A stretch of DNA of 40,744 nucleotides. Source: a virus. Made by a program: the position numbers and the translations under genes. The notes under the pieces are model-generated. The model was not told the origin of the DNA. It was given only the letters and a program-made list of their open reading frames with translations, and searched no databases. The stretch covers positions 1 to 40,744 of the IMG/VR virus record IMGVR_UViG_3300025769_000277. One strand, 5' to 3'. Every line of letters begins with the position of its first letter. Position 1 is the stretch's first letter. Below are positions 1-40,744 of this stretch, piece by piece.

Positions 1-87
1 ATAGCGAGCAATACGATAATAGCCAGCAATCCGGTAACAGCCATCAATACGGTGATAGCGAGCAATACGGTAATAGCAAGCAATACG
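1..87. repeat. Direct terminal repeat, left copy (circular assembly overlap)
   Basis: The first 87 bases are identical to 40658-40744. The identity covers the whole of both ends, as expected when an assembler closes a circle with a k-mer-sized overlap. The segment lies inside an 18-bp coding repeat array. Joining the ends keeps the 18-bp register exactly (68 whole units) and keeps one reading frame open, which supports a real circle. A mis-closure inside the array remains possible, because near-identical blocks recur nearby. Confidence 0.9.
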
Positions 88-716
88 AGAATAGCGAGCA
101 ATTCGGTAATAGCAGGCAATACGGTAAAAGCAGGCAATACGGTAATAGCTGGCAATACGGTAATAGCAAGCAATACGAGAATAGCGAGCAATACGATAAT
201 AGCAAGCAATACGGTAACAGCCAGCAATACGGGGATAGCGAGCAATCCGATGATAGTTTGCAATCCGGTGATAGCAGTCAATCCGGTAATAGCAGGCAAT
301 ACGGTAAAAGCTGGCAATACGGTAATAGCTGGCAATACGGTAATAGCCAGCAATACGGGGATAGCGAGCAATACGGTGGTAGTGAGCAGTGCGGGAACAG
401 CCAGCAATACGGGGATAGCGAGCAATACGGTAACAGCTGCCAATACGAGGATAGCGAGCAATACGGTAATAGCAAGCAATACGAGAATAGCGAGCAATTC
501 GGGAATAGCAAGCAATACGGGAACAGCCATCAATACGGTGATAGCAGACAATACGGTGATAGCAGACAATATGGTTATAGCAAGCAATTCGGGGATAGCA
601 GACAATACGGTGATAGCAGACAATATGGTTATAGCAAGCAATTCGGGGATAGCAGACAATGCGGGGATAGCAGACAATGCGGTGATAGCAGACAATGCGG
701 GGATCGCAAGCAATCC
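1..716 (+). repeat. 18-bp tandem repeat array, right-hand part of the 68-unit array
   Basis: Imperfect copies of an 18-mer (typical unit GGTAATAGCAAGCAATAC) continue from 40150 across the circle junction to 716. With the duplicate 87 bases removed, the array is 1224 bp, exactly 68 units with no indel out of register. Variation is concentrated in codon 4 (Lys, Arg, Gln, Glu, Trp, His) and in the second base of codon 6 (Tyr, Ser, Phe, Cys). Higher-order duplications are visible, for example a 54-bp (three-unit) repeat near 560-650. Confidence 0.92.
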
Positions 717-770
717 GTTTATAGTAGGTTATTGAAAAATCAAAATGGAACGAAAGAGGTTGAGAGATGA
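1..770 (+). CDS. Hexapeptide-array protein, C-terminal part (continues from 39922 across the contig ends)
   Basis: This is the 3' part of the gene that starts at 39922. Codons are in frame from base 3 and end at TGA 768-770. After joining, the protein is 501 residues: a 76-residue N-terminal domain, 68 hexapeptide units (G-N/D-S-x-Q-Y/S/F) and a 17-residue tail. The frame is supported by continuity with the conserved N-terminus and by many changes that are synonymous here (GGT/GGG, AAT/AAC, AGC/AGT, TAC/TAT). The tail differs from that of the 217-residue sister: a 1-base deletion before the shared TGGAACGA-AGAGGTTGA stretch shifts the frame, so it ends NGTKEVER instead of WNERG. The stop overlaps the next ATG. 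The polar hexads suggest a beta-solenoid or an aggregation-prone low-complexity fibre. The function is unknown. Confidence 0.8.
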   Translation, partial: SEQYDNSQQSGNSHQYGDSEQYGNSKQYENSEQFGNSRQYGKSRQYGNSWQYGNSKQYENSEQYDNSKQYGNSQQYGDSEQSDDSLQSGDSSQSGNSRQYGKSWQYGNSWQYGNSQQYGDSEQYGGSEQCGNSQQYGDSEQYGNSCQYEDSEQYGNSKQYENSEQFGNSKQYGNSHQYGDSRQYGDSRQYGYSKQFGDSRQYGDSRQYGYSKQFGDSRQCGDSRQCGDSRQCGDRKQSVYSRLLKNQNGTKEVER

Positions 771-1045
771 ATAAATTAATAAGCGCACCAAGGGAGAATT
801 TTCACATGATAAAGTTAGCAAAAGACAAGAGAGGTCATTTTATAGTTGGTTTTTTAGTTGGTATTGTTTCATTAGGTAACTTACCCTTATCTATAATGGC
901 CGTACAAGCAGGAGCTATAGGGAAAGAGGTTTATGACTACCTAAATCCTAAGAATCACACCTGCGACCCCATGGATTATATGGCAACGGCTGCTGGTGGG
1001 TTCGCTAGTATATCTATAATAGAAATTGCTAAGTTTTTAGTATGA
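767..1045 (+). CDS. Small phage membrane protein
   Basis: A 92-residue protein whose ATG overlaps the stop of the hexapeptide-array gene. It has a charged N-terminus with a KDKRGHF motif, a hydrophobic segment at about residues 25-48, a GKEVYDYLNP motif, and a second hydrophobic stretch at about 74-92. The pattern DK-x-x-HF, then two hydrophobic spans flanking GKEVYD and a later Asp, resembles a phage membrane protein family I recall from many tailed phages, whose role is not established. A second start at 806 (AAGGGAG nine bases upstream) is equally plausible and would give 79 residues beginning just before the KDKRGHF motif. A lysis or envelope role is possible but unproven. Confidence 0.6.
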   Translation: MNKLISAPRENFHMIKLAKDKRGHFIVGFLVGIVSLGNLPLSIMAVQAGAIGKEVYDYLNPKNHTCDPMDYMATAAGGFASISIIEIAKFLV

Positions 1046-1170
1046 ACACACTAGACACATATAAAGGATTATATGAAATGAGTAAGGAACGAATTGTAAT
1101 AACTAAAGAAGAATATTTAATTTTATTAGAAGAAGGCATAGACACAAGAGACTATATAGTCAGGGGTTAG
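1042..1170 (+). CDS. Small hypothetical protein (42 aa)
   Basis: The ATG overlaps the previous stop (ATGA), the usual coupling in this genome. The product is 42 residues, rich in Glu, Ile and Tyr, with a segment resembling VITKEEYLILLEE that probably forms one or two helices. It ends at TAG, four bases before the next start. No family was recognised. Support comes from tight packing and lysine/isoleucine-rich codon use like its neighbours. Confidence 0.5.
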   Translation: MNTLDTYKGLYEMSKERIVITKEEYLILLEEGIDTRDYIVRG

Positions 1171-1174
1171 AAAG

Positions 1175-1354
1175 ATGTTTAAAAAAATAAGTTTAATAGA
1201 CCCGAACGAATGTTATATGGTTACATCATATAACAGTGATGGAACGAAAGATGATTACTATATGTTTGATATGACGACACCATATAAACATATGAATTAT
1301 AAACAAAAAAAGGAAGTTTTAGGTCTTTTTGATGAGGAGTCTGAGTGTGAGTAA
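1175..1354 (+). CDS. Small hypothetical protein (59 aa)
   Basis: A 59-residue protein starting MFKKISLIDPNECY, rich in Tyr, Asp and Met, with an acidic C-terminus (DEESECE). It lies between the 42-residue gene and thyX and overlaps the preferred thyX start by 8 bases. The GAGGAG that serves as thyX ribosome site is inside its last codons, which implies translational coupling. No family was recognised. Confidence 0.5.
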   Translation: MFKKISLIDPNECYMVTSYNSDGTKDDYYMFDMTTPYKHMNYKQKKEVLGLFDEESECE

Positions 1355-1964
1355 AACAAAAATAATCTGGGTGACCCCAGAATGTGAGAAGGTAATAGGG
1401 TATTGTGCACGGGTGAGTAACCCTGCAAACCAAGATAACCCAAATGTATCTAAACTATTAAAATACTGTATGACCAAAGGTCATTGGTCTGTATTTGAGA
1501 TGGGTAGTATGTGTGTGGAGATTACAACTAGTCGAGCTATATCGGCCCAGATACTTAGACACCGTAGTTTCTCATTTCAGGAGTTCAGTCAAAGGTATGC
1601 AGAGGCTACGTCATTCGAGACGCAAGAAGCTAGGAGTCAGGATCTTAATAATAGACAAATGAGTAATGACGACTTAACAGAAGATAAGAAGTCTTGGTTT
1701 AAATGCGTATTGAAACATCACCAAGAGAAGTCTTTAAAACTTTACAATACAGCCATTGAGCACGGTGTAGCTAAAGAATGTGCAAGATCGCTACTTCCAT
1801 TATCCACTCAAACAACTTTATATATGTCTGGAACGATTCGTAGTTGGATACATTATCTAAAACTAAGGACAGGTAACGGCACTCAGAAAGAACACATGGA
1901 CATAGCATTAGATATAAAAGAAACACTTATTAAAGAGATACCAACATTAAAAGGACTAATTTAA
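1347..1964 (+). CDS. thyX: Flavin-dependent thymidylate synthase ThyX
   Basis: ThyX converts dUMP to dTMP using methylenetetrahydrofolate and FAD with NADPH, supplying thymidine for an AT-rich genome. The ThyX signature RHR-x2-S-x5-S-x-RY is intact at residues 71-84 (RHRSFSFQEFSQRY). The C-terminal half holds the expected ARSLLPLST region. The chosen start is GTG 1347, with GAGGAG seven bases upstream, giving 205 residues that begin MSKTKIIWVTP, typical of the family. Upstream TTG 1329 and ATG 1332 lack a good ribosome site. Length fits single-domain phage ThyX proteins. It sits in the nucleotide and sugar part of the rightward operon. Confidence 0.95.
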   Translation: MSKTKIIWVTPECEKVIGYCARVSNPANQDNPNVSKLLKYCMTKGHWSVFEMGSMCVEITTSRAISAQILRHRSFSFQEFSQRYAEATSFETQEARSQDLNNRQMSNDDLTEDKKSWFKCVLKHHQEKSLKLYNTAIEHGVAKECARSLLPLSTQTTLYMSGTIRSWIHYLKLRTGNGTQKEHMDIALDIKETLIKEIPTLKGLI

Positions 1965-2171
1965 ATGAAAAAAATAATATCATTACATCCAGACCCAAGT
2001 TCACCTTTCTCTTTACCTGGTTCATTAAATGTAAATATCAATATGAACAATAATAGTGTAGTTAATATTATAAGTAATTCTGAAAAGATAGACGAAGCAT
2101 TCTCAGATTATATTTTTAGAATTAATAAATTAAAACTAACGGAAGCGAGGTTGAAAAAGTCTTTATTATGA
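1965..2171 (+). CDS. Small hypothetical protein (68 aa)
   Basis: The ATG directly follows the thyX stop, with AAAGGA nine bases upstream. The 68-residue product has an Asn-rich middle (NVNINMNNNSVVNII) and a basic helical C-terminus ending KLTEARLKKSLL. No domain was recognised. It overlaps the next gene by ATGA. It is probably a real early phage gene of unknown function. Confidence 0.5.
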   Translation: MKKIISLHPDPSSPFSLPGSLNVNINMNNNSVVNIISNSEKIDEAFSDYIFRINKLKLTEARLKKSLL

Positions 2172-2323
2172 AAAATTTAATAACAAATAGACAATTAGTC
2201 TCTCTAAACACAGCTAGAATAAAATTAAAAGAAAAACACCCAAGAATAGCAGATGATTTAAGACAAATATTTCAGATTATAATAAAGGAACAGGAGTTAG
2301 ACAACGGCAATGATGACAGTTGA
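2168..2323 (+). CDS. Small hypothetical protein (51 aa)
   Basis: ATGA overlap with the previous stop. The 51-residue product is predicted mostly helical and basic in the first half (LNTARIKLKEKHPRIADDLRQ), with an acidic tail (DNGNDDS). No family was recognised. The end overlaps the start of the next gene by 14 bases. Confidence 0.5.
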   Translation: MKNLITNRQLVSLNTARIKLKEKHPRIADDLRQIFQIIIKEQELDNGNDDS

Positions 2324-2528
2324 TGAGGTAAAAGCAACCCGTTTTATGTGGGTAAAAAACATAAAAGAAAATGAATTCTTTTATGGGAATAATGGATACA
2401 AAAAGGCCTGTGGGAACTGTAGGGGTCTTGTGCCTGTCAACACTAAGGATGATGATATATGTGCAAAGTGCAGTACAAAAATAACAATAATAGCAGTGAG
2501 GTTGATAAATGACATACATAATAGCTGA
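2310..2528 (+). CDS. Small zinc-ribbon protein
   Basis: A 72-residue protein with two Cys pairs, C-G-N-C at about residues 34-37 and C-A-K-C at about 54-57, separated by a turn. This is the layout of a zinc ribbon. It starts with two adjacent ATGs (2310 and 2313). AGGAG lies further upstream than usual, so translation is probably coupled to the preceding gene. The C-terminus overlaps neuB by 20 bases. Zinc ribbons of this size in phages often bind nucleic acid or RNA polymerase, but nothing here fixes the partner. Confidence 0.6.
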   Translation: MMTVDEVKATRFMWVKNIKENEFFYGNNGYKKACGNCRGLVPVNTKDDDICAKCSTKITIIAVRLINDIHNS

Positions 2529-3531
2529 GTTAGGGCAAAACCATAATGGGGATATTGATACCGCATATAACATGATAGAGAAGGCCTCAAAGAGTCAGGT
2601 TAACGCAATCAAGCTAACCATGAGAGATCTTGATAATGAGATGACGGATGATATGGCTAATTCACCTTATAATTCACCAAATAGCTACGGAAAAACATAC
2701 ATGGATCATAGAAAGAAATTAGAGTTAGATCCGGTAGATATAAACAACTTATGTATTAGGGCGAAAGATTTAGGGGTGGATGTAGTTATTACATTATGTT
2801 CATCAACGCTTTTAAACAAAAGAATAATAAGAGAGCACATAATACCAAAATGCGAATATATTAAGATTGCATCGAGAGACATAACCAACATACCTTTATT
2901 AGAAGGGATAAAGCCTCTGGATAAAAAAATAATAATATCTACAGGTATGTGTGATTTTTTCGAGTTAACAGAGGCTCTTAAGATACTATATAAGAAAGAC
3001 GTAACAATAATGCACTGTGTGTCTAAATACCCAACAGAAGATAGTGATGCTAGATTAATTCGTATAAACACACTAAAGAATCAATATGGAATACGATATA
3101 GAATAGGTTACTCGGACCACACGATGGGGATAGATGCGGTTAAAATTGCGGTTTGTATGGGGGCAACAGTAATAGAGAAGCACATGACATTAGACCCTGA
3201 AGATAAGGGGTCAGATCACAAAGGATCTTTGACACCAGTCAAATTTAGATACATGAGGAGACAGGTGAATTATATTCAAGAAATGATAGGATTAGATCAT
3301 TCATTATCGGCTATAGATGGTGACGGGATTAAGGGGTCAAGAATTAAATTAATGCGGTCAATATGTGCTAATAGAAATATAAGAAAAGGGGAGGTTTTTA
3401 CGGAAGATAATTTGTGTCTATTAAGCCCTGGGGACGGTATACCTGGTAATTACTATCGCAATTTAATAGGCAAGACTTGCAATTCAGATATAAATGCTAA
3501 GACAGCTATAAAAATGGAGAATATAAAATGA
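2509..3531 (+). CDS. neuB: NeuB-like nonulosonic (sialic) acid synthase
   Basis: Family members condense phosphoenolpyruvate with a hexosamine or mannose (or its 6-phosphate) to give a nine-carbon sialic-type acid. The 340 residues match the usual length. The N-terminal TIM barrel begins with the family motif AELGQNHNGD, continues with KIASRDI, a STGM strand and HCVSKYPT, and includes GYSDHTMG and EKHMTLDP. The C-terminal part from about residue 280 (RSICANRNIRKGEVFT onward) is the antifreeze-like SAF domain. The Glu, His and Asp positions expected for PEP and metal binding appear present. It overlaps the zinc-ribbon gene upstream and is coupled by ATGA to a HAD phosphatase, followed by a NeuA-like gene. 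This suggests a 9-phosphate route of the Neu5Ac-9-P or Kdn type. The exact sugar cannot be told. Confidence 0.88.
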   Translation: MTYIIAELGQNHNGDIDTAYNMIEKASKSQVNAIKLTMRDLDNEMTDDMANSPYNSPNSYGKTYMDHRKKLELDPVDINNLCIRAKDLGVDVVITLCSSTLLNKRIIREHIIPKCEYIKIASRDITNIPLLEGIKPLDKKIIISTGMCDFFELTEALKILYKKDVTIMHCVSKYPTEDSDARLIRINTLKNQYGIRYRIGYSDHTMGIDAVKIAVCMGATVIEKHMTLDPEDKGSDHKGSLTPVKFRYMRRQVNYIQEMIGLDHSLSAIDGDGIKGSRIKLMRSICANRNIRKGEVFTEDNLCLLSPGDGIPGNYYRNLIGKTCNSDINAKTAIKMENIK

Positions 3532-3830
3532 AGACATACTGTTTTGACATGGACGGGGTCATATGTGAGATAGACCATGATGATTATCAATTTAGAAGTC
3601 CTATAAGAAATACAATTTTAATTATGGCCCAACTAAAAAAAACAGGGAATATAGTAATTATTCACACAGGAAGACATATAAACAACCTTAGCATTACTAA
3701 AAGTTGGTTAAGTAGGAATAAGGTTAAATACGATCTTATTCAGTTCGGGAAGCCAGTGGCAGACTTATACATTGATGATAAAGGCGTGAGGTTTGAAGAA
3801 TGGAACGAGAAATTAATAAAATACTTGTAA
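3528..3830 (+). CDS. HAD-superfamily phosphatase
   Basis: A short 100-residue HAD protein with motif I DMDGV (Asp7 nucleophile, Asp9 acid), a motif II threonine in IHTGR at about residues 45-49, a Lys in motif III (FGKP), and motif IV DLYIDDKG at about 79-86. No large cap domain fits in this length, as in the KdsC or capsule-type small phosphatases. Its place between NeuB-like and NeuA-like genes makes a sugar-acid 9-phosphate phosphatase the best guess. That substrate is inferred from context only. Start by ATGA overlap with neuB. Confidence 0.75.
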   Translation: MKTYCFDMDGVICEIDHDDYQFRSPIRNTILIMAQLKKTGNIVIIHTGRHINNLSITKSWLSRNKVKYDLIQFGKPVADLYIDDKGVRFEEWNEKLIKYL

Positions 3831-4318
3831 TAATTTGCGCTAAAAAAAACTCTAAAAGATTCCCAAGTAAAAATGAGATTCTTATGGATGATGTAATAAA
3901 AGAGTGCCTAAGAGATAAGAGGATATCTAGAGTTGCGTTAGCAACGGACATCGAGCGGTTCCTCGAAATGGGTGATGATAAGCTAAGTGTTTTAATGCGA
4001 CCTAAGAATGCATTAGAGCCAGAGGATTCAGTTTTTCTTATAGCAAGATGGGTATACCTATCTATGGGGGACCACTACGATATAGTGTCTGTAGTACTAC
4101 CGTCTGTTATAGGGTTTAAATCTGGGTTTATAAAAAAGACCGCTGACATATTGGTATCAAATAATCTAAATGAAGTACGAACATACAATAATGAGGGGGT
4201 TGAAAACGGTGTAATAACAATGAGGAGTGAGTGTCTAAAGAGCAGTAATGTATCAACTTACTGTGGTGCACTTATAACAAAAGCACATGAAGTCCATCTA
4301 CCTAGTGAGCTAAGATAA
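3800..4318 (+). CDS. neuA: Truncated-looking CMP-sialic acid synthetase (NeuA-like)
   Basis: CMP-nonulosonate synthetases activate the sugar acid with CTP. The N-terminus has the nucleotide-binding motif in the form ICAKKNSKRFPSKN, corresponding to the family pattern of small residues, Arg/Lys, Gly/Asn-Ser-Lys-Arg and Lys-Asn. A strand with ALATDIERF and a later Ser/Pro loop follow. At 172 residues it is about 50 shorter than typical NeuA, and the usual QPTSP-like loop reads LPSVIGF. It may be a minimal or divergent enzyme. It overlaps the HAD gene by 31 bases and shares TAATG with the primase gene. Confidence 0.65.
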   Translation: MEREINKILVIICAKKNSKRFPSKNEILMDDVIKECLRDKRISRVALATDIERFLEMGDDKLSVLMRPKNALEPEDSVFLIARWVYLSMGDHYDIVSVVLPSVIGFKSGFIKKTADILVSNNLNEVRTYNNEGVENGVITMRSECLKSSNVSTYCGALITKAHEVHLPSELR

Positions 4319-7257
4319 TGAATATAATAGATGAGATAAATAAAAGACTCACTATAAGTGAGGTATTAAGCTATCTCCCAGAGATGAAAGAAAATGGGCA
4401 TAACTATATAGGGAAATGCCCTGTGGGGCATAGTAGCAAGTCTGGGACTAGCTTTCAGGTAAACACAATAGAGCCGACATTTAATTGCTTTAACTGCGGT
4501 GTATCCGGTAATTATATACATCTAATAGAGCTAATAAAATTTGGGTCATGCTCAAGAGGTAAAAAAGCATCAGAGTCATTTAAAGGGGCTATAAAATACC
4601 TTGCAAATAAATATGAGATAAATCAACAGGACTCATCATATGAGGGAGGTGTTTACTCGCCTGTATTTGATATAATCGAATATGCGGTATCCGAATATCA
4701 GTCACAGTTAAAAAAAACAAATATGGCTGAGTCTATATGTAAAAAATATGGATTCAATAAAGAATTTTTAGAGACTGAAAGATGGGGGTATGGTGCGGTA
4801 TGTCCTTCGGTGAATATGCGGGAATACTGGACTCAAGAGGAGCTTTTGTCATCAGGGTTATTTAATAAATCAGAAAAATCAAAGACGGGAGTATTCCATA
4901 TATACCAAGGGAGATTAGTCATCCCATATAATGACTACGGTGTGGTAAAGTACACCATAGGTAGAAAGACATCAAAAACAAATAATTGGGGCAATGGAGT
5001 AGAGTCCCCAAAGTATTTTAAGCAATACTTAAACTCTGAGAAAAGACCATGGGTATCAAAATCAATAAAAAACCAGATAATTAAGTGCAGCAAAGACAAT
5101 GATGAAGTTGTCATAACGGAAGGGGTTACAGATTATTTATCAGCAAAGATGCATGGGATCAATTCCGTATCTGCGGTCACGACATCATTCAAAAGAGATG
5201 AGTATGGAAGAGTCGTTGAATTTTGTAAGAATTTTAAACGGGTTTATATCGCTAATGATAACGATGAAAATCAGGCTGGCCAGAAGGGTACTGATAGAAT
5301 TTGTGAAATGTTGTTACATGCTGGCATTAACCCTTTTGTTATACTATTGCCTAGGGGCCCTGGAGTATCTAAAATAGATTTAAATGAATTTATAAAAGAT
5401 AAAGGTGTCGAGGCTTTCCATGAATTAAAGTTAGAATCAGAATCTTATATAGATCACTTAATTAATAAAATACCACCTGATACTGACAAGAAAGATCTCG
5501 TTTTAAAACTAGAACCGATATGCAACCTCCTTTCAAGTATGCCGAAACATATTGCTGAGGTTTACGTTTTAGATAAGATAAAGCAACGATTCAAGTTATC
5601 ATCATTTAAAAATATACTTAGGTCTATACAAGACTTGGTCTTTTCAAGTCAAACTGAGGTGTTCAAAGATAAGGATACAGAGGATGATAAGTCGTCTATA
5701 TTTAAAGATCATGAAAATGATATAAAGCTAATAAGCTCAGGGCAAGATTATAAGGAGGGGTTTCTTTATTACACAATAACAAGACCTAAGACCGTTACTG
5801 ATAAAAATGGAATAATGAAGGTTGTTAATGAAGTTTTAATGGTTTGCTCGAATGGAGATATCTCGGTAGTAAAAGATTACCAGATTATTAAAGAAAACTT
5901 CGCGCTACAGAGGAAATTAGGCCCTGAGTATAGGTGTGAGTACTGGTCTTTTAAGGATGGCCCATACTCGGTAAATAAGTACGTAAATGGCAAGGCCATG
6001 GTAGATCCAAGAGATTTATACGAGAAACTTCTTAAATTTATAAATAGATTTGTTTATTTTAAAAAAAATTACGATGCTTCATTCTGTGCAGTATTATTAA
6101 TGGTGACATCGTTATTTATGGTTTTCAATGCAGTCGGCTATGTCCACCTTCTAGCTGAAAAAAGGTCTGGCAAAACGACACTTTTAGAGATATTTCATCT
6201 CTTAGGTTTTAACTCGCAACTTGCGTCATCAATATCTGATGCAGCCCTTTTTAGGAGTGTTGAGGCGTTCCGCTGCATGCTTCTTATAGATGAAGCTGAA
6301 AATCTTAACCCAACTCAAAAGCAAAGAGAGGTAGGGCAGTCAGAAAAATTAGAACTTTTGAAGGCTGGGTACAAAAAGAGCGGTTCGGCAACAAGGTGTG
6401 AGGGACAATCGAACTCGGTTGTTACGTTTCATAACTACTGTATGAAAATATTTGCTGGAACAAAAGGCGCCGACTCCATACTTGAAGATAGGATGATTTT
6501 ATTAGAGATGATTAGAGCCATGGAGGGCGTTGAGATAGAGGAGCTTATAGAGGCTAACGTGAAAGATGAATCTCAGGAGCTTAGAGATATGATCTATTGC
6601 TTTGGGATGCAGTACGCGAAGGATGTTGACGATATCTACAGAACATCATTATCTAATAAGCGCGAAGAGTTAAAAAAGAGTAAGGTTACATTTAGGCAGA
6701 AAGAGTTGTGGACCCCATACCTATGTGTAGCAAAGCTAATAGATGATAAGTCACATGTAAATGAGAGTGTTTTTAATATTATGCTTGAAAAGGCAAGGGA
6801 TGGAGTAGATACAAGAGAGGCGTTTGGCGGGGATACTAAATCATTAGAGATAGTAGAGAGGTTATATCTTTGGATTAAAAGAGTTCAGGATGGAAAAATA
6901 AAAGATATGAGCTTCCTATATGATGGCGATGTATATATACGTAGAGGAATAAGCGATCACTTCATTAAAGACGTCTTAAAGAGTAAAGAGAATGAAGATG
7001 ATTTTAGTTATATGACATACCAGAAGCTTAAGCAATTATTGAGGAAGTTTCATATAATAGATAAAGACTCGGATCTAAAAAACCATAATACAGGGGGCTC
7101 AAAAGGGTCTGCGATAATATTAGATAGATGCAGAATGCTAAAGGCAATAATGACATATAAAAACAATTTTGACGAAGAGGTTCTAGAGGATATAAATAAG
7201 ATGAATAATATAAAAACAGAAGTAGAGTATGACTTTAATGAAGAGGGGCTAGATTAA
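4318..7257 (+). CDS. Primase-ATPase (zinc finger, TOPRIM, P-loop helicase-like)
   Basis: A 979-residue replication protein. Residues 34-60 form a CHC2-type zinc finger (Cys34, His38, Cys57, Cys60). A TOPRIM primase core follows, with EGVTD (Glu268, Asp272) and the metal motif DND (Asp314, Asp316). A central linker of about 150 residues precedes a P-loop domain with Walker A AEKRSGKTT (Lys619) and Walker B LLIDEAEN (Asp658, Glu659). The ATPase resembles DUF927/VapE-type or SF3-like helicase domains more than DnaB or T7 gp4. It would prime DNA and unwind or load at forks. It is the largest gene in the window, and no DNA polymerase accompanies it, so the host polymerase is presumably recruited. 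Confidence 0.88.
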   Translation: MNIIDEINKRLTISEVLSYLPEMKENGHNYIGKCPVGHSSKSGTSFQVNTIEPTFNCFNCGVSGNYIHLIELIKFGSCSRGKKASESFKGAIKYLANKYEINQQDSSYEGGVYSPVFDIIEYAVSEYQSQLKKTNMAESICKKYGFNKEFLETERWGYGAVCPSVNMREYWTQEELLSSGLFNKSEKSKTGVFHIYQGRLVIPYNDYGVVKYTIGRKTSKTNNWGNGVESPKYFKQYLNSEKRPWVSKSIKNQIIKCSKDNDEVVITEGVTDYLSAKMHGINSVSAVTTSFKRDEYGRVVEFCKNFKRVYIANDNDENQAGQKGTDRICEMLLHAGINPFVILLPRGPGVSKIDLNEFIKDKGVEAFHELKLESESYIDHLINKIPPDTDKKDLVLKLEPICNLLSSMPKHIAEVYVLDKIKQRFKLSSFKNILRSIQDLVFSSQTEVFKDKDTEDDKSSIFKDHENDIKLISSGQDYKEGFLYYTITRPKTVTDKNGIMKVVNEVLMVCSNGDISVVKDYQIIKENFALQRKLGPEYRCEYWSFKDGPYSVNKYVNGKAMVDPRDLYEKLLKFINRFVYFKKNYDASFCAVLLMVTSLFMVFNAVGYVHLLAEKRSGKTTLLEIFHLLGFNSQLASSISDAALFRSVEAFRCMLLIDEAENLNPTQKQREVGQSEKLELLKAGYKKSGSATRCEGQSNSVVTFHNYCMKIFAGTKGADSILEDRMILLEMIRAMEGVEIEELIEANVKDESQELRDMIYCFGMQYAKDVDDIYRTSLSNKREELKKSKVTFRQKELWTPYLCVAKLIDDKSHVNESVFNIMLEKARDGVDTREAFGGDTKSLEIVERLYLWIKRVQDGKIKDMSFLYDGDVYIRRGISDHFIKDVLKSKENEDDFSYMTYQKLKQLLRKFHIIDKDSDLKNHNTGGSKGSAIILDRCRMLKAIMTYKNNFDEEVLEDINKMNNIKTEVEYDFNEEGLD

Positions 7258-7733
7258 TGAGTATGTTTTTTACAACGCCACAATATAAGGCGTTATGTAA
7301 GGTTCGTGAATATGTAATGACTATCAATACAGAGGCTAACTATAATAAATTTATAAAAGTACATAATGACTGTGTTAGTTTAGCAAAGGAGCATTATAAA
7401 AATATTGGATGGAGGGAAGAGTCTGAATCTTACGCCTGGGGGGGTCTTAAAAATATCCCTGAAAGAGTAATACCGATGGGTGGTCTAAGTTTTTTAGATG
7501 ATCATAAAATGTATATAAGTGAAGATCAAAGAACTTGGATATTTAGAAATATTAAGAATGGAGAGATTATAAAATACACCCCATCAGAAACAGAGGAGTT
7601 AAAAAATTACAGTTGTAAAGATTTAAGAAAGATACATGAAATTAAAGTACAATTCGAAGGAGATATTTTAAATGGCAATGAAGCAAGAAAGCGCACTCGT
7701 ACTAAAAATAAAAAAGGAGCTAAACAGTTATGA
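7257..7733 (+). CDS. Hypothetical early protein (158 aa)
   Basis: The start overlaps the primase stop (TAATGA). A second ATG lies at 7263. The protein is 158 residues, predicted mixed alpha/beta, with aromatic-rich segments (SESYAWGGL, QRTWIF) and a strongly basic C-terminal tail (ARKRTRTKNKKGAK). Its last 62 bases overlap the VRR-NUC gene in another frame. No family was recognised. The basic tail fits nucleic-acid binding next to replication genes, but that is inference. Confidence 0.55.
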   Translation: MSMFFTTPQYKALCKVREYVMTINTEANYNKFIKVHNDCVSLAKEHYKNIGWREESESYAWGGLKNIPERVIPMGGLSFLDDHKMYISEDQRTWIFRNIKNGEIIKYTPSETEELKNYSCKDLRKIHEIKVQFEGDILNGNEARKRTRTKNKKGAKQL

Positions 7734-7977
7734 CCAGTCATTCTTTTTTAAGATACATGGGGGGCCAATGCAAATGGCTGGTATCTCAGACCTCATCGGT
7801 GTTTATAAAGGGAAATTCGTTGCTATCGAGGTTAAGACTCCAAGTAACAAGAAAGGGACGACGAAGCTACAAGATTGGTTTATCGATAGCGTCAATAACT
7901 GTGGTGGGATTGCTTTTGTTGCGAAGAGTGTCCAGGAAGTAATAGATAAAATAATTGAAATAGATAACACTGTATGA
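7672..7977 (+). CDS. VRR-NUC domain nuclease
   Basis: A 101-residue protein made up almost wholly of a VRR-NUC (PD-(D/E)xK) fold. The motif GGPMQ-x2-GISDLIG (Asp40) is followed by FVAIEVKTP (Glu53, Lys55) and a T-x-LQ-x-WF segment (Gln67). Small phage VRR-NUC proteins are structure-specific or nicking nucleases linked to replication and recombination. The start at 7672 is set by AAGGAG about nine bases upstream. It therefore lies 62 bases inside the preceding gene. It commonly neighbours primase and SNF2-type helicase genes in phages, as it does here in the same operon. Confidence 0.88.
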   Translation: MAMKQESALVLKIKKELNSYDQSFFFKIHGGPMQMAGISDLIGVYKGKFVAIEVKTPSNKKGTTKLQDWFIDSVNNCGGIAFVAKSVQEVIDKIIEIDNTV

Positions 7978-7983
7978 TACATT
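7955..7983 (+). promoter_or_regulatory. Possible sigma70-like promoter before the DUF6378-like gene
   Basis: TTGAAA (7955-7960), a 17-base spacer, then TACATT (7978-7983). An overlapping TATATT lies at 7985-7990. If used, transcription would begin at the base of the hairpin at 7990-8031. The matches are moderate and AT-rich DNA gives such hits by chance. Confidence 0.3.
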
Positions 7984-7989
7984 GTATAT

Positions 7990-8031
7990 TACCATCCTGG
8001 GTCACCCCCCTCCCTGGGCACCAGGGTGGTA
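7990..8031 (+). promoter_or_regulatory. Intergenic RNA hairpin, possible attenuator
   Basis: An 11-base stem (TACCATCCTGG with CCAGGGTGGTA, one G-U pair) encloses a 20-base loop containing six consecutive C. It fills most of the only sizeable gap in this part of the operon and lies about 10 bases upstream of the GAGGAG of the next gene. A weak U-rich run (ATTTATTT) follows, so it could be an inefficient terminator, a stability element or a protein-binding hairpin. Confidence 0.55.
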
Positions 8032-8051
8032 TTTATTTGAGGAGACAAAAA

Positions 8052-8330
8052 ATGCAGATAAAAAACGAGAAGGATGCGTCTATATTAATGGAAGCTTTAG
8101 ACATAACATCCAATAATAGAATGACTCAGTACGGGGATCCTAAGCACAACTTCCAGGATATAGCTGATCTATGGTCAGGATATCTAGGTGTAGATGTGTC
8201 TAAGAAGGATGTGTCTTTAATGATGGTTTTATTTAAAGTAGCAAGAGAGAAGGCTGCTCATAAAAGAGACAATTTAGTAGATATGGCAGGGTATGCTAGA
8301 ACTGCTGCTATGATAGAGGGTTTGGAATGA
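8052..8330 (+). CDS. DUF6378-like phage protein
   Basis: A 92-residue protein chosen to start at ATG 8052, which has GAGGAG seven bases upstream. The longer frame from 7974 would run through the hairpin and gives an unlikely sequence. The pattern R-M-x-QYGDP-x-HNF-x-DIADLW, then DV-x-MMVLFKVARE and HKRDNLVDMAGYA, matches what I recall as DUF6378, common in tailed phages. That HNF and DNLVDMAGY arrangement is reminiscent of all-alpha NTP pyrophosphohydrolases of the MazG type, so a nucleotide-pool role is possible but not shown. The stop overlaps the next start by ATGA. Confidence 0.7.
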   Translation: MQIKNEKDASILMEALDITSNNRMTQYGDPKHNFQDIADLWSGYLGVDVSKKDVSLMMVLFKVAREKAAHKRDNLVDMAGYARTAAMIEGLE

Positions 8331-9340
8331 GGATATTAATAACTGGTGCAGCCGGATTCATAGGGCATCATTTACTAGAATACATTTACCTGAATACTGA
8401 TTGGGATATAGTATGTCTTGATAGACTAGACTATAGTGGAAATCTAAATAGAATTTCAGATCTAAATATGGATTCTGTAAAAAACTCAAAACGATTATCA
8501 ATCGTACATCATGACTTAAAGTCGGCAGTAAACCCTATGATATCAAAAATGATTGGAGATGTTGACTATATCGCGCACCTTGCAGCAGGGTCTCATGTAG
8601 ATAGATCAATTGATTACCCTATGGATTTTGTTCTTGATAATACAGTAGGTACAGTAAATATCATGGATTATGCAAGAAAACTTAAATCATTAAAGAAGTT
8701 TATATATTTTTCTACGGACGAAATATTTGGTCCAGCACCACAGGGTTTATCGTATAAAGAGTATGATAGATATAACTCGACAAACCCTTATAGCGCATCA
8801 AAAGCTGCTGCTGAGGAGCTTGTAGTAGCCTATCACAACACATACGGACTACCAGCTATAATTACACATACTATGAATGTATTTGGAGAGCGTCAGCATC
8901 CAGAAAAATTCATACCAATGTGCATTAAGAAGGTTAGGGATGGTCAGAAAGTAACAATACACTCGGATGAGTCAATGAAAAAGGCTGGTTCTAGGCATTA
9001 TATACATGCAAAAGATGTCGCATCTGCACTTTTGCATCTTATAAATTACGATACAGTTAACATGCCCATACACGATAGCGGTGTAAAATGTCAGAAATTC
9101 AATATTGTGGGGTCAAAGGAAATAGATAATCTTGAGCTTGCAAAGACAATAGCTTTAAACGTTGGTAAAGAATTAATATATGAGATGGTGGACTTCCACT
9201 CATCAAGACCAGGGCACGACTTGAGGTATGCATTAGATGGTTCTAGAATGAAGTCTATAGGGTGGGAGCCAGGAAACGTCATGGATAATCTTTGTAATAC
9301 CGTATACTGGTCATTAAGGAATGATAGATGGTTATTATAA
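8327..9340 (+). CDS. RmlB-like NAD-dependent sugar dehydratase/epimerase
   Basis: A 337-residue extended short-chain dehydrogenase. It has the Rossmann motif GAAGFIG (7-13), STDEIFG at 129-135 with the RmlB-type Thr-Asp-Glu triad, the catalytic Y155-x3-K159, NVFGERQHPEKFIP, and RPGHDLRYALD near residues 288-298. These fit dTDP-glucose 4,6-dehydratase and close relatives, which oxidise and dehydrate a nucleotide sugar. No RmlA, RmlC or RmlD partner is present, so it must draw on or redirect host nucleotide sugars. It is probably linked to the NeuB/NeuA genes and the glycosyltransferases at 23421-26054. The substrate is inferred only at family level. Confidence 0.87.
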   Translation: MRILITGAAGFIGHHLLEYIYLNTDWDIVCLDRLDYSGNLNRISDLNMDSVKNSKRLSIVHHDLKSAVNPMISKMIGDVDYIAHLAAGSHVDRSIDYPMDFVLDNTVGTVNIMDYARKLKSLKKFIYFSTDEIFGPAPQGLSYKEYDRYNSTNPYSASKAAAEELVVAYHNTYGLPAIITHTMNVFGERQHPEKFIPMCIKKVRDGQKVTIHSDESMKKAGSRHYIHAKDVASALLHLINYDTVNMPIHDSGVKCQKFNIVGSKEIDNLELAKTIALNVGKELIYEMVDFHSSRPGHDLRYALDGSRMKSIGWEPGNVMDNLCNTVYWSLRNDRWLL

Positions 9341-9486
9341 ACAATAAGAAGTCAGAGCACTTCTATATGAGAGTAAATTCAGATCAAAAGAAATATATGA
9401 AGGAGTGTGCTAATAAAAGAAATATGTCGATGTCTGCGTATATATGGTATTTAATAACTAAAGATAATGAGGAGCTAAAAAAATGA
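9328..9486 (+). CDS. Small ribbon-helix-helix (CopG-like) protein
   Basis: A 52-residue protein starting inside the end of the dehydratase gene (ATG 9328, AAGGA seven to eight bases upstream). A shorter start at 9367 would remove part of the likely DNA-contacting strand (EHFYMRVNSDQ). The strand-helix-helix pattern, with KKYMKECANKRNMSMSAYI, is typical of Arc/CopG-like repressors. It is coupled by ATGA to the next gene. It could regulate phage transcription near the convergence point. The target is unknown. Confidence 0.6.
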   Translation: MVIINNKKSEHFYMRVNSDQKKYMKECANKRNMSMSAYIWYLITKDNEELKK

Positions 9487-9767
9487 AAAAAATAAACCTA
9501 GATAAATCTATTGTGGATCTAAACCAAAAAGAACTTAAGGACGAGAATGGGAATACATTAACTCTCGCAAAAACACTTGGCAATTTCTTTGCTGGAGCAA
9601 ACACAGAGGAACCAGGTAAGTATATAGCATGGGCAGTAAGTCTAATGACAGAAGGCGTAATTAAAGTAGATGATACAGATAAAAATAAAATATTAGATCT
9701 AATTAAAACTCACAAAGGAATGACGAATATTCTTAAGCACCAATTAATCACAGAAATTTCTAAATGA
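9483..9767 (+). CDS. Hypothetical phage protein (94 aa)
   Basis: A 94-residue protein with an N-terminal strand region around DLNQKELKDENGN and LTLAKTLGNFF, then helices, including a WAVSL segment and a KTHKGMTNILKHQL segment near the end. The layout (a short strand with a D-x-x-G-N turn, then TL-x-x-x-L) resembles small conserved proteins of many phages and prophages with no assigned role. ATGA overlaps on both sides. Confidence 0.6.
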   Translation: MKKINLDKSIVDLNQKELKDENGNTLTLAKTLGNFFAGANTEEPGKYIAWAVSLMTEGVIKVDDTDKNKILDLIKTHKGMTNILKHQLITEISK

Positions 9768-9940
9768 AAATATTAATAGCTTTAGGGATTATATTAACCG
9801 CACTGTATATTGAGATCTCAGGGTACAGTGCGGTAGTTCTTTTTTTCTTAGGTAAATTATCGTTAGCTATGTTTTTATGCTTATTTATAATAGCATCTAC
9901 AAATATGGCTGAGTCGTTTATTGACCATAAGAAAAATTAA
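9764..9940 (+). CDS. Small two-helix membrane protein
   Basis: 58 residues with two hydrophobic segments (about 1-18 and 24-46) joined by EISGYSAV, and a charged tail (DHKKN). It is the last gene of the rightward unit and overlaps the stop of the leftward unit by four bases (TTAA). It could be a membrane modulator or a holin-like protein. Nothing beyond topology supports a function. Confidence 0.55.
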   Translation: MKILIALGIILTALYIEISGYSAVVLFFLGKLSLAMFLCLFIIASTNMAESFIDHKKN

Positions 9941-11802
9941 TTTTCAGTTTTAGATACATCACTAACTACCGTCTGCATCATCTGTCTTAGTGCTTCATTT
10001 TTAAAAGAAGGGACACTTAATAGGGATTTAGAATACTTTTCTAATATTGGGTCTAACACATCAGCGGTAATCGGGGCCCACTTCTTTATTGCTAAAAGAT
10101 TAACTGCACCTTGTATAGATTTTCCAACCGCACCAGGCAGAACCCTAGCAGCAGTATCACCTGCTATGTATGTGCCAAGTAAGCTATTTGCAACATCCCT
10201 ATCTGCCCCCATTTTTAATAATTTATCCTTTTGTTTTACATCAAGATTTTTTAATTTAAGAAGACGGCTCTCTAAAACATCCGCTAGATCATTAGATACC
10301 ATCTCAGGTTGTCCAATTGACTTTAGTGATTTTTTAATATTTGACTTACTTATCTGACCCCTGGCTATATTTATCATGGACTCATCAATTGAATCCGCTA
10401 ATTTAATCATATCAGGTACCTTAGAAGCCCTTAGTATTTTTGATTGATTAGCTATCTTTAATACACTCTTATTACTTATATCAAAAATGCTTTCACCTGA
10501 CTGTGCTATCTCTAGAGCTTGCTTATGGCCAACTTTTAGAAAGCTATCACCTACTCGCTCTGACTCTCTTAGCATACCCTTTATATCAGCTTGCACTATA
10601 TCTTCAGCGTTACGCATACCAAGATTACCAGCTTTCAATAAATCACCCCTAAATAACTTATTTGATTTAGCTAAATTTATAGTTTCCTTGTAGCGTTCAG
10701 CTAATTTACCAGATAATCCAAAAGTTGAATCGGATAACTTGCTATCAAGAACACTTCTTATTTCAGATAAAGTTTCAGCTAAAGCACCACTAACCTCACC
10801 ACCAGAATTATATAACTTACGTTCCTGAGCAGTAATTTGTCGTCTTAAAGCTATCGCGTCATTAACCGTGTGCCCATTCTTCTTTGCATTTAATGTTTTA
10901 ATTAGACCTTTAACTTTACTCATAGACTGAAATATGACGGGGTCATTCGATTTACTTAACTTATTCAAACCGACAATAGTATCCTTTAACTCTATGGTAT
11001 TACGACCGAACTGCTCCCCTATAAGATCATACTCCTTACCAAGCTCTTTTAGAGCCTGGTTTGAAGCTCCTGCTATCTCTTTAGAAACTTTAGTAACCTC
11101 TTTATCTAGAATTATACCAATTTTACCAAGAGCCTTATCTGCTCTGCCTTCTGACATTGCTTTTTTAATTGCATGATCTTTTTTTATAGCTTTATTTGCA
11201 TCAGAGACTTCCTTATTAATCATATCAAGTTTAAGTTGAACCTTAGCTTTATTGTTAATAACCCTCTGATTAGATTGCTTTAATAGACGCGAAGCCCTTA
11301 CATTTTTTGATAAGCCACGCACCGCTGGACGTACAGCTTTAGCAGCAGCCCCTAGTCCAAGAAGGGGGACGTCGATAAGTGCGCTCATACCTGCTTCACG
11401 TGCTGATCTCTTCATAATCTCAGAGCCAGGGCGATCTTTACCACCGAAATGAGCCTCCATTACATCTCCTAAGGCTCGTCCTCCACCACTACCTATAGCG
11501 CCCCCTATAATAGCACCAGCAACCCCACCTACGGCGGTTCCTAACACAGGAACTGCGCTACCTATGGCAGCGCCTTGTGCAGCCCCAGAAACGGAACCTA
11601 ATAACCCTCCTAATATAGGGGCACTCTCAGAAATAACCTTCTCAGTGGTCGTAAAATCTTCTACAGGCTCTGGTGTCGGTTCATAATTAGGGTCACTTGG
11701 GTCTAGCTCATCTAGAAAGACAACTCTCCTTTTTGGAGCGTTCGATACCAATTGATTATCCGATGTATTAAGTTTATCACTATCTAAAAATTTAACTGGC
11801 AT
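9937..11802 (-). CDS. Putative ejection / internal virion protein with glycine zipper
   Basis: A 621-residue protein at the end of the late operon. Residues about 50-115 form a long glycine-zipper segment (repeats such as GGVAGAIIGGAIGSGGG), a membrane-inserting type common in phage pilot or ejection proteins. The rest is helical and rich in Lys, Ala and Leu. No lysozyme or transglycosylase motif was seen. It shares TAATG with the gene upstream. Position after the tail genes, together with three other large proteins, matches the ejection-protein block of podoviruses (P22 gp7/gp20/gp16, T7 gp14-16). The assignment rests on composition and place, not on a recognised family. Confidence 0.55.
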   Translation of the reverse strand: MPVKFLDSDKLNTSDNQLVSNAPKRRVVFLDELDPSDPNYEPTPEPVEDFTTTEKVISESAPILGGLLGSVSGAAQGAAIGSAVPVLGTAVGGVAGAIIGGAIGSGGGRALGDVMEAHFGGKDRPGSEIMKRSAREAGMSALIDVPLLGLGAAAKAVRPAVRGLSKNVRASRLLKQSNQRVINNKAKVQLKLDMINKEVSDANKAIKKDHAIKKAMSEGRADKALGKIGIILDKEVTKVSKEIAGASNQALKELGKEYDLIGEQFGRNTIELKDTIVGLNKLSKSNDPVIFQSMSKVKGLIKTLNAKKNGHTVNDAIALRRQITAQERKLYNSGGEVSGALAETLSEIRSVLDSKLSDSTFGLSGKLAERYKETINLAKSNKLFRGDLLKAGNLGMRNAEDIVQADIKGMLRESERVGDSFLKVGHKQALEIAQSGESIFDISNKSVLKIANQSKILRASKVPDMIKLADSIDESMINIARGQISKSNIKKSLKSIGQPEMVSNDLADVLESRLLKLKNLDVKQKDKLLKMGADRDVANSLLGTYIAGDTAARVLPGAVGKSIQGAVNLLAIKKWAPITADVLDPILEKYSKSLLSVPSFKNEALRQMMQTVVSDVSKTEN

Positions 11803-13238
11803 TATTCAATTATCGCCTTTCTTTTTCTACCTGTGGCATCCTCAATCTCAACCACTGCGCCTTTTCTAAGCCCAGAACGCTCAGCTTCCTCTACACTTTT
11901 AAATGTACCTTCTGGTGGTTTTTGACTCGCTTCAAAATCAGATATAGCTTTCTCAGCTACCTCAGAGTTTTTCACAATCTTTCTTACGCTACCAGGTATA
12001 GCAAGTTCAGATTCTAACCCAAACCTCTTAGCGGTAGCATCTGCAGTCTTAACATTCTCCCTTAAAGATCTACTCCCACTAATAAATGTCTTATTAGCTA
12101 CATTTAATATACCAGCTCTTTGCTGCGGGCTTAATGTCTCACCTTTAAATATATTATTTACCTTAACACCAAGGGATTCTAATAATCCTAATGAGTTATT
12201 AGCTAATTTAATCTCACCCTCTCTGACAACAGACTCAGGGTCTAGCATTTTAATAAGAGAATACACCAATCCAATATCATTTATGTTCTGGAAAGATTTT
12301 TTAGTCACGATTGCCTTGCCTGTACCAGTTAATTCACCGAAATTATCATCCAGCCTAAGAGTTGATTTAGATTTATCTAGACTAGAAAAATCACGCACAT
12401 TATTAAACCATTGATTAAGCGTGTCAGCAGTTTTCGATTGAGTAATTAGGTCGTTTTTAATCTCACGTATAGCCGTAAACCTTTGCCTCTCATCTAAACT
12501 ACCTGACTTTAAACCTTCAGAAAGAGATTTTATTCTCATTAGTTTTTCCCTATCCTTTAAGGCTAGGGACTCAGTGGCAGATTTAGCTATATCTTCTTGC
12601 TTAGATAGTAACCCCTCCCCTGCTCCTGATCCAAAAGTTGACACCCCCGTCTTTCTAGCTGCCTTAGCTCGATTTATGGCTGTTTGTTGTAAGGCGCCAA
12701 CAATAGTGTTTGTTGGTTTAGTTACAGATAAGCTCATATATTTATTAGGGTTATCAATACCTACTGATTTTAGTTTTTTAAGCGAAGCCTCTGGCAACTG
12801 AGTTCCAACAGGTAATCTAGATAACTGCCTTGTTAAAGTAGCTCTTTTTTGAGATTTATCAGCTAAAGATCTATACTGCTCTAATGTTAAGTTAGGTACT
12901 ATATTTTTTACATTATTATAAGTTGACTCAGACTGAGCTTCCTCTGGAGGTAGTTCACCAATTTTATCCATTAATGTAATCATTTTAGAAGAAGCTTCTT
13001 TTACTTTTGTGGCTTTTTGCTGGGACTTCATTAGATCATCCTGCCCCTTAATGACAGACTCTAATGCTATCTCTGATCTAGTTTTTGCGCCACCAGCCCT
13101 AGATTTTGCTGCTGCTTTATTATTAGATATAGGTTTTCTCTTACCTGTTTTAGATGATCTTGGCGCTGGTATATTATTGGATGGCATATCACTAATTTCA
13201 GTATCCAACTCTGCAAATTGTGCGAATCCTAACGACAT
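11802..13238 (-). CDS. Putative internal virion protein (478 aa)
   Basis: A 478-residue basic, helix-rich protein. It has a low-complexity N-terminal region (about 20-60) rich in Lys, Ser and Ala, and an extended alpha-helical centre. Near the C-terminus is a SVEEAERSGLRKGAVVEI segment that resembles a small beta domain found at the end of phage virion proteins. No enzyme motif was recognised. It overlaps the upstream gene by 10 bases and the downstream gene by one. It is likely part of the ejection complex with its neighbours. Confidence 0.5.
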   Translation of the reverse strand: MSLGFAQFAELDTEISDMPSNNIPAPRSSKTGKRKPISNNKAAAKSRAGGAKTRSEIALESVIKGQDDLMKSQQKATKVKEASSKMITLMDKIGELPPEEAQSESTYNNVKNIVPNLTLEQYRSLADKSQKRATLTRQLSRLPVGTQLPEASLKKLKSVGIDNPNKYMSLSVTKPTNTIVGALQQTAINRAKAARKTGVSTFGSGAGEGLLSKQEDIAKSATESLALKDREKLMRIKSLSEGLKSGSLDERQRFTAIREIKNDLITQSKTADTLNQWFNNVRDFSSLDKSKSTLRLDDNFGELTGTGKAIVTKKSFQNINDIGLVYSLIKMLDPESVVREGEIKLANNSLGLLESLGVKVNNIFKGETLSPQQRAGILNVANKTFISGSRSLRENVKTADATAKRFGLESELAIPGSVRKIVKNSEVAEKAISDFEASQKPPEGTFKSVEEAERSGLRKGAVVEIEDATGRKRKAIIE

Positions 13239-15031
13239 TTAGAGACTCCTTTTATTGTTTTTCTATATACACTCATTATACTATTTGTTTCGAAAAATGT
13301 ATTTAAGCTATCGCACTTATGTTTATTTATAAAATATGCGGATATCGAAATTACACGCATAAACTGCATAGCCAGAAATCCAAATATGCTAAACTTTTTC
13401 TTCCCCATAATAAATTGCATATGATTTAACCAAGGTCTAGTTATTAATTTATAGGTTACATACCCTATGTTTTTATTTAAAACAAGAAAGTCCTGAATAG
13501 GGTTTGTTAATATCACGTATCCTGACCAGAATTTATCTGCCCCTCTTTCATGCTTTTGAAAACGAATTCTAAACCTAGGAAAATCTAAGAACTCATCTTT
13601 TGTAATAAATGAAGATCTATATGCTGCTGTCGATAGATTACAACCATAGCTGGTTATTGAATCTATTGGGTCAACAACATCTAGCAGCGTGCCTCCGGCA
13701 AAGCTTATAGCGCCTGTTACATCTTTTACCAAATCCAGAGCCTCTTCACCAAGGTCACCTAAGGCCTCAAGGGCAATATCCGTAGGTTTGAACGCAAAAT
13801 CAACTATTTGGCTTACTTGTTTGTCAGCTAAAACTCTTACTAGTGAGCCACTACCAGGCATAAAACTATTTAATGATTGGTAAACAAACTCCTTAGCTGC
13901 AGCATTTCTGGCGTCTTTAACATTCCCTCCATTAATTAATGTCCCTATGCCTACTATTAATTCAGCCCCATATTCATTAGCAATTTGCTTTGTTGCATCA
14001 TTAACAAGTTTATCAGATACACTGTCTCCAAACTGCTCTTTAAGCTCTTTCTCTACCGTTTTTTTAATCTTTTTTTCTACAGATTTTTGAGCTAACTCTT
14101 TAGCTTTATCTACACCTTTATTTTCAATATAATCAACGGGGTCTTTAGCGAAGTCAATTAACTCCTTTATATCTTCAGTCCCAATATCACTATATTGACT
14201 TAATGCCGAATTTAACTTATCTTCTCCATGCTTCTCTAAAGCCCCTGCAGGATCAAGATAAAAATCGTTAAGATCCTTTAACTTAATACCTTCGGCATCC
14301 GTCCCTTTAGTTACATTAGACCATTCAGATTCAAGCCTATCGCTGACATCTATTGCCCCCCCCCCATAGGTACCTATTTGACCGAAACTTCCGTCATCTT
14401 GCTCGATAGATATCCCATTTGTTAAATCTCCACCAATACCAGTAGATAATTGAACTTTCCCATCATTTGAAGATGGGAAATCAATATCAGGTAAGTTAAT
14501 CCTAGGTAAGTCTATATCTGGAGCCTGTATATCTGGAGCTTCTATATCTGGAGCTTCTATATCTGGAGCCTGTATATCTGGAGCCTGTATATCGGGAGCT
14601 TGTATATCGGGAGCCTGTATATCGGGAGCCTGTATATCTGGAGCTTGTATATCGGGAGCCTGTATATCTGGAGCTTGTATATCTGGAGCTTCTATATCTG
14701 GAGCCTGTATATCTGGAGCTTCTATATCTGGAGCCTGTATATCGGGAGATTGTATATCTGGAGCCTGTATATCGGGAGATTGTATATCTGGAGCCTGTAT
14801 ATCGGGAGATTGTATATCTGGAGATTGTATATCTGGAGATGATAGACCAGAGAATGGATTAAATAATTTAAAACCAGACCTACCAATCCCCGTATCACTT
14901 TGTTTTAATGGGGTAGATAATGATCCACTAATACCTGATTTAGAGGTAATATCAAATAATATATCCTTTTCTCCACCTTCATCTATATCTGATATCTCGT
15001 CTCTAAATAAACTATCTGCTAATGATGGCAT
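13229..15031 (-). CDS. Virion protein with 22 tandem PDIQA pentapeptides
   Basis: A 600-residue protein with distinct regions. Residues 1-64 are acidic. About 65-174 form 22 perfect-length five-residue units of the type A/S-P-D-I-Q/E, closed by two degenerate units (LPRIN, LPDID). Residues about 190-450 are acidic and helical (KDPVDYIENKGVDKAKELA and similar). The C-terminal 140 residues are aromatic and basic, with FPRFRIRFQKHERGADKFW and hydrophobic stretches near 535-560, possibly membrane-active. Pro at every fifth position suggests an extended rod. It lies in the candidate ejection block. The repeats resemble pentapeptide-repeat A(D/N)Lxx units with Pro in place of Ala, but the fold is not established. 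Confidence 0.6.
   Translation of the reverse strand: MPSLADSLFRDEISDIDEGGEKDILFDITSKSGISGSLSTPLKQSDTGIGRSGFKLFNPFSGLSSPDIQSPDIQSPDIQAPDIQSPDIQAPDIQSPDIQAPDIEAPDIQAPDIEAPDIQAPDIQAPDIQAPDIQAPDIQAPDIQAPDIQAPDIQAPDIEAPDIEAPDIQAPDIDLPRINLPDIDFPSSNDGKVQLSTGIGGDLTNGISIEQDDGSFGQIGTYGGGAIDVSDRLESEWSNVTKGTDAEGIKLKDLNDFYLDPAGALEKHGEDKLNSALSQYSDIGTEDIKELIDFAKDPVDYIENKGVDKAKELAQKSVEKKIKKTVEKELKEQFGDSVSDKLVNDATKQIANEYGAELIVGIGTLINGGNVKDARNAAAKEFVYQSLNSFMPGSGSLVRVLADKQVSQIVDFAFKPTDIALEALGDLGEEALDLVKDVTGAISFAGGTLLDVVDPIDSITSYGCNLSTAAYRSSFITKDEFLDFPRFRIRFQKHERGADKFWSGYVILTNPIQDFLVLNKNIGYVTYKLITRPWLNHMQFIMGKKKFSIFGFLAMQFMRVISISAYFINKHKCDSLNTFFETNSIMSVYRKTIKGVSKCR
14510..14839 (-). repeat. 15-bp coding tandem repeat (22 units)
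   Basis: On the minus strand a 15-base unit (typically CAGGCTCCAGATATA in register) occurs 22 times over 330 bp, with no out-of-register indel. Changes are few: GCT, GCC or TCT for the first residue, CAA/CAG or GAA for Gln or Glu, and ATA GAT with little drift. Such homogeneity indicates recent expansion by slippage or unequal recombination. Confidence 0.95.
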
Positions 15032-16149
15032 TATATACTTATCTCCGGTAGGTCTAAATCTAATCCCGGCAAATCTCCCCCTAATATACTTAATAACTGA
15101 GTGAAGGCTGCCTCTGTCGCAAAATCAACAATCTGTTGCTCTCTTGTAATTTGTAATTTATTCTCAAAAACCTGTTCTTCATATTCAGCCTTTAATTTAA
15201 ATTCCTCAGGCAATGATTGTATAACTCGATCATACTTCTGATTAAGAAGAGCTAAATCATTCTGAAATTGTTGATTAGCCTGCTGTGTTTGAATCTCAGC
15301 TTTTTGATTAATTAAATTGCCTTGTTCTTGAAAATTTTGAGATTGCGTAATCCTTTGCTCAATACCTTGTACCTGAGCTAAGCTTTCCGCTGCCTGTGCT
15401 TGCTCCTGTATTCCAAGGCGTTGCTCGGCTCCACGAGCCCCTATAAGGCCCTCTTCAACACCAGCTGCAGCTTGTATTTTGTCTATCTGCTGTGCTGCTT
15501 CCTGTGTTGATAATGCTGATTGACCAGCAATTTGATCTGCTAGTAAATCTTTTTGGCTTTCTGCTCTAGCACCTATCAACCCTGTCTCGGCCTGTGTAGC
15601 AGCCTCTAGCTGTCCTAGTTGCTGCTGAGCCTGTTGGGCTGATAAATCTTGCTGACCAGCAATTTGCTGGGCTAAAGTTTGACGAGTATCAGATCCTCTT
15701 GCTCCAATAAGCTGCTGCTCACTAGCGGTTCTTGCCTCAACACCTGCTATATCTGTTAATCTCTGTTCAGCCCCTCTAGAACCTATTAATTGCTGTTCTG
15801 CTGCTGTCTGTTCGCCTAATAATCGGCTACTAACATCAGCCCCAACCTGTTGCCCTATAATATTCCTTTGAAATTGATTCTCAGCTAACTGTTCTTGTGT
15901 TCTAGCTTGAGCAAACTGTTGTCCCACCTGACCCACAACACCCTCTGCTTGTCTAGAAAATGCAGCATCTGCAAAAGAGCTTCTACCGAACCCTCTTCCT
16001 GATTCAGATTCTAGTTGTTGAGACCTTATATCTTGCAAAGATCTTTGCACATTAGATAATACTGCAGCTTCCTGCTTTGAAAATGGATCGGCAGTTGCCC
16101 CTCGAGACAATCCGAATTCTCCTGATATTTGACTTATTGTTCGTGCCAT
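15031..16149 (-). CDS. Gln/Ala-rich coiled-coil virion protein
   Basis: A 372-residue protein of low complexity (Gln, Ala, Glu). The N-terminal 60 residues (ISGEFGLSRG, RGFGRSSFADAAF) look like a folded or scaffold-binding motif. From about 110 to 270 it carries irregular repeats of about 22-27 residues centred on Q-x-LIGARGAE-x-R and QQIAGQ-x-x-LS, predicted as a long coiled coil. The C-terminus is short and hydrophobic (FTQLLSILGGDLPGLDLDLPE). Start has AGAGGTAG upstream. It lies first in the block of large candidate ejection proteins. No enzyme domain was recognised. It could act as a fibrous internal or tail-tube component. Confidence 0.55.
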   Translation of the reverse strand: MARTISQISGEFGLSRGATADPFSKQEAAVLSNVQRSLQDIRSQQLESESGRGFGRSSFADAAFSRQAEGVVGQVGQQFAQARTQEQLAENQFQRNIIGQQVGADVSSRLLGEQTAAEQQLIGSRGAEQRLTDIAGVEARTASEQQLIGARGSDTRQTLAQQIAGQQDLSAQQAQQQLGQLEAATQAETGLIGARAESQKDLLADQIAGQSALSTQEAAQQIDKIQAAAGVEEGLIGARGAEQRLGIQEQAQAAESLAQVQGIEQRITQSQNFQEQGNLINQKAEIQTQQANQQFQNDLALLNQKYDRVIQSLPEEFKLKAEYEEQVFENKLQITREQQIVDFATEAAFTQLLSILGGDLPGLDLDLPEISI

Positions 16150-16174
16150 AATCTACCTCTCTTTATTTATACTA

Positions 16175-18055
16175 TTATAAGTCCTCATCCCATGAAATAC
16201 TAATAGTAACATCGCTGGCAGCCCCACCTGATAATCTTGCAAGACATGTTAATGTATCTCCTGGTATTAACACTACCTTTAAATTTTCAAACATAATCTC
16301 AGGCGATACCCCAGTAGGTGATATAACCGTAGTTGCTATAACCTTCCCATCTCCTGCGGTATATGTAGTCCCTGCAGTATCTATTAGAGCTATATTCTCA
16401 TCTTCAGAAAAATACTCAAAGTTTTGAGTCCCATCAATTGTTGCATTCTTCACCACTGTTATTATAGTAGTCTTATTACTTTCACTTGCCCCAGTTAATA
16501 TTATAGGTATAATTTCACTAAGATTAGGTATGTTATTAAACGTGATTAAATTTTTAATTGTGATTAAGTTTGTATCTGTAGTAGATATATTTTTTGTGTT
16601 TACATAAGAATGTGATTCTTCTCTTTTTACCCTTATTCCTTGGGTTGCAATATACATAGAAGCACCTTTTACTGAAAGATCAGTTGTTGAACCAAGGGAA
16701 GCTGAGGCCCAACCACATTTTAAAGATGGATTCCTTACAGATGTTGACGTGTTTCTGTTTGTATATTTTAGTTGATGTATAAGTATAAGGCGACCGGTGT
16801 CAGGATGTTCGATAAAAAAATTAACTGCACCGAACCCTAGATATTGAAATTCTATTTTATATACATTTCCTTTTGTCGGATCTAACCAGTTAGCCCCTAA
16901 ACCATTCCATGAAGAAAGATATGTCCAGTCGGATGTATTATCAACCCCCACCTGTTCCTCTGAAAAAGACCCCGTTAACGTACCGGTAGATGATATTGAA
17001 AAAGTGCCTGCCTTATCTCCAACTGATTGAGCTAAAATAGTAACTGAATCATCTATAATATCAACTCTCCAGTCTGAAGTGTTTAACTCGAGATACTCAC
17101 CAATTTCACGAGCGTTAAATTGAACACTTCCATTGGTTACAGGTATTGAAAATATTGTATTATTTAAAGTTAAGGTAACGGTTTCTGCTCCACTTGCTGA
17201 ATTAGTTATCTGTATAGTTTGTATCTCTAAGGCTCCACCATACCTATGTAATATTCCAAAATTAGACCCATCATATCCAAAACAAAACGCGTCAGTTGCA
17301 CTGAATAAACCAGCGAATTGCAGACTATTGGCAACCCCCGTTGTAAAAATAGCTGTAAATCTTGCTTCAGCACCCTCTCCTGGTCTATATATTAAAGCTC
17401 GCTTACTTCTGGCTACTCCATAACCACCTATGGTTGTACCAGTTGTACAATTTACAAGTGAGTCTGCCACATTTACAGACCCAGAGGCGCCTGCAAAAAC
17501 TTCTGTTTTATCCCCGATCCCATACACATACATTATTTGCTCAATAGGTGTAGATTGTATTGTATTAACTTCACCAAAAGCTGCCAGAGGTAGATCAGAT
17601 ACAGATTGATTAGAAGATGACCCATCTCCGCCTTCATTTTTTGACCTATGATAAATAGTTTGTAGTCTAAAATCAGTCTGAGCGGATGATCCGTTGTCAT
17701 AAACAACACGGAAATATCTTGCTGTCACTTTTAATGTAGTTTTAAATGATTCCCCACCATATAGTGTATATTTATTTTTCTCATCCCAGTTAACACCATC
17801 AGAAGAGAATTCTAAACTTATACCATTATCAGCACTAGATACCTCCGAGTAAATAAATATAGTTATTTCAGAATACTCTAGAACCTCATCTGGCTTACCT
17901 ATATATTTTGAACTCAATGAGTCCCATTTTACACCAGAGTCAAACTTACGACCTTCGTCCCACTTTTTGTATACACCATTAATACCAAGCGTTACTGAAG
18001 TGCTATTATTATCTGATACAACCCCCGAGGCGGGGAACCCTCTTTGATAACCCAT
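16175..18055 (-). CDS. Large virion structural protein (tail or receptor-binding)
   Basis: A 626-residue, Ser/Thr/Gly-rich, beta-rich protein. The N-terminus holds KWDEGRKFDSGVKWDS (about 31-46), a motif also found near the C-terminus of the tail protein at 21042-22766. A discoidin-like stretch (SLEFSSDGVNWDEKNKYTLY, RYFRVVYDNGSS) follows at about 80-130. The middle is a series of beta-sandwich-like regions. Similar long proteins are frequent in phage tail modules. It may bind the host surface or support the tail. It shares TAATG with the small gene before it, whose SNDGLNYGDQF motif suggests a related fold. Confidence 0.55.
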   Translation of the reverse strand: MGYQRGFPASGVVSDNNSTSVTLGINGVYKKWDEGRKFDSGVKWDSLSSKYIGKPDEVLEYSEITIFIYSEVSSADNGISLEFSSDGVNWDEKNKYTLYGGESFKTTLKVTARYFRVVYDNGSSAQTDFRLQTIYHRSKNEGGDGSSSNQSVSDLPLAAFGEVNTIQSTPIEQIMYVYGIGDKTEVFAGASGSVNVADSLVNCTTGTTIGGYGVARSKRALIYRPGEGAEARFTAIFTTGVANSLQFAGLFSATDAFCFGYDGSNFGILHRYGGALEIQTIQITNSASGAETVTLTLNNTIFSIPVTNGSVQFNAREIGEYLELNTSDWRVDIIDDSVTILAQSVGDKAGTFSISSTGTLTGSFSEEQVGVDNTSDWTYLSSWNGLGANWLDPTKGNVYKIEFQYLGFGAVNFFIEHPDTGRLILIHQLKYTNRNTSTSVRNPSLKCGWASASLGSTTDLSVKGASMYIATQGIRVKREESHSYVNTKNISTTDTNLITIKNLITFNNIPNLSEIIPIILTGASESNKTTIITVVKNATIDGTQNFEYFSEDENIALIDTAGTTYTAGDGKVIATTVISPTGVSPEIMFENLKVVLIPGDTLTCLARLSGGAASDVTISISWDEDL

Positions 18056-18378
18056 TATCGCGCAAATAGCCTAAAGCCTGAATCAGTTCCAGAATGTGTT
18101 ATTCTTATCTTCTTTATACTTAATCCACTTAAATCAAACGTCTCTGTGTTAAATAATGTAAATTGGTCACCATAATTTAATCCATCATTACTTATTTCAA
18201 CTAATATATTTCCGGTAGAACCGGCTGTATTCTTACATAGAATGTGACCATCTATACTGGGTATCCCAATAGATCCAGAAATATCTGAAATAGTAGGGCT
18301 TGAACCGACCTGAAAATTAAGATTCTCAGCTGCAAAATACCTATCTTTTGGCTCTTGAAAATCACTTTTAAATGACAT
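18055..18378 (-). CDS. Small beta-rich virion-associated protein
   Basis: 107 residues starting MSFKSDFQEPKDRYFAAENL. The second half (NILVEISNDGLNYGDQFTLF, then KKIRITHSGTDSGFRLFAR) has the same strand pattern as the discoidin-like segment of the 626-residue protein next door, suggesting duplication of a small beta-sandwich. It overlaps the upstream membrane protein gene by 11 bases. A minor structural role is likely. Confidence 0.5.
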   Translation of the reverse strand: MSFKSDFQEPKDRYFAAENLNFQVGSSPTISDISGSIGIPSIDGHILCKNTAGSTGNILVEISNDGLNYGDQFTLFNTETFDLSGLSIKKIRITHSGTDSGFRLFAR

Positions 18379-18703
18379 CTGGACCTTTCTTTATTTCATT
18401 ATTAAAAGATGTTATAGCTTCTGATAGTTTTTCTTCTGCTATTTTCCAGCTATTTTTATACTTTCCCTTAGCTTTCTTTTTTTCAAAAAAAGTATTACAA
18501 CTTTTGCCTAAATCCGTCATCATAGTTACAAATAAATTAGGAAAGAATCTCATGCATATATTAATAAATATAAACTTTCTTCCAACAAATATGCCTAATG
18601 CCCCCAATACACCATATATGGCAAGCTGAATAGGAATTGGCAGCGCTCCGATTACACCCCCTAAAACTTTATCAAAAATAAATACAAATACACTTTCTAA
18701 CAT
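18368..18703 (-). CDS. Membrane protein, possible holin
   Basis: 111 residues with one or two transmembrane helices in the first half (about 2-20 and 25-50, AIYGVLGALGIFVG) and a basic helical C-terminal half (FFEKKKAKGKYKNSWKIAEEKL). It has GAGGAG before the ATG. It sits next to DUF5675 and a coiled-coil protein with a C-terminal membrane anchor, so the block looks like a lysis cassette. Assignment as holin depends on topology and position only. Confidence 0.45.
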   Translation of the reverse strand: MLESVFVFIFDKVLGGVIGALPIPIQLAIYGVLGALGIFVGRKFIFINICMRFFPNLFVTMMTDLGKSCNTFFEKKKAKGKYKNSWKIAEEKLSEAITSFNNEIKKGPDVI

Positions 18704-18713
18704 ACTTATCTCC

Positions 18714-19109
18714 TCACTCTATTAATATCTCAAAGTCATTATCCCCAAGAAAACTATTTAATTCTAACATGGCAGCTATTGAATTAGTTATAGCTTGATG
18801 CCCCCTAATTACACTGAATCCTTTACCTACTAATATACATCCGTTTGTATCTTTTTCAGTATTCCCACAATGTATTAATATATAAGTCCTGCCATCTACG
18901 TTTTTAACCTCATAGACATTTTTATATTTATTAGAGTTATACCTAGAGCATACATAAGATCCTTTAGGTATGCAGCTTATATTTGGCTTATTATCTAACC
19001 AGGGGTTCTCTAATGTTAGAGCAATTATGTTTTTTGTTTCCGCATCTAAAATAACACCCTGAATACATTCGGCTTTTTCACTAAATCGTTTCAATATAAT
19101 CTTTTTCAT
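18714..19109 (-). CDS. DUF5675 family protein, candidate lysis enzyme
   Basis: 131 residues matching the DUF5675 pattern: LTLENPWLDN-x-PNISCIPKGSY at about residues 32-53, then RTYILIHCGNTEKDTNGCIL at about 73-93. The IH-x-GN-x-TEKDT-x-GCIL arrangement (His, Gly-Asn, then Gly-Cys) recalls the HGT...HGC active site of YkuD L,D-transpeptidases, so cell-wall chemistry is conceivable. The family's function is not established. It lies between two membrane proteins and no standard endolysin was found elsewhere. Confidence 0.75.
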   Translation of the reverse strand: MKKIILKRFSEKAECIQGVILDAETKNIIALTLENPWLDNKPNISCIPKGSYVCSRYNSNKYKNVYEVKNVDGRTYILIHCGNTEKDTNGCILVGKGFSVIRGHQAITNSIAAMLELNSFLGDNDFEILIE

Positions 19110-19456
19110 TACTTCACCAACTTTATAGAAAGTATAAACATTATTACAACCACAGTAAATCTAACTACCTCAATACCCCAGCTAACTTTATCTTTTTGCT
19201 CTCTTACAACTTCTTTTAATTTTTTATCAATTCTTGATTCAAAATTAGAAAATGAAACATCTAATGTCTTTTGAATATCGAGTTGTATAGATTTTGATAG
19301 ATTTCGTAACTCTAAATCTATTATCTTATCTCTGTCATCTAATTTAGATACAAGAAGTGCCATAGTCTTATCAATTACCGCCTGATTAGGACTTCTCTTT
19401 AACTCTTGTATATCACTAGATAATCTATTTACCTTAGACGCGATATCTTCAGTCAT
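19109..19456 (-). CDS. Coiled-coil protein with C-terminal membrane anchor
   Basis: 115 residues: a long charged helix (about 1-90, for example VNRLSSDIQELKRS and ESRIDKKLKEVVREQKDK) followed by a single transmembrane helix at about 93-115 ending in Lys. The topology is like XhlA-type lysis accessory proteins or some inner-membrane lysis regulators. It shares one base with the DUF5675 start (TAATG). No catalytic motif was seen. Confidence 0.5.
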   Translation of the reverse strand: MTEDIASKVNRLSSDIQELKRSPNQAVIDKTMALLVSKLDDRDKIIDLELRNLSKSIQLDIQKTLDVSFSNFESRIDKKLKEVVREQKDKVSWGIEVVRFTVVVIMFILSIKLVK

Positions 19457-19458
19457 AG

Positions 19459-19704
19459 TTAAATATCTGTAGACTCTGTGAATATCTGAGTTTTCAATGC
19501 CTGATATGCCTGATCTAAAATTGATTTAGTATTCTCGATTTCATAAGGTAATCTCTCAATTAACTCCCCTTTCTCGCCATCAACTATAGAATAAATACCA
19601 ACCTGAAGCTGAATATTTGGACCTGCATTAACTATCTTTTCTAATTTTATATAAGAGTCATTAACTGTTATACCTTTAAAACTTACATCTGATTTAATTG
19701 CCAT
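19459..19704 (-). CDS. Small hypothetical tail-region protein (81 aa)
   Basis: 81 residues with beta-strand-like first half (SDVSFKGITVNDSYIKLEKI, LQVGIYSI) and a helical C-terminus (TKSILDQAYQALKTQ). Located directly after the fibre gene. Similar small proteins after tail fibres are often virion components or fibre chaperones, but the family was not recognised. A good ribosome site (AAGGATAAA) precedes it. Confidence 0.5.
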   Translation of the reverse strand: MAIKSDVSFKGITVNDSYIKLEKIVNAGPNIQLQVGIYSIVDGEKGELIERLPYEIENTKSILDQAYQALKTQIFTESTDI

Positions 19705-19717
19705 TTTTTTTATCCTT

Positions 19718-21040
19718 TTATGCGCTTGTTACGGCTTCCCATGATCCAGTATATAAATTAATTTTCGATGTCGTTGTATTGTAGATTACTAACCCTGCTG
19801 CCGGTGATGAGATGGCGTCACGCTGTGTTGTAGTCATTCTTGGTGGCAGGAACCCTCGTGTTGTTGAGGAAATCTCCAATTGAGCAGTAGAGACTGGTGA
19901 TGATGATCCAATGCCAACCCTACCTTCTGAGCTTATAGTAAGATCAGGCGTAACCAAAGCCCCTGCACTAAAATGCATATCTGAAGATCCTTGACCTGTA
20001 GCAATCATAACATCATAAGCTCCAGTTGCCCAAGATGGTCCAACTGCGTTGGATGACTGTCTTAATGTAAATCCTGGATTCCCATTGAAAACTGGCATTT
20101 GTAATACTGATTCAGTTCCTGCGGTAGTATCTGTATTTCTTAACGATATACCTGTAAATTTTGTCGCATCTGAACCTCTGACATCTAACCTAAATGCAGG
20201 AATAGCTGTACCTAACCCCACCCTATTATTTGTACTATCAACATGAAAAGTGCTTGTGTCTACTGTAAGATCTCCGGAAATAACTAGAGAGGTTAATGTT
20301 CCTAAGCTTGTAATGTTTGACTGTGACGCCGTTTGTAATGTCCCAGTTATAGATGTGGATGTAAATGAGGTGAATCCAGAACCGACCCCGCCAGTTATAG
20401 TCGCAGTCCCATCTGTTAATGATGTGGATGTAAATGAGGTGAATCCAGAACCGACCCCGCCAGTTACAGTCGCAGTCCCATCTGTCAATGTTGTGGATGT
20501 AAATGAGGTGAATCCAGAACCGACCCCGCCAGTTATAGTCGCAGTCCCATCTGTTAATGTTGTGGATGTAAGACTTGTAATTCCAGTTACAACCCCCGAA
20601 TCAAAATTAGCTGCTCCGTCAATAATAACGCTTGATCCAGCAACAGGATTTAAAGATAAATTACCGGCTGTTGTACTAATAATGTTCCCGTTAACTGTAA
20701 TATTATCAGTTACCATAGAACCTGCGGTTATTTCTCCGGTTGTATCGATTGTTCCAGACCCGAAATTCCAATTACCTGTAAATGTCCCATCTAAAATTGT
20801 ATTAGTTCCAAGATCAATAGTTCCGGACATTGTTAAATTAGTAAGACCAGTAAATGCCCCGCTCGTTAATGTAGCTGTTCCATCTGTTACTGAGCTTCCC
20901 TGAACTGCCCCTGTCACAGTAATATCTGCCGAAGCTGTTGTTCCATTTAGAAAATCTTCAACTTCAGCAAATATAGAATTTACCGTTGCCGATTCTAAGT
21001 CACTATTAAACACAATGTCCGTAAGTGATATAGTTGCCAT
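19718..21040 (-). CDS. Tail fibre protein with internal repeats
   Basis: A 440-residue Thr/Ser/Gly-rich fibre. The N-terminus (about 1-50) is a probable virion-attachment segment. Residues about 50-260 are beta-repeat shaft, including three nearly identical 23-residue repeats of GVGSGFTSFTSTTLTDGTAT type. The distal part has the motif HVDSTNNRVGLGT-x-IP and a C-terminus with GFLPPRMTTTQRDAI followed by GLVIYNTTT, a widespread fibre ending. No S74 chaperone domain was seen. It likely trimerises and contacts the host. It is followed by a small gene and the lysis-like block. Confidence 0.8.
   Translation of the reverse strand: MATISLTDIVFNSDLESATVNSIFAEVEDFLNGTTASADITVTGAVQGSSVTDGTATLTSGAFTGLTNLTMSGTIDLGTNTILDGTFTGNWNFGSGTIDTTGEITAGSMVTDNITVNGNIISTTAGNLSLNPVAGSSVIIDGAANFDSGVVTGITSLTSTTLTDGTATITGGVGSGFTSFTSTTLTDGTATVTGGVGSGFTSFTSTSLTDGTATITGGVGSGFTSFTSTSITGTLQTASQSNITSLGTLTSLVISGDLTVDTSTFHVDSTNNRVGLGTAIPAFRLDVRGSDATKFTGISLRNTDTTAGTESVLQMPVFNGNPGFTLRQSSNAVGPSWATGAYDVMIATGQGSSDMHFSAGALVTPDLTISSEGRVGIGSSSPVSTAQLEISSTTRGFLPPRMTTTQRDAISSPAAGLVIYNTTTSKINLYTGSWEAVTSA
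20352..20558 (-). repeat. 69-bp coding repeat in tail fibre (3 copies)
   Basis: Three in-frame copies of a 69-base unit begin at 20352, 20421 and 20490 (plus-strand coordinates), with the start of a fourth at 20559. They differ at only a few bases. They encode 23-residue fibre-shaft repeats and could change number by recombination. Confidence 0.9.
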
Positions 21041-21041
21041 A

Positions 21042-22766
21042 CTAAGACTCCTTTCGCATTATTTCATATAATAAATCTATCGAGCTAACAGAGAACCTAT
21101 TTGATCCTGTAGATTTAACTCCAAAAGCTATTGTAACACCTTGACGTAATTTTCGCTGCTTTTCTCTTGTGAAATTTATTGATCCAGCATCCCATCGAAC
21201 ACCTGAATCCCATTTATATCCAGAATCCCACTTCACACCAGTACCTTGAACCGTAATACTTTTTGATCCACTTGCCGTTTCAGAACCATCTAGGTACCAC
21301 TCAAGATCTACATCTTGAGATGACTGAAATGATTTTAATGTTATAAGTAATTTATCAAACATTTTATAATATTGGTCTGTTTGTAAATTAAAATCTTTTG
21401 TCTTTACCCTTGAAGTTATTGATGATGATGGATCCGCATTAATCTGGTAAAACTTAGAGCCTTTTGCAACAAAAAGATTATCACCGGACTCTAAAAACAA
21501 TTCCGCACCTCCTATAGTCCATTTTGACCAGCCTCCTGTTATTTCATCAAATACCAATATTGTACTATCTCCATCAGATAGGTAATATTTATCCTTAAAG
21601 GCATACCCTGTGGCCATTGACTGGTCTGAGAAAGCCGTTACCTCTGTTCTTATTTTTCTATCTAATCCTATAGTGCTTATAGAATCGAATGTTGTAGTCT
21701 GATCCTGCGTTGTTATGCCAGAAAACTGCTTAACCCCATCTCGTGATAAAAAATACAAGAAACGATCTGATTTTCCTATTGAAAAAGGTGCAATTATCCC
21801 TCTGGCATTAAATGATTTTTCTATAGTTGCTGTAAGTATAGAGGTTCCAGTAACAACATTTATCCTAAACTCCCTAAATACAGTTAATTGACCGAAATGT
21901 GATTCCATTTTTTTTATAGAATCCTCAGTGTTATTATCTAACTGGATAAGACCTGGTGCATTTGATCCTGAGTAAGCTCTAGATGCATCCCAATCTGTAT
22001 TTGAACCTGTTGGATATTGAATAGAGACAAATATACTATTATTTTTAGATATCCATACACGTTCTAAATGAAGAGTTATACGATTTATTCCGGATTCTAA
22101 TCCTGATGCCGTAGTAAGGCCTGTCAAAGTATTAGATGTATCTAAAAAGTGAATAACATTTGAATTTGTTGTTAATCCATTAACAAACCACATCTTATTA
22201 TTATAAACAATGAAATCAAATAATGCTGCTGGATCGAAGTTTTGACTAGAGGCTTCCACCCATCCATCTGTATCCCAGGTTCCCGTAGCATCGTCAGATA
22301 CCCACGTATCTGTTATTTCGAATGTATTAGTGGTTGTATTTGCTATAGTAAAAATACCATTATAATTTGTAGTTCCACTTATAGTTACTGAATCATTATT
22401 GTTCATGCCGTGACTTACAGAAGTTACAGTCACCTGACCGCTTCCGGCATCAGCGAAGGCTGTTATTGATCCGGTTAATGTCGTATCTAAATAAACTAGT
22501 CTTGACTCTACGCCATTACTCGCCATTATGTATATTAGGTCATTAAACCTAACTCCACCTAATATGCTAGTTGATATTGACCCATTAATATAAATATCGT
22601 TACCAGTCTGAAGAAGTCCATCTATAGATTCAGCCTCCCCGCTAGGTCTAAAAACCACATTATCTGCTACCTGAAGATCAGAATCTGCCATATCATGTGG
22701 GCTATCTATAACATTTAAGCCAGTAGAAAAATTATCAACAACTTTCTGTCGAAGATCTTTAGCCAT
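21042..22766 (-). CDS. Tail nozzle / DNA-stabilisation type protein
   Basis: 574 residues from ATG 22766, which overlaps the adaptor stop by 8 bases (ATGGCTAA). A longer frame from 22814 lacks a better site. Repeated blades (LVYLDTTL, FNDLIYIMASNG, KYYLSDGDST, SKWTIGGAELFL) suggest a beta-propeller, as in T7 gp12 or P22 gp10-type proteins that close the tail below the adaptor. Residues about 115-170 (VTSVSHGMNNNDSVTISG onward) form a small inserted beta domain common in phage tail proteins. The C-terminus carries KWDSGYKWDSGVRWDAG, a motif shared with the 626-residue virion protein. Family assignment is by architecture. Confidence 0.65.
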   Translation of the reverse strand: MAKDLRQKVVDNFSTGLNVIDSPHDMADSDLQVADNVVFRPSGEAESIDGLLQTGNDIYINGSISTSILGGVRFNDLIYIMASNGVESRLVYLDTTLTGSITAFADAGSGQVTVTSVSHGMNNNDSVTISGTTNYNGIFTIANTTTNTFEITDTWVSDDATGTWDTDGWVEASSQNFDPAALFDFIVYNNKMWFVNGLTTNSNVIHFLDTSNTLTGLTTASGLESGINRITLHLERVWISKNNSIFVSIQYPTGSNTDWDASRAYSGSNAPGLIQLDNNTEDSIKKMESHFGQLTVFREFRINVVTGTSILTATIEKSFNARGIIAPFSIGKSDRFLYFLSRDGVKQFSGITTQDQTTTFDSISTIGLDRKIRTEVTAFSDQSMATGYAFKDKYYLSDGDSTILVFDEITGGWSKWTIGGAELFLESGDNLFVAKGSKFYQINADPSSSITSRVKTKDFNLQTDQYYKMFDKLLITLKSFQSSQDVDLEWYLDGSETASGSKSITVQGTGVKWDSGYKWDSGVRWDAGSINFTREKQRKLRQGVTIAFGVKSTGSNRFSVSSIDLLYEIMRKES

Positions 22767-23406
22767 AAGCTGTAGCGCCTCTTGAGTACTGGGACACAAC
22801 CTGTTCTCGAACACTATTTAATATACTAAAATACAACTCTCGAGCTAAAGAAGATTCATCTGGGACTCTTCTTCTCACCCAATATTTCCATTCACACCAT
22901 AAGTAAAGTAACTCTATATATTGATCTGGCAAATCTATATATGATGAGCCAGTTGCTGGCTTTGTAGGTATTCTACTACCATATAGGCGATAAGTACCTG
23001 TGCTTTTACCGCTTCCAAATATTGATACATTCTCACCTTCTCTAACATAATAATAAGGAGTGTCTGAGCTATATCCGTTACTCTGTAGCTCTTGAAAATT
23101 AGTTGAACTCAAATATGTATAGTTTGCTGGTGAATTTGTATCGATATAATACAATTCATCAAGCATAACTAAGTTTGTAGGCAATGTATAAGATGATGAA
23201 CCATCAGCACTTACGGTGGCATACTCTGGCAAGAGACCAGCTGCTCGACCAATATTATCTAACCCCTGATTAATAAGAGATACAATTTGAGTATCACTAA
23301 TATTATCCTCTGTGTCTTCATCAACCCTAGTTCTTAAGTTAGTAATAAATGAGTCTCGGGTTAAAGTCTGGTTTGTAAATAAACTAGTCCATGAGAATGT
23401 AGCCAT
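22759..23406 (-). CDS. Head-tail adaptor protein
   Basis: 215 residues. The N-terminal region (FITNLRTRVDED, NISDTQIVSLINQGLDNIGR) is the helical pattern of short-tailed phage adaptor or head-completion proteins, which bind the portal. The middle has a beta insertion (SSSYTLPTNLVMLDELYY), and the C-terminal helices include QYIELLYLWCEWKYWVRRR. It is placed after the portal-capsid genes and directly before the nozzle protein, as expected. It is coupled to the next gene by overlap. Confidence 0.6.
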   Translation of the reverse strand: MATFSWTSLFTNQTLTRDSFITNLRTRVDEDTEDNISDTQIVSLINQGLDNIGRAAGLLPEYATVSADGSSSYTLPTNLVMLDELYYIDTNSPANYTYLSSTNFQELQSNGYSSDTPYYYVREGENVSIFGSGKSTGTYRLYGSRIPTKPATGSSYIDLPDQYIELLYLWCEWKYWVRRRVPDESSLARELYFSILNSVREQVVSQYSRGATAYG

Positions 23407-23420
23407 ATTAAATCCTTATT

Positions 23421-24647
23421 TCATATTGTAGATAAATGCTTAACCTTTGCATTAAGCGCATTCATATATAAATCATACCACTTATACGCATGATTCTGGA
23501 TAGAGAAATTTAAATCAACATGTTTTTTTGCATCTGATCCTAATTTAAATCTATAAATAGGGTCATCTATAAGTTTGCATATGTGATTAAACCAGTCATT
23601 TACACTATAAGCCAAAAGCCCTGTCTTCCCATCCTCTATATGTTGAACGTATGGTTTACACCCAGAAACTACGGATGGTATTGCGTAGTGTGAATACTCA
23701 AGCCATTTTATATTAGATTTTGAGTTATTGAAACGATTAATCTCTGGATCTATTAATGGGACTATCCCTATATCAATAAGGTCTTCTGAAAATACTTTAT
23801 TAAATTTTTCTGGATCTATCCACTCTATATGTTCACCATTTATTTCTTTATACATATTAACAAAAGCTGCTCCATAAAATCTAAATTTGACATTATCCTT
23901 GTACTTTTCCTTAATCATTTTTAATGCCGGCATAATCATTTTTAAATCGTGATGATGACTATCACCACCTTGCCACCCTATTAATACATGGTCACGCCTC
24001 TTCTTTTTACCAGGGTAGTTCATTTCATCTGGGTTAATAAAATTAGGTAAAATAGAAACGTTTTCGTTCCACTTATTAAATGTTAATCCGAGATCTGGGG
24101 TTGTACAGGTTATGACATCTGAATATATGAGAGCTCTAAACATCTTCGCCATTCTTGCCTTATTTCTTAAAATATTAAATCGAAAAGCGTCTTTTTCAGA
24201 ATCGCTTGCATCATTATACTCCCCAAGTGGATCACACAATTCCCCATCTTTCCAAGCATAATTACCATCAGATAACTGAATATTCTTTATTCCGGCATAC
24301 CTGTAATAACTGTTAGATGGATGGACACATGTAAAATCATCATCAAATTCTGACACAAATAATTTAGGTAATTTATTCTGTATTGCAAAATCATTAAATC
24401 TAACTAAAATATCAGAAGGGTTTGTATAATGAAATATAATAACATCTGCCCACTCTACGGCATCTGACATGTACTTACCTATATTCCTCTTAAATTCAGG
24501 GTTTGACCAATCTAAACCTCGCGTTTCAACTAACCCTCTCTTCTCTAGCTCAGCTAAAGGCCACTTCAATCTGTAGTAGTAACAAAAACCTTTATTTTTG
24601 GATATTATACATACTCTTAACTTCCAACCTTTTTGTTTTTTAATCAT
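23421..24647 (-). CDS. Glycosyltransferase (GT-B, GT4/GT1-like)
   Basis: 408 residues. Typical GT-B features are NVSILPNFINPDE at about residue 200, GWQGGDSHHHDLKMIMPALK at about 223-243, and a C-terminal donor-site segment NSKSNIKWLEYSHYAIPSVVS at about 307-327 with HIEDGKTGLLA after it. The layout matches retaining GT4-type enzymes that use nucleotide sugars. No signal peptide. Coupled by ATGA to the methyltransferase. With two neighbours it forms a sugar-modification cassette placed between capsid and adaptor genes. The acceptor (virion protein, DNA or host glycan) is unknown. Confidence 0.82.
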   Translation of the reverse strand: MIKKQKGWKLRVCIISKNKGFCYYYRLKWPLAELEKRGLVETRGLDWSNPEFKRNIGKYMSDAVEWADVIIFHYTNPSDILVRFNDFAIQNKLPKLFVSEFDDDFTCVHPSNSYYRYAGIKNIQLSDGNYAWKDGELCDPLGEYNDASDSEKDAFRFNILRNKARMAKMFRALIYSDVITCTTPDLGLTFNKWNENVSILPNFINPDEMNYPGKKKRRDHVLIGWQGGDSHHHDLKMIMPALKMIKEKYKDNVKFRFYGAAFVNMYKEINGEHIEWIDPEKFNKVFSEDLIDIGIVPLIDPEINRFNNSKSNIKWLEYSHYAIPSVVSGCKPYVQHIEDGKTGLLAYSVNDWFNHICKLIDDPIYRFKLGSDAKKHVDLNFSIQNHAYKWYDLYMNALNAKVKHLSTI

Positions 24648-25345
24648 ATAGATACTCCAAGTATGTGAAATAGATGTTCGTAAGAATGGAAGTGTTTATC
24701 TTTAACAAACCTCCTAAGTTCTTTTTTTACTTTACTCCCCACCAGCAATATCCCAAGACCATGACCGTGAGAGAAATTCGCCGATGGATACTGTGTTGAT
24801 ATTTCATTCCATAATCTCCAGACTCCAAAATCCTCTTTCATCTCAGTTGTATCGTGAAATATAATTACACCATTATCAGACATCTTTGGTAACCATGTTT
24901 CAAAATCATGTTTGACAGCCTCATATGTATGAAGCCCATCTATATGCAACAAATCCACATTGTTAGTTTCAGATAATTTATTTGCTTTATCAAATGTCAT
25001 CCGCAATAAATATGCAAACTCCCTATAATGAGAATGCGCTGCCACAACAGTCTTATATATATCATCATCATAGTGACCCGCATGCTTATCTCCTTCCCAT
25101 GTATCCACTGCATAACACTGCGTGTCTATATCAAGTTCTTTAGCTGCTTGGCAAAAAGCAAAAAATGAAGAACCTAAAAAAGATCCTAGCTCAACAACTT
25201 TCTTAGGCTTCATAACTGCCATTAAAAAAAATGCAAACGGTATATGTTGTGTCCAGGCAGACAACGGGGTCCATCTAGGATGCATAAATATTACCGATCT
25301 ATACTTTTTAGCTAATGGTAAGTCTAAAGATTTAAGAAAATCCAT
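24644..25345 (-). CDS. SAM-dependent methyltransferase (Methyltransf_24 / TylF-like)
   Basis: 233 residues with Rossmann motif I VVELGSFLGSS at about 51-61, AVDTWEGD at about 79-86, and LLHIDGLHTYEAVKHD followed by GVIIFHDTTE. The conserved Asp and His of the last two motifs are those that bind metal in TylF and cephalosporin-hydroxylase-type O-methyltransferases. Such enzymes often methylate sugars, which fits the glycosyltransferase neighbours. It overlaps genes on both sides. Confidence 0.82.
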   Translation of the reverse strand: MDFLKSLDLPLAKKYRSVIFMHPRWTPLSAWTQHIPFAFFLMAVMKPKKVVELGSFLGSSFFAFCQAAKELDIDTQCYAVDTWEGDKHAGHYDDDIYKTVVAAHSHYREFAYLLRMTFDKANKLSETNNVDLLHIDGLHTYEAVKHDFETWLPKMSDNGVIIFHDTTEMKEDFGVWRLWNEISTQYPSANFSHGHGLGILLVGSKVKKELRRFVKDKHFHSYEHLFHILGVSI

Positions 25346-26054
25346 CCAGTATCTCCTTTATGACCTTTAAAATACGAGCGCATGACTGTCCATCTGTTAA
25401 TACCTCTATATTATCGTAATCACGAGGCATATTTTGATTGCCCCTGCCTATCACCTTAATCCCGTGTGATTCGGCAACTATATCGAATGTCGACATCAGG
25501 TCCGAATAGACAACTTTTGCGTTTTCATATAAAAACTGACATTTTTTAAAATGTTCACGACCCATATTGTAAAATCTATTACTCATTATTGGATTTAAGT
25601 GATCGTACAAATCCCTTTGAGTATCATCAACAATAGATGTAATGTATCCATCACAATCATAATCTTCGCATATTTTTTCTAACTCCAATTTAGTCAGAGG
25701 TTCTTGATTCCATTCCACAGGTAAACTATGATGCTCCATTCTACAATGCTGAGGCGCATATACAAGTTTAGATGGATTTCTACGACGAGGAATTGTCATG
25801 TCCGTATAAATACTACCTACATGATAAGCCATTAAGCCGTTTTTTTTTAAGTTATCATACGTCCAATTATTATTACAAAGATAATGTACATCATCATGGA
25901 ATTGCCTCTTAGATAGAACATGATTATCAGGGATGCCGTGCTCAATCCAAATTTTTGGTCCTGGTAATTCTGGGATGCCAAAATCTAATGTCCAAAAAAT
26001 ATTGCATCTTAGAGCTACTTCTGAAGGTATCCAATCAATGCATGGGTGACTCAT
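25332..26054 (-). CDS. GT-B-like protein, possible glycosyl or glycerophosphate transferase
   Basis: 240 residues with an IWIEHGIPD segment at about 35-43, VHYLCNNNWT, a LVYAPQHCRM strand around 93-102, and VVYSDLMSTFDIVAESHGIKVIG at about 180-202. These match the C-terminal donor half of GT-B enzymes, such as CDP-glycerol transferases and related polymerases. The N-terminal half is short, so the protein may be a minimal or partial GT-B. It is coupled to its neighbours (ATGA upstream, 14-base overlap downstream). Assignment is moderate. Confidence 0.5.
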   Translation of the reverse strand: MSHPCIDWIPSEVALRCNIFWTLDFGIPELPGPKIWIEHGIPDNHVLSKRQFHDDVHYLCNNNWTYDNLKKNGLMAYHVGSIYTDMTIPRRRNPSKLVYAPQHCRMEHHSLPVEWNQEPLTKLELEKICEDYDCDGYITSIVDDTQRDLYDHLNPIMSNRFYNMGREHFKKCQFLYENAKVVYSDLMSTFDIVAESHGIKVIGRGNQNMPRDYDNIEVLTDGQSCARILKVIKEILDGFS

Positions 26055-26383
26055 ACTACACTTTTATGAAAAAGATACGGGTGATACCTTGATGCCCATT
26101 TCATAAGTTCTTTTTTATCACTACGTATCTCTTTAGGTAATAGAAGAAAAGCTTCCTGAGGTATATCGACCTCATGCTTAAAGTTAGAGCCTACGGACCA
26201 GCCTCTGTCATGGATGTAATCTGATTTTTTTTCATCAAGATACTCTCTGTTTTTAGGGTTTTTCATCCACTTTTTAACAAGCTGATTAGCCATCTCTACC
26301 TTTTGATCAAAATCAGACATCTCTGGATTTATTCGTGACAGGTCCACATCTGAAGCTATAGCCAATTCTTGTAAAGTAAACAT
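26051..26383 (-). CDS. Hypothetical protein leading the sugar cassette; probably leaderless
   Basis: 110 residues with two regions: a helical N-terminus (MFTLQELAIASDVDL, ANQLVKKWMK) and a mixed C-terminus (RGWSVGSNFKHEVDI, ASRYHPYLF). No family was recognised. No Shine-Dalgarno sequence precedes the ATG. A sigma70-like promoter ends six bases upstream, so the mRNA would start at the A of ATG. It is followed by coupled sugar genes and probably belongs to the same transcript. Confidence 0.55.
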   Translation of the reverse strand: MFTLQELAIASDVDLSRINPEMSDFDQKVEMANQLVKKWMKNPKNREYLDEKKSDYIHDRGWSVGSNFKHEVDIPQEAFLLLPKEIRSDKKELMKWASRYHPYLFHKSVV

Positions 26384-26389
26384 GGTTAT

Positions 26390-26418
26390 ATTCTATAACA
26401 ATGTTATTACATATTCAA
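26390..26418 (-). promoter_or_regulatory. Sigma70-like promoter of the sugar cassette
   Basis: Minus strand: TTGAAT (26418-26413), exactly 17 bases, TAGAAT (26395-26390). The first base of the ATG at 26383 is where +1 would fall. The promoter lies just past the terminator that ends the capsid transcript. Confidence 0.6.
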
Positions 26419-26422
26419 TAAA

Positions 26423-26455
26423 AAAAGGCGACAGTCTTTCAACTCGTCGCCTTTT
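26423..26455 (-). terminator. Rho-independent terminator after the major capsid gene
   Basis: On the minus strand a 10-base perfect stem (AAAAGGCGAC with GTCGCCTTTT) closes a 13-base loop and is followed by a U run. It begins about 28 bases after the capsid stop codon. The A-run on the other side could make it work in both directions. It separates packaging/capsid genes from the sugar cassette. Confidence 0.9.
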
Positions 26456-26482
26456 AAAGAATCTCTAAGGTTAAATTATAAC

Positions 26483-27394
26483 TTATGAAGCTGTAATTTT
26501 ACCGCCAGCCTTCTCTGTCTTACCATCCAATGTTAGCTCACCAACAATAGCAATACGAGTGCTATCAGTAGTCTTTGCTAATTTGAATTGTGTAAAACGT
26601 CTTAAATATGAAACTTCCCACATATCTAGAGCTACCGCTAGAATATTTGCGTCAGGAACGTATCTATCAAGAATGACATTTACTGTACCAAAATCTGAAT
26701 CATATACGTTAATTGATAAAATTTGTGTTTTGCGCTCGGCCTCAACGTTTCGTGTTACTTTAGTTGATAACTTAGAAATTCGTCTCTTACGGTCACCACC
26801 AACTAATACTGTGTCTGGGGCTTGTCCCGTTGTCCACATTTGGTCAAACATATCATTAAGTGAATCTTCAAAAGCTGCTAAGTTAGCGTCACTTGTTCCA
26901 GTCCATGTAGCGCCAGTAATATCTGCTGTGGCTGTATTTGTGGTGATCTTTGCCACAAGACCATTGAGTTTACGTGCAACCGCTGTTGTCCCAGAAGCTG
27001 AGACACCTTGAATGAAAGCCTCTTCAACGTCAGTCGCAAGTTCAGTAAAACGTTTCTTAACCTGATAAGCAAGCTCTGATTTAACACCGCCATATTTGAG
27101 AACTTCTTCTTGAGTCCCCGTAACATTAATGACTTTATCAAAAATCTGCATATAGTTTGACTCAGTAGATCTAGTGCCAATTGTATCATCTGAAAATGTA
27201 CCACCTTCTGCTAATGCATTGTCCTTGTTCGCTGCTGCTAAAGAATCAGTTACATTCTCTTTTAATCGAGATCCTCCGGCGTTTGATCCAATTAATGAAA
27301 AAAACGGACTATCCTTTGGGGATACATTTGTTACAAAGTCCGATACGTCTCGCGCATTTTGTTGAGCTTGATATGTTGAATATAAAGTAGCCAT
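26483..27394 (-). CDS. Major capsid protein (SU10/DUF5309 family, HK97 fold)
   Basis: 303 residues. Features of the SU10-type capsid family are visible: the N-terminal TYQAQQNARDVSDFVTNVSP, KDSPFFSLIG, the NYMQIFDKVINVTGTQE segment at about 78-94, and the long helix with ELAYQVKKRFTELATDVEEA. The C-terminal region (DFGTVNVILDRYVPD, LDMWEVSYLRRF) fits the A-domain strand. The length is typical and no protease is evident. It follows the scaffold gene with a good AAGGAGAA site and ends in a strong terminator, so it is expected to be highly expressed. Confidence 0.88.
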   Translation of the reverse strand: MATLYSTYQAQQNARDVSDFVTNVSPKDSPFFSLIGSNAGGSRLKENVTDSLAAANKDNALAEGGTFSDDTIGTRSTESNYMQIFDKVINVTGTQEEVLKYGGVKSELAYQVKKRFTELATDVEEAFIQGVSASGTTAVARKLNGLVAKITTNTATADITGATWTGTSDANLAAFEDSLNDMFDQMWTTGQAPDTVLVGGDRKRRISKLSTKVTRNVEAERKTQILSINVYDSDFGTVNVILDRYVPDANILAVALDMWEVSYLRRFTQFKLAKTTDSTRIAIVGELTLDGKTEKAGGKITAS

Positions 27395-27412
27395 TTTTTT
27401 TCTCCTTAATTA

Positions 27413-28252
27413 TTAAAAATCTAGTTGTGAGATTAGATCTGAGGTTATTGTATCCTTAAGGTAATTAACTGCGTCAGATTTATTCATAGATTCCTTGTTT
27501 CTTAATATTCTTAACGCTTTTTTGCGATTAACATCATTTTCAGATACTTGATCTCTATTAGACTGCACAGGTTCAGAATGCCCACTAAAAAATTTATCAG
27601 GATTACTAACCTGAGATGTTTTTGTGGATTGAGGTTTACTGGCTGAATACATGCCGTAAACTTCATTTAAAGTTACAGATCCCTCTTTGATCATAGCCTT
27701 AATCGATGGCTTATCTTTAAGGTAATCTAGAAGCTCTCCAACAACCTCATCTTTTTTAGCTTTTAACTCTGGCTTACTATCAAAGAAGTTGTCTTCTTGC
27801 TTCTGTATTTTATCTTTAGTTTTATCAGTCTGAATACCCTGGATAACATCAGTTAACTGTTTAACCTGCTCTTTTAGATTTTGGGTTTCAGTATAATTTA
27901 ACTTCTGAACATCATCCATATACTCCGTAGGATCAACCTCCGTATCTATATCTCCATTATTATTATTTAAATCTTTAAAGGCTGATATTTGACCTTTTAG
28001 TTCAGCAAACTGTTCTTTTAGAGCCTGCATCTCCTGTGTAGCATCATCCCTTTGCTTCTTCATCTTCTCTAAACGAATAGAAGCATTAGGTATATCATCC
28101 TCGACTTGGTTAAGTGATTCACTTACTCCTAAGTCTGCATCTTGATTCTTAACACCTGGCTGTTTCTGATCAAACATCTCGTTAAATACAGATTCCCCCA
28201 TTTCTTGTGTCAAAATCTCAGGTGCTTTAATTTCAATGTCTTCAATAGGCAT
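27413..28252 (-). CDS. Scaffolding protein
   Basis: 279 residues, acidic and highly helical. A coiled coil spans about residues 55-95 (RLEKMKKQRDDATQEMQALK onward) with further helical segments to about 200, then a basic C-terminus (NRKKALRILRNK) that typically binds capsid protein. Placement directly before the capsid gene and after the portal is diagnostic. No protease triad was seen, so the scaffold is probably released or cleaved by another route. Confidence 0.8.
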   Translation of the reverse strand: MPIEDIEIKAPEILTQEMGESVFNEMFDQKQPGVKNQDADLGVSESLNQVEDDIPNASIRLEKMKKQRDDATQEMQALKEQFAELKGQISAFKDLNNNNGDIDTEVDPTEYMDDVQKLNYTETQNLKEQVKQLTDVIQGIQTDKTKDKIQKQEDNFFDSKPELKAKKDEVVGELLDYLKDKPSIKAMIKEGSVTLNEVYGMYSASKPQSTKTSQVSNPDKFFSGHSEPVQSNRDQVSENDVNRKKALRILRNKESMNKSDAVNYLKDTITSDLISQLDF

Positions 28253-28276
28253 TTTTTTTCTCCTTACGTCTGTTTT

Positions 28277-28295
28277 ACGTGGTTGACGACCACGT
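28277..28295. other. Short perfect hairpin between two late genes
   Basis: ACGTGGT, a five-base loop, ACCACGT. It lies in the 53-bp gap between the 87-residue gene and the scaffold gene, with no U run after it on the minus strand. It could be an RNA processing or stability site that sets expression of scaffold and capsid. Confidence 0.6.
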
Positions 28296-28305
28296 GGAGT
28301 GTTAT

Positions 28306-28569
28306 TTAGGCAGAGTTTTTCACTGCTTCGTCACCAAGAGTAATATACTCTTGAATAACCTCTTTAACGAACATTATACCATCTTCCTGCCTAATGCAAG
28401 ACATTATAATGTTAGGGTCATCGGAACTGTCCCTTTTTACTTTTAATGAAGATAACTCATCTTTTATTCCTGAATCTATTAATCTCCAGCCTGGCGTTGT
28501 TAATAAATCTTTCATATAAGAAGCATTCTTTATTTTTTCTAAATCCTCATCAGACTGTTCATAAATCAA
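28306..28569 (-). CDS. Small hypothetical protein after portal (87 aa)
   Basis: Likely TTG start overlapping the portal stop (TTGA), with AGGAG about 11 bases upstream. 87 residues, acidic, helical, with a GWRLIDSGIKDELSS segment and a C-terminal helix EVIQEYITLGDEAV. No family was recognised. Position between portal and scaffold suggests a small head-assembly factor. Confidence 0.5.
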   Translation of the reverse strand: MIYEQSDEDLEKIKNASYMKDLLTTPGWRLIDSGIKDELSSLKVKRDSSDDPNIIMSCIRQEDGIMFVKEVIQEYITLGDEAVKNSA

Positions 28570-30587
28570 TTTGTCTTAAGCTCCTCTTTCTCAATAGGAC
28601 CAGGTATGGATGCAGCAGCTCTATCAGTTTGTTTTAACTCTCCCTGCAATCTCTTTGCTTCTTCATATAAGTCTTTATTCTGTTCCCCCACATTTTCTAG
28701 AGCCTGTCGTAGTTGCTTTATCATCTGAGATTGCTTATTTACCAAGTTATCAGGATTTATAAATCTGGCTAATTTTGGTGATAGTGACATAGCAATCTCT
28801 TGTAGCATCGGTACAATATCAAGCGTCTCAATAAATTTATCATTTATACCAGCCACAGATAGTAATTCGAGTATAGAGTCCCGATACTCACGCTCTTTTA
28901 AAAATTGAGACCCTGTTGATACATTTATCTTAAATTGACCAACTATCTCCGAAGGTGTTTGTAATTTCGATGTAACTACCCCATCAGAACCCTGTATAGG
29001 TATCAATATCTCATCGTCAAAAAATTGTATAATTATATCCCATGACTTCTGTAGGCTTTTTTCAATCATTCTTTTCTCAAACTTTCTCACAAACTTACTA
29101 AACTGCGATCTAGTCTGAGTCAAAAGTGTACCCAATGCCTTACCTGATCTATCAACTTGAGTACCCGTAGGTGATCCACCAGCCAATGAAGTAGCTCCAG
29201 TCCCAGACTGCATCATGTTTTCTAGTCGAATCTGCTCGTTATTTAGATGACTTAGCGGAACATCAACTGTTATCTTTCGAACAGAATCCATCTGCTTTGA
29301 CATGAGTACCTTATTAGGTTGCTTTCTTGATTGAGAAATATCAGATTGCTTAATCCCAGAGGCCTGCAAAACCTCGAGAGGTCCATTTAAATTAAATGTT
29401 AATCCGTCCAAAGACTGATTCTCTTTATCATTCATCTGAAACTGCAGATCTTGATATGGGCTAATTACAGAGTCTGAATTAAATTCACCAACCATACTGT
29501 CATAATTACAACCACTAAATGTCTTATACCCCCCAATTACAGGGCTTACAATACATCTTAAACACTCCGATCTCTCCCCTATATCTATCCAGAACTGCTT
29601 ACGGTATTTAACGCCAGTCTCTTCATTCTCAGTAGTGAATAAACCCTGAAATCTTAGTATCTCATAACTAGAAGAGTCTTTATTATCATTCGATGTGGCA
29701 ATATCATCCATAAATGTTTTACCATCACCCGTCCCATCCACATCCTGTGTTGGTCTTTCACCATATACTGGGTTCATTTTTAATAACTTATTTACTGCTG
29801 AAGAATTATAAACCCCACGATCTCTCATCTCAATTAACTTCTGGGCTGTCATCTCATCCCTATATATAATATCGTCACCTTCAGGGTCATCTTTTAAATG
29901 ATTTACGTACATTCTGTAAATATCTCTAACCTCAACCTTTATCGTGGGCTTATCCTCATCAATCTTACGAATCTTAAAGTTAGTTCTAGTTATAGGTACG
30001 CCAGACTCGTCAAACAAAGGGTCCCCAGACTCAGGGTCTGTAACCGGCTCAATGACTTTCTGACGATAAACCCCAGTTATCTTGTCTTTTGCATATATAG
30101 TTTCAACCCAAGTACTGTCGTAAATAAGCGCTTGCTTCATAGCTAGTTCAAAATTATAAACAAAATCTTCTTGATCTGAATAATACTTTAATGTGCCAAA
30201 GGCTTCCCTAGCCATCTCAATTGAATCTGCATCATTTCCTCTGGCATCAACAGAAAAATAATCTTCTCGACCAAATAAAGCATTCCCCGCCTCAGACTCT
30301 ATAACATTCACACTTTTTCTAAGTACGGGGTTAAACACAGTGGCCTCACCATCATAGCTATGATCGCTTTGTAAATATATACCCTTGTATATCCTGTATC
30401 TGACGTCCCACTCCCTAGCTAAATCAATCTCCTTCCCACCCCTTCTAAACCTACGCATATCACGATACTTCTCAAATAAATCAACCACATGCTCAATAGC
30501 CTTATGTGAAACCCTCTTAGAACCTGATAGATCATCAGATAAAAGGGCCTCATCATACAACTCATCTAAATTATCATTCTTAGCCAT
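28566..30587 (-). CDS. Portal protein
   Basis: 673 residues, the size range of short-tailed phage portals. The N-terminal region (RYRIYKGIYLQSDHSYDG, FNPVLRKSVNVIESE) is the clip/wing entry found in podovirus portals. The centre has SYEILRFQGLF and QFWIDIGERSECLR strands. At about 425-490, PNKVLMSKQMDSVRK, MMQSGTGATSLAGG and VDRSGKALGTLLTQT correspond to the stem/crown helices. The C-terminal helix (about 620-660) would form the barrel. It overlaps the terminase stop by eight bases (ATGGCTAA). Assignment is supported by place, size and motif pattern. Confidence 0.85.
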   Translation of the reverse strand: MAKNDNLDELYDEALLSDDLSGSKRVSHKAIEHVVDLFEKYRDMRRFRRGGKEIDLAREWDVRYRIYKGIYLQSDHSYDGEATVFNPVLRKSVNVIESEAGNALFGREDYFSVDARGNDADSIEMAREAFGTLKYYSDQEDFVYNFELAMKQALIYDSTWVETIYAKDKITGVYRQKVIEPVTDPESGDPLFDESGVPITRTNFKIRKIDEDKPTIKVEVRDIYRMYVNHLKDDPEGDDIIYRDEMTAQKLIEMRDRGVYNSSAVNKLLKMNPVYGERPTQDVDGTGDGKTFMDDIATSNDNKDSSSYEILRFQGLFTTENEETGVKYRKQFWIDIGERSECLRCIVSPVIGGYKTFSGCNYDSMVGEFNSDSVISPYQDLQFQMNDKENQSLDGLTFNLNGPLEVLQASGIKQSDISQSRKQPNKVLMSKQMDSVRKITVDVPLSHLNNEQIRLENMMQSGTGATSLAGGSPTGTQVDRSGKALGTLLTQTRSQFSKFVRKFEKRMIEKSLQKSWDIIIQFFDDEILIPIQGSDGVVTSKLQTPSEIVGQFKINVSTGSQFLKEREYRDSILELLSVAGINDKFIETLDIVPMLQEIAMSLSPKLARFINPDNLVNKQSQMIKQLRQALENVGEQNKDLYEEAKRLQGELKQTDRAAASIPGPIEKEELKTN

Positions 30588-32442
30588 ATCTGCTCATCTC
30601 CATTTTCTCATATTCAGTCGGTAATAACCCTTCTTGTATAGCCCATTCTACAGTATTTATCTCTGGTGCCTTAACATTATTCTCCTCATACATCTCGACC
30701 TGAACCTCCCAAGAATCAGCCAGTGTATCAATAACATCATCATGCGTACCTAAGGACGTCGCACTCACCTGAGATAACTCATCCTCAAGCTCAAAGTGAT
30801 CATGTCTCCAATATATCTTAGAGGCTCTTATTGGTGCCTTTAAAGCTTTAATACGAAATATTTTACGAATAGAGGATCTAGATAACTCATGAATATAGAA
30901 AAATATATCACGCTTCTCCATCTCATACTCAAGCATCCTCTTAAATGTCTTCTGGAATGCAACCGTCTCCATGGTCATTATCTCACAGTGCCACTTCCGC
31001 ATCATATCAAACATCATCTCTATCTGCTCATAAGGGTCCGCTGACCGAAACCTCTCATAGTCCAAAACATACAAGTTACTCCCGCTATCCATACCCGTAA
31101 TAGTGAAAACCGTATAGTCAGCACCCTCCCTCTCCGAGAGGGCTAAATCTGGTGTTAATAACACAGATACTTGCTTTCCTTTTACATATACTTTCCCCTC
31201 AACATCATCAATACGAATATCATTCTCATCGTAATAATTATACTCATCACGCTTAAAAACCTGCATTGCTCCCGATGTAGGGTTGTTCTGGTATTCCTGC
31301 GCAAACGACTCTGGATCTGTATTCCTAAGCTCCACTAATTCAGATACAGGTTTATGTTCTGGCCATAACGCAACCTCTTCTCCATCTTCATTCTTGCTAA
31401 GAGCCTGGTACCATAACACCTGCCAGGGTAAATGATCCTTAACCTTATTCTCACTTATATTCTTAAGCAACGAATCCATATGTAAAATAGTCCCCGTAAT
31501 AATTATACGGCCATTCCTACTCTTAGATGGCATCAACGCCTTCGTTAACCAGTCCTTTAACTTCGTCCGACGATCTCTAGATGATACCTGCTCGTCATCC
31601 TCCAAATCATCGATATATATCATATCAGGTCGCCCCTTCTCATTAGCACCACGAACCTTCTGCCCAGCCCCCTTAGCCACAACCTTTAACCCTGTATTAG
31701 TCTGAAATTGAGAGTCAGCCCACTTATCCTTATTTTTTAAATATCCATAAACATCAATTACTCGATCATTATCAGTAAATTGGTCTCTTATCCATCTCAA
31801 GTTCTGAGCCGCCATCTCCTCAGACGCACCAATAATCACAACATAAGTTACCTCGCGATATAATAATTGATGCAATATATATTTCCTTGCAGTTGTACTC
31901 TTCGCATGACCACGGGGACATACAACACATGATCTAGGTGCCGTATTATATAACTTAACCATCTCATAATGAAAAGGCGCAGTAGCTACCCTATCTTGAA
32001 TATCACTAAAGAAATAATCGTCAAATTGAGCAAAGTCATACTTAAATATAATCTTCTTTTCCTCAACATCTAAACGATTCATAACCTTGTAAAGCGTACG
32101 CAGCTCAGTAACCGAATTGTTCGCAAAAGCCTTCCTAGCTCTTACTTTTAACTTCTTCTTATTCTCACGTATCTTCTCTAATATACCTAGCTCTTGAGGG
32201 GGGATTGTAAAGTTTTTTTTTACCTCATCACTGTCCCTGAACTCGTTTATCTTTCGCAAGGTACGCTGATTGGTTGATTCTTTAGGAGTCGATACCTCTC
32301 CTGGCTTAGGATTTTCTTTCATCCAACGCCAAAGCTCTTTCCCCTCAGCTCTCGCCTTCTCCTTAGCCTCAAACCAATCAGCTAACTCATGCTTACCCTC
32401 ATCCCGAAGCTTAGAGACCTTCTTCTTAGATGATCCTGGCAT
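30580..32442 (-). CDS. terL: Terminase large subunit
   Basis: 620 residues. The packaging ATPase has Walker A CPRGHAKSTT (175-184, Lys181), Walker B IYIDDLED (275-282) and the coupling motif IIITGTILH (about 313-321). The nuclease domain has PDLALSE (Asp432) with ADYTVFTITG, then a late acidic motif THDDVIDTLADSWEV near 575-590. The N-terminal 120 residues are basic and helical, longer than in many TerL proteins. It pumps DNA through the portal encoded next. It shares TAATG with the 38-residue gene upstream. Confidence 0.95.
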   Translation of the reverse strand: MPGSSKKKVSKLRDEGKHELADWFEAKEKARAEGKELWRWMKENPKPGEVSTPKESTNQRTLRKINEFRDSDEVKKNFTIPPQELGILEKIRENKKKLKVRARKAFANNSVTELRTLYKVMNRLDVEEKKIIFKYDFAQFDDYFFSDIQDRVATAPFHYEMVKLYNTAPRSCVVCPRGHAKSTTARKYILHQLLYREVTYVVIIGASEEMAAQNLRWIRDQFTDNDRVIDVYGYLKNKDKWADSQFQTNTGLKVVAKGAGQKVRGANEKGRPDMIYIDDLEDDEQVSSRDRRTKLKDWLTKALMPSKSRNGRIIITGTILHMDSLLKNISENKVKDHLPWQVLWYQALSKNEDGEEVALWPEHKPVSELVELRNTDPESFAQEYQNNPTSGAMQVFKRDEYNYYDENDIRIDDVEGKVYVKGKQVSVLLTPDLALSEREGADYTVFTITGMDSGSNLYVLDYERFRSADPYEQIEMMFDMMRKWHCEIMTMETVAFQKTFKRMLEYEMEKRDIFFYIHELSRSSIRKIFRIKALKAPIRASKIYWRHDHFELEDELSQVSATSLGTHDDVIDTLADSWEVQVEMYEENNVKAPEINTVEWAIQEGLLPTEYEKMEMSRYG

Positions 32443-32558
32443 TACTTCAACTTAGCTCCGCCCATACGGATAACTGGACCTTCAGTCCCTTTAGTTAACC
32501 CTACTGCCGAACCGGCTTTCCCTGTAGCCGTTTTATTCATTAGTCCTGGTTGTGACAT
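32442..32558 (-). CDS. Very small protein before terminase (38 aa)
   Basis: Starts at ATG 32558 with an excellent AGGAGGTGA seven bases upstream and ends with TAATG shared with terL. The 38 residues are Gly-, Lys- and Thr-rich (LMNKTATGKAGSAVGLTKG), ending GGAKLK. The strong ribosome site argues that it is translated. Together with the next two genes it forms a run of Gly/Met/Ser-rich small proteins of unknown role. It may be a minor capsid component or serve terL translation. Confidence 0.65.
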   Translation of the reverse strand: MSQPGLMNKTATGKAGSAVGLTKGTEGPVIRMGGAKLK

Positions 32559-32592
32559 AATCTTCACCTCCTATATGTTTCTAACCATAATA

Positions 32593-32829
32593 CTACATAC
32601 CTGCGTCGATACCCATCTTACGAAAACTAACGCTATCACCACCCGTACTCTCATCCACTACTCTGCCACTATCCATACCCTTAGGCAAAATAGCTCTCAT
32701 AGCATCACCCCTAACCACTATAGGACTCATCCCGCTCATCTTAGGTGACCCAACACCCTGCGATGATGATCCCATATTGACCTTAGATCCTCTCTCAACA
32801 CGACCAATACCTCTGCTTTGTAAACTCAT
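32593..32829 (-). CDS. Small Gly/Ser/Met-rich protein (78 aa)
   Basis: ATG preceded by AAGGAG. 78 residues, basic, low complexity (KVNMGSSSQGVGSPKMSGM) with a PIVVRGDAMRAILPKGM strand region and an acidic turn (DESTGGDSVSF). No family was recognised. It lies between the putative small terminase and terL, with a strong ribosome site, so it is probably a real late gene. Confidence 0.55.
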   Translation of the reverse strand: MSLQSRGIGRVERGSKVNMGSSSQGVGSPKMSGMSPIVVRGDAMRAILPKGMDSGRVVDESTGGDSVSFRKMGIDAGM

Positions 32830-32845
32830 TTTAAAAACTCCTTAA

Positions 32846-33100
32846 CTAAACCATCCCAAACAACAAATCCGACAAACTATCACTCCCCATAATATCATCA
32901 CTATCAGATTCCTCGTCAGTAATGCCCAGTAGACCCTCAAGCTTAATAAGCCTCTCCTCAATACGCTCTAAAGTATTCTTAGAACTACTCCCACTATTAG
33001 CCCCCCCACTCATTCTTGACCCTATAACACTAAACCCCATTCTAGGTTCATTACCTGTAAACGGATTCGGATTATTATGCATAACTGATTTACCACCCAT
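32846..33100 (-). CDS. Small late protein with C-terminal acidic helix (84 aa)
   Basis: The start is set to ATG 33100, because AGAGGTG lies seven bases upstream; the longer frame to 33118 contains that site. The first half is Gly/Ser/Asn-rich (NNPNPFTGNEPRMGFSVIG), then a short coiled coil (NTLERIEERLIKLEGLLG), then an acidic tail (DEESDSDDIMGSDSL). No family was recognised. The charge distribution suggests an oligomeric protein-binding partner. Confidence 0.5.
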   Translation of the reverse strand: MGGKSVMHNNPNPFTGNEPRMGFSVIGSRMSGGANSGSSSKNTLERIEERLIKLEGLLGITDEESDSDDIMGSDSLSDLLFGMV

Positions 33101-33121
33101 ATAAAACACCTCTAACACATA

Positions 33122-33526
33122 TCATACCGCATCTATCGACTTCATTAAATCCTCAACACTCATACCCTCAATATCCGCACTCACATTTATACTAGTCTTC
33201 GGGAACTTTGGAGCTAAAACAAGCTCTATAGCTCTCATATCAGCATCCTCAACAACAAATCCAGCTCCCTGACAAAGAGAACATGTAGCCCCATCCTGTC
33301 TACTCCCCTCTCCCTTGCAGCTCTTACACATCCTATTCTGTGGCTCAAGTCTCCGCTCTAAGGCATCAAACGCTTTTCTCTCCAGCATCTCTTTCTTACT
33401 AATATCCCTAAGGACATTAACCACATCAGTATCTCTGCTGGTTTTATCAATCGCACACTTACCGGCTATCGTAAGGCCTCTATCATCCATACTTAAATTA
33501 TACACGCTTTTTATCGTTGGGTACAT
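33122..33526 (-). CDS. Putative terminase small subunit with zinc knuckle
   Basis: 134 residues, first gene of the late operon. A helical N-terminal half (VVNVLRDISKKEMLERKAF) is followed by two DnaJ-like CxxCxGxG motifs: CKSCKGEG (67-74) and CSLCQGAG (82-89), probably binding one zinc. The C-terminus (PKFPKTSINVSADIEGM, EDLMKSIDAV) resembles the end of small terminase subunits, which carry a portal/TerL interaction tail. There is no Shine-Dalgarno before either candidate start (33526 or 33490), and -10-like hexamers lie close to both. Assignment as TerS rests on place and tail. Confidence 0.5.
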   Translation of the reverse strand: MYPTIKSVYNLSMDDRGLTIAGKCAIDKTSRDTDVVNVLRDISKKEMLERKAFDALERRLEPQNRMCKSCKGEGSRQDGATCSLCQGAGFVVEDADMRAIELVLAPKFPKTSINVSADIEGMSVEDLMKSIDAV

Positions 33527-33560
33527 TGTTATATTTAGACTTTCTGATTTTCTTCAGTCG

Positions 33561-33617
33561 CGAGATACGGGGGGTGGCAAGACCATACCCTCCAGGACCC
33601 GAGATACCCCGCCCCCC
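33561..33617 (-). promoter_or_regulatory. GC-rich hairpin in the late leader or packaging site
   Basis: A strikingly GC-rich block in AT-rich DNA. GGGGGGTGG (33569-33577) can pair with CCGCCCCCC (33609-33617), with one G-U pair. CGAGATAC occurs twice in direct orientation (33561-33568 and 33600-33607). It lies about 35-90 bases before the first late gene, so it would be in the leader RNA, or it could be a terminase recognition site on DNA. Confidence 0.55.
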
Positions 33618-33664
33618 TCGCCATTCTGACAATATAAAAATATAAATATCCCCACCCTAATGCG

Positions 33665-33677
33665 TCAGACTGTCTGA
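33665..33677. promoter_or_regulatory. Perfect 13-bp palindrome, operator-like
   Basis: TCAGAC-T-GTCTGA. It lies about 20 bases downstream of the possible late -10 box, a position suited to a repressor. No second copy was noticed. Confidence 0.4.
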
Positions 33678-33700
33678 TGTTTATGCTATCTATGTGTATT

Positions 33701-33729
33701 TATATATAAAATACGGTGGTCGTTAACAA
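33701..33729 (-). promoter_or_regulatory. Possible leftward late promoter
   Basis: Minus strand: TTGTTA (33729-33724), 17 bases, TATATA (33706-33701). Each hexamer matches the sigma70 consensus at four of six positions. It would transcribe the GC-rich block and then the terminase genes. It is weak and not unique in this AT-rich stretch. Confidence 0.3.
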
Positions 33730-34086
33730 CTCAGAGTGTCGGGAGACATCCATATACGCGCGCTAGACAGACATATTAATAATCTCTCTAGTAACCCCAT
33801 TGAGTCTCTTATTAAATCAAGTGTGTTGATCGCTGCCCATTAACTCCTGTTGGTTAAAAGTAAGCAAAGAAATACCACTAATAAAAGCATCAAGTTCCAT
33901 CGATATAAAAACACCTGCCTTAACAGTAGAGGTGTTACGATATTTTACTTCTTTAAAAAAAAAAAAAACAGTCAACCCAAAGGTACCCTCTGCAATTTTT
34001 TGCACAAAAATCCATTTTTGAGGCTAAAACCCCAATAACCCATCGATAAAACTTGATACATGCGTTTTTTTTTAATGCTAAACCAG

Positions 34087-34095
34087 TTATCCACA
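34087..34095 (+). other. Perfect DnaA box
   Basis: TTATCCACA, identical to the strongest E. coli DnaA box. It is next to a very AT-rich stretch (34100-34320) that could serve as a melting region. Only one perfect copy was noticed here, whereas most origins have several. Confidence 0.45.
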
Positions 34096-34108
34096 CACTA
34101 AAAACATC

Positions 34109-34124
34109 AATAAGTCAACTTATT
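34109..34124. promoter_or_regulatory. Inverted repeat upstream of the early promoter
   Basis: AATAAGT-CA-ACTTATT, a perfect 16-bp inverted repeat 25 bp upstream of the -35 box. It is a candidate binding site for the ribbon-helix-helix protein encoded downstream or for a host regulator. Confidence 0.45.
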
Positions 34125-34132
34125 TAATCTTT

Positions 34133-34150
34133 AACAACATTTTAGTTGTT
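34133..34150. promoter_or_regulatory. Inverted repeat touching the -35 box
   Basis: AACAAC, six bases, GTTGTT. The right arm overlaps the first two bases of the early -35 hexamer, so a protein bound here would affect promoter access. Confidence 0.45.
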
Positions 34151-34177
34151 GACTTTATAAATTAAAGTGATTATAGT
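34149..34177 (+). promoter_or_regulatory. Strong sigma70-like early promoter
   Basis: TTGACT (34149-34154), exactly 17 bases, TATAGT (34172-34177). Transcription would start near 34184, about 140 bases before the first gene. It drives the rightward unit and is flanked by two inverted repeats. Confidence 0.75.
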
Positions 34178-34323
34178 TAATCAAGAAAACAACCTAATGT
34201 TTTCAATGTCTTTATTTTTATAGCTTAACAAGGAGGTATTTATTTTTAATTGTTTTTAGTTTATCAATTTTATAGCCCCGTTGAAAAATGGTTATTTATT
34301 TTTACAAGAAAGAGGTTTTAATT

Positions 34324-34521
34324 ATGCGAGTTTCCAAGAGTTTTACGATTACACTAGATGAAAATGAACTAAATAAGTTAAATAAGTTTAAGAGTGAGAA
34401 TGAACACATCTCATTAGGACGAGTTTTTAAGCGATATTTAATGACTGAGATAGAGAAAGAGACGCCATTCGTCTTAGAAGATGACCAGGGAAAGATAAAT
34501 ACAGATTTTAGTTTGGACTAA
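34324..34521 (+). CDS. Ribbon-helix-helix (CopG/Arc-like) regulator
   Basis: 65 residues from ATG 34324, which has AAAGAGG eight bases upstream. The longer frame from 34288 lacks a site. The N-terminal strand RVSKSFTITLDENEL followed by two helices (NKLNKFKSENE, SLGRVFKRYLMTEI) is a ribbon-helix-helix layout. The acidic C-terminal tail (LEDDQGKINTDF) is longer than in minimal Arc-type proteins. As the first early gene, 150 bases after a promoter flanked by inverted repeats, autoregulation is the simplest hypothesis. Confidence 0.65.
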   Translation: MRVSKSFTITLDENELNKLNKFKSENEHISLGRVFKRYLMTEIEKETPFVLEDDQGKINTDFSLD

Positions 34522-34546
34522 CATATAAAAATGGGAGGTGTAAAAA

Positions 34547-34930
34547 ATGCACACAACAACAGATTTAGCAGATTTTGGATATAGAGAGTTAGTTATTGCT
34601 TCAAATATAATAAGAGCTCTAGCAGAAAAACCTAAGCCGGTAGATTTTGAGACTGAATCAGGTTTAAAAATAATGATGAACAAAGAAAGTGGGGAAGTTT
34701 TTTTAACTAACAGCTTTGATCAGGTTGCTATGATAAATAAAGATGGGGTTCTTGAGGCTGATTATAGTACGCCAAGTGAAGGTCGAGAGGGGTTTTTATA
34801 TGAATTAGTTTATGAAAACGATCTATCTGAATTTGATAGTGATGATTTAGAGTTCCTGATGGGTATAGCGAAGAGAAGAGATGATATTGATGCTCAGGAG
34901 CATATTAAGGGAGCTATGCAATGCAATTAA
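34547..34930 (+). CDS. Hypothetical acidic early protein (127 aa)
   Basis: ATG preceded by GGGAGGTG. 127 residues, acidic, with a helical N-terminus (FGYRELVIASNIIRALAEK), a beta-rich middle (GLKIMMNKESGEVFLTNS) and a C-terminal helix (DSDDLEFLMGIAKRRDDID). No family was recognised. Small acidic early phage proteins are often host-takeover or anti-defence factors, but nothing specific is visible. Confidence 0.6.
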   Translation: MHTTTDLADFGYRELVIASNIIRALAEKPKPVDFETESGLKIMMNKESGEVFLTNSFDQVAMINKDGVLEADYSTPSEGREGFLYELVYENDLSEFDSDDLEFLMGIAKRRDDIDAQEHIKGAMQCN

Positions 34931-35016
34931 GCTACAAAGGGACGACTAGAGGCTTAATGGAATATCTAGCTAATAAATTAAAGGAGGATATGCATGATAA
35001 GGATGTAAAGGTGTAA
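34921..35016 (+). CDS. Very small protein (31 aa)
   Basis: ATG 34921 overlaps the end of the previous gene by 10 bases. AAGGGAG lies seven bases upstream. The 31 residues begin MQLSYKGTTRGL and end in a charged helix (NKLKEDMHDKDVKV). The good ribosome site supports translation. The role is unknown. Confidence 0.45.
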   Translation: MQLSYKGTTRGLMEYLANKLKEDMHDKDVKV

Positions 35017-35051
35017 CTTAATTAATTGAATCATATAAGAGGGGTGTAATT

Positions 35052-35153
35052 ATGGTTAAAGAGCTAATTAGTTTATTTATTCAGGAGTCAGACGAGTTGA
35101 AAGCTATGGAGTATCTGAGAATTATTGAGCGTCACTTAGATAATAAGAAATGA
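35052..35153 (+). CDS. Very small helical protein (33 aa)
   Basis: ATG 35052 after GAGGGGTG. 33 residues, helical (ELISLFIQESDELKAMEYL, then RIIERHLDNKK). It ends with an ATGA overlap into the next gene. Tight packing supports it. No family was recognised. Confidence 0.45.
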   Translation: MVKELISLFIQESDELKAMEYLRIIERHLDNKK

Positions 35154-35293
35154 TATTCATAGCAGTAAGTATATGTACGTTGAGTTTTTCTATCGCCTGT
35201 TATCAAGTATGGAGAGAGAGTAGGGAGGCTGAAAAGTTATATCGTAGGTTCAGGAAGTCTATTACAGACAAGATAGGAGTAGATACCAAATGA
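35150..35293 (+). CDS. Small membrane-anchored protein (47 aa)
   Basis: 47 residues with an N-terminal hydrophobic helix (MIFIAVSICTLSFSIACY) followed by a strongly charged helix (WRESREAEKLYRRFRKS). It looks like a single-pass inner-membrane protein. ATGA overlaps on both sides. The two Cys in the hydrophobic segment do not form a clear lipobox. Function unknown; membrane-targeted early proteins can act in superinfection exclusion. Confidence 0.5.
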   Translation: MIFIAVSICTLSFSIACYQVWRESREAEKLYRRFRKSITDKIGVDTK

Positions 35294-35532
35294 AAAAACA
35301 AGATTTTCTTAAATTATGGGACAAACTTACCGAAAGTGTTGAGAATCTGACACGGGTAGCAGATACTAACCGGCGATTATTGGCTGGAATATCAAAGTTG
35401 CTGCTAGAAAAAGAGGTTGTGTCACATGATGATATTAAAAAACTAGAGAATGACATTTCTAGTATTCTTGGGCAGAAGTACCCTAAAAAAAGCAAGAAAA
35501 AAACTAATAAGGAAACAAAAATAAGTACTTGA
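35290..35532 (+). CDS. Small coiled-coil protein with basic tail (80 aa)
   Basis: 80 residues, almost all helical (FLKLWDKLTESVENLTRVAD, ISKLLLEKEVVSHDDIKKLE) with a Lys-rich C-terminus (KKSKKKTNKETK). No family was recognised. The promoter of the next gene overlaps its last codons. Confidence 0.5.
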   Translation: MKKQDFLKLWDKLTESVENLTRVADTNRRLLAGISKLLLEKEVVSHDDIKKLENDISSILGQKYPKKSKKKTNKETKIST

Positions 35533-35558
35533 CGGGTACTTATCGAGTACTATACAAT
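35525..35558 (+). promoter_or_regulatory. Second early promoter with three GTACT repeats at 11-bp spacing
   Basis: TTGACG (35529-35534), with TATACA (35551-35556, spacer 16) or TACAAT (35553-35558, spacer 18) as the -10. GTACT occurs at 35525, 35536 and 35547, exactly 11 bp apart, so all copies face one side of the helix. The first is part of the palindrome AAGTACTT. The arrangement suggests an operator for an oligomeric protein covering the promoter. Confidence 0.65.
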
Positions 35559-35588
35559 GTATATAACAAATAGGAGGTGAATATACAA

Positions 35589-36032
35589 ATGGACATAAAC
35601 GAAAATGGAATTAACATAAACGAGATTGCGAGAGGGGCGGCTAAGGTTAATCAGATGATGAATAAATTGTTATCTGATCGTTTGGAATTAACTAATAGGA
35701 TATCAAATATAAAAAAAGATATGATAGAGCCACTTAATGATGTTATTAGTCAGATAGACTCAGAGGTTTATAATTTAATGACTAAAATGGATATAGATAA
35801 GCATAAAGCTAATGGGTATGGCGCTTACATGAGTAATCAGACAGTTATAAAGGTAGTAGACAAGAGAAGAGCACTGGATTTCGTTTCTCGTAATCCACAG
35901 ATTTTGAAGAGTGATATATTTAAAAACTCTGAGATTAATAAACTTATAAAAGAAGGGATTGTGCCTGATCCCTTAACAGATGGGATAGACTGCAATGATT
36001 CATATAAGAAGGTTACGTATAGACGGTCGTAG
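35589..36032 (+). CDS. Hypothetical helical protein, possibly Gam-like (147 aa)
   Basis: The start is ATG 35589 with AGGAGG 11 bases upstream; the GTG at 35577 lies within that ribosome site. A long N-terminal coiled coil (about 10-65) is followed by a compact C-terminal domain with KVVDKRRALDFVSRNP, KNSEINKLIKEGIVPD and KKVTYRRS. This long antiparallel-helix plus small-domain layout resembles host-nuclease-inhibitor Gam and related phage proteins, which bind DNA ends. The similarity is general, so the call is tentative. Confidence 0.5.
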   Translation: MDINENGININEIARGAAKVNQMMNKLLSDRLELTNRISNIKKDMIEPLNDVISQIDSEVYNLMTKMDIDKHKANGYGAYMSNQTVIKVVDKRRALDFVSRNPQILKSDIFKNSEINKLIKEGIVPDPLTDGIDCNDSYKKVTYRRS

Positions 36033-36123
36033 ATACAAGTGCGGTGAGATTAAGATATATAGACGTCCAATAAATGTGGAAAGAGAAGGTTTCTTTAAAA
36101 TGATAGGGAGAATTTTTTTATGA
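35995..36123 (+). CDS. Possible small basic protein (42 aa)
   Basis: An open frame from ATG 35995 overlapping the end of the previous gene by 38 bases. 42 residues, strongly basic (IRRLRIDGRRYKCGEIKIYRRP). Only a weak GGGA lies upstream. It fills part of an otherwise empty 170-bp gap; the remaining 80 bases (36124-36203) hold nothing clear besides the next ribosome site AAAGGATAA. It could be real or spurious. Confidence 0.3.
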   Translation: MIHIRRLRIDGRRYKCGEIKIYRRPINVEREGFFKMIGRIFL

Positions 36124-36203
36124 GCAGATAGATTATTGGCCTAGTCGACGGCGACGGTGAATGAATTATATTTATTTCAATCAAATACTAAAAGGATAAA
36201 AAA

Positions 36204-36908
36204 ATGACACAAGAATTAGAAAAAAAAGAGACATCATTAACGACACCGGATTACTTGAAAAAATATCAGGGTGACGGGGCAGATGATATATCATCGAGCC
36301 TGATTGAGAAGTCATTTTTGCAGATGGCTCATGACAGCGATAAAGAAGGGGTATCACTTGGGGATTGGTATGATTCAGCAACAGGAGAATCGTTTGGACC
36401 AAGTGTGGTTGTAACGGTATGTAAGATTAGTCAAAACTGGCGCAAATTCGATTCGGACTTTAAGCTAGTGACACAATCACAAGATGGGGTAACCTGGGAC
36501 AACGGGGATAGTTTATCAGAGGATGATAAATGGAAGTGCGCATTCTTAGATTTCTTCGTTATCTTAAACGATAATCCAAGTGGGCTACCTTTCATTATCT
36601 CATTTAAAGGGACTAGCTTTAGAACGGGGAAGAAGTTCACAACATCAATTGCAAAGTTTACAAAGGGTAATGGTGAGCCAATGTATGCTAGAAACTACAC
36701 TTTGTATACAGAAGAGGCAAAGAAGGGAAGTAAGACATATTCAGTAGCAAGATATAAGTTAAACTCAGGATTCAATAGCGAAGATATAGTTGTATCAGCA
36801 TCTAAAGTAAGGGGCATGGTGATGAATATTGTACCAACAATTACAGAGGATAACCCAGAGCCACAGGATGATAAAGAATATAATTTTGAAGACGCGGAAT
36901 TAGATTAA
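36204..36908 (+). CDS. Putative single-stranded-DNA-binding-type protein
   Basis: 234 residues. The core (about 30-200) is rich in beta-strand patterns (FGPSVVVTVCKI, KCAFLDFFVILND, LPFIISFKGTSFR, YARNYTLYTEE), as in OB-fold proteins. The C-terminal 25 residues are very acidic (EDNPEPQDDKEYNFEDAELD), like the protein-docking tail of phage SSB proteins. It precedes a small ribbon-helix-helix gene and an SF2 helicase. Phages with VRR-NUC and SNF2-type helicases often carry an SSB gene of this size nearby. The family could not be confirmed. Confidence 0.55.
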   Translation: MTQELEKKETSLTTPDYLKKYQGDGADDISSSLIEKSFLQMAHDSDKEGVSLGDWYDSATGESFGPSVVVTVCKISQNWRKFDSDFKLVTQSQDGVTWDNGDSLSEDDKWKCAFLDFFVILNDNPSGLPFIISFKGTSFRTGKKFTTSIAKFTKGNGEPMYARNYTLYTEEAKKGSKTYSVARYKLNSGFNSEDIVVSASKVRGMVMNIVPTITEDNPEPQDDKEYNFEDAELD

Positions 36909-36920
36909 TGGGAGCGTAAA

Positions 36921-37139
36921 TTGAAAAATAAAAAATTAGATACAAATAAAATAGTACACCTGTCATTCACCCAGGAAGACCATGAGAAGTTGAAAGAAAA
37001 GGCTAAGTCGTATGATATGCCTATGGCTACATATTCAAAGATGGTTGTATTAGAGAATATAAACCAGGAGCCTGTTATTCAGGAGGTTGAGGAAGATGTG
37101 TATTTCCGAAAGCCAAGAACTGTTAAGCGACAAAGATGA
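36921..37139 (+). CDS. Ribbon-helix-helix-like small protein (72 aa)
   Basis: TTG start at 36921 with GGGAG upstream. 72 residues. The segment KIVHLSFTQEDHEKLKEKAK followed by SYDMPMATYSKMVVLENI has a ribbon-helix-helix pattern. The tail is acidic, then basic (VEEDVYFRKPRTVKRQR). ATGA overlap with the helicase gene suggests coupled expression. It is the third such small protein in the genome. Confidence 0.55.
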   Translation: MKNKKLDTNKIVHLSFTQEDHEKLKEKAKSYDMPMATYSKMVVLENINQEPVIQEVEEDVYFRKPRTVKRQR

Positions 37140-38725
37140 AACTTAGAAGTAAAGATAGCAAGATTTTCTTAGACTGCCCTTATGAGAGACGGGACATACC
37201 AGCTTCTCTAAAGGGCAGATGGAATAGAAGATATAAATCTTGGATGTTTGAGCCGTCTATAGTGGTGTATAACCAGATACTAGAGACGGTGAAGGATGAG
37301 GGGATTGATATAGAGGTGTGCCCCAAAGTTTCAGAGTATTTCGCAAATAAAAATCGAGCAATAAAAAACTTCAAGTTAAACAAAGAGTTCAAAACTAAGC
37401 AGTTTAAACATCAAGAGCATATAACTGCCCTTATAGTTAAAAGACAGAAATGCTTTATATTCGCTGGAGTAGGAACAGGGAAGAGCAAGGCAGCTATTGA
37501 CGCAGCTACCTTGCTATGGGACATGGGACGAGTAAAGAAGGTCTTAATTGTATCACCTGCATCTATAATGTGGAACTTTGCGAACGAGATAAAGGTACAC
37601 TCAGACTTTGATAGCACTATAATTTATGGGTCTATCACAAAAAGAAAAGATCTAATAAGCAACTCAACAACACTTTTTGATATTGTTAATTATGAGGTAC
37701 TAGGGAAGTTGAGTCAGGATATCTTAAAAAAAGGATATGATATGGTAGTTTTTGACGAGGTTCACTATTGTAAAAGTAGAACGTCAAATAGATCTAAGGA
37801 TGCATATAATGCAACGCAAGGGATAAACATCAAGGTTGGTTTAACCGGAACAATAATAAGTAATAATTATGAAGATTTATTCATGCCGTATAAGGTAGTA
37901 GACCAGTCAATATTCGGGCCTCACTTTACAAGGTTTAAGGAGAGGTACATCATAACTGAGCCAATGTTTAACCAGGTTATAGGGTATAAGAAACAAAATG
38001 AGCTCAAGAGGTTGGTGGCTAGTAACTCTATAAAATTTGACATAAGGGACGTAATAGATAACCTCCCAGATGAGCAGGTTATAATTAAAGATATAGTATT
38101 AAGTAATAAATCCAAGAAGCTTTACAGCCAGATGAAAGACGAGATGATTGTTGGGGTAGATAGTGGTCAGGTCGTTGCTCAAAATGTACTAGAGAGATTA
38201 CTTAGGTTATCTCAAATAACTTCAGGGTATTTAGTGGATAAGGATAGCGATACGGTTGAGTATGTAGGGACTGAGAAGCTGGATGTTTTAAAAGAAACTT
38301 TGAGTCAGATAACAGATAAGGTTTTGATATTTTGCAGATTCACAAGGAGTATAGATAGGGTCGCAGAGCTTTGTGAAAAGATGAATCTTGGTTACCATAT
38401 TTATGATGGAAGAACTAAGGATAAGGAAGTTTATCTGAAGTTTAATAATGATGATTCACGTGTATTTATTGCGCAGATACAAAAATCAGAGGGATACAGC
38501 CTACCTAACGCTAGGTATTGTATATTTTATGAGTTAGATTACTCTAGAAAAAATCACATCCAGAGTAAAGGCCGGATATTGAGGGCTACCGGAAGTAAGC
38601 ACGATTGTATTTTTTACATTTACTTACTTGCTAAAAATACAGTTGATAAGGCGATTTATGGGTCGTTGAAGAAGAAAGATTTTACAAGTAGAGAAGCATT
38701 GGCGTTTGTCAAGGGAGCAGAATAA
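37136..38725 (+). CDS. SF2 DNA helicase/translocase (SNF2-like)
   Basis: 529 residues. The first 85 are a small HARP-like domain (CPYERRDIPASLKGRW, RRYKSWMFEP). Helicase motifs follow: a Q-like HQEH (92-95), Walker A GVGTGKS (111-117), LIVSPASIMWNF (137-148), DEVH (207-210), GLTGTII (about 235-241), then the second RecA domain with LIFCRFTRS, YDGRTKD, QIQKSEGYSLPNA and motif VI QSKGRILRATGS. These identify an SNF2-type translocase, which remodels forks or protein-DNA complexes. The N-terminal domain recalls SMARCAL1-type annealing helicases. Likely part of the replication/recombination module. Confidence 0.9.
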   Translation: MKLRSKDSKIFLDCPYERRDIPASLKGRWNRRYKSWMFEPSIVVYNQILETVKDEGIDIEVCPKVSEYFANKNRAIKNFKLNKEFKTKQFKHQEHITALIVKRQKCFIFAGVGTGKSKAAIDAATLLWDMGRVKKVLIVSPASIMWNFANEIKVHSDFDSTIIYGSITKRKDLISNSTTLFDIVNYEVLGKLSQDILKKGYDMVVFDEVHYCKSRTSNRSKDAYNATQGINIKVGLTGTIISNNYEDLFMPYKVVDQSIFGPHFTRFKERYIITEPMFNQVIGYKKQNELKRLVASNSIKFDIRDVIDNLPDEQVIIKDIVLSNKSKKLYSQMKDEMIVGVDSGQVVAQNVLERLLRLSQITSGYLVDKDSDTVEYVGTEKLDVLKETLSQITDKVLIFCRFTRSIDRVAELCEKMNLGYHIYDGRTKDKEVYLKFNNDDSRVFIAQIQKSEGYSLPNARYCIFYELDYSRKNHIQSKGRILRATGSKHDCIFYIYLLAKNTVDKAIYGSLKKKDFTSREALAFVKGAE

Positions 38726-39054
38726 TGATAGAGATCTTAACTATATTAGGAGTTGTCGGAATGATTCACTTTTATATGGAGATACAAAGGAAAGGGAAAG
38801 AATATATATCTGATTTTAAAGATAGAGGGAATTTCCTTATTGAGGAAATGTCTATAAGCAATAAGACTGAAATATATAAAACTAAGTTAAAGATAGTTGG
38901 TTACTGTAGAAAAATAGAGTATATAGAATCTACTCTTAAATCAATAAAAGATGATTTAGACCTTATAGATTTAAGAATTAACGGAATAGAGAACATAGAA
39001 AAACCCATAGAGTTCAAGCATTTATTCAAAGATTCGGTTCATGCTGAGGAATGA
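38725..39054 (+). CDS. Membrane-anchored coiled-coil protein (109 aa)
   Basis: TAATG overlap with the helicase stop. 109 residues with an N-terminal hydrophobic helix (EILTILGVVGMIHFYMEI), a charged region, and a second helix (CRKIEYIESTLKSIKDDLDL). It probably sits in the inner membrane with a coiled coil in the cytoplasm. No family was recognised. Confidence 0.5.
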   Translation: MIEILTILGVVGMIHFYMEIQRKGKEYISDFKDRGNFLIEEMSISNKTEIYKTKLKIVGYCRKIEYIESTLKSIKDDLDLIDLRINGIENIEKPIEFKHLFKDSVHAEE

Positions 39055-39069
39055 TAGAGGAGTAGAAAA

Positions 39070-39261
39070 ATGAGAGTACAACTATCAGATAAGTACCATT
39101 TCGAGAGATGCCCATTTTGTGGCAATGATGACAATTTTTCTATATTAGAAGGTGACTACGGTACATCACAGGTAGAGTGTGCAGACTGTAATGCCAGGGG
39201 GCCAGAGGAGGTTGATGATTATCACGGTTTAATTATACAAGCATGGAACGAAAGAGGTTGA
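39070..39261 (+). CDS. Lar-like restriction-alleviation zinc protein
   Basis: 63 residues. Zinc Cys pairs C14-x2-C17 and C37-x2-C40, the motif CPFCGND, then VECADC-x-ARGPEEV and the C-terminal IIQAWNERG are the Lar family pattern. Rac-prophage Lar relieves type I restriction by modulating modification, though many phage homologues are untested. It has GAGGAG upstream. The TGGAACGAAAGAGGTTGA at its end is repeated at the ends of the two following array genes, so the three form a unit that has been duplicated or recombined together. Confidence 0.8.
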   Translation: MRVQLSDKYHFERCPFCGNDDNFSILEGDYGTSQVECADCNARGPEEVDDYHGLIIQAWNERG

Positions 39262-39264
39262 AAA

Positions 39265-39918
39265 ATGAAGTACAAATTGACAGAAGATACAAGAGAGTTA
39301 GAGCCAGGGGTTATTGTATACAGAATAGAAGCTTTGAAAGATTTTAAAACTATTGGAGGAGATGTGAAAAAAGGAGATAAGGGAGGCTGGATTGCTTCTG
39401 AAGAAAACCTATCACAGTTAGGGGCATGCTGGCTTTTTGATGAGTCTGTTGGTTATGAGAACTCAAGACGCAGTGAGGATTCAATCGCTAAAGGTAACAG
39501 TAAGCAATACGGTAATAGCAGGCAATCCGGTAATAGCCAGCAATTCGGAGATAGCCAGCAATACGATAATAGCCAGCAATTCGGTTATAGCTGGCAATAC
39601 GGGAATAGCAGACAATATGGTTATAGCAGGCAACACGGTTATAGCGAGCAGTTCGGTAACAGCAAGCAATCCGGTAACAGCAAGCAATCCGGTAACAGCA
39701 AGCAATCCGGTAACAGCAAGCAATCCGGTAACAGCAAGCAATCCGGTAACAGTAAGCAATCCGGTTATAGTAGGCAATACGGAGATAGCAGGCAATCCGG
39801 AGATAGCAAGCAATTCGGGGATAGCAGACAATTCGGTTATAGCTGGCAATTCAGTGATAGCAAGCAATCTGGTGATATCAGGTTATTGAACAAATTAAAA
39901 TGGAACGAGAGAGGTTGA
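39265..39918 (+). CDS. Hexapeptide-array protein, short copy (217 aa)
   Basis: 217 residues. Residues 1-76 are a compact domain (MKYKLTEDTRELEPGVIVYR, then EALKDFKTIGGDVKKGDKGG, a W and ENLSQLG). Residues 77-202 are 21 hexapeptides G-N/D-S-x-Q-Y/S/F, then GDIRLLNKLKWNERG. In relatives I recall, this N-terminal domain leads into repeats of the G-N-A-x-V-Y type, predicted as a left-handed beta helix. Here Ala is Ser and the Val position is Gln throughout. Six consecutive units read GNSKQS. The N-terminus is nearly identical to that of the next gene, so they are recent duplicates. Function unknown; an assembled fibre or solenoid is likely. Confidence 0.8.
   Translation: MKYKLTEDTRELEPGVIVYRIEALKDFKTIGGDVKKGDKGGWIASEENLSQLGACWLFDESVGYENSRRSEDSIAKGNSKQYGNSRQSGNSQQFGDSQQYDNSQQFGYSWQYGNSRQYGYSRQHGYSEQFGNSKQSGNSKQSGNSKQSGNSKQSGNSKQSGNSKQSGYSRQYGDSRQSGDSKQFGDSRQFGYSWQFSDSKQSGDIRLLNKLKWNERG
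39493..39870 (+). repeat. 18-bp tandem array of the short copy (21 units)
   Basis: 378 bp, exactly 21 units. Five consecutive units starting near 39655 are base-identical (GGTAACAGCAAGCAATCC), and the sixth differs by one base, showing very recent amplification. Confidence 0.95.
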
Positions 39919-39921
39919 GAA

Positions 39922-40744
39922 ATGAAATACAAATTGACAGAAGAGACAAGAGAGTTAGAGCAAGGGGTTATCGTTTATAGAATAGAAGCTTTGAAAGATT
40001 TTAAAACTATTGCAGGAGATGTGAAAAAAGGAGATAAGGGAGGCTGGGTTGCTTCTGAAGAAAACCTATCACAGTTAGGGTCATGCTGGCTTTTTGATGA
40101 GTCTGTTGGTTATGAGAATTCAAGACGCAGTGGGGATTCAATCGCTAAAGGTAGCAGCAGGCAATACGGGAACAGCAGGCAATTAGGGGATAGCTGGCAA
40201 TTCGGTAATAGCAAGCAATACGGTAATAGCAAGCAATCCGGTAATAGCAGGCAATCCGGTAATAGCAGGCAATGCGGTAATAGTAGTCAATCCGGTAATA
40301 GCCAGCAATCCGGTGATAGCATGCAATCCGGTAACAGCAGGCAATCCGGTGATAGCAAGCAATACGATAATAGTTGGCAATACGATAATAGCCAGCAATC
40401 CGGTAACAGCCATCAATACGGTGATAGCGAGCAATACGGTAATAGCAAGCAATACGAGAATAGCGAGCAATTCGGGAATAGCAAGCAATACGGTAACAGC
40501 CAGCAATACGGTGATAGCAGACAATACGGTACAAGCAGGCAATACGGTAACAGCAGGCAATACGGGAATAGCTGGCAATACGGTAATAGCCAGCAATACG
40601 GGGATAGCGAGCAATTCGGTAATAGCTGGCAATACGGTAATAGCAAGCAATACGAGAATAGCGAGCAATACGATAATAGCCAGCAATCCGGTAACAGCCA
40701 TCAATACGGTGATAGCGAGCAATACGGTAATAGCAAGCAATACG
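39922..40744 (+). CDS. Hexapeptide-array protein, long copy, N-terminal part (continues at base 3)
   Basis: Starts at ATG 39922 after GAGAGAGGTTGAGAA. Residues 1-76 differ from the short copy at only about eight positions (for example E8, Q14, A31, V42, S53). The hexapeptide array begins at 40150 (residue 77) and is open to the contig end. Through the 87-base overlap it continues in frame at bases 3-770, giving 501 residues in total. Variable positions in the hexad are Lys, Arg, Gln, Glu, Trp or His before the Gln, and Tyr, Ser, Phe or Cys after it. Arrays of this kind may form beta-solenoids or condensate-like assemblies. The role is unknown. Confidence 0.8.
   Translation, partial: MKYKLTEETRELEQGVIVYRIEALKDFKTIAGDVKKGDKGGWVASEENLSQLGSCWLFDESVGYENSRRSGDSIAKGSSRQYGNSRQLGDSWQFGNSKQYGNSKQSGNSRQSGNSRQCGNSSQSGNSQQSGDSMQSGNSRQSGDSKQYDNSWQYDNSQQSGNSHQYGDSEQYGNSKQYENSEQFGNSKQYGNSQQYGDSRQYGTSRQYGNSRQYGNSWQYGNSQQYGDSEQFGNSWQYGNSKQYENSEQYDNSQQSGNSHQYGDSEQYGNSKQY
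40150..40744 (+). repeat. 18-bp tandem array, left-hand part of the 68-unit array
   Basis: Begins at GGT 40150 and runs to the contig end; with 1-716 it makes 68 exact units. A block of roughly 100 bases starting near 40378 recurs near 40666, a spacing of 288 bp (16 units), showing higher-order duplication. This block contains the sequence used to close the circle. Confidence 0.92.
40658..40744. repeat. Direct terminal repeat, right copy
   Basis: Identical over all 87 bases to 1-87. The true circle length would be 40,657 bp. Confidence 0.9.

Follow-up and report, generated by a model that had tools for sequence, protein, structure and literature searches.

Tandem phage genes encode members of a rare Ser/Gln subfamily of a widespread head-hexapeptide protein family, with a probable new core chemistry

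The window analysed in this work is the whole stretch of 40,744 nucleotides of the IMG/VR virus record IMGVR_UViG_3300025769_000277. It contains two tandem paralogous genes that encode proteins of 217 and 501 residues, as described in an earlier sequence-only reading. The features of the locus are given below by position, strand and content.

4318-7257, same + strand block as the hexad genes: primase-type protein
37136-38725, same + strand block: helicase-like ORF
39070-39261, + strand: Lar-like zinc protein of the restriction alleviation family, immediately upstream of gene 1; PF14354 at E 3.9e-8, above the cut-off, and phrog_599 at E 2e-8
39251-39257, + strand: ribosome-binding site of gene 1, AAAGAGG, 7 nt before the ATG, read from the sequence
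39265-39918, + strand: gene 1, 217 aa
39265-39438, + strand: gene 1 head domain, residues 1-58, YdcK/phrog_5070-like by profile and PDB matches
39439-39492, + strand: gene 1 adaptor, three hexads DESVGY ENSRRS EDSIAK, with core residues G, R69 and A, the Arg being present in 10/10 Q-type and 0/120 V-type proteins
39493-39870, + strand: gene 1 array, 21 G-N/D-S-x-Q-Y/S/F hexads in 18-bp units, S 21/21 and Q 21/21
39871-39918, + strand: gene 1 C-terminal tail GDIRLLNKLKWNERG and stop, the 3' end of which resembles the end of the Lar-like gene upstream (25/27 bp)
39907-39914, + strand: ribosome-binding site of gene 2, GAGAGAGG, read from the sequence
39922 to the contig end, resuming at 88-770, + strand: gene 2, 501 aa with the terminal repeat counted once
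39922-40095, + strand: gene 2 head domain, residues 1-58, phrog_5070 at E 4.5e-43, nearly identical to that of gene 1
40096-40149, + strand: gene 2 adaptor, DESVGY ENSRRS GDSIAK, with core residues G, R and A, from the adaptor comparison
40150-40744, + strand: gene 2 array, first part; both parts together hold 67 S-x-Q hexads and GDRKQS
88-716, + strand: second part of the gene 2 array, beyond the circular junction with its 87-bp terminal repeat; unbroken in L004-L006
717-770, + strand: gene 2 C-terminal tail and stop

The contig is circular, with an exact terminal repeat of 87 bp (1-87 = 40658-40744). Gene 2 crosses the contig ends as was first read, but it resumes at 88-770 instead of 1-770, positions 1-87 being the terminal repeat. 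The hexad register of gene 2 is perfect when the repeat is counted once, and is broken when the ends are joined untrimmed. Both genes are unbroken in three other IMG/VR contigs (L004, L005 and L006), with 100% identity through the junction, and for 3.0 kb upstream and 3.2 kb downstream of the start of gene 1 these contigs do not differ from the circularised window. They measure 39.8, 41.7 and 39.5 kb respectively, and the array lies in their interior, so that their ends fall elsewhere than those of the window. The region gives no match to known phages in a DNA search.

The S-x-Q hexads, 21 in gene 1 and 67 in gene 2, are all spaced by exactly six residues. The count of 21 hexads and the exact 18-bp register of the sequence-only reading are thus reproduced, but the 68th hexad counted for gene 2 is the last unit, GDRKQS. 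Residues 1-76 of the two proteins are identical at 70 of 76 positions, as expected for the shared 76-residue head previously assigned, but this region is really a head of 58 residues followed by three adaptor hexads that are already in the repeat register. The product of gene 2 contains 25% Gln plus Asn (123/501), 18% Ser, 13% Gly and 10% Tyr. His occurs once and three times in the two proteins, and their arrays are uninterrupted.

The head of gene 1 matches the profiles phrog_5070 (E 7.5e-39) and phrog_7964 (E 1.5e-33), and the relatives with the same type of array match this family at E 1e-27 to 1e-44. It also matches NCBIfam NF040481 (YdcK) at E 3e-11, and the solved YdcK chains 2f9c and 2pig (2f9c at E 7e-5 by sequence and 4.7e-9 by profile). 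YdcK, which we take to be a left-handed beta-helix protein, has a head homologous to that of the hexad proteins, but only the N-terminal part matches, and the scores of 42.8 and 44.7 bits are far below the curated NF040481 cut-off of 350. Pfam gives no match of any kind at E < 1 for the hexad proteins. Relatives of the head are common: a Q-type head query matches 152 annotated phage records at E <= 0.01. Among the members that were translated, twelve from annotated phages and one from a plasmid, none has a Ser/Gln array, and the regular hexad arrays, where present in these members, are of the Ala/Val kind. These results of profile and sequence comparison indicate that the two genes are members of a widespread phage head-hexapeptide family and form part of a rare Ser/Gln subfamily.

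To compare the two kinds of array, termed Q-type (Ser/Gln) and V-type (Ala/Val), loci were gathered with head queries, and the 80 top-ranking loci of each scan were compared. The Q-type set consists of nine arrays: those of the two window genes, L041 and L042 (Bacteroidota bins), L124, L125, L126, L127 and L139. L128, L029, L030, L033, L038, L039 and L040 are the same contigs as these or near-copies, and L036 contains an array end only. In the V-type set (105 arrays, 1,366 units), one core position is occupied by Val or Ile in 93% of the units and the other by Ala in 81%, as anticipated in the sequence-only reading, which gave GNAxVY-like repeats as usual for relatives of this head. Gln occurs at the Val position in 1 of these 1,366 units. 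In the Q-type set, Ser and Gln occupy the Ala and Val positions of the relatives in 286 of 286 register units, so that the proposed replacement of Ala by Ser and of Val by Gln is borne out. This pattern is not due to chance, because it holds without exception across nine arrays from divergent loci. No mixed array is found among the sampled loci (best 80 per scan). The six-residue period of the left-handed beta-helix hexapeptide repeat is kept without slips in the Q-type arrays, with no indel in any of the 286 units. The aliphatic residue at position i of [LIV]-[GAED]-x2-[STAV]-x is absent, and Gln is located there in every Q-type unit.

A phage-encoded Gln/Asn-laddered solenoid or condensate-forming protein would be new, according to the sequence-only reading. 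The Ser/Gln array is rare, but the window is not the only place where it occurs: it is also carried by seven further viral contigs and by two Bacteroidota bins. Relaxed S-x-Q DNA scans of viral contigs, which do not amount to a census, give mostly low-complexity chance repeats among the matches listed. Among 395 genomes from the same phylum as G004, the pattern scanned for occurs only in the genome already known, and none of the papers searched shows these repeats in print.

The proteins of the phrog_5070/phrog_7964 family, which have V-type GNAxVY arrays and are of unknown function, share the head and the hexad register with the Q-type proteins. The two kinds differ in the core pair, which is mostly Ala with Val or Ile in the former and all-or-none Ser/Gln in the latter, and in the adaptor. 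A three-hexad adaptor with the core residues G/M/N, Arg and G/A stands before the Gln ladder in all ten Q-type proteins compared. The Arg residue at its second unit is present in 10 of 10 Q-type proteins and in 0 of 120 V-type proteins at the same unit. An additional unit with Ser is present in L139. One turn of a three-sided left-handed helix comprises three hexads, and this correspondence favours, without proving, such a geometry. The profile of the V-type C-terminal tail (GCFxG...) matches the tail of L127 at E 1.8e-6, with no hit to reversed sequences, and phrog_20532 matches the same tail at E 2.7e-8. A C-terminal tail is thus common to the family and at least one Q-type member, and a Q array can therefore occupy the same head-array-tail frame as a V array. 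The C-terminal end of L042 is similar by eye, and is under the threshold in the tail profile search.

Structure prediction, which had been proposed as a check, was carried out with AlphaFold2 in two runs for two Q-type proteins (gene 2 and L124), using Q-type alignments of 9 sequences. The result is a regular pattern in which most hexads consist of a strand of four residues and a turn of two, but at low confidence and with no significant fold match. The pLDDT value is about 47-58 over most of the L124 array, and for gene 2 it is 64-77 only at residues 361-460 and under 40 over most of the rest. Foldseek finds no match at E <= 0.001 for either model; the top match is YdcK in both, with an E value of about 0.04 (at least 0.039) and a TM score of 0.14-0.28, which is not significant. 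The predicted strand pattern agrees with a solenoid but does not establish one. Three-unit periodicity of the surface residues gives no signal in the Q-type arrays, and the V-type controls lack it too.

The proteins probably consist of a YdcK-like head and a hexapeptide solenoid, in which the core has been switched wholesale from Ala/Val to Ser/Gln. From their homology to the V-type repeats, the Ser and Gln residues are inferred to face inward. The chain would fold as a three-sided left-handed beta-helix, or at least as a beta-solenoid, and the side-chain amide of each Gln residue would bond to those of the Gln residues above and below it to form ladders along the rod. The coil with the Arg residue, flanked by mostly small residues, may serve as the link between the ordinary head and the polar core. 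The side-chain volumes of Ala, Ser, Val and Gln are 89, 89, 140 and 144 cubic angstrom respectively. The swap would therefore be nearly volume-neutral, and the coil would not need to change, because the side-chain volume is nearly kept. The swap would be needed in every unit, probably because a single Val residue would break a ladder. There is about an even chance that these proteins are soluble natural beta-solenoids with a core of Gln/Ser hydrogen-bond ladders, up to 68 repeats and a coil with one buried Arg to the head. In that case they would be natural counterparts, encoded in a genome, of the polyglutamine beta-helix, and would derive from an ordinary Ala/Val core by an all-or-none switch. 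Beta-helices of Gln-rich chains have reportedly been modelled for polyglutamine disease proteins; these models concern disease peptides, whereas the Q-type proteins form a gene family found in nature, in which a head and a regular G-N turn are present.

It is unlikely that the arrays form instead a two-layer beta-arcade like that of curli, in which each rung would comprise two hexads and the molecules would join at their ends as functional amyloid fibres with CsgA-like Gln ladders. CsgA, the curli beta-solenoid, has ladders of Gln, Asn or Ser stacked inside (PMC10192328), as proposed for the Q-type arrays; a two-hexad (36-bp) periodicity is visible in L126, and the predicted strand-turn pattern fits such an arcade as well. 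However, CsgA is secreted, has a longer N...Q-x-G repeat with a hydrophobic centre instead of a hexad period, and is without the Q-type head. The lack of any Pfam match at E < 1 extends to the curlin repeats, the adaptor has the length of one turn of a three-sided helix, and the head comes from a family with a solved globular relative, YdcK.

A disordered, prion-like low-complexity chain that separates into condensates, as was also suggested in the sequence-only reading, is less likely still. The Q/N-rich composition of gene 2 (123/501) fits this proposal, and many prion-like domains have been reported in phages by a composition-based survey (PMC5694896). However, Ser and Gln are never substituted while most other positions vary, the period is exactly six without an indel in 286 units, the adaptor with its invariant Arg is kept, and strands rather than coil are predicted. 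The condensate proposal is not supported, and the S/Q invariance, the exact period and the conservation of the adaptor point instead to an ordered solenoid whose core consists of Ser and Gln.

An unconstrained recent expansion of one founder repeat, or an assembly artefact at the contig ends, is very improbable. Some units of the window are identical, with six copies of GNSKQS in gene 1, and the ends of the contig lie inside the array. However, three other contigs read through the array identically, and the other loci keep Ser and Gln with DNA units that are all different, so that this explanation is rejected by identical independent contigs and divergent arrays, and is refuted for the family. 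Most units differ in DNA, and all 27 units are distinct in each of L042 and L127. The Ser and Gln codons have zero entropy at their first two bases in every Q-type array, and their third base varies in seven of nine arrays, as do most other positions of the unit. Ser is encoded by TCT throughout L139 and by AGY in the other Q-type loci, and Gln by CAA or CAG, depending on the locus. Judged from these codons, selection acts on the protein, because synonymous changes and a different Ser codon occur while Ser and Gln are invariant; neither a DNA-level role nor fresh copying of a single unit can explain the pattern. Within-array counts of one-step substitutions by frame are too few to decide. The least credible proposal is that the +1 frame, reached by frameshifting or an internal start, encodes the true product, because its near-classical left-handed beta-helix pattern V-I-A-S/G-N-T, seen as V/I-A-x-N-T/S in most window units and open for long stretches (39437-39889; 40313-40744 with 1-735), is lost in other Q-type loci (E-T-V-S-N-L in L124, A-T-L-G-N-L in L139), the S/Q codon variation sits on frame-0 third positions, the head, ribosome-binding site and stop all agree with frame 0, and a stop codon at 40184 interrupts this frame in gene 2; the proposal is rejected by the cross-locus comparison.

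For the proposed Ser/Gln solenoid, the genomic context bears on its role. The terminase, portal and tail-like genes are located within 9937-33526 on the - strand, and the hexad genes in the + strand replication block. Given this separation from the structural genes, a tail or virion role, raised earlier as an alternative, is unlikely. Some V-type relatives adjoin primase/helicase, HNH endonuclease, RNA ligase or deoxyribonucleotidase genes, so that several of the examined phrog_5070/phrog_7964 members are also located among replication or nucleotide-metabolism genes. An acyltransferase role also seems unlikely, because the arrays are uninterrupted and contain almost no His, whereas LbH acyltransferases have a catalytic His and loop insertions in the helix. 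The best guess is an intracellular, non-enzymatic rod or scaffold, which would be made together with the replication genes, and the Tyr, Phe, Ser and variable x residues on its surface may provide a binding or scaffold face. The structural block of the window also encodes a 600-aa protein (13229-15031, - strand) in which a Q/E-A/S-P-D-I pentapeptide, unrelated to the hexads, is repeated about two dozen times. Sugar-related genes are present as well: genes for a NeuB-family synthase and an NDP-sugar dehydratase/epimerase are located in the early block (2509-4318 and 8327-9340), and a glycosyltransferase-like gene and a methyltransferase gene among the structural genes (23421-26054).

A tree of the head (55 columns) is poorly resolved, and monophyly of the Q-types is not rejected (p-AU 0.458). 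The use of TCT for Ser in L139 is a hint of separate seeding or recoding. Some Q-type genes terminate in a duplicate of the 3' end, ribosome-binding site and start region of an unrelated upstream neighbour. Such flanking copies are located at 3862-4000 and 4605-4731 in L041 (111/139 bp), at 2908-2999 and 3629-3720 in L124 (77/92 bp), and at 39243-39269 and 39900-39926 in the window (25/27 bp). From their position, these direct repeats look as if a gene had been inserted at a gene end. The V-type genes L148, L133, L182 and L141 are also located beside copies with common 3' ends, and a V-type paralogue is clearly present directly upstream in L148 and L133.

The phage family itself is already known; what is new is a subfamily with a probable new core chemistry, clearly marked out within a very common, uncharacterised phage protein family. 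If the proposed fold holds, the core of a beta-solenoid would have been recoded from hydrophobic to hydrogen-bonded with its frame kept. The same head and repeat could then be compared with both cores, which would provide a direct test of the part that side-chain ladders play in the stability of beta-helices, and the family would bear on how Gln-ladder folds remain soluble.
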